This document shows, piece after piece, positions 1 to 64,000 of a stretch of 64,000 nt of DNA; the stretch's first letter is position 1; each line of letters opens with the position of its first letter. Source of the stretch: Virgibacillus natechei (lineage in GTDB: Bacteria > Bacillota > Bacilli > Bacillales > Amphibacillaceae); the NCBI RefSeq assembly GCF_026013645.1, contig NZ_CP110224.1, forward strand, positions 930,001 through 994,000, read 5' to 3'. Made by a program: the position numbers and the translations under genes. Under the pieces are notes generated by a model. That model ran no database searches. It worked only from the letters and a program-made list of their open reading frames with translations, and was not told the DNA's origin.

Positions 1-2
1 AT

Positions 3-470
3 CCAATAAAACATTATACCGATTTGGAATCCATTGATATGGGAGCTATGGGTGAAAATTTTGCCGTTCTGGAAATGGATGAATTCACAATTTGCATTGG
101 TGATACATTTCAAATAGGTGACGCGATTATACAAGTTTCACAGCCTTATCAACCGTACTGGAACCAGACGGATAGGGAATTCGCAAAAAACATTCAAGAA
201 AGCGGACGCACTGGCTGGTATTTCCGGGTATTGCAGGAAGGCAACGTGAAGCCAGAAACTGATATGGAATTAATAGAACAACCATACCCACAATGGTCCA
301 TCGGTGCTTGCAATGAAGTCATGTTCGTATATAAGGAGGATCTACGATTAGCAGATGATCTCTTATCTTGTGACTTATTAGCTGAAATGTGGAAACGGCC
401 CTTGCATAAGCGTCTAGGTGGCCGAGTTGCTTTGGAAGAGAAGATGATTTATGGTCAAAGTAAAGTTTGA
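3..470 (+). CDS. MOSC domain protein, YiiM-like, 5' partial
   Basis: The reading frame is open from the first bases of the window, so the N-terminus lies upstream. The visible part matches the second half of YiiM-type MOSC (molybdenum cofactor sulfurase C-terminal) proteins: GAMGENF, then CIGDTFQIGDAIIQVSQP, then a helical tail. Such proteins handle molybdenum cofactor or detoxify N-hydroxylated bases. In family members known to me the segment after VSQP reads roughly RQPCWK and carries the conserved cysteine. Here it reads YQPYWN, so tyrosine stands where cysteine is expected. The protein may therefore be altered in activity. A short spacer separates it from the next gene. Confidence 0.8.
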   Translation, partial: PIKHYTDLESIDMGAMGENFAVLEMDEFTICIGDTFQIGDAIIQVSQPYQPYWNQTDREFAKNIQESGRTGWYFRVLQEGNVKPETDMELIEQPYPQWSIGACNEVMFVYKEDLRLADDLLSCDLLAEMWKRPLHKRLGGRVALEEKMIYGQSKV

Positions 471-606
471 ATTGGCTACCGTTTCTTATTATGAAAATCG
501 ATTATGGCTGTAGATAAGTGATAGAACGAAAAAATCTATTCCTCATGTTTCTTATTTTTTTTCATATAATAAGTTATCTTGGGTAGGAAATGAGGAGGGT
601 GTCACG

Positions 607-1257
607 TTGTTAGAAAATGCATTTGTCATGGTTGCGATCATACTTATAATAAATATTGTTTATGTCACGTTATCTACAATTCGTATGATACTTACATTAA
701 AAGGCCGCAGGTATATAGCTGCATTAGTTAGTATGTTCGAAATCGTGATGTATGTTATAGGTCTTGGGCTTGTACTTGATAATCTAGACCAGATTCAGAA
801 CGTTATCGCTTATGCAGTCGGTTTTGCTGCTGGTGTAGTAATTGGTACGAAAATAGAAGAAAAACTGGCATTAGGATATATTACCGTGAATGTGATTTCA
901 TCTAATCCAGACCTTGAATTTACACGAAAGTTACGAGATAAAGGGTATGGTGTGACGAGCTCGTTTGCTTATGGGATGGATGGGGATCGCCTGACAATGC
1001 AAATTTTAACACCAAGAAAATATGAGCTCAGGTTATATGAAGCAATAAAAACAATTGATTCAAAAGCGTTTATTATTTCCTACGAACCGAAGCAAATCCA
1101 TGGTGGCTTCTGGGTGAAGCAGGTGCGTAAAGGGAAATTAATGAATCCAAAGAAGGGTAATGAAAGTAACCCTGGTAACGTGGCAGCCAGTACAAAACCT
1201 TCTGCACAGACAACAGAAATAGGGGTGGATAACGAAAGTGAAACGAAGAATGATTAA
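607..1257 (+). CDS. UPF0316 / DUF2179 membrane protein, YebE-like
   Basis: A 216-residue protein with three hydrophobic N-terminal segments (about residues 5-25, 35-58 and 65-85). A soluble DUF2179-type domain with the [11 protein letters not shown] pattern follows, then a low-complexity Ser/Asn/Lys tail. The family is UPF0316, whose molecular role is unknown; the DUF2179 fold is also found in YitT-type proteins. The TTG start is chosen because a GAGGAGGG ribosome site lies just upstream at 592-599. In B. subtilis, yebE likewise sits immediately upstream of the pur operon, so the position supports the identity. The tail beyond about residue 180 is longer than I would expect and looks unstructured. 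Confidence 0.85.
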
Positions 1258-1310
1258 AAAAATAAAAGTTACGCTATAGTAATGAAGTAGAACGAGCTGG
1301 GAAACAGCCC

Positions 1311-1358
1311 AAAAAAATCCCCCTTTCCTGATACGGTCTAAGGGAGGATTTTTTTATC
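1311..1358. terminator. Bidirectional intrinsic terminator
   Basis: An inverted repeat has arms AAATCCCCCTTT and AAGGGAGGATTT, with A and T tracts on both outer sides. It lies between the converging UPF0316 gene and the aldo/keto reductase and can serve both strands. Confidence 0.8.
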
Positions 1359-1415
1359 GCAGTTTAAGGGGGCAGCAAACCCCACTAAAAGAAGTTTTAC
1401 TTTATCGATTGTTAT
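1353..1415. repeat. Dispersed repeat of about 65 bp, copy 1
   Basis: From the T tract through CAGTTTAAGGGGGCAGC, AACCCCAC and TTTACTTTATCGAT, this stretch matches 58310-58375 with only scattered differences. It overlaps the last codons of the aldo/keto reductase gene. The two copies are about 57 kb apart. The function is unknown. Confidence 0.6.
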
Positions 1416-2226
1416 TTTCACTTGGTACTTGATTATTTCGTTCGTTCCGGTCTAAGGTTGCGATCTGATCCATGTCTGCTTTCCTAAGCTCAAAATCAAA
1501 AACATCATAGTTTTCCTGCATGCGCGAAGGTGTCACCGTTTTGGGAATCACAACGACGTCTGATTGTAGATGCCAGCGAAGAATGACTTGTGCTGGTGTC
1601 TTCCCATATTTATCGGCTATTTCTTGAATCACGTCATTCTGCATAACCTTGGTACCATTCATTAATGGACTATATGCTTCCAGTTGAATGTCATGGTCTT
1701 TACAAAATTGCCTTAACTCTTTTTGTTGTAAATAAGGGTGAAACTCGACCTGGTTAACAGCTGGCTTGACTTCACACTCATCCATGATCCGGTTTAGGTG
1801 TTCGATATCAAAGTTACAAACTCCAATTGCCTTTGCACGTCCATCTTTATAGATTTTTTCCAGAGCTTTGTATGTTTCTACATACGTGTCAAACTTCGGT
1901 GTAGGCCAATGGATAAGATACAGGTCAACATAATCGAGCCCTAGTTTTTCGAGACTTGCATCAAATGCTTTTAATGTATTTTCATAACCTTGATCTGCAT
2001 TCGCTAACTTGGTCGTAATGAATAAGTCCTCGCGTGATACATTACTGTTGGCTAAGGCCTCTCCTACACCATGCTCATTTCCATAAACCTTAGCAGTATC
2101 TATTAAGCGATAGTCAGCTGCCAGTGCTTGTTCTACTGCCTCGGTTGCTTCTTCATTCGGTACTTTCCATACCCCATAGCCCAACTGTGGTATACGAAGT
2201 CCGTTGTTTAGTGTTTTGTATTGCAT
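1402..2226 (-). CDS. Aldo/keto reductase
   Basis: A 274-residue NADPH-dependent oxidoreductase of the AKR5 / YvgN-YtbE type, which reduces aldehydes such as methylglyoxal and 2,5-diketo sugars. The catalytic tetrad is visible: Asp and Tyr in DTAKVYGNE, Lys in TTKLAN and His in LIHWPTP. The cofactor-binding C-terminal part PKTVTPSRMQENYDVFDF is also present. The start is the ATG at the upstream end, with AAAAGGGG just before it on this strand. The length is normal for the family. It is monocistronic and converges with the UPF0316 gene. The last codons lie inside a dispersed repeat, so the C-terminus may be species-specific. Confidence 0.92.
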   Translation of the reverse strand: MQYKTLNNGLRIPQLGYGVWKVPNEEATEAVEQALAADYRLIDTAKVYGNEHGVGEALANSNVSREDLFITTKLANADQGYENTLKAFDASLEKLGLDYVDLYLIHWPTPKFDTYVETYKALEKIYKDGRAKAIGVCNFDIEHLNRIMDECEVKPAVNQVEFHPYLQQKELRQFCKDHDIQLEAYSPLMNGTKVMQNDVIQEIADKYGKTPAQVILRWHLQSDVVVIPKTVTPSRMQENYDVFDFELRKADMDQIATLDRNERNNQVPSENNNR

Positions 2227-2359
2227 GTAATCGCCCCTTTTCTACTATTAGGTTCATTTTACCAAAGTTATAAGGCTCTGTCCCTTGGTACGCTAAAATG
2301 ATCACGCTGTAGAGTAGTGCCGGTCAGACCCATTAGCCATCACTTATATCCCTATTCAT

Positions 2360-3856
2360 TCAAACCTTTTTTCTTTTTTTCATCGACCTAAGTTCCGTAT
2401 GCAGTCCTTTTAACAAAGATATGGCCATGAGTATCACGATAAAAGAAAACGGGAGTGCAACGGCAATAACTGTGTTCTGCAGTGCGGTTAACCCTCCCAC
2501 GTACAATAGGACGATGGCTACGGAGGACAGCGCCAGTCCCCAGACGATTTTTACGCTTTTAGCCGGGTTCAGAGATCCCTTGGTTGTCTGGATTCCCAAA
2601 ACAAAAGTGGCCGAATCGGCTGAAGTGATAAAGAATGTCAAAATCAGTAATATAGAGATCAGTGACAGTAGAAAAGAAAATGGTAAATTGGCAAACATGT
2701 GGAAGTTCATAACCTCGATGGCGTACTGTGTCAGATCTACGCCGCTTTGTTGTACACCGATCGCTGTAGTGCCAAAGGTGGAGAACCATATGCCGCAAAG
2801 TACGGTTGGCGCAATCATTACACCAGTCATAAATTCTCTAATTGTTCTACCGCGGGATACTCTGGCGATAAACATTCCAACAAATGGCGACCAGGAAATC
2901 CACCACGCCCAATAGAAAATAGTCCAGGCATCAAGCCATCCACGATTATCCGTTCCTAAAGGGGCAGTACGGAAGCTCATTTGAATGATGTTCTGCAGAT
3001 AATACCCGAAGCTCTCCGTGAATAAATCCAGAATTAATAAGGTTGGGCCAATAAATAATAGGCTGACAAATAATAAGACTGCCAGCGCCATGTTGGTATT
3101 TGATAAATATTTAATTCCTTTGCTTAAGCCAGACCAGGCGGATATTAAAAATAACACCGTAATAATAGCGATGATGATAAATTGGGTGGCGAAATTTGTT
3201 TCCAATCCAAATAGGTGTTCAAGCCCAGCATTAATCTGTGCAGCACCAAGCCCAAGTGAGGTTGCCACTCCGAATATGGTTGCAAATGTAGCCAGAACGT
3301 CAATTGCTTTTCCAAGCGGTCCTTTCATCCTGTCACCGAATAACGGCTTCAGTGTGGAGGAAATTAAACCGGGCTCTCCTTTCCGAAACTGGAAGAAAGC
3401 CAGGCAGAGTACGACTAATCCGTACATAGCCCAGCCATGCAGCCCATAATGGAAAAGGGAGAACATAAGTCCTTCTTTTATTGCTTGATCCGTACCAGGC
3501 TCTGATAATGGAGCCTCTGAAAAAGAATGAAGCAGTGGTTCGGCTGCACCATAGAATACAAGACCGATACCTAGCCCTGCAGAGAAAAGCATGGCAATCC
3601 ATGTCGGGGTGGAGAATTCAGGTCTTTCCTTATCTTTACCCAGTCGGATTTTACCGTAAGGGCTAAATGCGATAAAGACTGATACAGCGATAAATCCCAG
3701 CATAATCCACATGTAATACCAACCAAAAGTTCTGGACAGGAACGCATTCAGATCTGTTGTAATTCTTTCCGCCTCTATAGGAAAGAAAGCTCCCAGTAAT
3801 ACCGCAATTAATATTAAGGCAGCGGTTATGTAAAAGACACTCGAGACTCTTTTCAT
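2360..3856 (-). CDS. BCCT-family glycine betaine/choline-type transporter
   Basis: A 498-residue integral membrane protein with about twelve hydrophobic segments, homologous to OpuD, BetP and BetL. These import compatible solutes such as glycine betaine with Na+ for osmoprotection. Signatures visible are the glycine-rich FSAGLGIGLVFYGAAEP stretch early on, and the family core FYWAWWISWSPFVGMFIARV near residue 315, followed by SRGRTIREF. These tryptophans line the substrate site in BetP. The long charged regulatory tail of BetP is absent, and the protein ends in a short basic stretch (MKKRKKV). Substrate specificity cannot be read from the sequence. A GGGGGGAAT ribosome site precedes the ATG. 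Confidence 0.92.
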   Translation of the reverse strand: MKRVSSVFYITAALILIAVLLGAFFPIEAERITTDLNAFLSRTFGWYYMWIMLGFIAVSVFIAFSPYGKIRLGKDKERPEFSTPTWIAMLFSAGLGIGLVFYGAAEPLLHSFSEAPLSEPGTDQAIKEGLMFSLFHYGLHGWAMYGLVVLCLAFFQFRKGEPGLISSTLKPLFGDRMKGPLGKAIDVLATFATIFGVATSLGLGAAQINAGLEHLFGLETNFATQFIIIAIITVLFLISAWSGLSKGIKYLSNTNMALAVLLFVSLLFIGPTLLILDLFTESFGYYLQNIIQMSFRTAPLGTDNRGWLDAWTIFYWAWWISWSPFVGMFIARVSRGRTIREFMTGVMIAPTVLCGIWFSTFGTTAIGVQQSGVDLTQYAIEVMNFHMFANLPFSFLLSLISILLILTFFITSADSATFVLGIQTTKGSLNPAKSVKIVWGLALSSVAIVLLYVGGLTALQNTVIAVALPFSFIVILMAISLLKGLHTELRSMKKRKKV

Positions 3857-4036
3857 TCAGATTCCCCCCGTGAAGTTGAATTATCTTTAATAAATGATGA
3901 GATTAGTATGGCTGTTTATTGGGGGAGGTATACAAATGCCTGTACCGGTTAAACAGAAGATTAATAACGTTTGGGGACCAAGATGTTTCATCAATAAGGG
4001 GTACGCTTACAGACCCGAGGACGACCTGACTGTTAA

Positions 4037-4381
4037 ACTGCACCAACATCCATCACTGCTTATGAAGGTGAAGTGCAATTGATCGATTATTCGGCGACAA
4101 ACGGTGCGATCGTCTCTTTTACAAGGTCTTTATCACAAAGTGTTGTGGATAAAGGAATTCGTGTAAATGCTGTGGCACCAGGTCCGATATGGACGCCATT
4201 AATTCCGGCTAGTTTTTCTGCGGAACGGATTGCAAATGAATTTGGCAAAGATGTACCAATGAATCGTGCAGGGCAGCCGTTTGAGCTTGCGCCGGCCTAT
4301 GTTTATCTTGCTTCGACTGATTCTTCTTATGTTACGGGGCAGGTTATTCATGTGAATGGTGGGGCACCAGTAAGTTCTTAA
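4037..4381 (+). pseudogene. SDR-family dehydrogenase remnant (C-terminal half)
   Basis: From about 4043 the frame reads TSITAYEGEVQLIDYSAT and then NGAIVSFTRSLSQSVVDKGI, ending with the usual SSYVTGQVIHVNGG. This is the second half of a short-chain dehydrogenase of the general-stress-protein 39 type. The catalytic Tyr is present in DYSAT, but the expected following Lys is Asn (YSATN instead of YSATK). The N-terminal Rossmann half with GxxxGxG is missing and the frame is closed by TAA at 4034. The GTG at 4073 lacks a sensible ribosome site. It is most likely a non-functional leftover. Confidence 0.75.
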
Positions 4382-4404
4382 AGTACGGAGATCTGATTAT
4401 GAGT

Positions 4405-4450
4405 AAAAACCGAACATTAAATATAAATACACTTAAAACGTTCGATATTT
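4405..4450 (+). promoter_or_regulatory. Pair of PurR operator boxes (PurBoxes)
   Basis: Two inverted boxes with CGAAC cores: AAAACCGAACATT at 4406-4418, and its inverted partner with GTTCG at 4440-4444. Between the cores lie 24 bases. This is the arrangement bound by the Bacillus PurR repressor, which is antagonised by PRPP. The boxes lie directly upstream of the -35 element of the pur promoter. Confidence 0.85.
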
Positions 4451-4451
4451 A

Positions 4452-4481
4452 TTGACACTAACTTGTTTTATTTGTTATGAT
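4452..4481 (+). promoter_or_regulatory. Sigma-A promoter of the pur operon
   Basis: TTGACA at 4452-4457 and TATGAT at 4476-4481 are separated by 18 bases. The riboswitch aptamer begins about 27 bases further on. Confidence 0.8.
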
Positions 4482-4507
4482 GAAGCCAACAAATAAATAC
4501 GGTTATA

Positions 4508-4575
4508 CCTCATATATTTACTGAGAATAGGGCTCAGGAGTTTCTACCCGGCACCGTAAATGCTGGACTATGAGG
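4508..4575 (+). ncRNA. Purine (guanine-class) riboswitch aptamer
   Basis: The conserved three-way junction is visible: P1 strands CCTCAT and ATGAGG, P2 arms CTGAG and CTCAG, the core GTTTCTACC, and P3 arms CCGGC and GCTGG around CCGTAAAT. The specificity base is C in GGACTATG, which in characterised members selects guanine or hypoxanthine rather than adenine. The strand 4569-4584, which includes the 3' arm of P1, can alternatively pair with 4631-4646 over 16 positions with two G-U pairs. This forms an antiterminator. Guanine binding would therefore favour termination. Confidence 0.95.
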
Positions 4576-4623
4576 GAGGATGAATTGTTGTGATATAGCA
4601 ATGATAGTTTTAATGGTTGAATA

Positions 4624-4676
4624 AAGTCTGTTCATCTTCTCTCATACTATGAGGGGAGACGAATAGACTTTTTTAT
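4624..4676 (+). terminator. Riboswitch-controlled intrinsic terminator
   Basis: A long hairpin with arms starting AAGTCT and ending AGACTT, with CTCAT-act-ATGAG at its tip, is followed by a T run. Its 5' arm overlaps the strand needed for the antiterminator, so the two structures exclude each other. Confidence 0.9.
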
Positions 4677-4709
4677 TGAAAAATTATTTCCTATAGAAAG
4701 AGGGATCGT

Positions 4710-5201
4710 GTGGCACAAGTTGGTGTAATAATGGGAAGTATTTCAGATTGGGAAACAATGCAGTATACATGCAATGCACTTGATGAATTGCAAATTCCGT
4801 ATGAAAAAGATGTTATTTCAGCACATCGTACGCCTGATGAAATGTTCGCTTATGCGAAATCTGCTCGGGATCGTGGGCTAAAGGTAATCATCGCCGGTGC
4901 TGGAGGGGCTGCGCATTTACCTGGAATGGTAGCATCTCAAACAACCTTGCCGGTAATAGGTGTGCCCGTTCAAAGTAAAGCATTAGATGGAATGGATTCC
5001 CTTTTATCCATCGTCCAAATGCCAGGTGGTATACCAACAGCAACGGTAGCCATCGGCAAAGCTGGTGCAACCAATGCAGGAATTCTCGCAGCACAAATGA
5101 TCGGTGCTTTTGACGAAGCTGTAGCAGCGAAACTAGTAACCTATCGTGAAAACATGCAGGTAAAAGTTAAAGAAATGAGGGATGATCTTGCAGAAAAATA
5201 A
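4710..5201 (+). CDS. purE: N5-carboxyaminoimidazole ribonucleotide mutase
   Basis: A 163-residue class I PurE. It converts N5-CAIR to CAIR in purine synthesis, working with PurK. Visible hallmarks are the phosphate-binding [11 protein letters not shown] near the N-terminus, SAHRTPD with the catalytic His, and [11 protein letters not shown] followed by [12 protein letters not shown] is the start, with AGAAAGAGGGA upstream. It is the first gene of the operon and overlaps purK by a few codons, suggesting translational coupling. The length is normal. Confidence 0.97.
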
Positions 5202-6321
5202 ACATACGATTCTTCCATCCCAAACAATTGGGATTATTGGTGGTGGCCAACTTGGACGCATGATGGCAATTGCTGCTAAATACATGGGGTATACGGTTGC
5301 AGTTCTAGACCCAACGCCGAACTGTCCAACTGCTCAAGTGGCAGATAAACAGATTACGGCTGCCTATGATGACATGGAAGCAATCAAAGAATTAACAGAG
5401 ATTAGCGAGATCATTACATATGAATTTGAGAATGTGGACCTAACAGCAGCGGCTTATATAGAAGAAAAAGGGAAATTACCACAGGGTGCGTATGCGCTGG
5501 AAATCACCCAAAATCGTGAAAAGGAAAAGCAAGTAATGCAGGACTTACAATTACCGATCCCTGCATTTACCATTGTCACAAATGCCAAGGAATGTGAGGA
5601 GACCTTAGCGTCTATTACCTATCCAGCTGTCATTAAGACATGTCGTGGTGGTTATGATGGAAAAGGCCAACTGAAATTAGAATCACAGTCAGATCATCAA
5701 CAAGCCATTGATTTTGCCGAAAGAAATGATCGTTGCATTATCGAAGAATGGGTATCCTTTGATAAAGAAATTTCGGTTGTTTTCACCCGTTCCCAAACGG
5801 GAGAGATCACATTTTTCCCGATTGCAGAAAATGATCATAAGGACCATATTCTTCATCAAACGGTGGTTCCAGCGCTTATTAGTGAAGGTGTTCAGGAAAA
5901 CGTATACGATGCTACTGCAAAATTAGCTGCGAAGATGGATGTTGTTGGAACGTTTGCAATTGAATTGTTTGTTAAAGGCGAGGAAATTTTCTTGAATGAA
6001 ATGGCGCCCCGTCCACATAATTCCGGTCATTATACGATTGAAGCATGTAATATTTCACAATTTACACAACATATTCGTGCGATTTGTGGACTCCCGTTAA
6101 CGCCTATCAAATTATTGCAGCCCGCTACAATGGTCAATATTTTGGGTGAGGATCTGGATGGTGTACAAAAAGCAATGGCAAAAAACGGGGATGGATTTGT
6201 TCATTTATATGGAAAAGAGGAAGCCAAAGAGAAGCGGAAAATGGGACATATTACGTTTATCGCAGAAACAAAAGAAGAACTAACCCAGCAAATAACTAGA
6301 TTCGAGGAGGGGAAACAATGA
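5188..6321 (+). CDS. purK: N5-carboxyaminoimidazole ribonucleotide synthase
   Basis: An ATP-grasp enzyme of about 377 residues that makes N5-CAIR from AIR, bicarbonate and ATP. It starts with the [12 protein letters not shown] nucleotide-fold motif. [11 protein letters not shown] forms the ATP-grasp loop and [15 protein letters not shown] holds metal and substrate ligands. TTG at 5188 is preferred because GAGGG at 5177-5181 is properly spaced from it, whereas the in-frame ATG at 5182 would sit directly on that site. It overlaps purE upstream and purB downstream by four bases. Confidence 0.95.
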
Positions 6322-7610
6322 TTGAACGGTATAGTCGAGAGGAAATGGCGTCCATATGGACAGAAGAAAACAAATTCAAAGCATGGCTAGAGGTTGAAAT
6401 TCTTGCTTGTGAGGCGTGGAGTGAGCTTGGAATAATCCCAGCTGAAGACGTGAAAGAACTTCGTGACAAGGCTTCTTTTGACCTTAATCGAATTTATGAA
6501 ATCGAAGAAGAAACGAGGCATGACGTTGTGGCGTTTACACGTGCAGTGTCTGAAACATTGGGCGAGGAACGAAAATGGGTGCATTATGGGTTAACTTCCA
6601 CAGATGTGGTCGATACGGCCCTCTCTTATCAATTGAAACAAGCAAACGAAATTATTCGTAAAGACCTCACAAGTTTCATTGAAATTTTAAAAAACAAAGC
6701 AATGGAACATCAGCATACTGTTATGATGGGGCGTACACACGGCGTACATGCTGAACCGACAACATTCGGATTAAAGCTTGCATTATGGTATGAAGAAATG
6801 AAACGGAATTTGGATCGATTTGAAGCAGCTGCGAAAAATGTAGAATTTGGCAAGCTTTCTGGAGCGGTGGGTACCTATGCCAACATCGACCCATTTGTTG
6901 AACAATATGTTTGTGAAAAGCTTGGAACAACACCAGCACCAGTATCTACGCAGACACTACAGCGTGACCGTCACGCCGCATATGTGTCAGCTCTGGCATT
7001 AATCGCAACATCCGTTGAAAAATTTGCAACAGAAATTCGCAACCTGCAAAAAACAGAAACCCGTGAAGTAGAGGAACAATTCGCGAAAGGGCAAAAAGGT
7101 TCATCAGCCATGCCGCATAAACGCAATCCGATCGGCTCAGAGAATATGACCGGAATGGCGCGTGTAATCCGTGGATACATGATGACAGCTTATGAAAATG
7201 TTTCTCTATGGCATGAACGTGATATCTCGCATTCATCAGCTGAGCGGATTATTTTACCAGATGCGACGATTGCGTTGAACTACATGTTGAACCGGTTTAG
7301 CAGGATTGTCGATAATCTTACTGTTTTCCCGGAAAATATGAAACGGAATATGGACAGAACACATGGCGTGATTTTCTCACAACGTGTATTACTTACATTA
7401 ATTGATAACGGAATGGCTCGAGAAGATGCATACGATATTGTTCAGCCAAAAGCGATGGAAGCATGGGAGACAGCAACGCATTTCAAACAGCTGGTGGAAG
7501 CAGATGAACAAATTACGGCAAAACTCACGCAAGAAGCGATTGATGAATGCTTCGACTATACGTATCATTTAAAAAATGTGGACGAAATCTTTAACCGAAT
7601 CGGACTATAA
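6318..7610 (+). CDS. purB: Adenylosuccinate lyase
   Basis: A 430-residue member of the fumarase/aspartase superfamily. It releases fumarate from SAICAR and from adenylosuccinate. The signature loop [11 protein letters not shown] around residues 262-272 is intact, as are TSTDVVDTA and [15 protein letters not shown], which carry the catalytic His and substrate contacts. The start overlaps the purK stop (ATGA), and the GAGGAGGGG site lies inside purK. The length equals that of the Bacillus enzyme. A structured 155-base spacer follows before purC. Confidence 0.97.
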
Positions 7611-7613
7611 TAA

Positions 7614-7768
7614 GTGTTTAAAAAGGAGGATAAAAAGGACCGAGAAGTTCAAGGCGGCGTAGTTTCGAGCAACGGAATGTATGCATTTAGATACATGAGT
7701 AGCGGAGAAACAAGCCAACGAAGAAATTCGAAGTGTCATTTTTACCGGACTTTTTGAACAACTACTAA
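7614..7768. repeat. Long imperfect palindrome between purB and purC
   Basis: The ends read GTTTAAAAAG and CTTTTTGAAC, and complementarity continues inward. AGTTTC pairs with GAAAC, and an inner hairpin GTATGCATTTAGATAC sits near the middle. The whole stretch can fold into one long, interrupted stem. It has no open frame. I have the impression that similar elements occur between genes in other Bacillaceae, but only one copy is visible here. Confidence 0.6.
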
Positions 7769-7783
7769 CGCGAGGTGAATAAT

Positions 7784-8497
7784 ATGAAGGAAGCCCTTTT
7801 GTACGAAGGCAAGGCGAAACAGGTTTACGAGGCGAAAAATAAACCCGGACAACTGGTTTTATCCTATAAAAATGATGCTACCGCTTTTAATGGTGAGAAA
7901 AAGGAAGTATTTTCTGGAAAAGGAAGACTGAATAACGAAATAGCTGCACGTATTTTTCCGTTTCTTCATGAGAAAGGGATTGATACCCACTTCATTGAGC
8001 GGTTGAATGAAACAGAGCAGCTGGTTCATCAAACAGAGATTATACCAATTGAAGTGGTTGTTCGTAATCTTGCAACTGGAAGTATTACAAAGCGATTAGG
8101 AATTGAAGAAAAAACATCCTTCAATCCTCCCTTAATCGAGTTGTTTTACAAGGATGATGCCCTTGATGACCCGCTAATCAATGATGAACATGCACTATTT
8201 CTAAGTAATGTTACGCCATCGGAACTGGGTGAGATTAAAGCACAAGCGATGGAGATCAATAAAAGCCTAAGCGCACTATTTGAAACGATAGCTATTACCT
8301 TGGTCGATTTCAAGCTGGAATTTGGACGTAAGGCAAACGGATGCCTTGTCCTCGCTGATGAGATTTCCCCAGATACATGCAGATTGTGGGATGTCAACAC
8401 ACAGGAAAAATTGGATAAGGATGTTTTCCGTCAAGGGACAGGCGACTTAATCGAGGTATATGAGGAAATTCTGCAACGATTACAAGACGTAAAATAA
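7784..8497 (+). CDS. purC: SAICAR synthetase
   Basis: Phosphoribosylaminoimidazole-succinocarboxamide synthase of 237 residues, which condenses CAIR with aspartate using ATP. It shows LLYEGKAKQVYEAK at the N-terminus, LSYKNDATAFNGEKK, VVVRNLATGS with the substrate loop, and DFKLEFGR and LADEISPDTCRLWD near the C-terminus. The ATG is spaced 9 bases from GAGG. The GTG nine bases earlier would sit on that site. In B. subtilis the next genes are purS and purQ; here purL follows after 30 bases. Confidence 0.96.
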   Translation: MKEALLYEGKAKQVYEAKNKPGQLVLSYKNDATAFNGEKKEVFSGKGRLNNEIAARIFPFLHEKGIDTHFIERLNETEQLVHQTEIIPIEVVVRNLATGSITKRLGIEEKTSFNPPLIELFYKDDALDDPLINDEHALFLSNVTPSELGEIKAQAMEINKSLSALFETIAITLVDFKLEFGRKANGCLVLADEISPDTCRLWDVNTQEKLDKDVFRQGTGDLIEVYEEILQRLQDVK

Positions 8498-8527
8498 TCA
8501 ATCAAAATCGAGGGGGAACCAGGTTTG

Positions 8528-10750
8528 ATGAAGAATAATAATGTGCAGCCAGAACAGATCGAGCGTGAAAAGTTATACGAGGACATGGGGCTGAGTGATC
8601 AAGAATATAGCAAGGTAAAAGATGTGTTAAAACGTCTTCCTAATTATACGGAAACAGGTATATTTTCAGTAATGTGGTCAGAGCATTGTAGTTATAAAAC
8701 GTCGAAACCGCTATTAAAAAAGTTCCCCACAACAGCACCACATGTGTTACAAGGGCCTGGAGAGGGCGCAGGTGTCATTGATATCGGTGATAACCAAGCG
8801 GTTGTATTTAAACTTGAGAGTCATAATAGTCCGTCGGCAGTGGAACCGTTTGAAGGTGCTGCAACCGGTGTTGGCGGGATTCTCCGCGATGTGTTTTCAA
8901 TGGGAGCGAAGCCAATAGCTGCACTGAATTCCTTACGATTTGGTAATTTAACAACAGATCGTACGCGGATGCTACTGTCAGAGGTTGTTCGAGGAATAGC
9001 TAGCTATGGGAACGTTATTGGGGTACCTACAGTTGGCGGGGAAGTTCAATTTGATGATAGCTATGAAGAAAATCCGCTCGTAAATGCGATGATAGTCGGA
9101 CTCGTCGATCATGATAATGTCCAAAAAGGAATAGCGGCAGGCGTTGGTAATACGGTGATTTATGCTGGAGGATCAACGGGAAGAGACGGGATCCATGGAG
9201 CAACATTTTCATCCGATGTGATTGATGAAGAAGCGGAAAATACGTCAGCAGTGGCAATTGGTGATCCAGAGGTTGGAAAGAAATTAATTGATGCCTGTTT
9301 AGAAGTCACGTATTCCGATGCTTTAGTAGGCATACAGGATATGGGGGCAGCAGGCTTAACATCTTCTGCGAGCGAAATGGCAAGTAAAGCTGGAACGGGT
9401 ATTGAAATGAACCTTAATTTGATTCCACAGCGTGAGAAAGATATGAATGCTTATGAATTAATGCTTTCCGAATCACAGGAGCGGATGCTTCTGGTCGTGA
9501 AAAAGGGTCAGGAGCAAGAGATACTAGATATTTTTGCTAAACATGAAGTGAACGCAACAGCGGTTGGGGAAGTAATTGAAGAAAAAACATTCCGTATTAA
9601 ACAGCATGACGAAGTAGTAGCTGACATTCCGGTTGATGCATTAACAGAGGATGCTCCTGTCTATCATATGCCATCAGAAGAAGCTGTCTATTATAAAGCA
9701 TTTCAGCAAGAGGAAAATCGTATTCCAGAGGTGCAGGATCATGGATCGACGTTAAGAGATTTGCTTCAACAGCCAACGATTGCAAGCAAGGAATGGGTAT
9801 ACGAACAATATGATTCGGACGCTCAGTCTAACACCATTACAGGGCCAGGGTCAGATGCTGCGGTCGTGCAGATTGACGGAATGGATAAAGCGATTGCCAT
9901 CACAACAGATTGTAATTCCCGTTATATCTATTTAGATCCTGAAATGGGTGGGAGGATTGCAGTTGCTGAAGCTGCTCGAAATATCGTATGTTCCGGCGCG
10001 AAACCGTTAGCGTTAACAGATGGCTTGAACTATGGCAATCCCACAAATCCGCAAATCTTTTGGCAAATGGAGAAGAGTATTGATGGGATCAGTGAGGCAT
10101 CGCGTCTCTTGGAAACACCGGTTATTAGCGGAAATGTTTCCATGTATAACCAGTCACACGGGGAATCGATTTTTCCGACTCCGATTATTGGGATGGTCGG
10201 TTTGCACCAATCACTCGATCACGTAACACCGAATCATTTTCAAGCAGCGGACGATATTATCTATCTAATTGGTGATACGTATGTCGAGTTTGGTGGTAGT
10301 GAATTACAAAATGTTTTAGAAAAAACGTATTCCGGAAAAGCACCGGCTATTGATTTACAGGTTGAAACAAAACGCCAAGACCAATTATTAGCTGCAATTC
10401 GTCAGGGGACGGTTCAATCTGCGCATGACGTAGCAGAGGGTGGACTAGCTGTCGCACTAGCTGAAAGTGTTTTTAATGGAAAAGGGTTCGGTGTAAAAAT
10501 AGACCTGACCGGGGACGCGACTACGGCATTATTCAGTGAGTCCCAATCGCGGTTTGTCGTAAGTGTTAAGGCTGAAAATAAAGAGCGTTTTGAAGCAATG
10601 ATGGATGATGCTAAACAAATTGGTGTCGTTACAGAAGATAGTACATTTAATGTAAACATCAACAACAATAACGTAATTCAGGAAGATGTTGATACACTTA
10701 ACAAATTGTGGAAAGAAGCTATTCCACAAATGTTGAAATCAAAAGTCTAA
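8528..10750 (+). CDS. purL: Phosphoribosylformylglycinamidine synthase, synthetase subunit
   Basis: The small (740-residue) Bacillus-type PurL. It normally works with PurQ (glutaminase) and PurS to turn FGAR into FGAM. Both tandem AIRS-like halves are present: [19 protein letters not shown], then [17 protein letters not shown] and [17 protein letters not shown]. The C-terminus [10 protein letters not shown] matches the usual end. The highly conserved ESHNHPSA motif reads ESHNSPSA, so the second His is Ser. No purS or purQ lies upstream. ATG is preceded by GAGGGGG; a TTG one codon earlier is possible. The TAA stop lies in the same frame as the downstream purF coding frame. Confidence 0.95.
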
Positions 10751-10768
10751 CTAAAAGAGGAATGCGCT

Positions 10769-12139
10769 ATGTTTGGAATTTGGGGTCATGAAAAAGCAGC
10801 TGAAATTACGTATTATGGGTTACACGCATTGCAGCACCGTGGTCAAGAGGGCGCTGGTATCGTTGTTAGTGATGGAGAAACCTTAAAACTTCACCGGGAT
10901 TTAGGCTTAGTAAATGATGTGTTTAAGCGGACAAGTTTTTCCGAATTAGCAGGGCATGCGGCAATCGGTCATGTTCGTTATACGACACAGGAAGACAGAG
11001 GAATAGACAGTGTTCAACCATTACTATTTCGCTCGCAAACGAACAGCATGGCCTTGGCGGAAGTGGGTAATATCATGAATTCCCACAAGCTTCGTGGAGA
11101 ACTGGAAGATGAGGGGAGTATTTTACAAACCCAATCCGATACGGAGCTGCTTGCACACTTGATGAAACGAAATGGAAAAGATGTAACCCAGGAATCAATT
11201 ATTGAAGCACTACAGCAATTTACCGGTGCCTATGCTTACTTAATTCTGCAAGAAGATAAAATGCATGTGGCACTTGACCCCCGTGGTATTCGTCCTTTAT
11301 CGATCGGCAAGCTAGGTAATGCTTATATCGTTGCATCGGAGACATGTGCCATTGACCTTGTAGGGGGGACATTCGAGCGTGAGGTTCTGCCTGGTGAACT
11401 AATTACGATTAGTGATAAGGCAATAGAATCTACACGATTTACACTTAGAGAACAGCGTAAAGTATGTGCGATGGAATATGTTTATTTATCCAGACCAGAT
11501 AGTGATCTGAACCATGTAAATGTGCACGCATCCCGTAAAAAAATGGGGAAGGAATTGGCGAAGGAAGCTCCGATTGAAGCAGATGTGGTAACAGGTGTGC
11601 CAGATTCCAGTATTTCTGCGGCAATTGGCTATGCGGAACAAAGCGGCTTACCTTATGAAATGGGGATCATTAAAAATCGGTATGTTGGCAGGACGTTCAT
11701 CCAACCTTCTCAAACTTTAAGGGAACAAGGTGTAAAACTGAAATTAGCCCCAGTCCGCGGAATCGTGGAAGGAAAACGGATCGTGATGATTGATGATTCG
11801 ATTGTTCGCGGGACGACCAGTAAACGAATTGTCCGAATGCTGAAAGAAGCTGGTGCCAAAGAGGTGCATGTACGGATTGCCTCTCCTGCGATAGAAAACC
11901 CGTGCTTCTACGGTATTGATATGTCAACGAAAAAAGAATTAATTGCAGCGAACCATTCCATTAAGGAAATAGGTGACATAATTGAAGCTGACAGTGTGGC
12001 ATTTTTATCTGCGGAAGGGTTAGAGCAAGCGATTATTAAAGATAAAACGATCCATCAAGGGATTTGTAATGCATGCATGACAGGGGATTACCCAGTCGTA
12101 GATAATGAGCAAACAAACCGCTCCTATATGAAAAGTTAA
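10769..12139 (+). CDS. purF: Amidophosphoribosyltransferase lacking glutaminase catalytic residues
   Basis: PurF makes phosphoribosylamine from PRPP and the amide N of glutamine. The C-terminal half is intact: the PRPP loop VIMIDDSIVRGTTS-type sequence, GVPDSSISAAIGYAEQSG, KNRYVGRTFIQPSQ, and cysteines in KVCAMEY, NPCFYG and GICNACM for the iron-sulfur cluster. The N-terminal glutaminase is not. Family members are made with a leader ending in EEC, the Cys becoming the nucleophile. Here KEEC is encoded in frame upstream of ATG 10769 but follows a TAA and has no start. AAGAGG at 10755-10760 is ideally spaced for ATG 10769, giving a 456-residue protein without the Cys. The oxyanion motif HNGN is EVGN (GAAGTGGGTAAT). 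It probably works, if at all, with ammonia. Confidence 0.93.
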   Translation: MFGIWGHEKAAEITYYGLHALQHRGQEGAGIVVSDGETLKLHRDLGLVNDVFKRTSFSELAGHAAIGHVRYTTQEDRGIDSVQPLLFRSQTNSMALAEVGNIMNSHKLRGELEDEGSILQTQSDTELLAHLMKRNGKDVTQESIIEALQQFTGAYAYLILQEDKMHVALDPRGIRPLSIGKLGNAYIVASETCAIDLVGGTFEREVLPGELITISDKAIESTRFTLREQRKVCAMEYVYLSRPDSDLNHVNVHASRKKMGKELAKEAPIEADVVTGVPDSSISAAIGYAEQSGLPYEMGIIKNRYVGRTFIQPSQTLREQGVKLKLAPVRGIVEGKRIVMIDDSIVRGTTSKRIVRMLKEAGAKEVHVRIASPAIENPCFYGIDMSTKKELIAANHSIKEIGDIIEADSVAFLSAEGLEQAIIKDKTIHQGICNACMTGDYPVVDNEQTNRSYMKS

Positions 12140-12165
12140 AATGAATTGGTTAGGATGTGTGAAGT

Positions 12166-13185
12166 ATGTCAGACGTGTATAAAGAAGCTGGAGTAGACGT
12201 AGGTAAGGGCTACGAAGCGGTCGAACGAATGAAGAAACATATTGCGAAAACGACTCGGCCTGAGGTATTGGGTGGAATTGGAGCTTTTGCGGGATTATTC
12301 GAATTAACGTCCTTTACCTACAAAGAACCGGTATTGGTTTCTGGAACAGATGGCGTCGGAACAAAACTGAAGCTCGCTTTTCAATTAGATAAGCATGATT
12401 CTGTTGGGATGGATCTAGTCGCAATGTGTGTCAATGATATTGTGGCACAAGGGGCTAGACCCCTGTTTTTCCTTGATTATATCGCTTGTGGGAAGAATGA
12501 ACCGAAGATGATTGAACAGATTGTTGCTGGAATAGCGGATGGTTGTACGGATGCAGGTGCTGCTCTAATTGGTGGCGAAACAGCTGAGATGCCAGGAATG
12601 TACGGAGAAAATGAGTATGACCTTGCTGGATTTACTGTCGGCATTGCAGAAAAATCACAGCTTGTTACAGGTAATTCCATTCAAGCAGGGGATGTCGTTA
12701 TCGGATTGCCATCTAGTGGGATTCATTCGAATGGCTATTCGCTTGTGCGAAAAGTCGTGGACGGCATGGATTTATCACGTAGTTACGATGGATTGTCCCA
12801 GCCACTTGGAGAAGCACTATTAACACCAACGAAAATCTATGCAAAAGCCGTAACAGCAGTATTGGATAAGTTTTCTGTTAAAGGGATTTCTCACATAACA
12901 GGCGGTGGGTTTTATGAAAATTTTCCGAGGATGCTACCTGAAGGCCTAGGTGTTGAACTTGCCCCTGCTAACTGGGAAGTACCTGAAATATTTTCCTTTA
13001 TCCAGAAGACAGGCAATGTTTCAGACAAAGATATGTATGGTGTTTTTAATATGGGCATCGGCATGGCACTAGTTGTTGAGGAAAAGCATGCAGCTAGTAT
13101 TGTCTCTATACTGCAGGAAAACGGGGAGCAAGCATCGATTATAGGAAATGTAATTGCAAGCGAAGGCGTACATTTTACATCATGA
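12166..13185 (+). CDS. purM: Phosphoribosylformylglycinamidine cyclo-ligase
   Basis: AIR synthetase of 339 residues, which closes the imidazole ring of FGAM using ATP. Visible family motifs are [11 protein letters not shown] near residue 38, [13 protein letters not shown] with ATP contacts, [30 protein letters not shown] and [34 protein letters not shown] lies in the C-terminal half. The stop overlaps the purN start (ATGA). Nothing unusual in the gene; the length is normal. Confidence 0.97.
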
Positions 13186-13751
13186 GTAGAGTAAAGGCGG
13201 CTGTATTTGCTTCAGGTACAGGAAGTAATTTCGAGGCAATAATCGAAGCAGACGATCTAGCTTGCGATATCGCATTACTTGTTTGTAATAAACCAGGTGC
13301 AGTTGTTATTGATAAAGCTGTGAAACACGGAATTCCCACCTTAATTCTTGATCCAAAAGCGTATGCATCGAAAGAGGATTATGAACAAAAAATTGTTGAA
13401 AAACTGCATGAGTCAGGAATAACATGGGTCTTTCTAGCAGGTTATATGCGAATTGTTGGCAAAACATTATTGCATGCTTTTGACAGGAAGATTATTAATA
13501 TTCATCCTTCTTTATTACCGAATTTTCCTGGTAAAGATGCAATTGAACAAGCGTATCAGGCTGGCGCTGAACAGACAGGTGTAACGGTGCATTTTATTGA
13601 TGAAGGAATTGATACAGGACCGATTCTTGCGCAGGAATCACTTACTATTTATCCAGATGATACTAAGGAGACCCTACAAACAAGAGTCCAGGCAATCGAG
13701 CACAGGTTATACCCACAAGTTATTAATCAGCTAGTTCTTAAAAACTTATGA
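13182..13751 (+). CDS. purN: GAR transformylase, folate dependent
   Basis: Phosphoribosylglycinamide formyltransferase of 189 residues, using 10-formyltetrahydrofolate. It begins with the phosphate loop [12 protein letters not shown]. Catalytic residues are visible in [13 protein letters not shown] (Asn and His) and in [12 protein letters not shown] (Asp). The start overlaps the purM stop by four bases, a typical coupled pair. The length and motifs are normal. Confidence 0.97.
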
Positions 13752-13784
13752 ATGACCTTATAAGAGGTAAGTGGAGGGATATTT

Positions 13785-15320
13785 ATGAATAAACGCGCGC
13801 TAATTAGTGTGTCCAATAAAGATAGCATAACCGATTTTGCGAAAGGACTAGTGGAACTGGGCTATGAGATCATTTCTACTGGTGGAACATTACGTGTCAT
13901 GCAAGAAGAAGGGATCGAAGCAAAGGCAATCGATAAAATAACTGGATTCCCTGAGATTATGGATGGACGGGTTAAAACACTCCACCCAACTGTTCATGGT
14001 GGCTTGCTTGGAAAACGTTCAAGTCGTATACATAGAAAACAGATGGAACAAAATAAAATTCAACCGATTGATATGGTTGTGGTTAACCTATATCCGTTTA
14101 AAGAGACGCTTCAAAAAGAAGGTGTTACGGATGATGAAATTATTGAAAATATCGACATTGGCGGGCCAGCTATGCTTCGCTCAGCAGCAAAGAACTTTCA
14201 GGACGTTACCGTGGTTGTAGACCCAGATGATTATGAACAGGTGTTGGAGGATCTTCGCGAAGAAAAGCAAACAGCTGAAATACGCAAAGGATTGGCTGCG
14301 AAAGTATTCCGTCATACAGCAAATTACGATACCACGATCGCAAGTTATTTCACAAAAGAAATGGAGCAAGAATTTCCGGAAACCTATACCGTTACCTATG
14401 AAAAATCGCAGGACTTACGTTACGGGGAAAATCCGCATCAGCAGGCTGCATTTTATAGAGATCCTTTACATACTGACATGAGTCTAGCAACGGCAAAACA
14501 GCTACATGGGAAAGAGCTCTCCTATAATAATATTCAAGACGTGAATGCAGCTCTTGAGAGTTTGGTAGAATACCGAGATCCAGCAACTGTTGCCGTGAAG
14601 CACATGAATCCGTGCGGAATTGGTGTTTCAGACGATCTATTCCAAGCTTTTCAAAAAGCGTATGATGCAGATCCGGTATCAATATTCGGTGGTATTGTTG
14701 CTTGTAATAGAGAAATAGATCTACAAACAGCTAAAACACTAAGTGAAATTTTCCTAGAAATTGTGATTGCGCCTCGTTTCACGGAAGAAGCTTTAGAAAT
14801 TTTAACACAAAAGAAAAATATTCGTTTGTTGGAAATGAAAATGAATGAAGCTAGTGCCACGTCGTATCATAAATTGACAACGGTGAAAGGCGGCGTGCTC
14901 GTTCAACATAATGATGCTGGTAAAATCACGGAAGAGCAGTTAACAGTTGCAACCAAACGCCAACCAACGGAACAAGAATTAGTTGATTTGCAATTTGCTT
15001 GGAAGGCAGTGAAACATGTGAAGTCCAATGCGATTGTTTTAGGAAAAGATAATCAAACCGTCGGGATAGGTGCTGGACAAATGAATCGAATTGGATCAGC
15101 GACTATCGCTATTGAACAAGCAGGTGAGAAAGCTAAGGGGTCCGCATTAGCGTCCGATGCATTCTTCCCAATGCCAGACACGGTGGAAGCTGCGGTGAGA
15201 GCAGGGGTAACGGCAATTATTCAACCAGGTGGCTCCAAGCGTGATCAGGATTCAATCGATATATGTGATAAGCACGGAATAACGATGGTTTACACAGGAA
15301 TGCGCCATTTCAAACACTAA
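13785..15320 (+). CDS. purH: Bifunctional AICAR transformylase / IMP cyclohydrolase
   Basis: A 511-residue two-domain enzyme catalysing the last two steps to IMP. The N-terminal IMP cyclohydrolase domain (about 1-195) shows ISVSNKDSI, STGGTLRVM, GFPEIMDGRVKTLHP and IDIGGPAMLRSAAKN. The C-terminal transformylase (about 200-511) has RYGENPHQQAAFY, VKHMNPCGIG with the catalytic Lys-His region, SDAFFPMPD and IIQPGGSKRDQDSI. AGGTAAGTGGAGGG precedes the ATG. The length is as in B. subtilis. Confidence 0.97.
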   Translation: MNKRALISVSNKDSITDFAKGLVELGYEIISTGGTLRVMQEEGIEAKAIDKITGFPEIMDGRVKTLHPTVHGGLLGKRSSRIHRKQMEQNKIQPIDMVVVNLYPFKETLQKEGVTDDEIIENIDIGGPAMLRSAAKNFQDVTVVVDPDDYEQVLEDLREEKQTAEIRKGLAAKVFRHTANYDTTIASYFTKEMEQEFPETYTVTYEKSQDLRYGENPHQQAAFYRDPLHTDMSLATAKQLHGKELSYNNIQDVNAALESLVEYRDPATVAVKHMNPCGIGVSDDLFQAFQKAYDADPVSIFGGIVACNREIDLQTAKTLSEIFLEIVIAPRFTEEALEILTQKKNIRLLEMKMNEASATSYHKLTTVKGGVLVQHNDAGKITEEQLTVATKRQPTEQELVDLQFAWKAVKHVKSNAIVLGKDNQTVGIGAGQMNRIGSATIAIEQAGEKAKGSALASDAFFPMPDTVEAAVRAGVTAIIQPGGSKRDQDSIDICDKHGITMVYTGMRHFKH

Positions 15321-15337
15321 TCGAGGGGAGCTTTTCT

Positions 15338-16585
15338 ATGAATATATTAGTAATCGGTCGAGGTGGACGTGAACATAGTATTGTCATGAAGTTAGCCGAA
15401 AGTGAAAAGGTTACAACCATATACGCGGCTCCCGGTAATGGTGGGATACAGCAACAGGCTACCTGCATTGCTATTGATGAGATGGATATGGATGGGCTTG
15501 TGGATTTTGCAAGAAAGAAAGCTATTGATTTAACGATAGTTGGTCCAGAAAGTCCGTTGAACGAAGGCATTACCGATCGGTTTCAAGAGGCTGGATTGGC
15601 GGTTTTTGCACCAACTAGTGAAGCGGCGCTGTTGGAAGGCAGTAAAAGTTTTGCGAAAGAATTTATGAAAAAACATGAGATACCAACTGCATCTTATGCA
15701 ACGTTTACGAATGCGGAAGAAGCAAAACAGTATATAGAGGAAAAAGGCGCGCCGATCGTTATCAAGGCGGATGGTTTGGCTGCTGGTAAGGGTGTGATTG
15801 TTGCTGAGACAAAAGAACTTGCGCTACAGGCAGTTGATGAAATGCTCGTCTCAAAAAACTTTGCTGAAGCAGGAGCTACAATTGTGATTGAGGAATTTTT
15901 AGCAGGGAAAGAATTCTCCTTGATGGCATTTGTTCATGAAAATAATGTCTATCCAATGGTAACAGCTAGAGATCATAAGCGCGCCTATGACAATGATGAA
16001 GGTCCCAACACTGGCGGTATGGGGGCCTATGCTCCAGTGGAAGATGTTACGAACGAACACCTGGCTTTTGCTACTGAGGAAATTCTACAAAAGACAGCTG
16101 ATTCGTTAATGAAGGAAGGACGTCCGTTTACAGGAATTTTATATGCCGGTCTTATTATGACGGCGGATGGTCCTAAAGTAATCGAGTTCAATACCCGCTT
16201 TGGTGATCCAGAAACCCAGGTTGTATTGCCATTACTGAAAAATGATCTCGTACAAGTACTGGTAGATGTAATGGATGGAAACAATCCTGAATTAGAATGG
16301 GAAGACAGCTCCTGTACAGGGGTGGTTGTGGCTTCAGATGGGTACCCGGGCTCTTACCATAAAGGTATTCTTCTTCCTAAAATGAAAGCAGCAGGAAGCT
16401 CTTTCACGATCCATGGAGGAACGAAGCTTGAAGGTGATACACTCGTATCTGATGGCGGGCGTGTCCTGTTGGTTGGAGCAAAGGATACGACATTAGAAGA
16501 AGCGACAGATAATGTGTATGGTGCTTTAGCGTCTGCAGGGGATATGGACGGATTTATTTATCGGAGGGATATAGGGAAGGTGTAG
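15338..16585 (+). CDS. purD: Phosphoribosylamine-glycine ligase
   Basis: GAR synthetase of 415 residues, an ATP-grasp ligase joining phosphoribosylamine and glycine. It starts NILVIGRGGREHSI. It shows VGPESPLNEGI, the ATP-grasp loop KADGLAAGKGV, and ARDHKRAYDNDEGPNTGGMG followed by EFNTRFGDPETQ with metal ligands. It is the last gene of the operon, separated by 17 bases from purH and preceded by GAGGGG. No terminator follows immediately; a hairpin with a T-rich flank appears about 200 bases downstream. Confidence 0.97.
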   Translation: MNILVIGRGGREHSIVMKLAESEKVTTIYAAPGNGGIQQQATCIAIDEMDMDGLVDFARKKAIDLTIVGPESPLNEGITDRFQEAGLAVFAPTSEAALLEGSKSFAKEFMKKHEIPTASYATFTNAEEAKQYIEEKGAPIVIKADGLAAGKGVIVAETKELALQAVDEMLVSKNFAEAGATIVIEEFLAGKEFSLMAFVHENNVYPMVTARDHKRAYDNDEGPNTGGMGAYAPVEDVTNEHLAFATEEILQKTADSLMKEGRPFTGILYAGLIMTADGPKVIEFNTRFGDPETQVVLPLLKNDLVQVLVDVMDGNNPELEWEDSSCTGVVVASDGYPGSYHKGILLPKMKAAGSSFTIHGGTKLEGDTLVSDGGRVLLVGAKDTTLEEATDNVYGALASAGDMDGFIYRRDIGKV

Positions 16586-16700
16586 TAAGGGTCTGTTTCT
16601 TGCTAGGTTAGTGTGCTAACGTAGCAAAGGGAAGCCTCGCCCTTGTAGCTATCGCGCTAAGTAGTTCACTTACCGTGGAGAAAACTTTAAATATCAATGT

Positions 16701-16796
16701 TTTTAGACCGTTATTAACAGGCTAATTAACAAGAACACATTAAAAACATTGCTTTATGATATAAGATTTTTGGCATAAAAATAAAACAGCTCAGTT
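16701..16796. repeat. Dispersed repeat of about 98 bp, copy 1
   Basis: From TTTTAGACC through TTAACAGG, TAATTAACA and ACAAAAATAAAACAGC-like sequence to CTCAGTT, this matches 38593-38691 with about 20 to 25 differences by eye. The rest of the 300-base gap after purD holds short inverted repeats but no gene that I recognise. Confidence 0.6.
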
Positions 16797-16820
16797 CAAA
16801 CTTTATTGAGCTGTTTCTTA
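16783..16820 (+). terminator. Hairpin with T-rich flank downstream of purD
   Basis: Arms AAACAGCTCA and TGAGCTGTTT enclose a 13-base loop, with A-rich sequence before and T-rich after. It can end transcription from either side, including the minus-strand membrane protein gene. Confidence 0.65.
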
Positions 16821-16884
16821 TATTTATTTTCATTATTCCGCAATTGTACCCTATTCTCGACATATAGGCTTTTACACCATAAAG

Positions 16885-17238
16885 TTAGTTTCTTTTCCTT
16901 ATTGTTCGTGCTATGCCCCAAAATAGAAAGCGGTATACAAGTGCAATAAGAAAAAACATATAAACAAATTCGAAAAGGGAGAAGGGCTCATAATCGATTA
17001 AATATGAATTAATGAAAATTAACATTAAAGACAATAGCTCCATTAAAGAGTCTTTAAATCCGTTTTTTTCGTACAAGTACTTCGTTTTTTTGAAATTAAA
17101 GACATCTTTTAATTCCTCGCTAAAAAATCCTTTGACAAGGCCTAAACCTATTAAATAAATTCCTAGAGCAGGTACTAAGGCCATATTCAAAACCTGTGTT
17201 ATTACACAATAAATCATGGTAAGTAAAAGTAAATACAC
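16885..17238 (-). CDS. Small membrane protein of unknown function
   Basis: A 117-residue protein with four likely membrane segments, two near residues 2-36 and two near 66-110, separated by a charged Phe/Lys-rich linker (VFNFKKTKYLYEKNG). It ends in basic IARTIRKRN. I do not recognise the family. The GTG start is chosen because GAGGAG lies 9 bases upstream on this strand; the ATG seven codons further in has no such site. It is alone between purD and yerA and transcribed opposite to both. Confidence 0.65.
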   Translation of the reverse strand: MYLLLLTMIYCVITQVLNMALVPALGIYLIGLGLVKGFFSEELKDVFNFKKTKYLYEKNGFKDSLMELLSLMLIFINSYLIDYEPFSLFEFVYMFFLIALVYRFLFWGIARTIRKRN

Positions 17239-17631
17239 TTTACTATTCTCCTCATTTTTATTCCATTAAAATGCCCCGTTAACGAACGTTTGAAACTCAA
17301 AATATTCAATTTAAGACCATTTTATTACAATCTTTAGATTTATTTTAACATAATTATTCAGAATACCTGGTTAAAATGTTCAAAATGCATCTCTCTATAT
17401 GCTAAAATAGCACTTAAATTAAAAGGTGTTTTAGCAAAGCAATTATAACTCGTATTAACAATACTTTTAGGGAAATGACAATAAATATTGTCATATTGCT
17501 ATTAGATTAAAAATTCAAGCATTACATAAATGAGAACAGACATTTAAATATATGTAAGATTTTTATCAAAAGTTTGTCGTAATCCCCCCTTTTCCTTCTG
17601 TCATAAAAATTTCACTTTATTTAACAAAAAC
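17239..17631. other. AT-rich intergenic stretch
   Basis: No gene is visible. It contains a GCTAAAA...TTTTAGC inverted repeat near 17400-17435 and otherwise AT-rich, unstructured sequence. It separates divergently transcribed genes. Confidence 0.5.
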
Positions 17632-17659
17632 TTCACAGTGTTAAAGCGTAAAGTATGAT
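17632..17659 (+). promoter_or_regulatory. Probable promoter of yerA
   Basis: TTCACA at 17632-17637 and TATGAT at 17654-17659 with a 16-base spacer, 40 bases before the chosen yerA start. Confidence 0.6.
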
Positions 17660-17698
17660 ACCATAGAGAAAATGAATATTATTGGAGAGTTGAGTATT

Positions 17699-19441
17699 AT
17701 GATCGAAAATGAATATTACTGGAGAAGCCGCGAGCTTAGGCACCATGTAAGGGTAATTGACGGAACGGAAGCACCTACGCTCATTTTAAAAAATAGTACG
17801 TATTTAAATACATATACCAAACAATGGTTACAAGCCAATATTTGGATTGCCAATGATCGAATTGTTTATGTAGGAGAAGAATTACCTGTAAAACAAGATG
17901 GAACGGAAATAATAGATTGCGAGGGGAAATATCTGGTCCCAGGGTATATTGAACCACATGCCCACCCATTTCAATTGTATAATCCAGAAGAATTGGCGTA
18001 CCATGCTGCAAAAACTGGAACGACTACACTGATAAATGATAACTTAGCATGGCATTTTTTATTGGATAAAAAGAAAGCGTTTTCTTTATTAGAGGATTTT
18101 GACAAATTACCAATTTCAATGTATTGGTGGTCACGATTCGATTCACAAACAGCCCTTAAAGATGAAGAGGCGCTATTTAATACAGAAGAAATACTAGCAT
18201 GGTTATCGCATCCATCTGTCGTTCAAGGCGGCGAGTTGACCTCCTGGCCAAGTTTACTAGATGGGGGAGACAGACTCCTTTATTGGATTCAGGAAACGAA
18301 ACGGAATGGAAAGCCTGTCGAAGGACACTTTCCAGGAGCATCGGAAAAAACGTTAACGAAGATGAAATTATTTGGCGTGAATGCGGATCATGAATCGATG
18401 ACGGGGGAAGATGTCATTAAACGCTTGCAATTAGGGTATCAGGTAGGGCTACGTTATTCTTCTATTAGACCCGATTTACCGAAGCTTATCGACGAAATAG
18501 TAGCAGCAAAACTGCCAACCTATGAAAACTTGACCATGAATACGGACGGTTCCACACCTGCCTTTTACGAGCAAGGATTGTTGAATGTTTGTATTGAAAT
18601 CGCCATTGCTAAAGGGATTCCACTTGAGGATGCATATATGATGGCAAGCTACAACGCTGCAAAGCATCTCCGGCTGGAAGAGCAGCTTGGAAGTATCGCT
18701 CCTGGGCGCATTGCACATATTAATATTTTACGAGAAAAAAGCAATCCACATCCGGAGAGTGTATTGGCAAAAGGACAGTGGATCGTGAAAGAAGATGAAA
18801 TTCAGGAAGTTGATCAGATGATTGATTGGGCGAAGTATGATATAGAGCCCCTTAGCTGTGATTGGGATGTAACAAAAGCAGATCTGCAATTTTCTGTACC
18901 GGTTGGGCTTGATCTGATTAATGATGTTATAATAAAACCATATGTAATCGAAATGGATATTACATTGGATGAGTTACCAACAAATAGAGAAGATGCCTTT
19001 CTTCTATTAATAGATCGGAATGGGAAGTGGCGCGTAAACTCTACGATTCGGGGGGTTACCGATCGATTGGGCGCTCTAGCAAGTTCTTATTCAACGACAG
19101 GGGATCTTGTCTTCATTGGAAAAAGTAAATCCGATATCTTGCTTGCATCGAAAAGACTGAAAGAAATCGGTGGTGGTATCGTGCTCGTACACCAGGGTGA
19201 AGTGTTATTTGAGTTGCCTCTCAACCTTAGTGGAATCATGTTTAATGGGAAAATGAGTACGCTAATCGAAAAAGAAAAGCAACTTAAAACGATACTCTCC
19301 GAATTTGGCTATAAACATTCCGACCTAATCTATACTATATTCTTTTTATCATCTACCCATTTGCCTTATGTGCGCATAACGCAGCAAGGAATAGTAGATG
19401 TGAAGAAAAAAGAGGTACTATTCCCAGCTACAATGCGCTAA
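17699..19441 (+). CDS. yerA: Adenine deaminase-like amidohydrolase, YerA type
   Basis: A 580-residue metal-dependent hydrolase of the adenine deaminase (AdeC) superfamily. The N-terminal beta domain leads into the metal motif LVPGYIEPHAHPFQ, then LINDNLAWHF, VEGHFPGAS and VNADHESMTGEDV in the barrel. A C-terminal domain follows with MFNGKMS-type sequence. B. subtilis YerA has the same length and also lies just after the pur operon. Whether it truly deaminates adenine is not established from the sequence. The ATG at 17699 is preferred over 17672 because GGAG lies upstream and the resulting N-terminus (ENEYYWRSRELRHHV) matches the family start. Confidence 0.88.
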   Translation: MIENEYYWRSRELRHHVRVIDGTEAPTLILKNSTYLNTYTKQWLQANIWIANDRIVYVGEELPVKQDGTEIIDCEGKYLVPGYIEPHAHPFQLYNPEELAYHAAKTGTTTLINDNLAWHFLLDKKKAFSLLEDFDKLPISMYWWSRFDSQTALKDEEALFNTEEILAWLSHPSVVQGGELTSWPSLLDGGDRLLYWIQETKRNGKPVEGHFPGASEKTLTKMKLFGVNADHESMTGEDVIKRLQLGYQVGLRYSSIRPDLPKLIDEIVAAKLPTYENLTMNTDGSTPAFYEQGLLNVCIEIAIAKGIPLEDAYMMASYNAAKHLRLEEQLGSIAPGRIAHINILREKSNPHPESVLAKGQWIVKEDEIQEVDQMIDWAKYDIEPLSCDWDVTKADLQFSVPVGLDLINDVIIKPYVIEMDITLDELPTNREDAFLLLIDRNGKWRVNSTIRGVTDRLGALASSYSTTGDLVFIGKSKSDILLASKRLKEIGGGIVLVHQGEVLFELPLNLSGIMFNGKMSTLIEKEKQLKTILSEFGYKHSDLIYTIFFLSSTHLPYVRITQQGIVDVKKKEVLFPATMR

Positions 19442-19499
19442 ACTATAATAAGGGTTTATTTCGTATGGATAGGAACTTCTAAAAAGGTGTTGGGAGATT

Positions 19500-20564
19500 A
19501 TGAGAAAGTTAGTTTATATGCTGTTGGTGTTGTTTGTGCTTTTAGTCGGTTGTTCCAATGAAGAAGATCAAGCACAAGCAAATGAATCAAAAGGAAATAA
19601 CATAAAAGAAAAAACAGAACCCCCAGAGGTAGAAGGCGAAGCAGAGGAGTTTGAAAATGTTTTTCCGTTAACTGGGATTGGAACAAATACGAATGCTGAT
19701 AATCGGATGGTTAGTGTAATGGTGAATAATCACACAACAGCAAGACCGCAAACTGGTTTAACACAAGCAGATATGGTATTTGAAATTCTCGCAGAAGGTG
19801 ATATCACACGCTTTTTGGCGCTTTATCAAAGTGATATGCCAGATGTGGTAGGGCCAGTTCGTAGTGCGAGGGAGTATTATTTTGATTTGGCAACGAATTA
19901 TAATGCCCTTTATGTTTATCACGGGGCCGCAAATTTTGTGAATGAAATGATTCAAAATAGAGGTATTGAACACTTAGATGGATCTATCCATGATAATAAT
20001 GGTCACTTGTTTAAACGTGAGTCGTTTCGTCCTGCACCGCATAATTCTTATCTGCAATTTGACGGGGTTTATGATGCAGCTGAGCGTCAGGGGTATGATA
20101 CTACTGCCTCTGATGAACCGTTAGAATTTTTAACGGAGGATGAAGAGCAGGAATTGTCAGGTGATTCAGCAGAATATGTGGAAATTGCGTATTCCGATAA
20201 CGCAAGGGATATTGTAGAATTTAACTATGACGTTAACAGTGAAAAATATACAAGATATAACGATCAGACAGAAACAGTCGATTTAGCTACGGGTGATCCT
20301 ATTCAGGTGGATAATGTTTTCATTGTAGAAACCCATCATCAAGTGATTGATGATGAAGCTCGTAGATCAATTGATTTTGAGTCTGGCGGGAATGCCTATC
20401 TGATCCAAAAGGGAAAAATTCAGGAAGTCGAATGGACAAACCAAAATGGAAGAATAATTCCCGTTAAAGATGGTGTACCTTTAGGTTTTGCTCCAGGTAA
20501 AACATGGATTAATGTTGTTCCATCAAGTCCAGGAATAGGACAAGACGTAACGGTGTCAAGCTAG
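19500..20564 (+). CDS. yerB: DUF3048 lipoprotein, YerB type
   Basis: A 354-residue secreted lipoprotein. The signal peptide has a hydrophobic core (LVYMLLVLFVLLVG) and a lipobox LVGC, with Cys18 as the lipidated residue. An acidic linker of about 30 residues precedes the DUF3048 domain, recognisable by MVNNHTTARPQTGLTQADMV, VVGPVRSAREYY and a C-terminal part around YLIQKGKIQEVEW. The function is unknown; B. subtilis YerB occupies the same position. GGTGTTGGGAG precedes the start. It is probably cotranscribed with yerC. Confidence 0.88.
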   Translation: MRKLVYMLLVLFVLLVGCSNEEDQAQANESKGNNIKEKTEPPEVEGEAEEFENVFPLTGIGTNTNADNRMVSVMVNNHTTARPQTGLTQADMVFEILAEGDITRFLALYQSDMPDVVGPVRSAREYYFDLATNYNALYVYHGAANFVNEMIQNRGIEHLDGSIHDNNGHLFKRESFRPAPHNSYLQFDGVYDAAERQGYDTTASDEPLEFLTEDEEQELSGDSAEYVEIAYSDNARDIVEFNYDVNSEKYTRYNDQTETVDLATGDPIQVDNVFIVETHHQVIDDEARRSIDFESGGNAYLIQKGKIQEVEWTNQNGRIIPVKDGVPLGFAPGKTWINVVPSSPGIGQDVTVSS

Positions 20565-20585
20565 TTATCACAGGAGGTTGAGGAC

Positions 20586-20882
20586 GTGCAGATTGATAAA
20601 TTAAGAGGGGAACAATTGGATCAGTTGTTTGATGCAATATTATCGTTAAATGACCGGGAAGAATGCTATCGTTTTTTTGATGATATTGCCACAATGTCAG
20701 AAATACATTCGATATCCCAACGCCTACAAGTGGCGAAAATGCTAACAGAAGGACATACGTATAACGTTATTGAAAAAGAAGCGAATGCATCAACAGCTAC
20801 CATTTCACGTGTGCGTAGGTCCCTTAATTACGGTAGTGATGGCTACCAAATTGTGCTGGATCGTATACTGGAGGATAAATAG
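20586..20882 (+). CDS. yerC: TrpR-related regulator, YerC type
   Basis: A 98-residue DNA-binding protein of the YerC/YecD subgroup of the TrpR superfamily. A helix-turn-helix is visible in SQRLQVAKMLTEGHTYNVI followed by KEANASTATISRVRRSLNYG. The GTG start follows a near-perfect ribosome site (AGGAGG). The target genes are unknown. It lies 21 bases behind yerB and is followed by a terminator, so the two genes form one unit. Confidence 0.88.
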   Translation: MQIDKLRGEQLDQLFDAILSLNDREECYRFFDDIATMSEIHSISQRLQVAKMLTEGHTYNVIEKEANASTATISRVRRSLNYGSDGYQIVLDRILEDK

Positions 20883-20888
20883 ATAATT

Positions 20889-20918
20889 GCACCGCTGCCT
20901 GCTAGGGTAGCGGTTTCT
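20889..20918 (+). terminator. Terminator after yerC
   Basis: ACCGCT and AGCGGT arms around a short loop, followed by TTTC. The T run is weak. Confidence 0.55.
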
Positions 20919-21082
20919 ACATTATTGGGCAAGGAAGAATTAACCAGAGATCTAGTTAATCCACACCAGAAAATATCAACTATAGCAACAAATTCCTCAT
21001 TATAACAGGCTTTTTTCTAAAAGATTGGGACTACGGTTACTCGTCCCACCGGAAAAGAATTGTTGTTTTTGACACACAATCT

Positions 21083-21272
21083 ATAAAAGACGACGCAGTA
21101 ACAATTCTTTTGCAAACGCTGGTTGAGAGCAGGGATTCGCTACGGAAACACATTTCGCTTTCCGCGGGTGGCTGAGGCCGTGCCCGCGGAAGGCATCCGC
21201 CCGGAGCGATCCCGAACGGCGTTTATAGCAAATACTTATAGCAAACAGAACTTACGTCGTCTTTTATGTCAA
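21083..21272. repeat. GC-rich dispersed repeat, copy A
   Basis: The core reads CTACGGAAACACATTTCGC, TTTCCGCGGG, GAGGCCGTGCCCGCGGAA and GGAGCGATCCCG. It is framed by an inverted pair, ATAAAAGACGACG and CGTCGTCTTTTAT. The base composition is far above the surroundings. Related stretches lie at 27628-27752 and 31474-31605. The 520-base gap between yerC and pcrB otherwise holds no recognised gene. Confidence 0.7.
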
Positions 21273-21402
21273 CTGCGACATAGTTAAAAGCAACAACACT
21301 TATTAAAAGAGCCTCATAAAAAAGATTCTACATTTCCCTAAATTCCGAGCATGATTTTTGGTATAATAAATTAATGGATTATTATATTGGAGGATTAGAT
21401 CA

Positions 21403-22092
21403 TTGCCTATTACAATGAATGAATGGAAACATGTATTTAAGTTGGATCCTGCTAAGGAAATATCGGATGAGCATCTAGAAATGATCTGTGAATCAGGAAC
21501 CGATGCTGTTATTGTCGGCGGAACAGATAATGTGACAATGGATGGTGTACTGGATTTACTCGTACGAATTCGCCGTTACAGCATACCATGCATTCTAGAA
21601 ATTTCTGCAATGGAGGCCATTACTCCAGGGTTTGACTATTATTTTATACCGATGGTCATGAATTCCACTGAGAAAAAATGGATGATGGATATACAGCATC
21701 GAGCGATTAAACAATATAAGGAATGGATGAACTGGGATCAAATTCTTATGGAAGGGTATTGTATTTTAAATGAAGACGCAAAAGCCTTCACGCATACGAA
21801 TAGCTATATGCCGGATGATGAAGACGTGACGGCATATGCATATATGGCAGAACGTGTATTTCATTTGCCAGTATTTTATATGGAATACAGTGGAAAATAC
21901 GGAGATCCAAAACTAGTTGAACAAGTAAAAAGACAGCTTAACAACACATTGCTTTTTTATGGCGGAGGGATCGAGAACGATAGCCAGGCACGTGAAATGA
22001 ACGAGCATGCAGATGTTATTGTAGTAGGAAATAGTATTTATACAGGAATAGAGGAAGCAATTAAAACCGTACATGCAGTTAAAGATTATTGA
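21403..22092 (+). CDS. pcrB: Heptaprenylglyceryl phosphate synthase
   Basis: A 229-residue TIM-barrel prenyltransferase that attaches a heptaprenyl chain to sn-glycerol-1-phosphate, giving archaeal-type ether lipids in Bacillaceae. Motifs visible are the VFKLDPAKEIS start, SGTDAVIVGGTDNV, YMEYSGKYGDP and LFYGGGIENDSQAREM, the last forming the phosphate-binding region. TTG is the start, with TTGGAGGA nine bases upstream. It sits directly before pcrA as in B. subtilis and is probably the first gene of a pcrB-pcrA-ligA-camS operon. A TATAAT with TGG extension lies at 21362-21367. Confidence 0.95.
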   Translation: MPITMNEWKHVFKLDPAKEISDEHLEMICESGTDAVIVGGTDNVTMDGVLDLLVRIRRYSIPCILEISAMEAITPGFDYYFIPMVMNSTEKKWMMDIQHRAIKQYKEWMNWDQILMEGYCILNEDAKAFTHTNSYMPDDEDVTAYAYMAERVFHLPVFYMEYSGKYGDPKLVEQVKRQLNNTLLFYGGGIENDSQAREMNEHADVIVVGNSIYTGIEEAIKTVHAVKDY

Positions 22093-22110
22093 TTTAGGGG
22101 TGGAGTAAAC

Positions 22111-26339
<4,229 letters not shown>

Positions 26340-26352
26340 GATTGATAATACG

Positions 26353-27588
26353 ATGAAAAAAGCGAGTATAGCATTAATGGGTGTCGTCCTGTTGCTTGCA
26401 AGTTGTGCACCAGACATGAATAACGAGGAAGAAATTGTGCAAGACGACGAATCGGAAGAAGAGACGGCTATTGTTCCGAGTAATCAATTATCTGAAGAAA
26501 ATTATCGGATGATCCTACCCTATCAACCAAGTGAAGCTAGAGGGATTATCGTGGATCAAGTGGCAAATCGATTGGATATAGATGAAATGGAGCAAGGGAT
26601 GAGACGTCATTCAATGGAGGTATATGATCCTAGCGATCATTATTTTCAAGAAGGGCAATATATAACAGAAAGCATGGTTTACGATTGGCTTGGTAGAGAG
26701 TTAACAGGGGAGCAATTTGAAACAGAACTCCAGGAGGAAATTGACCGACTTGAAGCAGCTGAAATGACCATTAACGATGAAGTGATCCAGAATATAGAGG
26801 ACGATTTGCAGAAAGGCCATAATCCTCCTATAGAAGATGATGAAGATCAGGAAATGCATGAAGAAAATCCGCGTTATTTATCACATATTTTAGAACAAAA
26901 TTACCTAACACAAGGTGAGGGTGAGGATGATTCTGTTCAACTAGCAGGTATTTCTATTGGGCTCGCATTAAAGTCAGTTTATCGTTTTCAAACAGAGATT
27001 GGTGGACCTTATTATTATGAAGATATCCCTGAGAACGAAATGATGGAGCAAGGACAAGAAATTGCGCAATCGGTACTTGAGGAAGTAAGGCAACTTGAAG
27101 GGCTGGAAAATGTACCCGTAATGTTTTCTCTGTACCGTGAAGAAGAGCAGTCGTCACCAGTACCGGGGAACTTTGTTGCCAAAACGAATGTTAGCGGCGG
27201 AGAAACATCCATTGATGATTGGGAATCAATTGACGAAGAAACGGTTCTTTTTCCATCAGATGAAGGAAGGGATAAATACTTCGAAGACCATGAGATTGTG
27301 TCTAACTTTGGTGATGAAATTGCCGAATTCTTTCCGAACTATACGGGTATAATTGGGGAGGGATTCTATATAGATGGTCAACTACAAAAGCTGACGATAG
27401 AAATTCCGCTTCAATTTTTTGGCAGTGCAGAGGTTACTGGATTCACGCAATTTGCCTACGGTTTAGTTCAGGAGATGTTCGCAGATTACTATGATTTAGA
27501 AATAAATATTACATCCAGTGATAAAGTGGAAAGTCTTATTTACCGGGAAGCTGGCGAGGACATGCCAAATGTTCATATTTATCATTAA
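26353..27588 (+). CDS. camS: CamS family lipoprotein
   Basis: A 411-residue lipoprotein of the CamS (YerH) family. The signal peptide MKKASIALMGVVLLLAS ends before the lipobox Cys, and a strongly acidic linker follows. The conserved domain includes YQPSEARGIIV, SISIGLALKSVY-like sequence and a C-terminal YGLVQEMFADYY region. In enterococci and staphylococci, release of the signal-peptide end of CamS gives the cAM373-like pheromone ending in LAS. Here the corresponding residues read VVLLLAS. Any signalling role is inference. It probably is the last gene of the pcrB operon, only 13 bases after ligA. Confidence 0.9.
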   Translation: MKKASIALMGVVLLLASCAPDMNNEEEIVQDDESEEETAIVPSNQLSEENYRMILPYQPSEARGIIVDQVANRLDIDEMEQGMRRHSMEVYDPSDHYFQEGQYITESMVYDWLGRELTGEQFETELQEEIDRLEAAEMTINDEVIQNIEDDLQKGHNPPIEDDEDQEMHEENPRYLSHILEQNYLTQGEGEDDSVQLAGISIGLALKSVYRFQTEIGGPYYYEDIPENEMMEQGQEIAQSVLEEVRQLEGLENVPVMFSLYREEEQSSPVPGNFVAKTNVSGGETSIDDWESIDEETVLFPSDEGRDKYFEDHEIVSNFGDEIAEFFPNYTGIIGEGFYIDGQLQKLTIEIPLQFFGSAEVTGFTQFAYGLVQEMFADYYDLEINITSSDKVESLIYREAGEDMPNVHIYH

Positions 27589-27627
27589 GCTTTTTTTGAC
27601 ATAAAATTTATAGAATGCGACGTAATA

Positions 27628-27752
27628 CCGCTACGGAAATACACTACGCTTTCCGCGGGCGGCTGGTGAGCCTCCTCGTGCTATCGCACTTCGGGGTCTC
27701 ACCGATGCCTTTCCTCCCGCCGGAGTCTCCGTGTATTTCCTTCGCTGGTATA
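27628..27752. repeat. GC-rich dispersed repeat, copy B
   Basis: CGCTACGGAAATACACTACG, CTTTCCGCGGGCGGCTGG and CCGGAGTCTCCGTGTATTTCC form a long imperfect palindrome. The ends GGAAATACAC and GTGTATTTCC are exact complements. It fills much of the 370-base gap between camS and the dehydrogenase gene. It is related to copies A and C. Confidence 0.7.
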
Positions 27753-27960
27753 ACATTGCAACATACTTCATTCAATCACATAATAGCTATGCACTCTAAT
27801 GTTGGTTGATTGGAGCGGAGGACCGTTAAGAGAATTTCAGGGATGGTAACAATGTGGTTTGTTTAGTTTGTCATGACCTAGGTTAAAATATGGGGTGAGA
27901 TGATGATTTCACCCTGTGATTTATGAAAGCGCATTCAATGATAGAGTGAGGAGGATTCCC

Positions 27961-29511
27961 ATGGTAGTAGCGTACAAGCATGAACCTTTTACAGATTTCT
28001 CAGTAGAAGCGAATAAAAATGAACTGTTAGAAGCGTTAAAGCATATTGAATCTGATCTGGGAAAGGAGTATCCACTTATAATCGGTGGAGAACGTATTAC
28101 GACAGAAGATAAAATTGTTTCAAAAAATCCTGCTAATAAAGAAGAAGTCATTGGTTATGTATCGAAGGCGGATAATGAATTGGCAGAGCAAGCAATGAAA
28201 GTTGCTGATGAAACCTTCTCAACATGGAGAAAATCGGATCCAGGGTTTCGTGCGGGTATCTTATTCCGCGCAGCAGCAATCGTTCGTCGCCGTAAGTTCG
28301 AATTCATAGCACATTTAATTAAGGAAGGCGGAAAGCCCTGGAAAGAATCGGATGCAGACGTTGCAGAAGGGATTGACTTCTTGGAATATTATGGTCGTCA
28401 AATCCTGGAATTGGGTCAAGGTGCTGAGGTTACCAGCAGGCCTATTGAATATAATCAATTTCATTACATTCCACTAGGTGTAGGGATTGTTATTTCACCA
28501 TGGAATTTCTTATTTGCCATTATGGCCGGGACAACGACAGCTGCAATGGTATCCGGTAATACGGTGTTGCTGAAGCCAGCAAGTTCAACACCAATAATTG
28601 CCTATAAATTAATGGAAGTACTCGAAGAATCGGGTATGCCGGCAGGAGTTGTTAATTATATTCCTGGACCGGGTAGTGAAGTTGGGGATTACCTTGTCGA
28701 TCATCCAAGAACGCGTTTTGTAAGTTTTACAGGCTCACGTGATGTGGGGACAGGTATCTTCGAACGCGCTGCAAAAGTACAGGACGGTCAACAATGGCTG
28801 AAGCGCACCATCATTGAAATGGGTGGTAAAGATACCATTGTCGTAGATCGTGATGCAGACCTAGAATTAGCCGCAGAATCAATTGTCCATTCAGCATTTG
28901 GGTTCTCTGGACAAAAATGTTCCGCGTGTTCCCGTGCTGTGATTCATGAAGATGTATATGAAGACGTGAAAGATCGTGTTGTTGAACTGACAAAAGAATT
29001 AACAGTTGGCAATCCATCCGAAGCATCCAACAAATATATGGGACCCGTTATCGACCAGCATGCCTTTGAAAAAATTATGGACTATATCGAACTAGGTAAA
29101 AAGGAAGGCAACCTACTTGTTGGTGGGGATGGCGATGATAGCAAAGGCTATTTTATTAATCCAACCGTTTTTGCAGATGTCGATCCTGAGGCGCGCATTA
29201 TGCAAGAAGAAATATTCGGGCCAGTAGTAGGATTAACAAAGGCACAAGATTTTGATCAAGCGATTGACATTGCAAATAATACAGATTATGGACTAACTGG
29301 TGCCGTTATATCCAATAATCGAACACATATAGAAAAAGCCCGCGAAGACTTTCATGTAGGAAATCTTTACTTCAATAGAGGGTGTACGGCAGCAATTGTT
29401 GGATATCATCCATTTGGTGGATTTAATATGTCCGGAACAGACTCCAAAGCAGGTGGCCCGGATTACCTAATTCACCATATGCAAGGAAAGACAACCTCAG
29501 AAATGTTTTAA
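27961..29511 (+). CDS. rocA: L-glutamate gamma-semialdehyde (P5C) dehydrogenase
   Basis: A 516-residue aldehyde dehydrogenase that oxidises glutamate semialdehyde to glutamate in proline and arginine breakdown. Catalytic Cys lies in [15 protein letters not shown] and catalytic Glu in [40 protein letters not shown] and [11 protein letters not shown] are NAD and fold motifs. The N-terminal [14 protein letters not shown] is typical of the RocA branch. ATG 27961 is chosen because GAGGAGGA precedes it; the upstream in-frame GTG has none. It is monocistronic with its own terminator. Which paralogue it is (rocA or ycgN/putC) cannot be decided here. Confidence 0.9.
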
Positions 29512-29527
29512 GTATAAAGTCTTACAT

Positions 29528-29582
29528 TAATAATCAGTCCCTAAGAAGCAATTTCTACTCAAAAAGGGGCTGATTTTCCTCG
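29528..29582 (+). terminator. Terminator after the P5C dehydrogenase gene
   Basis: AATCAGTCCC and GGGGCTGATT arms with a long loop, followed by TTCC. The stem is clear, the T run short. Confidence 0.65.
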
Positions 29583-29732
29583 TTTAGGAAAATTGTTCAT
29601 TTTTCAGGGTGCTTTTTGCACCGAAATAGCGTAAAATCGATGTAATTTTCCCAATATGAATTTTCAGAATCTGTGTTATAATATAAATATAAGCAAAAGA
29701 AATAAAACTTATTTGATGTTAGGGTGGGTACA

Positions 29733-31001
29733 TTGATAGAAATAGGATCCTTTATCAAACTACAACGACAAAAACAAGAAATGACACAGGGAGATTTAGC
29801 TAAAGGCATCGTTTCATTATCCTATTTATCAAAGATTGAAAACAAAAAGACGGAAGCAAGTCGGGAAATTATTCAATTAATATGTACGCGTTTAGGTATC
29901 CAGTTAGACAATGAATTAGATACAACCATCCAGGAAAAATGTAAGCAATGGTACAGCATGCTTTTTGAAGTTCATGACAAGGAACAAATCATTACGACAT
30001 ACCGCGAAGTGCAGGGACTAATGGATACCAATCTTACGAATAACTTACTGATGTTCGAGATTCATAAGATAAGATACTATCTGGTTCTCGGGAAGTTTGA
30101 TAATGCGCTGGATAAGATTAATGAACTAAAAGATGTATCCAACACCTTTGATAACCTGCATCAATTCTATTGGTATAAGTTTCGAGGGAATTACAGTTCT
30201 TTAAATGGAGATTTTAACGAAGCCATGAGACTATACAAAATAGCAGAAGATAAAATCAGTCAGATTGAATTAGAAGATAAAGAAATTGCTGATCTACAAT
30301 ATATCATTGCGGTAACACATAGTAAGTTGCGAAATACATTGGAATCTATAGATTATGCAGAGAAAGCACTAGATATATACATGAAGGAATATAACTTTAT
30401 GCGCTGTGCTCAATCCCATATCGTCTTAGGTATTTCGTATAGAAGAATTAAGATGTATGAAAAAGCTATTAAAAATTATAATCTGGCCAGACATTTAGGT
30501 GAGCTTAATAATGATAAACAAGTAATACAATTAACAAATTTAAATTTAGGATATCTGTATTCTGCTAAAGGAAATAAGAAAGATGCAATTCATTACTATT
30601 TAGAGGTTGCAGATGATTTAGACGTTGAAATGAATGCAAGATTAACTGCGGTCACAGCGTTAATTAAAGATTATTATTCCATTAATAATTTTGATGAAAC
30701 CAAACAAATGATAGATAAGGGTTTTGAACTAATAGACATGGATAATAGTAGCGAAGCATATAAAAGTCATTATTATGTTCTAAATACATTCAGTTTTGCT
30801 ATTAATCAAGAAAAAAGTAAATTTGAATCGATAGTAATTGATGAATTTATTCCGTATCTAAAAAAACATAAAGACCATGCTAATTTAGTTATTTATGCCA
30901 ATATGTTAGGAGTTCATTTTGAAGAATTAAACAGGTATAAAGAATCTGTTAAATACTATAAACTCGCAAATTTAACATATGAAGAGTTAATAAATATTTA
31001 A
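29733..31001 (+). CDS. HTH-TPR regulator of the NprR/PlcR (RRNPP) type
   Basis: A protein of about 422 residues with an N-terminal Xre-type helix-turn-helix (KQEMTQGDLAKGIVSLSYLS then KIENKKTEAS, about residues 10-60). A long TPR region follows, with repeats such as FDNALDKINEL, GDFNEAMRLYKIAED, MYEKAIKNYNLARHLGEL and GNKKDAIHYYLEVADDL. This layout and length match NprR-class regulators, which bind a secreted, re-imported oligopeptide through their TPRs. A 47-codon gene for a secreted peptide begins 13 bases after the stop. TTG 29733 has AGGGTGGG well spaced; GTG 29724 lies on that site. Target genes are not evident in the neighbourhood. Confidence 0.85.
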   Translation: MIEIGSFIKLQRQKQEMTQGDLAKGIVSLSYLSKIENKKTEASREIIQLICTRLGIQLDNELDTTIQEKCKQWYSMLFEVHDKEQIITTYREVQGLMDTNLTNNLLMFEIHKIRYYLVLGKFDNALDKINELKDVSNTFDNLHQFYWYKFRGNYSSLNGDFNEAMRLYKIAEDKISQIELEDKEIADLQYIIAVTHSKLRNTLESIDYAEKALDIYMKEYNFMRCAQSHIVLGISYRRIKMYEKAIKNYNLARHLGELNNDKQVIQLTNLNLGYLYSAKGNKKDAIHYYLEVADDLDVEMNARLTAVTALIKDYYSINNFDETKQMIDKGFELIDMDNSSEAYKSHYYVLNTFSFAINQEKSKFESIVIDEFIPYLKKHKDHANLVIYANMLGVHFEELNRYKESVKYYKLANLTYEELINI

Positions 31002-31014
31002 AGGGGGGGAGAAG

Positions 31015-31158
31015 ATGAAGAAAATGGTTACTACTATAGCGTTGAGTGCAATACTTGTAACAGGATTTATATTTGCAACAGACAATAGTCCAACAGATTT
31101 AGCTTCTGAATTAGAACCTAGTATTTTATCAATTGAACAACCTATCTCTTTTATCTAA
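31015..31158 (+). CDS. Small secreted peptide, candidate pheromone precursor
   Basis: A 47-residue ORF starting MKKMVTTIALSAILVTGFIF, a textbook signal peptide (basic start, hydrophobic core, cleavage likely after ATGF-type small residues near position 21). A hydrophilic middle and a hydrophobic C-terminus LSIEQPISFI follow. The AAGGGGGGGA ribosome site is very strong. Position directly behind an HTH-TPR regulator, size and architecture match NprX, PapR and Phr precursors, whose C-terminal end gives the signal. The mature peptide probably lies within the last 7 to 12 residues. I know no family for the exact sequence. A strong terminator follows. Confidence 0.75.
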   Translation: MKKMVTTIALSAILVTGFIFATDNSPTDLASELEPSILSIEQPISFI

Positions 31159-31205
31159 CTTTAAGAGCTAGTCGTACTTTTTTACCCTATTACTAATATG
31201 ATGGA

Positions 31206-31247
31206 TTGCCTGAAATAGCGTGGAACCTATTTCAGGCATTTTTTTGG
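31206..31247 (+). terminator. Strong terminator after the peptide gene
   Basis: TGCCTGAAATAG and CTATTTCAGGCA form a 12-base perfect stem, followed by seven T. It closes the regulator-peptide unit. Confidence 0.92.
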
Positions 31248-31473
31248 GGAAATAGGAGTGGAAACCTTTTAAAGCAGGCCAAGTTTTCTAACATTAGATA
31301 CAAAGCATTATCTAAATAGTTTTAAACTGGGTAAACTAGATAGTAATAGGAGTGTCTCTATTTTCTTTTTTAAGAGGGGGTTTAAAACGTCCGTTAAAAT
31401 GACACATCGAGATAGGGGATCTTCGACTAAGTACCGACACGTCAATAGCCAACATCGAAGTCACTTTTATGAA

Positions 31474-31605
31474 GGTTGATTGGAGCGGAGTACAGTCGAC
31501 TCCTGCGGGAACAGCACGAGTCTGAAGACCCCACAGCGGCGGTTTCCCGCGAGGAGGCTGAAGCCGTGCCCGCGGAAAGCGACTGTACGCAGCGGAAATC
31601 AACCT
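31474..31605. repeat. GC-rich dispersed repeat, copy C
   Basis: The ends GGTTGATT and AATCAACC are perfect inverted repeats. Inside are TGGAGCGG, ACTCCTGCGGGAACAGCACG, GAAGACCCC and GAGGCTGAAGCCGTGCCCGCG (read as two parts). I recognise this as a repeat common between genes in many Bacillaceae. The apparent minus-strand ORFs over it are by-products of its composition. It lies in the 600-base gap before gatC, which otherwise has no gene that I can support. Confidence 0.75.
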
Positions 31606-31762
31606 GGTAGTTACGTCGCATCATATAGATCTTGTTCCAAAACATCAATCTTTTAGAAAACAGCCTTCTTTAAACTTACCAATTAGTTGCCAATAGATGA
31701 CTAATTCTGCTATTATCAATAGTATTGTGAGAGTTATTAAACCTTTGTTGGAGGTGTATGAT

Positions 31763-32053
31763 ATGACAGATATTACGAAGGATCAAGTGAAGCATGTTGC
31801 ACACTTGGCACGACTTGCAGTTAGTGAAGAAGAAGCGGAAAAGCTGACGAAGGAATTGGGTGCGATTATGGATTTTTCGGATCAATTAAGTGAACTAGAT
31901 ACGGAAGGCATAGAGCCAACCGTGCATGATCAACATGTGTTAAATGTACTACGTAAGGACAAGCCAAAACAATGGGATAAGAAAGAAGAAGCTTTGAAAA
32001 ATGCTCCCGATAAAGAGGCTGGTCAATTCAGAGTGCCATCGATATTGGAGTAG
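31763..32053 (+). CDS. gatC: Glu/Asp-tRNA amidotransferase subunit C
   Basis: A 96-residue subunit that stabilises GatA-GatB in transamidation of Glu-tRNA(Gln) and Asp-tRNA(Asn). It begins DITKDQVKHVAHLARLAVSE and contains LSELDTEGIEPTVHD, both characteristic. The ATG at 31763 follows GGAGG; the longer frame upstream starting near 31697 lacks a site and family similarity. It is the first gene of gatC-gatA-gatB. Confidence 0.95.
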   Translation: MTDITKDQVKHVAHLARLAVSEEEAEKLTKELGAIMDFSDQLSELDTEGIEPTVHDQHVLNVLRKDKPKQWDKKEEALKNAPDKEAGQFRVPSILE

Positions 32054-32065
32054 GGAGGGAAAACT

Positions 32066-33541
32066 ATGTCGCTATTTGATTACAGTATAAAAGAGTTGGA
32101 ACAAAAGATACATAATAAGGAAATTTCGGTTAAAGACCTGGTAAATACTTCCTATGATCGCATTGAAGAAGTGGATGATCAGGTGAAGGCATTTTTAACA
32201 TTGGATAAAGAAAATGCACTTGAACAGGCAAACGAACTGGATAATGATACGACTGATCGTCAAACAAGTCGTTTATTCGGCATGCCGATTGGTATTAAGG
32301 ACAATATCGTTACAATGGGGCTACGGACAACCTGTGGGAGTCAATTTTTAAGAAACTTCGATGACCCTTTATATAATGCTACTGTGATGAATAAGTTGAA
32401 TGCGCAAAAAGCAGTAACGATTGGGAAATTGAATATGGATGAATTTGCGATGGGATCTTCCAATGAGAACTCTGGCTTCTATCCGACACGAAACCCTTGG
32501 AATACGGACTATGTACCAGGTGGATCCAGTGGCGGTTCAGCAGCATCTGTAGCAGCAGGAGAGGTGCTTTTTAGCTTAGGATCTGATACTGGTGGATCTA
32601 TTCGTGAACCTGCAGCCTTTTGCGGTGTGGTAGGCATGAAGCCAACTTATGGTCGCGTATCGCGTTTTGGATTGGTTGCATTTGCTTCGTCACTCGATCA
32701 AATCGGTCCAATCACTCGTACGGTAGAGGATAATGCAAGAGTACTTGAAGTGATTTCAGGTCTGGATGAAAATGATTCAACTAGTGCAGATGTAGAAGTA
32801 CCTGCTTTTACTGAATCGTTAACAAATGATGTTAAAGGATTAAAGATTGCAGTGCCAAAAGAATACCTCGGTGAAGGCGTATCGGAAGAAGTGAAAGCAT
32901 CTATTCAACAAGTATTGAAAGTATATGAATCATTGGGTGCTACGTGGGAAGAGGTTTCGTTGCCACACTCCAAGTATGCCATTTCAACCTACTATATTAT
33001 CGCATCATCGGAAGCATCAGCTAATCTTGCTCGCTTTGATGGAGTACGTTATGGCGTGCGTTCCGAAAATGCTACGAATATGATGGACATGTTCAAGCTT
33101 TCCCGTAGTGAAGGTTTTGGAGATGAAGTTAAACGTCGTATTATGCTCGGCACATTTGCGCTTAGCTCTGGTTATTATGACGCCTATTATAAAAAAGCAC
33201 AAAAAGCACGAACATTAATCAAGAATGATTTCGAAGCTATTTTTAATGACTATGATATCGTGATTGGACCAACAGCGCCAACGCCGGCATTTAAAATTGG
33301 TGAAAAAACGGATGACCCATTAACGATGTATGCAAGTGATATTATCACTATTCCAGTGAACTTAGCAGGTTTGCCAGGAATTTCAGTACCTTGTGGATTT
33401 TCTGAAGAAGGACTTCCATTCGGTTTACAAATTATTGGCAAGCATTTTGATGAGGGCACTATTTATCGTGCTGCTCATGCTTATGAACAGGCAACAGATC
33501 ATCATAAAAAACGACCTCAATTAGGAGGTGCAGGCAAATGA
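32066..33541 (+). CDS. gatA: Glu/Asp-tRNA amidotransferase subunit A
   Basis: A 491-residue amidase that releases ammonia from glutamine for GatB. The Ser-cisSer-Lys triad is visible: Lys in [10 protein letters not shown], the first Ser in [15 protein letters not shown] and the nucleophile in [16 protein letters not shown]. The C-terminal [16 protein letters not shown] is typical. It overlaps gatB by four bases. The AGGAGG for gatB lies within its last codons. Confidence 0.97.
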
Positions 33542-34968
33542 ATTTTGAAACGATTATTGGACTAGAAGTTCATGTTGAATTAAAAACGAACTCAAAAATC
33601 TTCAGCTCTAGCCCAAATAAATTTGGTGCGGAACCAAACAGTAATGTGGATCCAATCGACTTAGGTTATCCAGGGACGCTACCTGTCTTGAACGAAGAAG
33701 CGGTCAATTTTGCGATGAAAGCTGCAATGGCATTGAACTGTGAAATTGCCGAAGATACAAAATTTGATCGTAAGAATTATTTCTATCCAGATAACCCAAA
33801 GGCCTATCAGATTTCACAATTCGATAAACCAATTGGCGAAAATGGTTGGATTGAAATTGAAGTAAACGGCAAGACGAAGCGCATCGGCATAACGCGTCTA
33901 CACCTGGAGGAAGATGCAGGAAAACTGACCCACGGGGATGATGGTTATTCCTTGGTCGATTTTAACAGGCAAGGAACTCCATTAGTTGAGATCGTATCAG
34001 AACCGGATTTGCGCTCCCCAGAAGAAGCATATGCATATCTAGAAAAACTGAAAAATATTATACAATATACAGGTGTTTCGGACGTGAAAATGGAAGAAGG
34101 ATCCTTGCGTTGTGATGCCAATATTTCATTAAGACCGATTGGACAAGAGGAGTTTGGAGCAAAAGCTGAATTAAAAAACTTGAATTCCTTTGCATATGTA
34201 CAAAAAGGACTTGAATTTGAAGAAAAAAGACAGGAAAAAGAATTATTAGCTGGTGGCGAAATTCTTCAAGAAACGCGTCGTTATGACGAGAAAACAAAAG
34301 AAACCGTACTAATGCGTATTAAAGAAGGTTCTGATGATTATCGTTATTTCCCTGAACCGGATCTTTTGCCACTATTTATTGATGAGGCATGGAAAGAACG
34401 AATTCGAAACGAGATCCCGGAACTGCCTGACGCAAGGAAAAAGCGTTATATAGATGAGCTAGAACTGTCTGAATATGATGCAGCTGTTTTAACAGATTCG
34501 AAGCAGATGGCTGACTTCTTTGAAGAAACCGTCCAACATGGAGCGGCTATCAAACAGGCAACGAACTGGTTAATGGGCGAAGTTTCCGCCTATATGAACA
34601 AACATCAAAAAGAATTAGATGACCTGTCGATTACACCAGAATCATTAGGGAAGATGATTCAGTTAATCGAGGATGGAACATTATCTTCTAAAATGGGTAA
34701 AAAGGTATTCGCTGAATTAGTTGAAAATGGCGGTGATCCTGAGAAAATTATTAAGGATAAAGGGCTTGTACAAATTTCTGATGAAGGTCAGTTGAAAGAA
34801 ATAATTACCGGAATTTTGGATGAGAATGAGCAATCCGTTACCGATTACAAAAATGGGAAGGAACAAGCTGTGAAATTCCTGGTTGGTCAGGTTATGAAAG
34901 CGACAAAAGGCCAAGCCAACCCTCCGATGGTTAATAAGATTCTTTTAGAAGAAATAAATAATAGATAG
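33538..34968 (+). CDS. gatB: Glu/Asp-tRNA amidotransferase subunit B
   Basis: A 476-residue kinase-like subunit that phosphorylates the tRNA-bound carboxylate and transfers ammonia to it. It starts [14 protein letters not shown]. Motifs are [73 protein letters not shown] and KNLNSF. The C-terminal YqeY-like tail ends [14 protein letters not shown] and [13 protein letters not shown]. The length is normal. Confidence 0.97.
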
Positions 34969-34975
34969 TTGGAAT

Positions 34976-35003
34976 GCTACCACCCTTTTGAGGTGGTAGT
35001 ATG
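34976..35003 (+). terminator. Hairpin after gatB
   Basis: CTACCACC and GGTGGTAG arms around CTTTTGA, followed by a weakly T-rich region. Confidence 0.6.
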
Positions 35004-35141
35004 AATTTTTGTAAGTAGATAAACCACGTTTCAATAACCCCTTCAAGTTAGATGAATGAGGGTTATGGTATTATTTCGGACGAATTAGAATAGCACAACA
35101 GTGTCCCTGCATAATAGAAATAACAGGGGGGAGGAAACGTA

Positions 35142-36059
35142 ATGAGGAATGCACGGATCATCTATAATCCGACATCTGGTCGAGAGTCATTTAAAAAGGA
35201 ATTACCAACTGTTTTGGAGCGTTTTGAAGTGGCAGGGTATGAAACATCGACACATGCAACGACTAGCGAAGGGGATGCCACAGAGGCCGCGAAAGTAGCT
35301 GTTGATAGAAGGTATGACCTGATCGTTGTTGCAGGTGGGGATGGCACAATTAATGAAGTTATTAATGGAATGGCAGAGCAGGAACATCGCCCTAAACTTG
35401 GCATTATACCAGGAGGTACGACGAATGATTTTGCTCGTGCATTAAATATCCCGCGCGACATCAACAAAGCAGTTGATATTATTTTAGCTGATCAATCGAA
35501 GTTTTTGGATATTGGTAAAGTGAATAATCATTACTTCATGAATATAGCGGGTGGTGGTAAACTTACCGAGCTCACCTATGAGGTCCCAAGTAAGTTAAAG
35601 ACAATGCTTGGTCATCTTGCTTATTATATGAAAGGGATCGAAATGCTTCCCTCCTTAAAACCAATACGTGCACAAATCGAATATGATGGAAACGTAATCG
35701 ATGAAGAAATCATGTTATTTTTAGTAGCGAACACGAATTCAGTTGGTGGTTTTGAGAAACTTGCACCAAATGCTAGAATGGACGATGGTTACTTTGATTT
35801 ACTGATCTTACGCAAAATAAATTTAGCTGAGTTTATTCGAATTGCGACACTTGCACAGCGTGGTCTCCACTTGGAGAGTGAGAATATTATCTATGCACAG
35901 GCAAAAGATATAAAAGTATCGACTGATGAAAAGATGCAATTGAATATAGATGGTGAATATGGCGGATTATTGCCTGGGGAATTTTTGAATCTACAACAGC
36001 ATATTGAAATTCTATTACCAGATATATTTATCGAAAAAGAAACATTCGAATTGAAGTAG
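35142..36059 (+). CDS. dgkB: Diacylglycerol kinase, lipid kinase family
   Basis: A 305-residue soluble lipid kinase, YerQ/DgkB of B. subtilis, that returns diacylglycerol from lipoteichoic acid synthesis to the phospholipid pool. The nucleotide-binding signature VVAGGDGTINEVINGM lies at about residue 64, with IIPGGTTNDFARAL following. DDGYFDLLILRK and LNIDGEYGGLLPGEF are C-terminal family motifs. GGGGGGAGG precedes the ATG. A good terminator follows, so it is transcribed alone or with leader read-through from gatB. Confidence 0.94.
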   Translation: MRNARIIYNPTSGRESFKKELPTVLERFEVAGYETSTHATTSEGDATEAAKVAVDRRYDLIVVAGGDGTINEVINGMAEQEHRPKLGIIPGGTTNDFARALNIPRDINKAVDIILADQSKFLDIGKVNNHYFMNIAGGGKLTELTYEVPSKLKTMLGHLAYYMKGIEMLPSLKPIRAQIEYDGNVIDEEIMLFLVANTNSVGGFEKLAPNARMDDGYFDLLILRKINLAEFIRIATLAQRGLHLESENIIYAQAKDIKVSTDEKMQLNIDGEYGGLLPGEFLNLQQHIEILLPDIFIEKETFELK

Positions 36060-36071
36060 TGTTTCATTAAG

Positions 36072-36107
36072 TAAAAAAATGCACCGTATTTCGCGGTGCA
36101 TTTTTTC
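36072..36107. terminator. Terminator after dgkB
   Basis: AAAAAATGCACCG and CGGTGCATTTTTT form a perfect stem with a loop of seven bases and a T run. Confidence 0.92.
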
Positions 36108-36188
36108 ATTTAAACGCGTAGGAATGCTATTATGGTAAAAGATATGATAAGATAATAATCACTTGTCAACGTAAAGGAAGATTAAAAA

Positions 36189-37574
36189 ATGGCTAAACAA
36201 TCAGCACCGGTTAAAAAGAATGAAACAATTACGCTTAGCTTTGAAGATCTCACACATGAAGGAAATGGTGTGGGAAAGATTGATGGCTATCCATTATTCG
36301 TACCCTATGGTTTGCCTGGTGAGGAAGCGCAAGTGAAGGTTATTAAAGTAAATAAAAATTTTGGCTTTGGGAAATTGCTTGAAGTGAAAAATCCAAGTCC
36401 TGAGCGCGTAGAGCCTCCTTGCGACGTTTTTTATAAATGTGGTGGCTGTCAAATCCAGCATATGAGCTATGACCTGCAGCTTGATATGAAACAAAATCAG
36501 GTGAAAAGCGTGATGCGCAAGATCGCACATCTGGATCATGTACCTGTCCATTCGACTATTGGCATGGAAGATCCGTGGCGCTATCGTAATAAGGTACAAA
36601 TTCCTGTAGGTGAAAAGGACGGCGAACTGATAACCGGTTTTTATCAGAAACGAAGTCATGCGATTATTGAAGATCAGGATACATGTGTGGTTCAAGACGA
36701 AGTGAATGATCGAATGGTGGAGGCCGTTCGTCGTATAGCGAGTCGGTTAGGCATTCGGGCATATGATGAAAAAGGGCATCGTGGTGTATTGCGTCACATT
36801 ATGGTCCGAACAGGAAGAGAAACAAATGATACGATGATCGTTCTCATTACACGCACGGAAAAGTTACCACATAAGGAGCAATTGATCAAAGAAATTACAG
36901 AAACCTATCCACATGTGAAATCGATCATGCATAACGTCAATAACAAACAAACGAATGTAATCTTCGGTCAAGAAATAAAACGTTTATGGGGAGAGGATTA
37001 TATTTACGACACGATTGGTGATATCCGTTTTGCAATCTCAGCAAAATCATTTTACCAAGTTAATCCCCCACAGACGAAAATTCTATATGATAAAGCATTG
37101 GAATACGCGAAGATCGATAGCAATGATACCGTAATCGATGCTTACTGCGGGATTGGAAGTATTTCTTTATTTCTAGCTCAAAAAGCCAAAAAGGTCTATG
37201 GTGTCGAAGTCGTTCCTGAAGCAATAAATGATGCAAAGATGAATGCAGAATTAAACGACATCACAAATGCGGAATTCCACGTTGGAGAAGCAGAAAAAGT
37301 CATGCCAAAGTGGAAAGCACAAGGACTAAACCCAGACGTCATTGTAGTGGACCCGCCACGTAAGGGCTGTGATGAAGAGCTGTTAAAAGCGATGACTGAT
37401 ATGCAACCGAAGCGGATCGTTTACGTATCATGTAACCCATCAACATTAGCTAGAGACTTGCGCATATTGGAAGACGGTGGATATGAGACCCAAGAAGTCC
37501 AGCCAGTTGATATGTTTCCACAGACGAATCACGTAGAGTGTATCTCGCAACTCATTTTAAAAGAAGGCAACTAA
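36189..37574 (+). CDS. rlmCD: 23S rRNA (uracil-C5)-methyltransferase, RlmCD/RumA family
   Basis: A 461-residue SAM-dependent enzyme. An N-terminal TRAM domain (about 8-65) comes first. Iron-sulfur ligands are in [18 protein letters not shown]. The Rossmann methyltransferase part has [19 protein letters not shown] and VVDPPRKGC. The catalytic Cys is in [15 protein letters not shown]. subtilis YefA (RlmCD), which modifies U747 and U1939, also lies after yerQ. The fit is very good. Confidence 0.94.
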
Positions 37575-37600
37575 CCCTTACGGGTGTTGCCTTTTATGTT
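37562..37600 (+). terminator. Terminator overlapping the rlmCD stop
   Basis: AAGGCAAC and GTTGCCTT enclose CCC/GGG, followed by TTTATGTTTTTT. Confidence 0.85.
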
Positions 37601-37727
37601 TTTTGGAAGGGATTTACGAAGTTATAGTAAATCCGAATATTTCCATCTGTGCTGCAGGTAATCTTCTCAACTAATGAATGTAAAATTTGAGGAGTTAGAT
37701 CTTTAACTTACAAATACGTGGTCTAAC

Positions 37728-38350
37728 TCCACCGTCTTTAGACGGTATCCGCTTTTAGCCCTATCCTTAAATGTCCATACTTGAAGTGTGAGGTGAATAG
37801 TATGGACGGATATCGAAAAAGTGGTCATGCAGTGTATGATATCAAGTATCACGTAATATGGGTAACAAAATATAGATATAAGATATTACGGGGGCACATA
37901 GCAGTAAGGACAAGGGAATTGATTAGACAGGGTTGTGAAGCAAGAGGAATTACAATTTTGCAAGGAAGTGTCGGTAAAGACCATATTCACTTATTGTTAT
38001 CCTGCCCACCGAGTATTGCTCCAAGTAAAGTTTTGCAGTATCTAAAAGGCAGGTCATCAAGATTATTACAGGATGAATTTCCAGAACTGAAGAAGCGCTA
38101 TTGGGGTCAGCATTTGTGGGCAAGAGGATACTTTTGTGCCACAGTTGGAACGGTAACAGATGAGATAATAAGAAATTATATAGCCAATCAATTCAATGAA
38201 GGCAAGGACGACATATTCAAGATTGAAGAATGAGTTTAGTCATATTTTGAATATGCTTCAGCTTAAGGACTTTGAGCAGGACTTCAGCCTGAATAGCGAC
38301 TTTAGTCGCCGACATTTATGTCCAAATCCACCTGCTTTAGCAGGTGGTCG
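37728..38350 (+). mobile_element. IS200/IS605-family element, transposase only
   Basis: A left-end hairpin CCGTCTTTAGACGG (37732-37745) and right-end hairpins GCGACTTTAGTCGC (38296-38309) and CCACCTGCTTTAGCAGGTGG (38328-38347) bracket one tnpA gene. All three have TTTA loops. There are no terminal inverted repeats or target duplications, as expected for single-strand peel-and-paste elements. No tnpB is present. Its right side abuts a serine-recombinase remnant. Exact ends are estimates. Confidence 0.82.
37802..38233 (+). CDS. tnpA: IS200-type Y1 transposase TnpA
   Basis: A 143-residue HUH transposase. The metal-binding HUH motif is in GKDHIHLLLSCPP. The catalytic Tyr is expected in DEIIRNYIANQF near the C-terminus. 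KYHVIWVTKYRYKIL at the N-terminus and RGYFCATVGTVTDE are family hallmarks. ATG 37802 follows GTGAGG and matches the family start; the extended frame from 37781 adds seven unlikely residues. The gene looks intact. Confidence 0.92.
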   Translation: MDGYRKSGHAVYDIKYHVIWVTKYRYKILRGHIAVRTRELIRQGCEARGITILQGSVGKDHIHLLLSCPPSIAPSKVLQYLKGRSSRLLQDEFPELKKRYWGQHLWARGYFCATVGTVTDEIIRNYIANQFNEGKDDIFKIEE

Positions 38351-38596
38351 TTTAAGTAAGAAAAACTCCTTTAACTTATTTTCTAAATCTATAACATAGT
38401 CTTCATTTGTACATTCTTCAATATTGTGTTGAAGTTGAGTTTTCTCCAAATTCAATTTCGTAAGAGTTTGATCGGTTAACTCTCTATAATCAATTAACTC
38501 TTCCTTGGTTATTACTTTATCAGTGTATAAATTAACATACTCTAATTTTTTCTCACGTAAATCTTTAATTTTGTTGTCTAAATTAGCAGCGCTTTT
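38351..38596 (-). pseudogene. Serine recombinase fragment (coiled-coil region)
   Basis: On the minus strand an open stretch reads SAANLDNKIKDLREKKLEYV, then NLYTDKVITKEELIDYRELT, then EKTQLQHNIEECTNEDYVID. This is the coiled-coil/linker region of large serine recombinases, such as phage and conjugative-element integrases. No start, catalytic domain or zinc ribbon is present. The IS200 element cuts its downstream end and a dispersed repeat lies at the other. It marks an old integration event. Confidence 0.65.
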
Positions 38597-38691
38597 AGAC
38601 CATTTTTAACAGGTTAATTAACAGGAAATTTATGCATTAAAAAACATTACTTTGTGGTGAGGTTTTAGCACAAAAATAAAACAGCTCAGTT
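38593..38691. repeat. Dispersed repeat of about 98 bp, copy 2
   Basis: Matches 16701-16796, starting at TTTTAGACC and ending CAGCTCAGTT. Its left end touches the recombinase fragment. The hairpin partner present in copy 1 is missing here. A separate hairpin with arms AAAACACACG and CGTGTGTTTT lies downstream at 38742-38781. Confidence 0.6.
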
Positions 38692-38741
38692 AATGTGAAC
38701 AACGGGTTCACTTCAGAGGTGCAAACATTAAAAACACATTA

Positions 38742-38785
38742 TAAAACACACGGATTTTCACAAGGGAAATCTCGTGTGTTTTTTA
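38742..38785 (+). terminator. Hairpin with T run
   Basis: AAAACACACG and CGTGTGTTTTTT arms with an imperfect inner part GGATTTTC/GGGAAATC. No gene that would need it is evident upstream. Confidence 0.6.
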
Positions 38786-38983
38786 TTGGTATATCAAGGA
38801 TTAGAAGAGTTTTATTATCTATTCACAGAATAATTCACAACAGTGAAATATTTATTGTAGTGTGTGTGATTTTATTTTGATTTATGGTGTGAATTTAAAT
38901 GTTAATTGCAATATTTAGTAAATACATTTAAAGGAATATAGGTATTTATGTTAGAATAAATACAGAGATTGTGAGCGATTACA

Positions 38984-39018
38984 CTTAAACTAACGGTGCA
39001 GGTTAGTTGAACAAGAAA
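38984..39018. repeat. Cassette-type repeat R1
   Basis: AACTAAC-GGTGCAG-GTTAGTT is a 7-base perfect stem, followed by GAACAAG. It shares CTAACGG(G)TGC and GAACAAG with the repeats further on. It lies directly upstream of the DinB gene. Confidence 0.55.
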
Positions 39019-39053
39019 GTATGTTTTATGTAGTGATTAGGGGGATAACGAAT

Positions 39054-39596
39054 ATGGACGTACTTAATAAATTCAAAGAACTTAAGACATTTAAAATTGA
39101 GGAAATTCAAGGATATTCACCACAAATTGGGCAGTTGGTTTCTATGATGGAATATGCTAGATTTACAACATTAAATGAGGTTAGAGGGTTAACTGTTGAG
39201 CAGTTAGATTTTTTGCCAAATAAAGGGGGTAATTCAATTGGGGCATTATTGCTACATATAGCTGCTGTTGAGTTTGGATTTCAAGTTGAGTTATTCGATA
39301 GGAGAAAGCCTAATACTCAAGAGATTGAAGAATGGGGAGCTGCCTATCAACTTGATGATTTAGGAAGAAATGAGATTAAAGGTAATCCTTTAGAGTTTTA
39401 TATCGAGAAATTGGAAAAGGTTCGTAACAGAACCTTAGAAGAGTTTAAAAAAAGAAATGACAAGTGGTTATACGAAGAAGCGGTTTGGGATAACAATTCA
39501 TCCAATAATTATTTTATTTGGTTCCATACCTTCGAAGACGAAATCAACCATAGGGGACAAATTAGGATATTAAAAAAGATGCTACCTAATCTATAA
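39054..39596 (+). CDS. DinB-family protein
   Basis: A 180-residue four-helix-bundle protein of the DinB/DUF664 superfamily, whose members are metal-dependent thiol transferases or of unknown role. Metal-ligand histidines are visible in GALLLHIAAVEFGFQ and DEINHRGQIRILKKML, the C-terminal signature. ATG 39054 follows GGGGGATAACG; the longer frame starting 39021 lacks a site. It is the first complete gene of a row of single genes separated by hairpin repeats. Confidence 0.82.
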   Translation: MDVLNKFKELKTFKIEEIQGYSPQIGQLVSMMEYARFTTLNEVRGLTVEQLDFLPNKGGNSIGALLLHIAAVEFGFQVELFDRRKPNTQEIEEWGAAYQLDDLGRNEIKGNPLEFYIEKLEKVRNRTLEEFKKRNDKWLYEEAVWDNNSSNNYFIWFHTFEDEINHRGQIRILKKMLPNL

Positions 39597-39630
39597 ATTG
39601 ATTATGGTGATGATGGAACAATGTGAATTC

Positions 39631-39700
39631 TTCAACAAACGGGTGCTTTTCTTAAAGAACGATAATACTTCTTGCTTATTCAAGCGAACGGTAAAGTGGT
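39631..39700. repeat. Cassette-type repeat R2
   Basis: TTCAACAAACGGGTGCTTTT, CTTAAAGAACGATAA and CTTATTCAAGCGAACGG. The start motif TTCAA..AACGG occurs twice, at both ends, as if two units abut. Confidence 0.6.
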
Positions 39701-39748
39701 TAAATATTAGAAATCAATTCATAATTATTTTAAAAGTGAGGTATATCA

Positions 39749-40147
39749 ATGAAAAAGAAGTTGTTAATTGTTCTTGTCATTATCCTTTCCTTTAGCTTGA
39801 TATTAAATGTTTATTTTGGAGTTTCCAGTTTTATAGAAAGCACCTATACCCCCGATTCAGAAGACAGAGATATTTTAGCTGAGATGACAAAAATGGTAAT
39901 TGATAATGAGGAATATCAAGAGATTGCTACAAGAGAAACGGTTTATGCTATTGAACAAGGTGTTAGTCGATTTAATGTAAGTAATCCATCTTCTATTCAT
40001 CATTACGAGATTCAAGTTCAAACGGAGAAGGAAACATATATATTTACTTGTATTGATGAGAAGTGTACAGATGTAAGTAATAAAGGTTGGACCTATTCCA
40101 GATATAGCGAAGAAGAGCCTATATTACCTTTGAACAAAAAGAATTGA
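39749..40147 (+). CDS. Membrane-anchored or secreted protein of unknown function
   Basis: A 132-residue protein with a basic start and one hydrophobic segment (LLIVLVIILSFSLILNVYFG), with no lipobox. An extracytoplasmic domain follows that includes HHYEIQVQTEKETYIFTCID and a pair of Cys residues. I do not recognise the family. AAAGTGAGG precedes the ATG. It is flanked on both sides by cassette-type repeats. Confidence 0.7.
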   Translation: MKKKLLIVLVIILSFSLILNVYFGVSSFIESTYTPDSEDRDILAEMTKMVIDNEEYQEIATRETVYAIEQGVSRFNVSNPSSIHHYEIQVQTEKETYIFTCIDEKCTDVSNKGWTYSRYSEEEPILPLNKKN

Positions 40148-40204
40148 TTTTTTACTAATATTAGCTTTGTTCAATTAAGAAACTAATAAAAGTTGTCCCT
40201 TATT

Positions 40205-40256
40205 GTGCTAACGGGTGCTTTCCTTGAAGAAGGAATCGCATCCTTGTTCAACTATA
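40205..40256. repeat. Cassette-type repeat R3
   Basis: GCTAACGGGTGC, then TTTCCTTgaagAAGGAA, then GCATCC and TTGTTCAACTA. GGGTGC..TTCCTT pairs with AAGGAA..GCATCC, giving a clear 12-base-pair bulged hairpin. Confidence 0.7.
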
Positions 40257-40333
40257 GCCCAAGAGAGTTGAAGAACAAGTATAAAAAAAGGATTGCAAAA
40301 GAATGTTATTAACAAACTTTGGGGGAATGTATA

Positions 40334-40795
40334 ATGGATACGACACCAAAACATATAATTGCAGTTTCTGCTAATGTTACTAACGAAAATGAAGAAACTC
40401 TATTAGTCAAGACACATTGGCGGTCTGATACTTGGGAAGCTCCAGGAGGACAGGTGGAAGAGGGAGAACCTCTTGATAAAGCTGTATGTAGAGAAATATT
40501 AGAGGAAACAGGAATAGTTATCGCACCTATTGGAATAACAGGATTGTATTACAATACTACGAAACATTTATTATCTGTGGTTTTTAAGGCGAAATATGTT
40601 AGTGGAGACATAAAAATTCAACCAGAAGAAATTAAAGAGGCTAAATTCATTAAACTAACTGAGGAAAATATTGATAGTTACATAACTCGCCCGCATATGA
40701 AGTCTCGCACAATTGATTGTATGAAAGCCAAAAATTTCATTCCTTATGAAACTTGGGAGGTAAATCCTTATAACTTAGTAGGTAGATTATTTTAA
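40334..40795 (+). CDS. NUDIX hydrolase
   Basis: A 153-residue pyrophosphohydrolase of nucleoside diphosphate-linked substrates. The complete Nudix box reads GGQVEEGEPLDKAVCREI then LEETGI, with all catalytic glutamates. ATG 40334 is chosen because GGGGGAATG lies at the right distance; the frame extends five codons upstream without a site. The substrate cannot be inferred. It is one gene of the repeat-separated array. Confidence 0.9.
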   Translation: MDTTPKHIIAVSANVTNENEETLLVKTHWRSDTWEAPGGQVEEGEPLDKAVCREILEETGIVIAPIGITGLYYNTTKHLLSVVFKAKYVSGDIKIQPEEIKEAKFIKLTEENIDSYITRPHMKSRTIDCMKAKNFIPYETWEVNPYNLVGRLF

Positions 40796-40852
40796 TTCAA
40801 CTATAGGGTGCAATTGTTGAACAAGGAAATTTGCACTTTGATTAACTAATGG
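40796..40852. repeat. Cassette-type repeat R4
   Basis: TTCAACTATAGGGTGCAATT, GTTGAACAAGG, AAATTTGCAC and GATTAACTAA. GTGCAAAT-type arms pair with ATTTGCAC. It follows the NUDIX stop immediately. Confidence 0.65.
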
Positions 40853-40991
40853 GGAAGAATAGTGAAATTATAGCATTATAAATGCTGTAATTTAAGGCAA
40901 TGGCAATCTGCACTATATAAAAAGAAAAGGTAATATGCTACTTTGTGTTGAATTTTTAATGAGAAAAATAATATTAAAAGTGAGGGTTCTT

Positions 40992-41324
40992 ATGAAACAA
41001 TTAACATTCCAAGAGTTCCAGAACTACCTAGCATTAAAATATAAAGAAGGACGCTCTTCATCTGCTTTATTTATGAAACTTGTAGAAGAAGTTGGCGAGG
41101 TAGCAGAGGTGCTAAACCAGCTAGAAGGTCGAAAGGAAATTTCTGGGGATACTCCTTTAGAAAAAGAGTTAGTTGATGTCATACATTACGCAATGGCAAT
41201 TGCCAGTATAAATCACATTGATTTAACAAAAGCCATCATTAAAAAGGATAGTCAAGCTTCAATTAAATATAATCAATCTCCAAATTTAGAAGCGTTTTTA
41301 GTATTACAAGATAAAGAACATTAG
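40992..41324 (+). CDS. MazG-like nucleotide pyrophosphohydrolase domain protein
   Basis: A 110-residue all-alpha NTP pyrophosphatase of the MazG/dUTPase-like superfamily. The metal-binding EExxE...ExxD pattern is visible as KLVEEVGEVAEVLNQL followed by EKELVDVIHYAMAIA. Such enzymes remove non-canonical nucleotides. ATG 40992 has GTGAGGG at the right distance; upstream in-frame starts look spurious. It is one more gene of the array, with R4 before and R5 after it. Confidence 0.85.
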   Translation: MKQLTFQEFQNYLALKYKEGRSSSALFMKLVEEVGEVAEVLNQLEGRKEISGDTPLEKELVDVIHYAMAIASINHIDLTKAIIKKDSQASIKYNQSPNLEAFLVLQDKEH

Positions 41325-41342
41325 AATTGAAAGTATTTCACT

Positions 41343-41355
41343 ATTCAACTAACGG
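41343..41355. repeat. Cassette-type repeat R5, left part, interrupted by the intron
   Basis: ATTCAACTAACGG immediately precedes the GTGCC at which the group II intron appears to begin. The right part resumes at about 42219. Confidence 0.55.
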
Positions 41356-42218
41356 GTGCCGCTCGACAAGTTCTGTTATAAACGCTTTGTAGCGTGAAAA
41401 ACAGGAAATAAAATAATTTCAACTTTACAACGGAGGATGGGAATGATGGAACCACGTTTCCCGAAACCAACCCGTCAAAACTCCTGCATGCGTTATGGCT
41501 GACAGGTCATAGGGTTTGAAGTACAGGTAGATTCGGCAGAACGAAGGCTGAAGCCATTCTGAAAAGAAAAGGTATGCCAACGGATATGCCGCACGGCTGA
41601 AAAACTAGATAAGGTGAGAATGTTCCGCTGAAAAGGGACTGACAAACTTCTGAATTTAAGGGTCTAAAGTTTGAACATAAGGAAACTTATGGGTCATCCA
41701 ACGATGACGTGAGTGGTGTAAAGTAAAAATGCGCCCTCTGAAATACGCTATACCGAACAAAGGCGGTATCCAGCTCACAGGCTTACAGGAAGCACCTACG
41801 TTTAGAACGTATAGCTACGTTGTAAGGGACTTGGAAAGCAAGGAACGTTGAAACAAGGACTGTTATCCGAAACGGTTGCCATAAGGCAAAAGCTGAAAGG
41901 CATTTATCCTTGTGAGGGTAAGGGCATGACTCAGGAATCTCTTGTAATGGGAGTGGAGGAACAGCCCCAAGTCTAGCGAATGGAACGATGGTTTTCCAAG
42001 CGTGCATCGCACCGATCGGGTAGGAACGTGGGATTTTCCACAGTGCGAGCTTTCAAGCAAAAGGCATTTAGGCGATGGCCTTCTTGCTTGAAGGTAACGA
42101 GGAACTTATCATCTAGTAGATTCAGTTAGATGGAGCGCGGAATGCGGGGAAACTTGCACGTTCCGTGTGGAGCAGGGGAAAAGCTGGAGATAACTTCAAA
42201 CGCTTACCTATTGCTGAC
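41356..42218 (+). ncRNA. ORF-less group II intron
   Basis: The stretch of about 863 bases begins GTGCCGCTCGACAAG, a fair match to the group II 5' consensus GUGYG. Domain V is recognisable near 42132-42172 as GAGCGCGGAATGCGGGGAAA followed by CTTGCACGTTCCGTG, with the expected GAAA-capped stem. A domain-VI-like stretch AGCTGGAGATAACTTC and an end in GAC follow. Domain I pieces such as GGAACCACGTTTCCCGAAA are typical of Bacillus introns. There is no reverse transcriptase/maturase frame; domain IV is very short. Splicing and movement would need a maturase encoded elsewhere. The ends are estimates. Confidence 0.8.
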
Positions 42219-42258
42219 GATAACCGAATAAATATGTTGTGCCGCAATAGGGCCATTA
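42219..42258. repeat. Cassette-type repeat R5, right part
   Basis: GATAACCGAATAAATATG, TTGTGCCGCAATAGGGCCAT. The GGAATAA..., TGTGCC and GGGCCATT elements are shared with R6 to R8. Confidence 0.55.
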
Positions 42259-42300
42259 TATGTAGTATACCAGAGCAATGAAAGAAGGGAGGAGTTTGGC

Positions 42301-42414
42301 TTGGAAGAAAATAGTATGAAACCAAAAAAATCAACTGTAATAAGTCTATTGGCTGGTGCCGTGTTTGGAGCAATCTTAGGAGTTATGGCTTATTATGGCC
42401 AATGGTTAGGGTGA
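42301..42414 (+). CDS. Very small membrane protein
   Basis: A 37-residue ORF with a short charged start (EENSMKPKKST) and one membrane segment (VISLLAGAVFGAILGVMAYY). TTG 42301 follows AGGGAGGAG at good spacing; an internal ATG at 42316 is possible. The family is unknown. It sits between R5 and R6 in the array. Confidence 0.6.
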   Translation: MEENSMKPKKSTVISLLAGAVFGAILGVMAYYGQWLG

Positions 42415-42448
42415 GGGAAAGAATTATTATTACTAATTAAAATTATTG

Positions 42449-42512
42449 CGCTAACGGGCGCAAATCTGGAATAAAGCTGCGCCTGATAATGCTTTAAAGG
42501 GCCATTCAACGG
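42449..42512. repeat. Cassette-type repeat R6
   Basis: GCGCTAACGGGCGCA, TGGAATAAAGC, TGCGCC, AAAGGGCCATTCAACGG. GGCGCA pairs with TGCGCC. Confidence 0.65.
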
Positions 42513-42547
42513 AATAATATTTTCTTAAAAGGAGGAGGATACAATTA

Positions 42548-42888
42548 ATGCTTATTATTGGTGCATTGGTACTACCAATCTTTATATATGCTCTTGTAAT
42601 GTATTTTAAATTTTCTAGAAGTGATGAATCTAAGGATGAAAAAGAACAAATATTAGCTTATTCATCTAAATATGCACTTGGTGCATTTCCAATCGGATGG
42701 CTTATTCTCCATTTATATCACAATTTCATAGCGAGCATACCGTATGATACATACAGGGATCAATGTGGGTATTAGTATTACTGTTATTCACCATTCAAGA
42801 ATTTGCGATCAATTATTATAAAAAAGAATGCAGCAATCGGAGGTCAGTCAGGAATAAGCATTGTGCCTCAATCGGGCCATATTGTTGA
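42548..42888 (+). pseudogene. Small membrane protein gene with frameshift
   Basis: The first frame (42548-42775) gives a two-segment membrane protein starting MLIIGALVLPIFIYALVMYF and ending shortly after IPYDTYRDQ. A second frame opens at ATG 42763 and continues with a strong membrane segment, MWVLVLLLFTIQEFAINYYK. It then reads straight through R7 to a stop at 42886. The two parts probably formed one three-segment protein. A frameshift near 42760 and loss of the original stop are inferred. AAAGGAGGAGG precedes the start. A sequencing error is an alternative. Confidence 0.55.
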
Positions 42889-42892
42889 ATAA
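42828..42892. repeat. Cassette-type repeat R7
   Basis: CAGCAATCGGAGGTC, AGGAATAAGCATTGTGCC, CAATCGGGCCATATTGTTGAA. It is degenerate at the left, with GGAATAAGC, TGTGCC and GGGCCAT conserved. Confidence 0.55.
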
Positions 42893-43031
42893 ATTGCTAA
42901 GGCAAGGTGCTTAAAATGCAATGTGTGGGCTTAGTAGTTAAATTTGAAAACATTTAAAATGCCGTAACAAGCAAATATCAGCCTTTAAGTAGGTTTTTCG
43001 TGTTATTGAAAAGCAATAAGGAGGTTTTAAG

Positions 43032-43244
43032 ATGAGCAAAAAAACTATTTTGATTTTAGGGATTGTTTATGCGGTTGCGACTCTTATCTTGAATAATGTC
43101 CTGCAAACTGCTATTGGGGGATTTATGATGACGTTAAGTTTCGTAGCATTAGTAGTGGCAATTGTAGGTGCTATCTATTACTTAATTAAGTTTTCCATCA
43201 AACAATTTATTTATAATCGAAAGAATCGGAAAAGCATTGAATAA
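43032..43244 (+). CDS. Small membrane protein
   Basis: A 70-residue protein with two membrane segments (ILILGIVYAVATLILNNVL and MTLSFVALVVAIVGAIYYLI) and a basic tail (YNRKNRKSIE). The family is unknown. The AAGGAGG site is ideally placed before the ATG. It lies between R7 and R8. Confidence 0.7.
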   Translation: MSKKTILILGIVYAVATLILNNVLQTAIGGFMMTLSFVALVVAIVGAIYYLIKFSIKQFIYNRKNRKSIE

Positions 43245-43292
43245 TTCATACTATAAACTTTAACAGAATCTAATAAAAAACAAAGTAAAAAT

Positions 43293-43365
43293 TGCTACAA
43301 ACGGGCGCTTTCGCGGAATAAGAAATGAGGCAACTATTACTTTATCGGGCCAGATTATCGAGAAA
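43293..43365. repeat. Cassette-type repeat R8
   Basis: GCTACAAACGGGCGCTTTCG, CGGAATAAGAAATGAGGCAA, TTTATCGGGCCAGATTATCG. Same order of elements as R6. Confidence 0.6.
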
Positions 43366-43389
43366 AATTGACAGAGAGCAGGATTCAAT

Positions 43390-43537
43390 TTGATCATAGA
43401 AACAATTACTTCTTCTTTGATTACAGGGATATTTTATACCATAATTATGGGATTGTTCTTCAAGAAGAAAGGAGAAAAATCTTCAAGAATATTATTGAGC
43501 GGTGTATTATTTACTGTTATTTTTTTTATTTTATCTT
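43390..43537 (+). pseudogene. Small membrane protein gene cut by an IS element
   Basis: TTG 43390 behind GAGAGCAGG opens a frame reading IIETITSSLITGIFYTIIMG, a charged FFKKKGEKSSR loop and a second membrane segment. At 43538 the frame enters the left end of the IS4-family element and ends 18 codons later. The true C-terminus is therefore lost, and no continuation is visible beyond the IS. Confidence 0.6.
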
Positions 43538-43636
43538 CACTAGCGTTGCATAAACTTTTCATACAAAAGTCAAGCGATTTATCTAGTTGAAAATTAAGAA
43601 TAATGGTAATTTTCACTTTAAAAATGCATAAAAAAA

Positions 43637-43684
43637 CCTTATAATTAGGGTATGGTAGTCCTGTCCAAATCCCTAATTATAAGG
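43637..43684 (+). promoter_or_regulatory. Hairpin covering the transposase ribosome site
   Basis: CCTTATAATTAGGG and CCCTAATTATAAGG form a perfect 14-base inverted repeat around 20 bases. The second arm contains most of the AAGGAG ribosome site at 43681-43686. A transcript entering from outside would fold and hide it, while one starting within the loop would not. This is a known way for IS elements to limit transposase made from read-through. Confidence 0.75.
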
Positions 43685-43691
43685 AGCAACC

Positions 43692-44921
43692 ATGGACAAT
43701 AATACCATAAAAACTGTATTCAAGGAATACATTCATCCATTAGATTCAAAAGTAATTCAAAAAATGATTGACCACGTTGGGCTTGATAAGTATGTCAAAA
43801 AGTTCGATGTACTGGCATATACGAAAACTTTTATCTATGCACAACTAAAAGAACTAGATAATCTTCAGCGAGTAAGTGACACGATTAAACGTCAGAAAAC
43901 AGTTCAAAGATTAGTGGGCATAGAAAGTATTAGTAAATCACAACTTTCTCGAAAAAATAGGGAGATCCCACACGAAATGTTTGAGGTAATCCTCCATCAT
44001 TTAATTCAAAAACTGCACCATACACTTGGACCGAGAATGGTAAGCAAAGAACTTGGAAAGCTTCATCTGATTGATTCATCAACCATTTCAATGTGTCTGA
44101 GTCAATATGAGTGGGCAGATTTTCGAGATACAAAAGCTGGGGTGAAGATGCATACCTCCATTTCCTTTTGCGATGATCTTTCTTACCCAAATAAAGTTAT
44201 TCTTACACCGGCAAGACCTGCAGATGAAACACAGCTGGATGCATTGATTGTGCCGGATAAAAACGTGCTTCATGTATGGGATCGAGGCTATTTCAACTTT
44301 GATAAATTTGACGATTACTCGAAAAATAATATTCGTTTTGCTACACGCATTAAAAAGAATACGGTGGTACATGTAATCGAAGAATTACCCGTTGACAGTT
44401 CTTCTCCAATCACCCGTCATGCCATCGTGAAAATGGGAAACATGAAAAAACCAGTTCAATTAGTAGAAACACGAGACAGTGAAGGAAATCAAATTAGAAT
44501 TGTGTGTAATGATGCGAAACTGAGTGCACAGGAAATCAGTGATATTTATCGTAATCGCTGGCAAATTGAACTTTTTTTCAAATGGGTAAAGCAACATCTC
44601 ATTATCAAAAAGTTGTATGGAAAAAGTGAAAATGCCGTATATAACCAACTATACTTAGCTATGATTGTGTTCTGCTTAACGCTTTTGATGAAAAACAAAA
44701 TAGGCTATAAAGGTACACTTATGCAAATGCTTCACTGGATTAGTGATTGCTGGTCTAAATCAATGACAACTTTTATTTCCAACGTATTCAAGGCACCTGA
44801 ACGCACATCCAGTGGAAGACGACGGCAAGAGCACGAAAAAATCTTTGAAGAAACCTTAGCACAATACGAATCTGGAGATGTTTTGCACTTAGATGATCAA
44901 CTATATGATCCAATTATTTAA
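43692..44921 (+). CDS. IS4-family transposase
   Basis: A 409-residue DDE transposase. The first Asp is in HLIDSSTISMC, the second in HVWDRGYFNFDKFDDY, and the Glu in YRNRWQIELFFKWVKQHL. The last carries the IS4 signature Y-(2)-R-(3)-E-(6)-K. It appears complete. AAGGAG precedes the ATG, partly inside a hairpin. Confidence 0.93.
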   Translation: MDNNTIKTVFKEYIHPLDSKVIQKMIDHVGLDKYVKKFDVLAYTKTFIYAQLKELDNLQRVSDTIKRQKTVQRLVGIESISKSQLSRKNREIPHEMFEVILHHLIQKLHHTLGPRMVSKELGKLHLIDSSTISMCLSQYEWADFRDTKAGVKMHTSISFCDDLSYPNKVILTPARPADETQLDALIVPDKNVLHVWDRGYFNFDKFDDYSKNNIRFATRIKKNTVVHVIEELPVDSSSPITRHAIVKMGNMKKPVQLVETRDSEGNQIRIVCNDAKLSAQEISDIYRNRWQIELFFKWVKQHLIIKKLYGKSENAVYNQLYLAMIVFCLTLLMKNKIGYKGTLMQMLHWISDCWSKSMTTFISNVFKAPERTSSGRRRQEHEKIFEETLAQYESGDVLHLDDQLYDPII

Positions 44922-45186
44922 TGAATAGTATATAAAATTCAGAAAATTGATGAAGGGCTACCTTTAGCGCCTATTGTCTTTTTTTCATAAATAAAACAAA
45001 GTATATATCAGAAAATTGAGACATCCGTTATTGGGCCTGAAATTTAATAGTTGACTTTTTCAAAACTTTTTTATGCAACGCTAGTGGGAAACTATAGAAT
45101 TTAAATGCTGTGGATAACTTATATATTGGAATAGCCACGTCCAGCTCCAGCGCCTTTGTTCAAAGATACTTATTCCCTAGATAGCG

Positions 45187-45250
45187 AAATCGGCTATTTC
45201 GCCGATTTCTACCAATCCGACCCCTGGCTTCCACCCTCTGGAAAGACGAG
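45187..45250. other. Two hairpins between the IS element and the ABC operon
   Basis: AAATCGGC/GCCGATTT at 45187-45208 and CCACCCTC/GAGGTGG at about 45230-45254. The latter lies just beyond the 3' end of the minus-strand permease gene but lacks a clear T run. Confidence 0.45.
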
Positions 45251-45271
45251 GTGGTAGCTGAGTTTTTCTTA

Positions 45272-46039
45272 TTATATATCTATTGGTGCTCGTTTAGTTA
45301 ATAGACGTATCATCATAAACGTTGCTACAATGACTACAAAAACTAACGGAAGAGCTAATGCTTCTGGGACAATATCTAAAAAGGCAAAGCTTTCAAATAG
45401 TGGTATATCCATTGCTAATCGTATCATGGAATCTTTAACTGCAATAAGGGCAATACCAATTGCAATAAATAATATTCCACCAATAACACCTAAACGTTTA
45501 AAAGCCGCTCCAATCAACCAGCCAATAATATAAAACACCAATATATTCAGGCTAAATAAAGCAAGTGATAGTAGTAGATTTGATTCTGGACTAATAAACG
45601 GTGAAAGGATCATAGCCTGAATGATCTCTCCGATGATATTTCCATCAACATCAACCACAACATCTTCCAGTGTATTTTCATTTAAAACAATGTTGGTAAA
45701 TTGATTTACTATAAACTTTTCTATAAGGCTAAGAACATAGAGTATAATCGGGATAATAATGGATAAACCAATACTTGCAATCACATTTCCATAAAAATAA
45801 TTTGTCCTTGTGATTCCATTTTCCACAAAGTAGGTAAGGAAACTAATTACAATAATCCCAATAACAAGCATATAAATGTTACTTGCGATATAGCCAGAAC
45901 TATAAAGCAAATCTACATTTGACTGAAAGATCATTTTTACAACATCTATGAGAAGGAAAATCCCAAGAGCCCAAAGTGTCCATGTAAATTGTATGAACAA
46001 TAAATCCAAGCCGGTTTTAGTAAAAGATACTGGTTTCAT
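45272..46039 (-). CDS. ABC transporter permease
   Basis: A 255-residue protein with about six membrane segments. It starts KPVSFTKTGLDLLFIQFTWT and ends with LVFVVIVATFMMIRLLTKR. It has no fold-specific motif that I can name; the role comes from its position, overlapping by one base the ATPase gene of a GntR-led operon. Such YtrA-like operons often serve envelope stress or antibiotic export. The substrate is unknown. Confidence 0.75.
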   Translation of the reverse strand: MKPVSFTKTGLDLLFIQFTWTLWALGIFLLIDVVKMIFQSNVDLLYSSGYIASNIYMLVIGIIVISFLTYFVENGITRTNYFYGNVIASIGLSIIIPIILYVLSLIEKFIVNQFTNIVLNENTLEDVVVDVDGNIIGEIIQAMILSPFISPESNLLLSLALFSLNILVFYIIGWLIGAAFKRLGVIGGILFIAIGIALIAVKDSMIRLAMDIPLFESFAFLDIVPEALALPLVFVVIVATFMMIRLLTKRAPIDI

Positions 46040-46905
46040 TAATGCTCCTCCTTTGTTAGTTGAATAAATAAATCCTGGAGTGAGACAGGACCAATATTAA
46101 GCCCTTGCTCTTTTGCAGAAGCTTTATCAGCTTCACTTAAGGCACCGTAAAGTGTTATTGATCTTGTATCACCTAATTGTTCTTCATTTAATACTTCTTT
46201 ATCTTTAGCAAATGCATCAACTGCCAGTTTATTTCCAACCACGGTCACTCCACGAGATACTAAGTCATCGTATGATTCGTGAAGGAGTAGATTCCCTTCG
46301 TTAATAATGATTACCTCATCAAATAAATAATCCATTTCAGAAACGAGATGTGTAGATAAAATCATGATTCGTGGATGGATTTCTTGTTCTTTTAATAGTT
46401 CTTTATAAAATAAATCTCGAGCTGGTGCATCCATTCCAAGATATACTTCATCAAAAATGGTAATCGGTGATCTGCTCGCTAATCCGACAACGACGTTAAA
46501 AGCAGATTGCTTCCCTGTAGATAGTTTTTGAAGTGGCTTTTTTTCTTCAAGCTTGAATTTTTTTAATAGCTCTTCTGCATAATCTAAATTAAAATTTGGA
46601 CGGTAGCGTTTTATATGTTTTATGACACTTGATGGAGGATCAGTTTCTCCAGTAAAGTCCTTGTTGTACATAAAAGTTACCTGTTGCATGATCCCGGCAT
46701 TTTCAAATGGTTCCTCGCCATCCATCAATAATTTACCGGACGTAGGTTCACGAAATGAACCAAATAGGGAAAGGAGGGATGTTTTACCTGCGCCATTTCT
46801 ACCGAGTAAGCCATAGATTTTTGGTTCGGTTATTTCAACGTTTATATCATGCAAGATTTGATCGCTCCCATATGCGAGATGAAGGTTCTTTGCCTCAATA
46901 TGCAT
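46039..46905 (-). CDS. ABC transporter ATP-binding protein
   Basis: A 288-residue ATPase with Walker A GLLGRNGAGKTSLL, a signature-like LSTGKQSAFNVVVGLASRSP, Walker B ITIFDEVYLGMDAPA and the switch His in ILSTHLVSEMDYLF. The signature deviates (LSTGK instead of LSGGQ) as in several YtrB-type proteins. The Walker B glutamate is present. It overlaps genes on both sides and is part of the operon with the GntR regulator. Confidence 0.9.
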   Translation of the reverse strand: MHIEAKNLHLAYGSDQILHDINVEITEPKIYGLLGRNGAGKTSLLSLFGSFREPTSGKLLMDGEEPFENAGIMQQVTFMYNKDFTGETDPPSSVIKHIKRYRPNFNLDYAEELLKKFKLEEKKPLQKLSTGKQSAFNVVVGLASRSPITIFDEVYLGMDAPARDLFYKELLKEQEIHPRIMILSTHLVSEMDYLFDEVIIINEGNLLLHESYDDLVSRGVTVVGNKLAVDAFAKDKEVLNEEQLGDTRSITLYGALSEADKASAKEQGLNIGPVSLQDLFIQLTKEEH

Positions 46906-47279
46906 TATTTTTCACTTCCTTTAACTTTTTTAATAAACTTAAGGATTTCCTCATTTGTAATTTCTAATTTGTTGGCTTCTTGAACGAGTGTGACGATGTA
47001 ATCTTCAATAAATAATTCGCGTCGTTTATCGAGTAATTTTTCTCTGGATCCTTCAGTGACAAACATACCAATTCCCCTTTTCTTATAAAGTATTTCCTCT
47101 TCTATCAGTTGATTGATCCCCTTAGAAACTGTGGCATGGTTGATTTTATAGAAACTTACTAACTGATTTGTAGAAGGTGCCTGATCGTTGGGGTGCAATT
47201 GTTTATTAATAATCTGATCTTCAATTTGTTCACGAACTTGCTTATAGATAGGTTTGTCTTCATTGAAAAGATTTTTCAT
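46905..47279 (-). CDS. GntR-family regulator, YtrA subfamily
   Basis: A 124-residue regulator. The winged helix (about 10-75) shows PIYKQVREQIEDQIINKQLH and APSTNQLVSFYKINHATVSK. A short C-terminal helical region replaces the usual effector domain, as in YtrA. It is the first gene of the operon and probably represses it. A palindromic operator candidate lies 33 bases upstream. AGGAGGG precedes the start on this strand. Confidence 0.9.
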   Translation of the reverse strand: MKNLFNEDKPIYKQVREQIEDQIINKQLHPNDQAPSTNQLVSFYKINHATVSKGINQLIEEEILYKKRGIGMFVTEGSREKLLDKRRELFIEDYIVTLVQEANKLEITNEEILKFIKKVKGSEK

Positions 47280-47311
47280 GACGGCCCTCCTTTAGGTTAT
47301 CTGCTAATACA

Positions 47312-47333
47312 GTTATATACCTATGTGTATAAC
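47312..47333 (-). promoter_or_regulatory. Candidate GntR operator
   Basis: The near-perfect palindrome GTTATAYAC-(N4)-GTRTATAAC sits upstream of the GntR gene. Similar GTTAT...ATAAC operators are known for YtrA-type regulators. Confidence 0.55.
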
Positions 47334-47404
47334 CATAACAGTGTGACTTTTAGTTGTCAATATTGTGGTGAATTTATAAGCTACTAAAATGGTGAGCAGT
47401 TGGT

Positions 47405-47650
47405 TTATTCATTGAATAGAGATCTAAAAATGTTAGAGGTGTAGATGTCAGCACGAATTGTTTCTTCCCTATTATCTTCTACTTTTTCAACCCAATGTGG
47501 ATCAACTACGATAGCTCGTCCAATTGCAGCAAAGTCCGTTTTCCCTTTTTCCAATACAAGTGTTGCATCATCAGGTGTATGACTGCTTAATTCAACATAA
47601 TTCTGGATTTGATCCAATATAACTTGAGATTTTTTCTTTCGTTTTGACAT
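47405..47650 (-). pseudogene. Old yellow enzyme family C-terminal fragment
   Basis: The end reads TPDDATLVLEKGKTDFAAIG followed by RAIVVDPHWVEKV and a tail. This is the C-terminal end of NADH:flavin oxidoreductases of the OYE family, including the FMN phosphate-binding IGRA motif. The first 25 residues do not fit the family, and the large N-terminal barrel is missing. It is a remnant. Confidence 0.6.
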
Positions 47651-47750
47651 GAGAATGTATCAAAATAATGATATAATATCGGTACTATAATCAGGAGATG
47701 TAAGTTATACCCATCAATAAGATCAAATTCAGATTTAAGAAATAACTATA

Positions 47751-48187
47751 GTGAAATATCGGAATTTTGCCATAGGTATGCCAGTTTATATCACTAAAAA
47801 TGGGCAGGGAGATTTAGATACACACTGGAGACAAAGATTTAGTAGCTTCTCTAAGTCATACAAACTCTTAGATAAATATTCAAAACAGCCTATAGCAAAC
47901 GAAATAGAAAAAGCAGGCTTGAATTTTTTGAAATGACATTTGAACTAGCTTGTAAAGTTTTAAAGGACTACTTGGAGGCGAAGGGGTATGTTATAAAAAG
48001 CCCTAGAGAAACGTTAAAGCAGGCATTTCAAAATGGTTTGATAGAGGATGGTCATGCTTGGATAGATGCTCTGTCGAAACGGAATTTAACAACCCACACG
48101 TATGACGAAGCACTAGCTGATAAATTTATTCTTGAAATCAAACAAATATACGCCCCTCTATCATTACATAAAAAGCTTTCAGAGTAA
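47751..48187 (+). pseudogene. HI0074-type nucleotidyltransferase partner, frameshifted
   Basis: The first frame (to 47936) reads WRQRFSSFSKSYKLLDKYSK and ends after EKAGLNFLK. The second frame (from 47933) continues MTFELACKVLKDYLEAKGYV and NLTTHTYDEALADKF, the usual remainder. The break is at a run of six T, giving FLK-stop instead of the expected FFEMTFEL. Such proteins pair with minimal nucleotidyltransferases (MNT) as toxin-antitoxin-like modules. The stop overlaps the start of the MNT remnant. Confidence 0.72.
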
Positions 48188-48423
48188 TGATAGTTATGTG
48201 TGGATTATTAGAGAGGGATATTGAATTTTTCTATAGAGCATTAGTGCAGTTCACGGAAATTGAAAAGACTATTATTTTTGGAAGCCGCGCTAATTGAAGT
48301 TATAAAAAAGGATCTGATGTTGATATTTCAATGACGATCAACAAAAAAGAAGAATCACTAAAAATGAATAACTCCAGTCTGGATTTCCAAGTGGTTCATG
48401 CAGAAGGTAATTTTATCTGCTAA
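48187..48423 (+). pseudogene. Minimal nucleotidyltransferase (MNT) remnant with nonsense codon
   Basis: The frame reads ERDIEFFYRALVQFTEIEKT then IIFGSRAN, a TGA at 48295, and SYKKGSDVDISMTI. The active-site pattern GSRAxGxxxxGSDVD is thus broken exactly where Gly is expected. The C-terminal third is not recognisable and probably deleted. The start ATG overlaps the preceding stop (TAATG), so the two genes were once coupled. Confidence 0.72.
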
Positions 48424-48518
48424 ATTAGAGGAGTCTCATTAGGAGATTCCTCTTTCATATTGTAAAATTTTTCAGTAAAATAATAAATGCAGTATATAAA
48501 AATGGAGGAGAACTTAAT

Positions 48519-49769
48519 ATGACGTTCAAAAAAATTAATCTGATAGGTATGTTTTTTCTTTTGCTACTGGTGAGTGCATGTAGTAGTGAAACGATCTCAT
48601 TTGAAGACGAGTCTTTGGAGGAAGTTGTTTTAGAAGAACTTGGAATGGAGTCTGAAGATGTTACAGAAGAAAACTTGGCAACGATTGATAGTTTGGACGC
48701 CGACAATTCGAACATTACCAACTTAGAAGGTATTCAATCTTTACAAACACTAGAGAGTCTAAACCTTGCTGGAAACGAAATAGAGGATCTATCTCCATTA
48801 TCATCATTGGATCAACTCGAGAATGTACATCTGGGGACTGTTTATATCACAGCTGATGAGAATGATACAAATTGGCAAACAATCGAAGAACTTGAGGAGC
48901 AAGGGTTGGAATTGGATGCTAGCGTACGTCTTTCTTTTGACGAACATGAAGGTCCTTCTGAAGGTGTTTTCTATCAAGTCGAAGAAGGCGATCGAACAGC
49001 GTACTTATTGGGCTCTATTCATGCTGGTGATGAGGACCTCTATCCACTTCATGAGGATATTGAAACAGCTTTTGATAGCGCGGACCACTTAGCCGTTGAA
49101 ATAGATATTTCAGATATAAATGAAATTGAGTCTTCTCAGACGATCATGCAGCAAGGGATGTATATGGACGGATCCGCTTTGTCAGATCAAATCAGTGAGG
49201 AAAGCTATGAGGAAATAGTAGCGTATTTATCCGCCTTTGGTATTCCTGAGCAGATGATCGATCAATTCAAACCTTGGTTTGTATCGATGATGTTAGCTGA
49301 AGTGGCTATGGATCAGACCAATTTTACAGCTGAATATGGAATTGACATGTACTTTATGGACAAAGCAAATGAAGAGGACATGCCCATTACTAGTCTAGAA
49401 TCGCTTGAAAAGCAGATAGAATTTTTAAGTTCTTCTCCAGAAGAAGAACAAGTTGATAGTTTAGAAGCAACAATAGCTGAACTTGATAATTATGGAGAAG
49501 AATTAACACAAATGATGCGACTTTGGCGTTCGGGTAATGAAGAGGTATTTACGGAGTTGCGAAACTTTGACGATGGCTACGATCAAATAGCAATGGATGA
49601 ACGTGACTTAGATATGGCAGATCAAATTGAAGACTTCTTAACCGAGCCTTCCAATGACGAAGAAACGTATTTCATCGTTGTTGGTGCCCTGCATCTAGTC
49701 GGAGATGAGAGTATTGTAGGGCTTTTAGAGGAACGAGGATATGACGTTGTAGACGGAATTTCAAATTAA
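48519..49769 (+). CDS. LRR and TraB/GumN domain lipoprotein
   Basis: A 416-residue lipoprotein. The signal peptide ends in the lipobox VSAC (Cys at about 21). A short leucine-rich repeat section (about 55-110) reads LEGIQSLQTLESLNLAGNEI and DLSPLSSLDQLENV. From about 150 the TraB/GumN (TIKI-like) domain follows: YLLGSIHAGDEDLYPL, AVEID, GIDMYFMDKA and VVGALHLVGDESIVGLLEER. Metal-ligand-type residues in the GSIH and GALHL motifs are present. Known TIKI relatives are metalloproteases; the function of bacterial members is unsettled. GGAGGAG precedes the ATG. Confidence 0.85.
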   Translation: MTFKKINLIGMFFLLLLVSACSSETISFEDESLEEVVLEELGMESEDVTEENLATIDSLDADNSNITNLEGIQSLQTLESLNLAGNEIEDLSPLSSLDQLENVHLGTVYITADENDTNWQTIEELEEQGLELDASVRLSFDEHEGPSEGVFYQVEEGDRTAYLLGSIHAGDEDLYPLHEDIETAFDSADHLAVEIDISDINEIESSQTIMQQGMYMDGSALSDQISEESYEEIVAYLSAFGIPEQMIDQFKPWFVSMMLAEVAMDQTNFTAEYGIDMYFMDKANEEDMPITSLESLEKQIEFLSSSPEEEQVDSLEATIAELDNYGEELTQMMRLWRSGNEEVFTELRNFDDGYDQIAMDERDLDMADQIEDFLTEPSNDEETYFIVVGALHLVGDESIVGLLEERGYDVVDGISN

Positions 49770-49964
49770 AGAATTAACGCGCTTTCCTACCACCCCAAGT
49801 CCAGTCGGAGGACTTGGGTAATTTACGTATTTTTCCTGTGCAGAAAGGACCGTATATTTGATAGAATAATAGAGTACCAGTATTGGAAATATAGCGAGGG
49901 TGATTTCCTTGGCAAAAGCCAGGTTTTCTAAAAATGGAATTATAGAACGAGGGAGTTGCTATAT

Positions 49965-50207
49965 ATGGAATTTATGATATATGTAATAATTATAGCAATA
50001 GGCGTCGGATTGTTATTTATTGTCTTAAAAAAAATTAGTGATTTTTTCAAAGAGCAGGATGCAGGCTACCATAACAATCATTCTATGGATGATGAAAAAG
50101 CCTTGCAGCAACGAAAAGAAATGATTGCAAACCAACGGGAGATATTGCGCGAGCTTAGAGAATTGAACCATAAAATGGATAAAGAGAATAACAAAGAGTT
50201 GATGTGA
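49965..50207 (+). CDS. Small single-span membrane protein
   Basis: An 80-residue protein with one N-terminal membrane segment (FMIYVIIIAIGVGLLFIVL) and a hydrophilic coiled-coil-like tail (QQRKEMIANQREILRELREL). The family is unknown. ATG 49965 is spaced 9 bases from GGGAG. A terminator follows. Confidence 0.65.
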   Translation: MEFMIYVIIIAIGVGLLFIVLKKISDFFKEQDAGYHNNHSMDDEKALQQRKEMIANQREILRELRELNHKMDKENNKELM

Positions 50208-50209
50208 AT

Positions 50210-50242
50210 TAGAGGCCTTGGCATTCGCCAAGGTCTTAGGTG
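50210..50242 (+). terminator. Hairpin after the small membrane protein gene
   Basis: GGCCTTGGC and GCCAAGGTC arms with loop ATTC. The T run is weak. Confidence 0.6.
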
Positions 50243-50441
50243 GATTGCCTTATTTGCATTTATCTGATAGGAATCTTTATTCTTTGTGCATCTGCTAAGA
50301 AAGAATTTTTTTAAATTCCATGATATAATTAGGATACAATTTTACAGTAATATTCATTATATACTCCCTTTTTTATTTGGTAAGAAAGGTGAAATAGAAT
50401 TTTAAAAAATTTGGATATGCAGTAATCAGAGGGGGATAGAG

Positions 50442-51350
50442 ATGAACAACGAGATGACGTCTTCAGAGAAGATGGTAACAACGAATAACATAATCAGTGA
50501 TTTGAAATCAATTTTAAAATTGAAAGTTCTAATAGCTAATATACTGCCTGTCTTTACTGCTTTCTGGTTAGCCATTTATATTACTGGCTCTTCTTTTACA
50601 GAGCATTTGGGCTTATTTTTGTTAACGATGATAGGAAGTACGCTCATTGTGGCTGGTGCATTGCTGTTTAATAATTGGTATGAAGTTGATCTTGATAAGG
50701 AAATGCTACGGACGAAATCACGGCCGACTGTGACAGGTAATTTTTCACTTCAAGCGGTATTTAGAACGGCAGTAGCTTTGACAGTACTTGGTTTAATCTT
50801 GATGCTATTCACCACGATAGAAGCGGCTGTTTATGCTTTCCTTGGATGGTTTGTATATGTTGTACTGTACACGGTATGGTCGAAAAGAAGGTATACACTT
50901 AATACGGTCATTGGTAGTTTATCAGGCGCATTTACACCTTTAATAGGTTGGGCGGCTATCGAACCTGCTTTTCATATAGTGCCAATTGTGTTATTTATGA
51001 TGTTGTTCATTTGGCAAATACCACACACATTTGCAATAGCCATAAAAAGGCATGATGAATATAAAGCTGCAGGCGTTCCCATGCTTCCAGTTGTACATGG
51101 AATTGCATTTACCAAACGACAAATTCTTGTATATATTGCTTGTTTATTCCCATTACCTTTTTTCCTGTCAATGTTTGGGTCAATATTCATCGTAATTGCT
51201 ACATTGCTCAATGTTGGTTTCTTATACTTGGCTATAAGAGGTTTTTACACGAATAATGAATTGAAATGGGCGCAACAAATTTTCATTTATTCACTAGTAT
51301 ATTTAATCGCCTTTTTCCTAGTAATGATTATCGCTTCGTTACTTGTGTGA
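50442..51350 (+). CDS. ctaB: Heme O synthase (protoheme IX farnesyltransferase)
   Basis: A 302-residue UbiA-family membrane enzyme with about eight to nine spans that adds a farnesyl group to heme b. The first Asp-rich motif reads NNWYEVDLDKEMLRTKSRP, close to the consensus NNxxDxxxDxxxxRT. The second lies in HTFAIAIKRHDEYKAAGVPM. The protein starts after a hydrophilic tail of about 30 residues. No cta neighbours (ctaA, ctaC-F) are nearby, so this may be a second copy or a lone gene. GGGGGATAG precedes the start. Confidence 0.9.
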   Translation: MNNEMTSSEKMVTTNNIISDLKSILKLKVLIANILPVFTAFWLAIYITGSSFTEHLGLFLLTMIGSTLIVAGALLFNNWYEVDLDKEMLRTKSRPTVTGNFSLQAVFRTAVALTVLGLILMLFTTIEAAVYAFLGWFVYVVLYTVWSKRRYTLNTVIGSLSGAFTPLIGWAAIEPAFHIVPIVLFMMLFIWQIPHTFAIAIKRHDEYKAAGVPMLPVVHGIAFTKRQILVYIACLFPLPFFLSMFGSIFIVIATLLNVGFLYLAIRGFYTNNELKWAQQIFIYSLVYLIAFFLVMIIASLLV

Positions 51351-51361
51351 AAATAGGAGCA

Positions 51362-51397
51362 AATCAGGATTTCTCTGTGTAGAGATTCTGATTTTTT
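51362..51397 (+). terminator. Terminator after heme O synthase
   Basis: AATCAGGATTTCTC and GAGATTCTGATT arms, loop TGTGTA, then TTTT. Confidence 0.85.
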
Positions 51398-51850
51398 ATG
51401 GCCGTTTAACGGGCGGGTCGACTACATACGGCACGTCTTAGACTGCGCGGCTCGCCCAACCGAAACCGTTTGTACGTCGTAGAACCCCCACGGAATGAAA
51501 TATGCTTATGCGCGCATTAGGTCGTGTAGAGTAACTGATTATTATCTTATTCGTCTTGAATTAGAAAATAATGGAATAAAATATGGAGCTACGATGACAT
51601 ATAGTACAGGGAAAGTTGACTTATGATCGGTATAGTTAGGAAGACCTGGTGAATGTCCTCTTGCTTATGGTTAGAGATGAACCGCGTTAGTTATTGCTAG
51701 ATGATAGATTGTAATGTAATTCCATGGTACAATAAGTCCTAAAGTAAATAGTGAGTTTATTTTGGCAATATGTTATCCAATACTTACTTTATGTTGTGTT
51801 AACCGTATACAGGTGATAATTCCTAAAATTTTTTCAATGGAGGTTTCCAG
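51398..51850. other. Intergenic stretch without a recognised gene
   Basis: It starts with CCGTTTAACGGGCGGGTCG, whose first part resembles the beginning of the 65-bp dispersed repeats at 1353 and 58310. A GC-rich palindromic section GACTGCGCGGCTCGCCC follows. The remainder is AT-rich with no open frame that I can support. Confidence 0.45.
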
Positions 51851-52126
51851 ATGGCTACTATTAATAAAGGGGAAAATAAATTTTACGTAGGCGATAGTAT
51901 AAAGGATCCAATGGCAGAAATTACATTTGTACAGAATGGTGATAACAGGCTTATTATTGATCATACTTATGTATCGGACGAGCTTCGTGGACAAGGAATT
52001 GCTGGGGATTTAGTAGAAAAAGTAGTGTTGTTTGCACGGGAAAAAGGAAAAAAAGTTATGCCTCTATGTCCGTATGCTAAGGATAAAATTAAAAAAACGC
52101 CAGCGTATCAAGACGTGGTGGAGTAG
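51851..52126 (+). CDS. GNAT-like N-acetyltransferase, YjdJ type
   Basis: A 91-residue short member of the GCN5-related family (Acetyltransf_CG). It contains DPMAEITFVQNGDNRLIIDH, the acetyl-CoA loop SDELRGQGIAGDLVEKVVLF and the C-terminal VMPLCPYAKDKIKKTPAYQD, all characteristic. The acceptor is unknown. TGGAGG precedes the ATG. It has its own terminator and stands alone. Confidence 0.88.
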   Translation: MATINKGENKFYVGDSIKDPMAEITFVQNGDNRLIIDHTYVSDELRGQGIAGDLVEKVVLFAREKGKKVMPLCPYAKDKIKKTPAYQDVVE

Positions 52127-52135
52127 TAAAGATTA

Positions 52136-52164
52136 GCGAACAGTGCCTGGCACTGTTCGTTTTC
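52136..52164 (+). terminator. Terminator after the GNAT gene
   Basis: GAACAGTGCC and GGCACTGTTC arms followed by GTTTTC. Confidence 0.75.
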
Positions 52165-52242
52165 GGTAAAAAGAGAGATACTGCATTTTAAAAAATGAAA
52201 AGTATAGAGTAAATTGAGTTACAAAGAAAGGAATCATGCTCG

Positions 52243-52473
52243 ATGTACCTTACAATAGAAGAGATTGCAGAATTCCTATCTATAGAAGAATCAAAAGTTA
52301 GAGCGTTTGTCATACAAGGTCGTATTCGTGCCATCCATGACGGCGAGCAGTACCTTATAAATAAGGATCAGTTCGATACACATTTTGAACAGGTTGAAAA
52401 ATACAGGAAAATGATTCAAGATTATCTTAATGAACCGCTTCCTGAAGATATCGATGTGAAGGATGAGGATTAG
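52243..52473 (+). CDS. Excisionase-like helix-turn-helix protein
   Basis: A 76-residue protein with a MerR/excisionase-type winged helix in the first 50 residues: YLTIEEIAEFLSIEESKVRA, FVIQGRIRAIHDGEQYLINK. An acidic tail follows. Such proteins bind DNA as small regulators or recombination accessory factors. No phage genes are nearby, so a regulatory role is as likely as excision. GAAAGGA lies upstream of the ATG. Confidence 0.78.
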   Translation: MYLTIEEIAEFLSIEESKVRAFVIQGRIRAIHDGEQYLINKDQFDTHFEQVEKYRKMIQDYLNEPLPEDIDVKDED

Positions 52474-52588
52474 ATTCGCATCTAATCGGTTAAATTAAAG
52501 AGAAGAAGTTGATGTTTAAACTGTCCTTTTTAGTTCCTTTTGAAACACGCACTATAACGTATTATTTTTACATTAGAGGAGATCATAC

Positions 52589-53497
52589 ATGTCTAAGAAG
52601 CACAAGTCCACAAATAAAAAGCAAGCAAATTCGCTTATTTATACGGTGAAGGAAGAAACAGAATTATTGCCTTTTTTATTGGAGTCCATGTCCAATCGTA
52701 GTAGAAATTCAGTGAAGTCCATTCTCACAAGAGGTCAGGTTACGGTTGATGATCACATTGAAACAAAACATAATTATTCACTAAGCGCCGGACAAACCGT
52801 TACTATTTTAAAAAATAAAGCAGCGGTGAAGGAAAGTGCGTTAATTGGTATGTCCATTTTACATGAGGATGAAGACATTATTGTCATTAATAAGGAAGCC
52901 GGCTTACTTTCCATTGCTACAGAAAAAGAAAAGAAGCAAACCGCACATCATCAATTAATGGAATATGTTCGGCGTGAAGATCCACAGAACCGAATTTTCG
53001 TTGTGCACCGTCTGGATAAAGATACGTCAGGTGTCATGATGTTTGCTAAAAGTGAGAAAGCGAAGCGCACCCTTCAAGATGCATGGAAAGAAAATGTAAA
53101 AGAACGGACCTATGTTGCGTTGGTGGAAGGAGAAGTAGCGAAGGAAAAAGGGTATGTTTCGTCATGGATCAAGGAGAGCAAAACCCATCTGATGTATTCG
53201 AGTCCAACTAGAAATGATGGACAGCATGCAATTACGCATTATCAAGTCATCCGTTCCAATAAAGATTTCTCCTTACTGGATGTCCAGTTAGAAACAGGTA
53301 GGAAAAATCAAATTCGTGTTCATATGCAGGATTTGGGTAATCCAGTTGTCGGTGATAAAAAGTATGGCTCCAAACAAAATATAATTAGACGTCTTGGCCT
53401 TCACGCGAAAGTATTGGCTTTTACACATCCAACTACGGGTGAATTATTGCGATTTGAAGCGAAAGTTCCGAAATCGTTTTTGGTGAAGTCTAAGTGA
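52589..53497 (+). CDS. RluA-family pseudouridine synthase
   Basis: A 302-residue enzyme that isomerises uridine in rRNA or tRNA. An S4-like N-terminal domain (NRSRNSVKSILTRGQVTVDD) leads into the catalytic domain. The catalytic Asp is in VHRLDKDTSGVMMF, and ETGRKNQIRVHMQDLGNPVV and GLHAKVLAFTHPTTGE are further motifs. The target site cannot be assigned. TTAGAGGAG precedes the ATG. A fragment of a second, related gene lies at 55513-55620, on the other side of the PadR module. Confidence 0.92.
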   Translation: MSKKHKSTNKKQANSLIYTVKEETELLPFLLESMSNRSRNSVKSILTRGQVTVDDHIETKHNYSLSAGQTVTILKNKAAVKESALIGMSILHEDEDIIVINKEAGLLSIATEKEKKQTAHHQLMEYVRREDPQNRIFVVHRLDKDTSGVMMFAKSEKAKRTLQDAWKENVKERTYVALVEGEVAKEKGYVSSWIKESKTHLMYSSPTRNDGQHAITHYQVIRSNKDFSLLDVQLETGRKNQIRVHMQDLGNPVVGDKKYGSKQNIIRRLGLHAKVLAFTHPTTGELLRFEAKVPKSFLVKSK

Positions 53498-53575
53498 TGA
53501 TGTTATTGGTATTGTATAACTAATTCGTCTCTCTCTAAAGAAATTGAAATAACGAGCACGAAAGCTTGAAATAAT

Positions 53576-53607
53576 TTGAATGCCCCTGTTTATAGGGGTT
53601 ATTTTTT
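53576..53607 (+). terminator. Terminator after the pseudouridine synthase
   Basis: ATGCCCCT and AGGGGTTA arms around GTTTAT, then TTTTTT. Confidence 0.8.
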
Positions 53608-53716
53608 ATGAATTTTAATATAGTACCTTGCATAAAACAGTAGTAAGATGTATAGTATTTATTAAGGTACTGTTTATTATATAGTAGTGAACGGTGAAAA
53701 GAGGTGTAATTGATTC

Positions 53717-54040
53717 TTGAACATACAATTTAAAAAAGGTGTTTTAGAACTATGTGTGCTTGCGCTTTTAGATAAACAAGATCGATATGGCTATGAACTT
53801 GTACAAAAAATTTCTGACCGGATAGCTATATCCGAAGGCTCTGTATATCCATTATTAAGAAGGTTGAAAAAGGAAGAATACTTCACGACATACTTGCAGG
53901 AATCCAAAGAAGGTCCTTCGCGTAAATATTATAGGCTGACTGAAAAGGGAAGAGGTTACCTTCATCAGCTTATCGAGGAATGGCAGCAATTTTCTATTGG
54001 TGTGACTGAATTAATAAAGGAAGGTGTTCGTGATGAATAA
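53717..54040 (+). CDS. PadR-family regulator
   Basis: A 107-residue winged-helix repressor. The PadR core reads KGVLELCVLALLDKQDRYGY, then SEGSVYPLLRRLKKEEYF and GPSRKYYRLTEKGRGYL, followed by a dimerisation helix. TTG is the start, with AAGAGGTG upstream. Its stop overlaps the start of the next gene. It probably regulates its own three-gene operon (regulator, HAAS/DUF1700, DUF4097), a widespread Firmicutes arrangement linked to envelope stress. Confidence 0.92.
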   Translation: MNIQFKKGVLELCVLALLDKQDRYGYELVQKISDRIAISEGSVYPLLRRLKKEEYFTTYLQESKEGPSRKYYRLTEKGRGYLHQLIEEWQQFSIGVTELIKEGVRDE

Positions 54041-54593
54041 AGAGCAATTCGTAAAAAAACTAGATGTGGCATTAAAAAAACTTCCTGAAGGGGAACGGCT
54101 GGATATTTTACAAGATTTCCAGGAGCATTTTTCCATCGGGAAAGAAGAAGGAAAAAGCGAGGAAGAGATTGCTGAGTCTCTGGGATCACCCAATCAAATT
54201 GCAAAGGAATTACTTGCTACCTATTATTTAGAAAAAGTGGAAGATGTATCCACAACTGGTAATATTCTGCGAGCCGTGTGGGCTGTTATTGGATTAGGAT
54301 TTTTCAATTTAGTCATTGTGCTTGGGCCATTTATTGCATTTGTTTCGGTCTTACTTACAGGCTGGGTGTTGGCAGTTGCATTTATTGCTACTCCACTACT
54401 GGTTGTAGTTAATCTGGCCATTTATCCGGACACATTTCAATACTTTGACTTATTTTTCTCGCTCGCACTCGCGGGTCTGGGCCTATTGATTGCTATTGGA
54501 ATGGTGTATGCAACACGTTTTGTTGCTACAGGATTTGTGCGTTATTTGCACTATAATGCAAAACTTGTGAAGGGTGGTTTGCAACATGGGTAA
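54033..54593 (+). CDS. HAAS/DUF1700 membrane protein
   Basis: A 186-residue protein with an N-terminal HAAS helical domain (KLDVALKKLPEGERLDILQD, then ESLGSPNQIAKELLATYYLE). Three to four membrane segments follow from about residue 75. HAAS domains couple to PadR-type regulators and are thought to carry envelope signals. ATG 54033 is eight bases from AAGGAAGG and overlaps the padR stop. It is the middle gene of the module. Confidence 0.88.
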   Translation: MNKEQFVKKLDVALKKLPEGERLDILQDFQEHFSIGKEEGKSEEEIAESLGSPNQIAKELLATYYLEKVEDVSTTGNILRAVWAVIGLGFFNLVIVLGPFIAFVSVLLTGWVLAVAFIATPLLVVVNLAIYPDTFQYFDLFFSLALAGLGLLIAIGMVYATRFVATGFVRYLHYNAKLVKGGLQHG

Positions 54594-55386
54594 CGTAAAA
54601 AAAGTAGCTGTTGTTGCTTTGCTGTTATTACTCATTGGTGGACTTGGAAGTATTTTTACATTTAATTTTAATGAACGGACGGCTATTGCTGAAACCAAAA
54701 CTGCGGATACGGATAATATAACAGCTATTGATATTCGGATGAACAATGAGAAAGTAATCATTAAGCCTACAGAAGAACCCCAAGCAAGAATAGAGTTAAC
54801 AGGAAACGAGGCAAACGATGATAAAACGGAATTGTCGGTGAAAGAAAATGGCAACACATTATCCATTGAAACAACGAAGCAGAGAGAGAAACTCTTTCAG
54901 TTTTTTTCTTGGGGAGGCGCGATGACGCTCACAGTATATCTCCCTGAAAAATCATATGAATCGTTAGTTGTCGATATAGATAATGGAAGTTTTCAAGCAG
55001 AACAATTAACGATAGAAGATATTAATGCATCAACAAATAACGGGGAAATTGCAATGGCCGATATTACAGCTGGAACTGTCAACGTGCATTCGAACAATGG
55101 AAAAATAAAGCTAGATCATGTCGCTGGAGAAATCAACGGCAAGACAAATAACGGGGCAATCTCTCTTGTAACCGAGGGACTGGAACGCTCCATTGATTTT
55201 GATACTGACAACGGGAGTATTACCATCCAGACAGACGAAGAACCAACAAATGCGGTATTAGATGTACGGGTGGATAACGGGAAAATCAATATCTTCGGAG
55301 ATTCGGACTGGGATACTGTGATTGGGAATGGTGATAACCAGATTAAATTGACTACGAATAATGGGAGTATTACGGTGGAGAAGTAG
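54586..55386 (+). CDS. DUF4097 (adhesin-like beta-helix) protein
   Basis: A 266-residue protein with one N-terminal membrane segment (VAVVALLLLLIGGLGSIFTF) and an extracytoplasmic repeat domain. Repeats carry DNGSFQAEQL, TNNGEIAMADI, SNNGKIKLDHV, TNNGAISLV, DNGSITIQ and DNGKINIFGD. The recurrent NNG/DNG turns mark a right-handed beta-helix as in LiaG and YvlB. ATG 54586 overlaps the preceding stop. It is the last gene of the PadR module. Confidence 0.9.
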   Translation: MGNVKKVAVVALLLLLIGGLGSIFTFNFNERTAIAETKTADTDNITAIDIRMNNEKVIIKPTEEPQARIELTGNEANDDKTELSVKENGNTLSIETTKQREKLFQFFSWGGAMTLTVYLPEKSYESLVVDIDNGSFQAEQLTIEDINASTNNGEIAMADITAGTVNVHSNNGKIKLDHVAGEINGKTNNGAISLVTEGLERSIDFDTDNGSITIQTDEEPTNAVLDVRVDNGKINIFGDSDWDTVIGNGDNQIKLTTNNGSITVEK

Positions 55387-55512
55387 GTTATTTAGAAAAG
55401 CAAAGCAATAAATTTTAGAAAAAACATAAAAAGTATTGAATCTATCGTTACGTAACCCTGTATAATGAACGTAACGGAGGTTGAGTAACTTGGCTTAACT
55501 TCGCTTCAAGAT

Positions 55513-55620
55513 GCAAGGAAAGAGAATGTAAAAGTATTGGCTTTTACACACCCAACTACGGGTGATATAATGAAGTTTGAAGCAGATGTTCCGAAGCCAT
55601 TTTTATCAACGTCAAAATAG
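55513..55620 (+). pseudogene. Remnant of a second RluA-type pseudouridine synthase gene
   Basis: The end reads KVLAFTHPTTGDIMKFEADV then PKPFLSTSK and a stop, closely matching the C-terminus of the gene at 52589-53497. Just before it CTTCAAGATGCAAGGAAAGA and GAATGTAAAA match the internal LQDAWKENVK coding segment of that gene. The two pieces are thus fused through an internal deletion at a shared GTAAAAG. It is a decayed duplicate. Confidence 0.7.
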
Positions 55621-55632
55621 CTAGGTAAGAAT

Positions 55633-55674
55633 AGAATCTCACTTGTATCATGACGTGATGGTGGGATTTTATTT
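55633..55674 (+). terminator. Hairpin before the ABC operon
   Basis: AATCTCAC and GTGGGATT arms with a long loop that contains ATCATGACGTGAT, followed by TTTATTTT. Confidence 0.65.
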
Positions 55675-55753
55675 TCAATCAAAATTAACTTAAAATTCCA
55701 AGTTTTAAGTCATGAATCCAAAAATTAACAGTGAACCGTGGAGGAGGTTATGT

Positions 55754-56506
55754 ATGTTAGCCAAGATTTTAAAAAGCTACGAATTCTTTCTAGTATTTAA
55801 TAAAGAAGTTTTTTATAATAAGTTTTCATACCTATGGACGTTAGTAATACCAGGCTTCTTTCTTGTTATTAACACATGGGGGATTGGTAGTTCTTTCACC
55901 TACTCCGAATTTAGAGATGTGATGTTTTTCTATTGGAGTTTCATTATTTTAATGACAGCGGCTAATGGGATTGGGGTGGGGATTCTCGATATGCGAGATA
56001 ATAATTATTTAAAAACGTATAAATATATCTCTGGTAGTAAAACACCTATCCTATTAGGGAGGATTGAATCACAATGCTTCTTTCTACTTGTTAACATTAT
56101 ATTTTTTACATTGGTAAGTGGGTTCGTATTCAATCAGCCAACAGGTTCCCTTCTTCTTACTGGAGCTTTTGTTTCGGTACTAGTGGCGATACCAGTATTC
56201 TTATTGCTGTTGATTGTTACGACTTTGCCTTTTGAATCTAATTCCGTTGCACAAGTCTTGATATTGTTTATTATAATGCTAGCTAATTTAACCAGCTTTA
56301 ATTCTGACTTTCAACTGATGACCGATTACATACAAGTGTTTAACCCGGCAGTTGTCATAGGAAATAGCGCTACAGTCTTACATGATTTTTTCTTAGGAAA
56401 TAGCAATAGTATGTTTATCATTTCGGTGGTTCCATTAATACTCTACTCCCTTATCGGGATGTTGGCATACTATCGTCTAGATATTATATCTAAGAAAGGA
56501 AGATGA
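55754..56506 (+). CDS. ABC-2 type transporter permease
   Basis: A 250-residue protein with six likely membrane segments. It starts LAKILKSYEFFLVFNKEVFY and shows a central GIGVGILDMRDNNYLKTYKY stretch typical of ABC-2 permeases. GGAGGAGG is ideally placed before ATG 55754; the frame extends 14 codons upstream from ATG 55712 without a site. It overlaps the ATPase gene by four bases. Export of a lipid, peptide or drug is likely; the substrate is unknown. Confidence 0.82.
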   Translation: MLAKILKSYEFFLVFNKEVFYNKFSYLWTLVIPGFFLVINTWGIGSSFTYSEFRDVMFFYWSFIILMTAANGIGVGILDMRDNNYLKTYKYISGSKTPILLGRIESQCFFLLVNIIFFTLVSGFVFNQPTGSLLLTGAFVSVLVAIPVFLLLLIVTTLPFESNSVAQVLILFIIMLANLTSFNSDFQLMTDYIQVFNPAVVIGNSATVLHDFFLGNSNSMFIISVVPLILYSLIGMLAYYRLDIISKKGR

Positions 56507-57240
56507 ATTTGAAAATTGATTCTTTACGTTTTTCATACAAAAGACATTCACCTCCAGTATTAGAGGATATAACGACAGCATTTTACCAAGATAAACTTAA
56601 TGTGATCGTGGGCTTAAATGGAGCGGGAAAGACAACATTGCTTGATGTGATTACCGGTGTTCATACTGTAAATGGGTTTACACCCCCCTTTGAGGAAGGT
56701 GAAATTGTTTATCAATTACAGGGGATATTTATGCCGAATGTTTTAAAAGGGAGGGATGTTGTCAGACTGATTTTAAAGTCTGATTCAACTTCACCGTTTA
56801 AAGTATTAAAAGATCACTTTGTTCAGGACTTAGCAGATAGGGAAAAAGAAATGCTTGACCAATTATGGGATAGGAAAATAGGTGATATGTCAGTTGGTGA
56901 AAGAAGATGGTTGCTCATTAGATCCATCTCGCAGCTCAACAGAAAGCTGTATATCTTTGATGAACCAACAGCTGGGATCGACCCTGATGCTCGAACATAT
57001 ATTATGGAAGCACTGTCAAAATTGGTACAGAAAAGAAACACGCTTGTTATTATGTCTACACATATTTTGCATGAATTGGAATACATCAATTGTCATATAA
57101 ACTTTTTACATAAGGGAAAAATGTTATACCATGGCGATTATGATAGATTTTTGAAGATAAATGGAACAAAGAATCCGGATACAGCATTTCGTAACTTTAT
57201 CGAAACAGACGGTGAAAAGGTAAGTGATATCGGAAGCTGA
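56503..57240 (+). CDS. ABC transporter ATP-binding protein
   Basis: A 245-residue ATPase with Walker A VGLNGAGKTTLLDVI, Q-loop EIVYQLQGIFMPNVLKG, signature MSVGERRWLLIRSIS, Walker B LYIFDEPTAGIDPDA and switch His in IMSTHILHELEYI. The signature (MSVGE) is a variant of LSGGQ. ATGA overlap with the permease suggests coupling. A bidirectional terminator follows. Confidence 0.92.
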   Translation: MNLKIDSLRFSYKRHSPPVLEDITTAFYQDKLNVIVGLNGAGKTTLLDVITGVHTVNGFTPPFEEGEIVYQLQGIFMPNVLKGRDVVRLILKSDSTSPFKVLKDHFVQDLADREKEMLDQLWDRKIGDMSVGERRWLLIRSISQLNRKLYIFDEPTAGIDPDARTYIMEALSKLVQKRNTLVIMSTHILHELEYINCHINFLHKGKMLYHGDYDRFLKINGTKNPDTAFRNFIETDGEKVSDIGS

Positions 57241-57252
57241 TCAGTATAATAA

Positions 57253-57300
57253 AATGAAAAGGATTGCTGGCAATAAATAAAGCTATCAATCCTTTCCTCT
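57253..57300. terminator. Bidirectional terminator between the ABC ATPase and the peptidase
   Basis: AAAAGGATTG and CAATCCTTT arms enclose a 22-base loop. A-rich and T-rich flanks serve both strands. Confidence 0.75.
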
Positions 57301-57303
57301 ATA

Positions 57304-58290
57304 CTATAGCGGTGCTTTTTCTAAATGTCGTCCTTTTCGACCTTCTGTAGTTTCAGCACTTTTCAACGAACTTATAATCGCTTCTTCCGTCGTTTCGATA
57401 ACAGCCTGAAACAGTTGATTCATAATCGTATGGTCGTCGCGAAGAAATGTCATTGATTCAATCGATGTACCAGCATTATGATCGTAAGTATTGGCTGTTG
57501 TAAAAGCGATGGCAATGTCTCCGCTCTCATTGGCGATATGGCTGCCAGTTCTTGCTAACCCCACGGCACAACGCGTTGCCAGTCGCTTTAATTGACGGTC
57601 ATAAAGTGGTACATCTGTTGCGATAACCATTATAATCGATCCGTCTGGAGTGTCTAACTGCATTTTATCCCAATTCGCAAATAATGCCTCTTCCCGTTTA
57701 CCGAAATTGGTTAACACAAGGCAACCTACTGTGTATTTTTCATTACTGGTGGATACGACTCGAGAAGCTGTGCCGATCCCACCCTTATATCCAAAACAAA
57801 CCATACCTTTCCCAGCACCAACAGCGCCTTTTTCTACAGGGTCGCTCGAGGCACCTTTAATTGCTTGGATAGCGTGTTCAGGTTTAATAGCTTGGTGTCG
57901 AATCGAGTTCAAGTAACTATCATTACATTCCCCTACAACGATATTAATCGAACTTGTTGTATCCCCAATTTCTTTTGTTTGATCGAGCATATATTGCAGT
58001 GCACCCTGCCAGACAGCACCTACACTAAAGGTGTTCGTCAACATGATTGGTGATTCCAAAAGCCCTAGCTCTTCAATTTGTACAAGTCCAGCCGCTTTGC
58101 TATATCCATTAATCACCGTTTTTGCTGCACGCGTTTTTTTGTTAAATAAATTATCTGGATGAGGGAGTATGGCTGTTACGCCTGTACAAATTGTGTTTTC
58201 CTCGTCCATTTTTTCATATAAAGTTACATGTCCTACCTTAACGCCCTTCACATCAATCATACAATTGGATTTACCTTTCGAGAGAGTCAT
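57304..58290 (-). CDS. P1 (S58) family peptidase, DmpA-like
   Basis: A 328-residue Ntn-type aminopeptidase of the L-aminopeptidase/D-esterase family, made as a precursor and self-cleaved. Visible family sequence: IDVKGVKVGHVTLYEK, CTGVTAILPHP, GLLESPIMLTNTFSVGAVW, VVGECNDSYLN, GKGMVCFGYKGGIGTASRVV and TVGCLVLTNFGKREEALF. The self-cleavage site should lie in that last segment. ARTGSHIANESGDIAIAF is the C-terminal signature. AAGGAGGAAGG precedes the ATG on this strand. It is alone and divergent from the rib operon. Confidence 0.9.
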   Translation of the reverse strand: MTLSKGKSNCMIDVKGVKVGHVTLYEKMDEENTICTGVTAILPHPDNLFNKKTRAAKTVINGYSKAAGLVQIEELGLLESPIMLTNTFSVGAVWQGALQYMLDQTKEIGDTTSSINIVVGECNDSYLNSIRHQAIKPEHAIQAIKGASSDPVEKGAVGAGKGMVCFGYKGGIGTASRVVSTSNEKYTVGCLVLTNFGKREEALFANWDKMQLDTPDGSIIMVIATDVPLYDRQLKRLATRCAVGLARTGSHIANESGDIAIAFTTANTYDHNAGTSIESMTFLRDDHTIMNQLFQAVIETTEEAIISSLKSAETTEGRKGRHLEKAPL

Positions 58291-58309
58291 CTATAGCCTT
58301 CCTCCTTTT

Positions 58310-58375
58310 TATCACAGTTTAACGGGCAACTAACCCCACATTGAATGAAGATTTACTTTATCGATAACAATTACT
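58310..58375. repeat. Dispersed repeat of about 65 bp, copy 2
   Basis: TTTATCACAGTTTAACGGGC, AACTAACCCCACATTGAATG and AAGATTTACTTTATCGAT match 1353-1415. It lies just upstream of the peptidase gene, in the divergent region. Confidence 0.6.
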
Positions 58376-58494
58376 ATAATCATTCACATTCTTAATATAC
58401 TTTAAACAAGCATCACTCTGTCAAAAGTCCCCTCTTTTAAACCTATTCGACAAAAATTGTGGTTATCCTGCTATATGTTTTCCAAATCAGATGA

Positions 58495-58524
58495 TTGCAT
58501 TCTTATAAAAGGAAGTGGTATAAT
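58495..58524 (+). promoter_or_regulatory. Promoter of the riboflavin operon
   Basis: TTGCAT at 58495-58500 and TATAAT at 58519-58524 with an 18-base spacer. GTGG forms an extended -10. Confidence 0.75.
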
Positions 58525-58544
58525 AATGAAAACTTAAATAGTAA

Positions 58545-58690
58545 TATTCCTTCGGGGTGGGTGAAATTCCCAATCGGCGGTGATGAAGTAGTATTCTTAG
58601 TCCGCGACCCGTGCGGTTTTAATAAAACCAAGCGGTTGATCTGGTGCAGTGCCAGAACCGACAGTTATAGTCTGGATGGGAGAAGGAATT
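58545..58690 (+). ncRNA. FMN riboswitch (RFN element)
   Basis: The conserved pieces are in order: ATTCCTTCGGGGTGGGTGAA, ATTCCCAATCGGCGGT, AGTCCGCGACCCG, GATCTGGTGCAGTGCCAGAA, CCGACAGTTATAGTCTGGAT and GGGAGAAGGAAT. The closing P1 is ATTCCTTC with GAAGGAAT. A variable stem (GCGGTTTT and AAAACCAAGC) lies in the middle. It precedes ribD and should terminate transcription when FMN is bound. Confidence 0.97.
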
Positions 58691-58695
58691 TTTGA

Positions 58696-58840
58696 CAAGC
58701 AAGTAGCACATCTAATGAATGAATGGTGCATGGCATCGTTGTATGATTCTGCCAATGTATCATTTTTTAGGATACGTCTCTTACTTGCTGTGATAAAATT
58801 CTAACCTATGCCTCTGAAGCGATTTCAGGGGTTTTTTGTT
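58696..58840 (+). terminator. Expression platform and terminator of the FMN riboswitch
   Basis: A terminator GCCTCTGAA-gcga-TTTCAGGGG with T6 ends at 58838. About 110 bases separate it from the aptamer, with AGCAAGTA (58697) able to pair with TACTTGCT (58785) over a long loop. The spacing is larger than usual, and a simple aptamer-terminator overlap is not evident. Confidence 0.7.
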
Positions 58841-58918
58841 TATATGAGAAGAATATGAACTAACGTCTCTTTTGAAAAATGAAGCCTTGCTAGCTAAAAA
58901 AGAAAGGGAGGGATAAGC

Positions 58919-60034
58919 GTGAAAGATGAAGATTATATGAAAATTGCGCTGGAATTAGCTCATGCGACCTCAGCGCAAACAAGTCCGAATCCTCCCGTTG
59001 GTTCAGTTGTTGTGAAAGATGGAGTCATCGTGGGGATGGGCGCACATTTAGAAGCAGGTGAAGCACATGCGGAAGTGCATGCACTGCAAATGGCAGGAGA
59101 TAAAGCAATCGGTGCGACAATCTATGTCACCCTCGAGCCTTGTGCACATCATGGAAGAACCCCGCCGTGTGCGGAACTTATTATTGATAAAGGAATAAAG
59201 CGTGCGGTCATTGCAGTCACCGATCCAAATGAAAAAGTAGCAGGGCAAGGGATAAACATGCTTCGAGAAGCTAATGTGCAGGTTGATCTCGGTGTATTGG
59301 AAAAAGATGCTGAAGAATTAAATGCCGTTTTTTTCCATTATACAAAAACAAAAACCCCATTTGTGACCGTGAAATCTGCCATTAGCTTAGATGGGAAAAC
59401 GGCAACTGTAACTGGTGAGAGCAAATGGATAACGGGTGAGGAAGCACGTTTGGATGTCCATCATTACCGTCGTACTCATGACGCGATTCTAGTAGGCATT
59501 AATACAGTCCTCACAGACAATCCAAGCTTGACCGCAAGAATTCCAAATAGTGGAGGAAATCCCGTGCGTATCATTTTGGATACGAACTTACGAACTCCAC
59601 TTGATGCTAACGTTGTGACCGATAATGAGGCACCTACTTGGATTTTTGTTGGTAAGCATGTAGAAGAAACCAAGATGGAACCCTTTTTTAAAAAGCCTCA
59701 AGTGGACGTGATCCAACTGGAGGATGAAGAGATACGTATAAATAACGTACTAGAAATGCTAGGTGAGAGAGAAATCACGTCTTTATTTGTAGAAGGCGGT
59801 GCAGCGATTAATGGCTCCTTCTTAAAAAATGGACAAATTAACCAATTACTTATGTATATGGCGCCAAAATTAATTGGAGGCAAATTAGCACCAACTTCTT
59901 TTACAGGTGAGGGGATTAGGCAAATTTCGGATGTGCTGGAATTAGAAATTAAAGAAGTTGAAATGATAGGTGAAGATATAAAATTCAGGGCTGAAACAAG
60001 GAAGGAAGAGAAAGATGTTTACAGGAATAATTGA
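58919..60034 (+). CDS. ribD: Bifunctional riboflavin deaminase/reductase
   Basis: A 371-residue enzyme for the second and third steps of riboflavin synthesis. The N-terminal deaminase has the zinc motif AHAEVHAL and TLEPCAHHGRTPPCAELI. The C-terminal reductase domain (from about 150) shows SAISLDGKTATVTGESKWIT, DAILVGINTVLTDNPSLTAR and LFVEGGAAINGSFL. GTG is the start, with GAAAGGGAGGG upstream. The ribE start overlaps its last codons. Confidence 0.96.
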   Translation: MKDEDYMKIALELAHATSAQTSPNPPVGSVVVKDGVIVGMGAHLEAGEAHAEVHALQMAGDKAIGATIYVTLEPCAHHGRTPPCAELIIDKGIKRAVIAVTDPNEKVAGQGINMLREANVQVDLGVLEKDAEELNAVFFHYTKTKTPFVTVKSAISLDGKTATVTGESKWITGEEARLDVHHYRRTHDAILVGINTVLTDNPSLTARIPNSGGNPVRIILDTNLRTPLDANVVTDNEAPTWIFVGKHVEETKMEPFFKKPQVDVIQLEDEEIRINNVLEMLGEREITSLFVEGGAAINGSFLKNGQINQLLMYMAPKLIGGKLAPTSFTGEGIRQISDVLELEIKEVEMIGEDIKFRAETRKEEKDVYRNN

Positions 60035-60608
60035 AGAAATGGGAACCGTGAAAAGCATGGAACATGTATCCGACCAGGCAATACAGATGGTAATTGGTTC
60101 AGAGAAAGTTCTTTCAGATATAAACACCGGAGACAGCATCTCAGTAAACGGTATTTGTTTAACGGTTACTGACTTTAATTCCGAAAGTTTTCACGTTGAT
60201 GTGATGCCTGAGACGATTAAATCCACTTCGTTAAATGCTCTAGAGTCAGGTTCCAAGGTGAATTTGGAACGATCGATGGCAGCGAACGGCAGATTTGGTG
60301 GTCATTTTGTTTCAGGCCATGTCGATGGAACGGGCGAAATTGTTCGTAAAGAAAGACAAGAGAATGCGATTTATTATGATATTCAACTTTCTAAAGAACT
60401 TTATCCATTTTTATTGAATAAAGGATCCGTGTCAGTAGATGGAATCAGCTTGACTATTTTTAATGTCGCGGAGGATATATTCACCATTTCACTTATCCCG
60501 CACACGGTATCAGAAACAATTCTTGGTGAAAAAAGCACCGGAGATATCGTTAATATCGAGTGTGATATGCTCGCAAAATATGTGCAACAGATGATAGCTA
60601 ATAAATAG
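60015..60608 (+). CDS. ribE: Riboflavin synthase alpha subunit
   Basis: A 197-residue enzyme that dismutates lumazine to riboflavin. Two tandem lumazine-binding domains: [23 protein letters not shown] then [29 protein letters not shown] and [12 protein letters not shown]. It starts inside ribD (20-base overlap). It is somewhat shorter at the C-terminus than the B. subtilis protein but has both domains. Confidence 0.96.
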
Positions 60609-60648
60609 TCAATATGATTACGCGACTTATGTGAAGGAAGGGAAGCTA

Positions 60649-61848
60649 ATGTTTCATACAATTGAGGATGCAATTTTTGACTTAAAAGCTGGAAAGCCAG
60701 TAATTGTTGTTGATAGTGAAGATAGAGAAAATGAAGGGGATTTAGTAGCTTTGTCTGAAATGGCTACACCAGAAATTATTAATTTCATGATTACACATGC
60801 AAAGGGGTTAGTTTGTACATCCATTAAAGCGGATTTAGCTGAAAAGTTAGGATTATCTTTAATGACTAATCAGGCTACAGATCCATTAGGTACAGCCTTT
60901 ACTGTAACGATTGACCATAAGGATACAACGACTGGTATTAGCGCAAGCGAACGATCGAAGACGATTCAAGCCTTACTAGATGCTGACGCGGATATGGCAG
61001 ACTTCAAGCAGCCAGGACATGTATTCCCATTAATCGCAAAGGAAGGCGGTGTTTTGAGTCGTCCTGGCCATACAGAAGCCTCAGTTGATTTAGCTTCATT
61101 GAGCGGAGCGTTTCCTTCTAGCGTCATTTGTGAAATTATTAAAGATGATGGCGAGATGGCGAGGGTACCAGATCTAATGGAAATGGCCGAAGCCTTTGAC
61201 TTGAAACTTATAACCATCGAAGATCTGATTGACTACCGTAAAAACAAGTCGAGTCATATCAAACGAGAAGTTGAAACCATTTTACCAAGTGAATTTGGGA
61301 CATTTAAAATATTCGGCTATTCAAATGATCTGGATGATAAAGAACATATAGCGTTAGTGAAGGGGGACATCGATACAAGTGACGCTGTCTTAACGCGGAT
61401 TCATTCTGAATGTTTGACAGGTGATGTCTTTGGATCACATCGTTGTGATTGCGGACCACAACTTCATCAAGCACTCGCGGAAATTGAAGAAGCTGGTCAA
61501 GGAATCCTGATATATATGCGCCAAGAAGGACGTGGCATCGGACTGATCAATAAGCTACGCGCATACAAATTGCAGGATGAGGGATTTGATACGGTCGAAG
61601 CAAATGAACAACTCGGATTTGCACCGGATCTGCGTAAATATGATTTTGGCGCACAAATTTTAAAAGATCTTGGCGTGCAAAATATCAATATCTTAACCAA
61701 TAATCCTGAAAAAATGAAAGCACTGGAATCATTTGGGCTAAAGGTTGAATCACGGGTTCCAATAGAGACAGATACGCGGAAAGAAAATGAAAGTTACATG
61801 AAAACAAAGTATGTAAAATTAGGACACTTACTATCATTTCATAACTAG
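60649..61848 (+). CDS. ribBA: Bifunctional DHBP synthase / GTP cyclohydrolase II
   Basis: A protein of about 399 residues. The N-terminal DHBP synthase (about 1-200) has [31 protein letters not shown] and [12 protein letters not shown]. The C-terminal GTP cyclohydrolase II has [20 protein letters not shown] with three zinc cysteines, and [23 protein letters not shown] 60649 follows GAAGGGAAG and matches the family start; the frame opens six codons earlier without a good site. Confidence 0.97.
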
Positions 61849-61862
61849 AAGGAGCTATACAC

Positions 61863-62333
61863 ATGGGAAAAACACTTGAGGGAAACTTAGTTGGCAGTGA
61901 TTTAAAGATAGGAATTGTAGTCGGCAGGTTTAATGAATTTATCACGAGTAAATTATTAGAAGGAGCAGCAGGCACGCTGAAAAGACATGGAGTAGATGAG
62001 GATAATATTGATATTGCATGGGTTCCTGGTGCATTTGAAATTCCATTAATTGCACAGAAAATGGCAAACAATCCAGCATACGATGCAGTTATTACATTAG
62101 GGACTGTGATTCGAGGCTCAACACCACACTTTGATTATGTTTGTAATGAAGCTGCTAAAGGTGTCTCAAATGCATCTACTCAATCTGGCAAGCCAGTAAT
62201 CTTTGGAGTGCTAACAACCGAAACGATTGAACAGGCAATGGAACGTGCAGGTACTAAAGCAGGAAATAAAGGTGCAGAAGCAGCAGTCTCTTCGATTGAG
62301 ATGGCAAATCTCATAAAAGTGATAGAAGAGTAA
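61863..62333 (+). CDS. ribH: 6,7-dimethyl-8-ribityllumazine synthase
   Basis: A 156-residue subunit of the icosahedral lumazine synthase. It shows [55 protein letters not shown] (with the catalytic His) and [27 protein letters not shown] precedes the ATG. It is the last gene of the rib operon and is followed by a strong terminator. Confidence 0.97.
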
Positions 62334-62337
62334 AAGG

Positions 62338-62378
62338 AAGTCGAGAAAGCAGGTTGGTTCTGCTCTCTCGACTTTTTA
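62338..62378 (+). terminator. Terminator of the riboflavin operon
   Basis: AGTCGAGA and TCTCGACT arms, with inner GCAG/CTGC pairing, then TTTTT. Confidence 0.9.
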
Positions 62379-62497
62379 AATGGAAAATTATCCGTTAGTA
62401 CGATAAACTAGTAATGTGTGTTAAAAGCCTACAGAATCAGTATGTAGAGTCGAGCTTTTGAACACCCCTATAAGGAAGCTATTTAGAATCGGGGGAG

Positions 62498-62686
62498 ATT
62501 GCAATCAAACTATTAATCGTACAATTGGCCATTACAGCTGTTGTTTGGACAGGAATGGCATTCTTTTTTTCTGAAATGGATCAAGTGAGTAAAGCAATAT
62601 TCTACATTGTTACATCATGGCTACTGTTATTAATTGTTATCACTTTGAAAGCATATATTCGTAATAAAAAGGGCGACACACAATAG
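62498..62686 (+). CDS. Possible small membrane protein
   Basis: A frame ending at TAG 62684 encodes two membrane segments: LLIVQLAITAVVWTGMAFFF and IFYIVTSWLLLLIVITLKAY, with a basic end RNKKGDTQ. The pattern looks like a real protein, but no ATG, GTG or TTG fits the GGGGGAG at 62491-62497. An ATT at 62498 or the TTG at 62525 are the only candidates. The family is unknown. Confidence 0.45.
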   Translation: MAIKLLIVQLAITAVVWTGMAFFFSEMDQVSKAIFYIVTSWLLLLIVITLKAYIRNKKGDTQ

Positions 62687-62718
62687 CTGCTAGCTTAAAG
62701 CGTGAGGAAGGTATGTAA

Positions 62719-64000
62719 ATGCTTAATATAGAAAATTTATATAAATCATATGGAGAAAAGGTACTATTTCGTGATATTACATGTACGATTTCCGACCGTG
62801 AACGGATTGGTCTAATCGGTGTAAATGGTACGGGAAAGTCCACTTTTTTAAAAACGATTGCCGGAATAGATACACCTGAAAAAGGAACGATCAAGCATGC
62901 CAAAGATTATCACATTGAATATTTGGCACAGGATCCTGAGCTAGATGAAAATTTAACTGTTATTGAACAAATTTATCATGGTGAAGCTGCAATTATGAAG
63001 GTGATGCGTGACTATGAGCAGGCTTTGTACCGTCTTCAATCAAAACCAGATGACGATGAGGTGCAATCTCACTTACTTAAAATGCAACAAAGGATGGATG
63101 AGTATGAAGCCTGGGAGGCAAATACGACTGCTAAAACGGTACTTACAAAATTAGGAATCATGGATTTTGAAAAGAAGGTTACAGAGCTTTCCGGAGGGCA
63201 AAAGAAACGAGTGGCGATCGCAAAAGCGCTCATTCAACCTGCTGATCTACTAATATTAGACGAGCCGACCAACCATTTGGATAACGAAACAGTCGAATGG
63301 CTAGAGAAATATTTACAAGTATATAAAGGATCTCTATTACTCGTTACGCACGACAGATACTTTTTAAATCGTGTTACCAATCGAATTTATGAATTGGATC
63401 AAGGTAACTTATATATTTATGAGGGTAATTACGAAGTCTTCCTGGAGAAAAAGGCAGAGCGTGAAGAACTAGAAGCGAGTAATGAACAGAAGCATCAAAA
63501 CACGTTGCGACGTGAAATTGCCTGGTTAAAACGAGGAGCAAAAGCTCGGTCAACAAAACAAAAGGCGAGAATTGATCGTGTTTCCGAGATGAAGGAAGAG
63601 ACGTTTCATACAACAAAGCAAAACGTCGATTTCCAAGTAGGCTCCACACGGTTAGGCAAAAAAGTTATTGAATTAAAAGATGTTGAAAAGTCATTTGAAA
63701 ATAAACAGTTATTAGATGGGTTTAACCATCTGGTCGTACCCAGAGACCGTATTGGTATAATTGGTCCAAATGGAACAGGGAAAACAACATTATTAAACAT
63801 AATGGCTGAGCGGATTCAGCCTGATCAAGGAGAAGTAGAAATAGGCGAAACGGTTAAAATTGGCTACTATACCCAAGGCGACGAAGAACTCGATGGAAAT
63901 ATACGGGTTATCGACTATATAAAAGAAGTTGCAGAAGTTGTCCATACGAAAGATGGTTCCGTCATTACTGCAGAACAGATGCTGGAGCGGTTTTTATTTT
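62719..64000 (+). CDS. ABC-F ATPase, YfmR/Uup type, 3' partial
   Basis: The frame is open to the end of the window, so the C-terminus lies outside. Two ATPase cassettes are seen. In the first, Walker A is GLIGVNGTGKSTFL, signature LSGGQKKRVAIAKAL, Walker B ADLLILDEPTNHLD and switch THDRYFLNRV. An arginine-rich linker (WLKRGAKARSTKQKARIDR) follows, then a second Walker A IGPNGTGKTTLLNI. ABC-F proteins act on the ribosome. The linker sequence and the neighbour-free position fit YfmR, which helps at stalled translation. No membrane segment is present. Confidence 0.93.
   Translation, partial: MLNIENLYKSYGEKVLFRDITCTISDRERIGLIGVNGTGKSTFLKTIAGIDTPEKGTIKHAKDYHIEYLAQDPELDENLTVIEQIYHGEAAIMKVMRDYEQALYRLQSKPDDDEVQSHLLKMQQRMDEYEAWEANTTAKTVLTKLGIMDFEKKVTELSGGQKKRVAIAKALIQPADLLILDEPTNHLDNETVEWLEKYLQVYKGSLLLVTHDRYFLNRVTNRIYELDQGNLYIYEGNYEVFLEKKAEREELEASNEQKHQNTLRREIAWLKRGAKARSTKQKARIDRVSEMKEETFHTTKQNVDFQVGSTRLGKKVIELKDVEKSFENKQLLDGFNHLVVPRDRIGIIGPNGTGKTTLLNIMAERIQPDQGEVEIGETVKIGYYTQGDEELDGNIRVIDYIKEVAEVVHTKDGSVITAEQMLERFLF

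Follow-up and report, generated by a model that had tools for sequence, protein, structure and literature searches.

A purine operon in which both glutamine-using steps appear to have turned to ammonia

Judged from its genes, the purine operon in the 64,000-nucleotide stretch of DNA analyzed here (the window) has very probably converted both of its glutamine-using steps to the use of ammonia, a change that would have taken place repeatedly within one bacterial family, likely in ammonia-rich cells. Textbooks present purine synthesis as a pathway fed by glutamine, in which ammonia passes through guarded channels; about thirty species of this family seem to use free ammonia for it instead.

The operon and its altered purF

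The operon and the relevant features of its purF start are as follows.

4490..4590, + strand: purine riboswitch 5' of purE, a retained purine control element (RF00167, 75.5 bits; gathering score 37)
4710-5201, + strand: purE (TIGR01162, 220 bits, above cut-off)
5182-6321, + strand: purK (TIGR01161, 402 bits, above cut-off)
6318-7610, + strand: purB (TIGR00928, 599 bits, above cut-off)
7775-8497, + strand: purC (TIGR00081, 232 bits, above cut-off)
8498..8524, no strand: 27-base gap between purC and purL, the site of purS and purQ in relatives that have them
8525..10750, + strand: purL of the type found in genomes lacking PurQ and PurS (TIGR01736, 939 bits; NF002290, 983 bits; typed by signature residues and tree)
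10726..10749, + strand: relic of the purF leader, in a different frame within the 3' end of purL; translated alone it reads TNVEIKSL
10757..10760, + strand: GAGG, a likely ribosome-binding site derived from former Glu-Glu codons, 8 bases 5' of ATG 10769
10763..10765, + strand: TGC, the former N-terminal nucleophile Cys codon, now upstream of the start
10769..12139, + strand: purF without its nucleophile (TIGR01134, 501 bits; cut-off 350; profile positions 3-432 of 432)
11060..11071, + strand: EVGN replacing HNGN, the oxyanion Asn becoming Val
12166..16585, + strand: purM, purN, purH and purD, the remaining pathway, as open frames above family cut-offs

The sequence CTAACTAA occupies 10747-10754, at the end of purL and before the purF start, and the TAA in the purF frame at 10748-10750 is the stop codon of purL (ORF 8525-10750). 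Between this stop and the former Cys codon the window contains no ATG, GTG or TTG, and the good start, ATG 10769, follows the Cys codon. In the leader relic, the former ATG position reads ACA. The original prediction had described the in-frame TAA, the missing start codon, the lost leader ATG and the late start, and all of these were borne out, the TAA proving to be the purL stop. The EVGN motif that it reported is also present, although its coordinates (11061-11072) were off by one. The tandem CTAA may have originated as a duplication; no close relative with a single copy was seen.

We took residues 1-225 of PurF (10769-11443) as the glutaminase half and residues 226-456 (11444-12136) as the synthase half. 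The protein scores at full length above the curated TIGR01134 cut-off, and its match to the PurF chain 1ao0 spans residues 1-446. It has no N-terminal nucleophile Cys after a start or leader and no oxyanion Asn-Gly; it retains the conserved synthase half and Cys 233, 379, 433 and 436, the four Fe-S cysteines. Alignments agree with the earlier statement that the synthase half is conserved, and the window sequence together with relatives supports the broader claim of lost glutaminase residues beside a conserved synthase half. A second purF, which would have counted against that claim, was not found in the one-contig genome, a complete 3.87-Mb Virgibacillus-type chromosome. The host is a salt-loving bacterium. 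The predicted structure of PurF, built from ten sequences, was of poor quality (mean pLDDT 56.7) and was set aside.

PurQ, PurS and the exchange of PurL

PurQ is the other glutaminase of the pathway besides PurF, and it is missing together with PurS, a loss that the original prediction overlooked. Both genes are absent from the operon, and neither was found elsewhere in the genome, where three of the four weak PurQ-model matches are HisH and two DJ-1/PfpI genes. Of the three-part FGAM synthase (PurL-PurQ-PurS), the genome offers a small PurL above its cut-off and no PurQ or PurS. Perhaps a PurQ, a PurS or a second purF was hidden? Searches found none, and this idea was rejected.

Across the family, PurQ is absent from 34 of 159 genomes and PurS likewise from 34 of 159, with 14 PurQ/S-less genomes assigned by exclusion from the PurQ, PurF and PurS match lists. 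A normal ATG leader start followed by Cys occurs at 1 of 30 purF loci of PurQ/S-less genomes, compared with 27 of 28 main loci of PurQ/S-positive genomes. One genome (G033) lacks PurQ/S yet has a normal PurF start and Asn, and in one positive genome (G043) one of two purF copies is without the leader start. In an alignment of glutamine-site columns, the oxyanion Asn is kept in 8 of 33 PurFs with dead glutaminase halves and in all 28 live ones. At twelve loci with a divergent PurC, none of 18 reference proteins lies beside PurC, barring weak PurL-like matches at two of them (L321 and L328) that are probably SelD.

The PurL protein is distinctive as well. With residue 1 at 8528, the window PurL carries the signature Ser101 (8828-8830), Ala243 (9254-9256) and Lys252 (9281-9283). 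Ser replaces His101 of ESHNHPS in 29 of 32 PurLs from PurQ/S-less genomes and in none of the 27 PurQ/S-positive rows that can be read at this position, and the special residues are common to many species. Schinkia, outside the family, also has this PurL type. On the PurL tree, PurQ/S-less loci form one side of a single branch, a pattern that takes one change, whereas the RpoB tree calls for ten changes of PurQ/S state, six of them forced by supported branches. This discrepancy led us to reject one ancestral loss and to read the pattern as cassette exchange. Of the 60 PurL rows, 33 were chosen for AU tests, which rejected two species-like groupings; two cautions apply, in that long branches may attract one another and that the groupings were picked after the trees were known. 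We conclude that genomes without PurQ and PurS carry a PurL type of their own, swapped among species as a cassette of purL with or without purF.

Proposed ammonia use and its alternatives

How would such cells make purines? A PurF that starts after its old nucleophile would be unable to hydrolyze glutamine and would form phosphoribosylamine from PRPP and free NH3; in Escherichia coli PurF, replacement of Cys1 ends glutamine use while ammonia still works (PMC3261824). At the second step, free NH3 would aminate FGAR on a PurL that has no PurQ or PurS. That the loss is common to related species suggests that purines are made from free ammonia. On this reading the state came up repeatedly within a single family of bacteria, where purL, alone or together with purF, passed horizontally as a cassette; the affected lineages are mostly without glutamate synthase too and sometimes without the CarA nucleophile. 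We infer that the likely setting is ample internal ammonia, supplied by amino-acid eating or by ammonium-rich surroundings. We lean slightly toward a more specific scheme, in which PurL forms a distinct ammonia-specialized lineage with Ser in place of His in ESHNHPS, Ala in place of Gln243 and Lys/Arg in place of Leu252. This lineage would make purine synthesis independent of glutamine and would move as an operon cassette between species and across families, after which PurF, CarA and glutamate synthase decay. If this scheme is true, the switch of an entire biosynthetic pathway from glutamine to ammonia would be open to selection and exchanged horizontally.

Perhaps the genes were indeed lost and ammonia does serve, but in cells that are not rich in ammonium? 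The association with GltB (glutamate synthase) would then stem from common descent, with drift under relaxed selection as a sufficient cause. Counted by genome, the association is strong: GltB is present in 2 of 31 PurQ/S-less genomes versus 20 of 28 positive ones. Exceptions are G021 and G125, which are PurQ/S-less but have GltB, and eight positive genomes that gave no match to GltB. Independent pairs of GltB and PurQ/S on well supported branches changed the same way in a mean of 2.4 of 6 cases and in opposite ways in 0, which is not significant and favors shared ancestry. Against it stand the ten state changes on the RpoB tree, six of them forced, and the behavior of another glutaminase. The second, arginine-type CarA of the window genome has lost its nucleophile, which the original prediction also overlooked, while GlmS, PabA/TrpG, the other CarA, GuaA, PyrG, HisH and PdxT retain theirs. 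The arginine-type CarA nucleophile is lost in 6 genomes, all 6 without a GltB match, and kept in 17 others, all but one of them (16) with GltB. We consider shared ancestry and drift fairly unlikely.

It is less probable still that a trans-acting glutaminase supplies ammonia to PurF or PurL, so that glutamine remains the donor. A Peptidase_C26-type class-I protein encoded about 1 kb 5' of the window (L227) could be such an enzyme, and across 33 ammonia-type loci 20 of the 231 junctions between genes exceed 150 bases (up to 610) and might hold small genes. However, the other 211 junctions are of 150 bases or fewer, and the ten class-I GATase matches in the genome (PabA/TrpG, two CarA, GuaA, PyrG, HisH, PdxT, Peptidase_C26 and two DJ-1/PfpI) belong to known families, none inside the pur operon.

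Nor do we give much credence to a dead pathway, with the operon decaying and the strain importing purines. Several parts are lost, and one genome of the family that is 99% complete (G142) has no match to PurF, PurC, PurQ or PurS, the last two by exclusion from match lists. However, the other pathway ORFs of the window are open and above cut-offs, the riboswitch is retained, the special PurL residues recur in many species, and all four Fe-S Cys are kept in 33 of 33 PurFs with dead glutaminase halves. In 12 pairs, pN/pS is low in both halves of these proteins, at 0.07-0.22 in the glutaminase half and 0.03-0.14 in the synthase half, which shows purifying selection. The dN ratio of glutaminase to synthase half is 1.06-2.89 for dead PurFs and 0.80-1.89 for live pairs; that the dead half is only mildly faster counts against the ammonia reading, as does G033 with its normal PurF start.

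Least credible is a fault in sequencing or assembly, or a wrongly assigned purF start with Cys1 still made: purF start sites have been misassigned before (in 3 of 58 archaeal cases; PMC3261824) and G108 and G134 have a TTG at -12 that might open a short leader with Cys, but no such codon precedes the Cys in the window, 33 family loci have decayed glutamine-site columns, the sister genome G001 likewise has CTAACTAA, the stop and EVGN, and database proteins of Virgibacillus natechei and Virgibacillus sp. NKC19-3 have the identical PurF start and EVGN. A state found in G001 and in named proteins from other assemblies is not one assembly's error, which rules out sequencing error and answers the call for independent data made with the original prediction.

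Ammonia use remains our preferred reading. The sister pairs G110/G130 and G001/G002 (V. saliphilus and Virgibacillus sp. NKC19-16) are natural before-and-after comparisons. With them one can ask by experiment what keeps channels and glutaminases in place in other organisms, how a PurL manages with neither PurQ nor PurS, and in what way the supply of nitrogen shapes core metabolism. Databases label Cys-less PurFs as plain amidophosphoribosyltransferases, and such ordinary names can mislead metabolic models.

Comparison with known systems

Bacillus-type PurF (TIGR01134; 1ao0 and 1gph, which we take to be structures of the Bacillus subtilis enzyme) matches the window PurF over nearly its full length, and the Fe-S Cys and synthase half are common to both. 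The window protein differs in having no leader, Cys1 or oxyanion Asn. The small PurL of PurS/PurQ systems (TIGR01736; Thermotoga maritima complex 3d54) is a full-length family match in the same operon position. However, no PurS or PurQ was found in the window genome, and its PurL has Ser for His in ESHNHPS and many changes at 228-255 and 424-451.

The glutaminase part of human CPS1 has lost its nucleophile. CPS1 is an ammonia-type carbamoyl phosphate synthetase (PMC4655335). Like the window PurF, it keeps a glutaminase fold without the nucleophile, but it belongs to another pathway and offers a functional parallel only. For a bacterial purine pathway lacking both glutaminases, we found no report in the literature covered, which was mostly open-access papers.

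The crenarchaeal PurF' is likewise PurF-like, without the N-terminal Cys and near purine genes; it is a second copy, for which ammonia use has been proposed (PMC3261824). The window PurF shares the missing Cys and the linkage to purine genes. However, PurF' sits beside a Cys-bearing PurF, whereas the window PurF is bacterial, is the sole copy found in its genome, and occurs where PurQ and PurS are also gone.

PurF start and glutaminase residues

The window covers bases 930001-994000 of a genome assembled as one contig (3,867,590 bases). Its pur operon has the gene order purE-purK-purB-purC-purL-purF-purM-purN-purH-purD.

Features around purF (window coordinates)
Ahead of the operon: purine riboswitch
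10726-10749: relic of the old purF leader, in a different frame, still readable as TNVEIKSL
10748-10750: purL stop
10763-10765: TGC, former nucleophile codon, beyond the purL stop
8 bases ahead of the ATG: GAGG, likely new purF ribosome-binding site, formed from old Glu-Glu codons
10769: ATG, purF start
11060-11071: EVGN, purF oxyanion motif

The original prediction was that this PurF had lost its glutaminase catalytic residues, and both of its observations hold. No start codon is present between the purL stop and the TGC, leaving the Cys codon without a usable start upstream, and the oxyanion motif, normally HNGN, is indeed EVGN. Most intact relatives have GAGG or GAAG at the position of the new ribosome-binding site and a GTN codon at that of the new start (ATH in genomes G113, G181 and G182). 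This pre-existing arrangement may be why new purF starts recur at the same residue. Elsewhere, the window carries group II intron pieces (RF02004, RF00029) at 41418-42218 and an FMN riboswitch at 58544-58691.

Altogether, we read 103 purF loci in 99 genomes. Of these, 61 loci from 58 genomes were selected for near-complete coverage of genomes lacking both PurQ and PurS (PurQ/S-less), with G103 left out. A normal ATG at -13 followed by Cys was found in one of the 30 PurQ/S-less loci, that of G033. Among the other 29, 22 have no in-frame ATG, GTG or TTG ahead of the Cys position; G014, G127 and G130 have a TTG at -19 that belongs to the old ribosome-binding site, and neither the GTG at -5 in G070 nor the ATG at -3 in G151 has a Cys after it. 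The loci of G108 and G134 are the least certain of those without a normal start, because a TTG at -12 could give a short unrelated leader with Cys; both have lost the oxyanion Asn. In genomes with both proteins (PurQ/S-positive), the main purF locus was normal in 27/28, the exception being G110. The normal start is therefore lost in 29/30 PurQ/S-less versus 1/28 positive cases (Fisher p 4e-14, kinship not corrected).

Three PurQ/S-positive genomes (G069, G123 and G132) combine a main operon of the dead type, with the glutaminase residues lost, with a separate purB-purC-purS-purQ-purL-purF block whose PurF is normal. Perhaps this block is a regained glutamine pathway. The loci concerned in these three genomes are L167-L170, L193 and L194. 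In the first genome set, G043, from another family of the order, has lost the leader start in one of two purF copies (L052, G043:C23) while PurQ and PurS are present; its second copy is 55% identical to the window purF.

Among the 120 database proteins nearest the window PurF, 65 lack a Cys at the former position, though database starts may be wrong. Seven of the best 80 listed named PurF loci were flagged for a missing Cys or Asn-Gly: L081 and L105 are family members, L102 keeps the Cys codon and has lost the Asn, L150 looks like an alignment slip, and L127, L132 and L137 are Bacteroidales. The last three (near 10001) are rumen or gut MAG PurFs without Cys1, with the motif NDGN, GEGN or GEGS; the same Bacteroidales have an intact GICNG motif in the GATase part of large PurL. 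Possibly they are an independent case, in ammonia-rich guts.

We compared 33 dead PurFs with 28 live ones (normal leader and Cys). Twenty-seven columns near-fixed in live PurFs were loosened in dead ones, 15 of them at residues 69-127, which we take to be the surroundings of the glutamine site. The oxyanion Asn was retained in 8/33 dead and 28/28 live proteins. Synthase halves are conserved, and Cys 233, 379, 433 and 436 were retained in 61/61. Over 12 dead pairs, pN/pS was 0.07-0.22 for the glutaminase half and 0.03-0.14 for the synthase half; the corresponding ranges over 12 live pairs were 0.04-0.15 and 0.03-0.28. Hence, purifying selection acts on purF genes, dead ones included; the glutaminase half of the latter is probably retained as a fold component.

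Loss of PurQ and PurS, and the accompanying PurL

The purC-purL gap in the window is 27 bases, at the place where intact operons have purS and purQ. Among the 61 genomes of the first set, PurQ and PurS each scored above cut-off in 50, and the same 11 genomes, including the window's own, lacked both. Across 159 family genomes, each was found in 125, the two lists being identical by eye; of the 34 PurQ/S-less genomes, 20 were named in the lists and 14 identified by exclusion. Three of the 34 had no PurF match: G142, G122 (completeness 92%) and G175 (only 75%). A divergent PurC (L318-L328, L330), lying off the operon, 30-33% identical to the window PurC and scoring under the PurC cut-off, is the sole PurC match in 29/34, some by exclusion.

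A single well supported branch of a quick tree splits 32 PurLs of PurQ/S-less loci from 28 others. In the PurQ/S-less rows, His101 is Ser in 29/32, Tyr108 is Phe in 31/32, Gln243 is Ala in 31/32 and Leu252 is Lys or Arg in 32/32; the positive group keeps all four residues, the row of G181 being blank at His101. PurLs of G033, G089 and G102 retain His101 and look like intermediate states. PurL 3viu, which we take to be Thermus-type, matches the common type at residues 101 and 243 (ESHNHPS, AVQVGDP), unlike the PurQ/S-less type. Residue 101 is Ser in 70 and His in 50 of the 120 database proteins nearest the window PurL, and Ser in 84/139 once matches from a Schinkia azotoformans PurL search are added. 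Schinkia belongs to another Bacillaceae group than the window's relatives; its PurL (P0147-P0149, P0152) is of the Ser type and shares 83% identity with the PurL of Oceanobacillus sp. 143/zhaokaii.

On a quick RpoB tree of 57 genomes, PurQ/S state changed ten times, with at least six changes forced by well supported branches. PurL departs from this tree: the groupings {G127, G130, G110, G126} and {G000, G001, G002}, G000 being the window's genome and G001 and G002 other Virgibacillus, were rejected. Sister species G130/G110 are 97.7% identical in RpoB, 90% in purF, 91% in purM and 94% in purH, and only 71% in purL. In G125/G111, purL (72%) and purF (74%) compare with purM (86%), purH (90%) and pcrA (92%); in G001/G002, purL (73%) and purF (77%) compare with purC (88%), purH (86%) and pcrA (94%), purM (81%) and purD (80%) being intermediate. 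These identities indicate that purL, or purL with purF, has been exchanged between species, the sister pairs marking the ends of exchange.

Other glutamine enzymes and glutamate synthase

Motif reading found the nucleophile intact in the window genome's GlmS, PabA/TrpG, GuaA, PyrG, HisH, PdxT and one CarA. Its second CarA, presumably arginine-type, reads GIGLGHQ, with Gly replacing the nucleophile Cys.

L224 bases 1501-2034 (G000:C1:1254510-1255043): second CarA

Among 59 genomes searched, close relatives of this CarA could be compared in 23, G026 being counted at 47% identity. The Cys was lost in six (G000, G026, G127, G130, G110 and G113) and retained in 17, or lost in 4/4 PurQ/S-less versus 2/19 positive genomes; loss events are fewer than six because G127, G130 and G110 are close kin. 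The other-type CarA keeps its Cys in 6/7 relatives read, including PurQ/S-less G134 and G108; G178 has GISLGHQ, in the sole CarA matched there.

Glutamate synthase (GltB, PF00310) was matched in 2/31 PurQ/S-less versus 20/28 positive genomes (p 3e-7, kinship not corrected), and in 0/6 CarA-Cys-less versus 16/17 CarA-Cys-bearing genomes (p 7e-5, kinship not corrected). A tree-based pair test of GltB against PurQ/S ran in the same direction, with too few pairs for significance.

Ammonia as the probable nitrogen donor

In vitro, NH3 can serve as substrate for both PurF and small PurL, and cells given ammonium can grow on a PurF that lacks the glutamine domain. In the strains described here, free NH3 would be the nitrogen donor at both the PurF and PurL steps; a life fed by amino acids or rich in ammonium could make glutamine channelling dispensable. 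There is no fixed order of loss, since G033 has an intact PurF and has lost PurQ/S, and G110 has a dead PurF with PurQ/S present.

The literature searched yielded no bacterial purine pathway with neither glutaminase, and no distinct PurL for such a pathway or its interspecies exchange; the kinds of protein involved are already known. A Bacilli survey describes a central nitrogen enzyme set complete within Bacillaceae (PMC3412718). In PMC10912719 and PMC3815217, small PurL is described as the subunit that contributes FGAM synthase to a complex of PurL, PurQ and PurS, its homologues being inefficient without PurS. This dependence speaks against easy loss of PurS; because of it, the special PurL residues are the more telling. 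For PurF, PMC3261824 reports that E. coli PurF with Cys1 replaced no longer uses glutamine and still uses ammonia, and proposes ammonia dependence for the crenarchaeal Cys-less PurF'.
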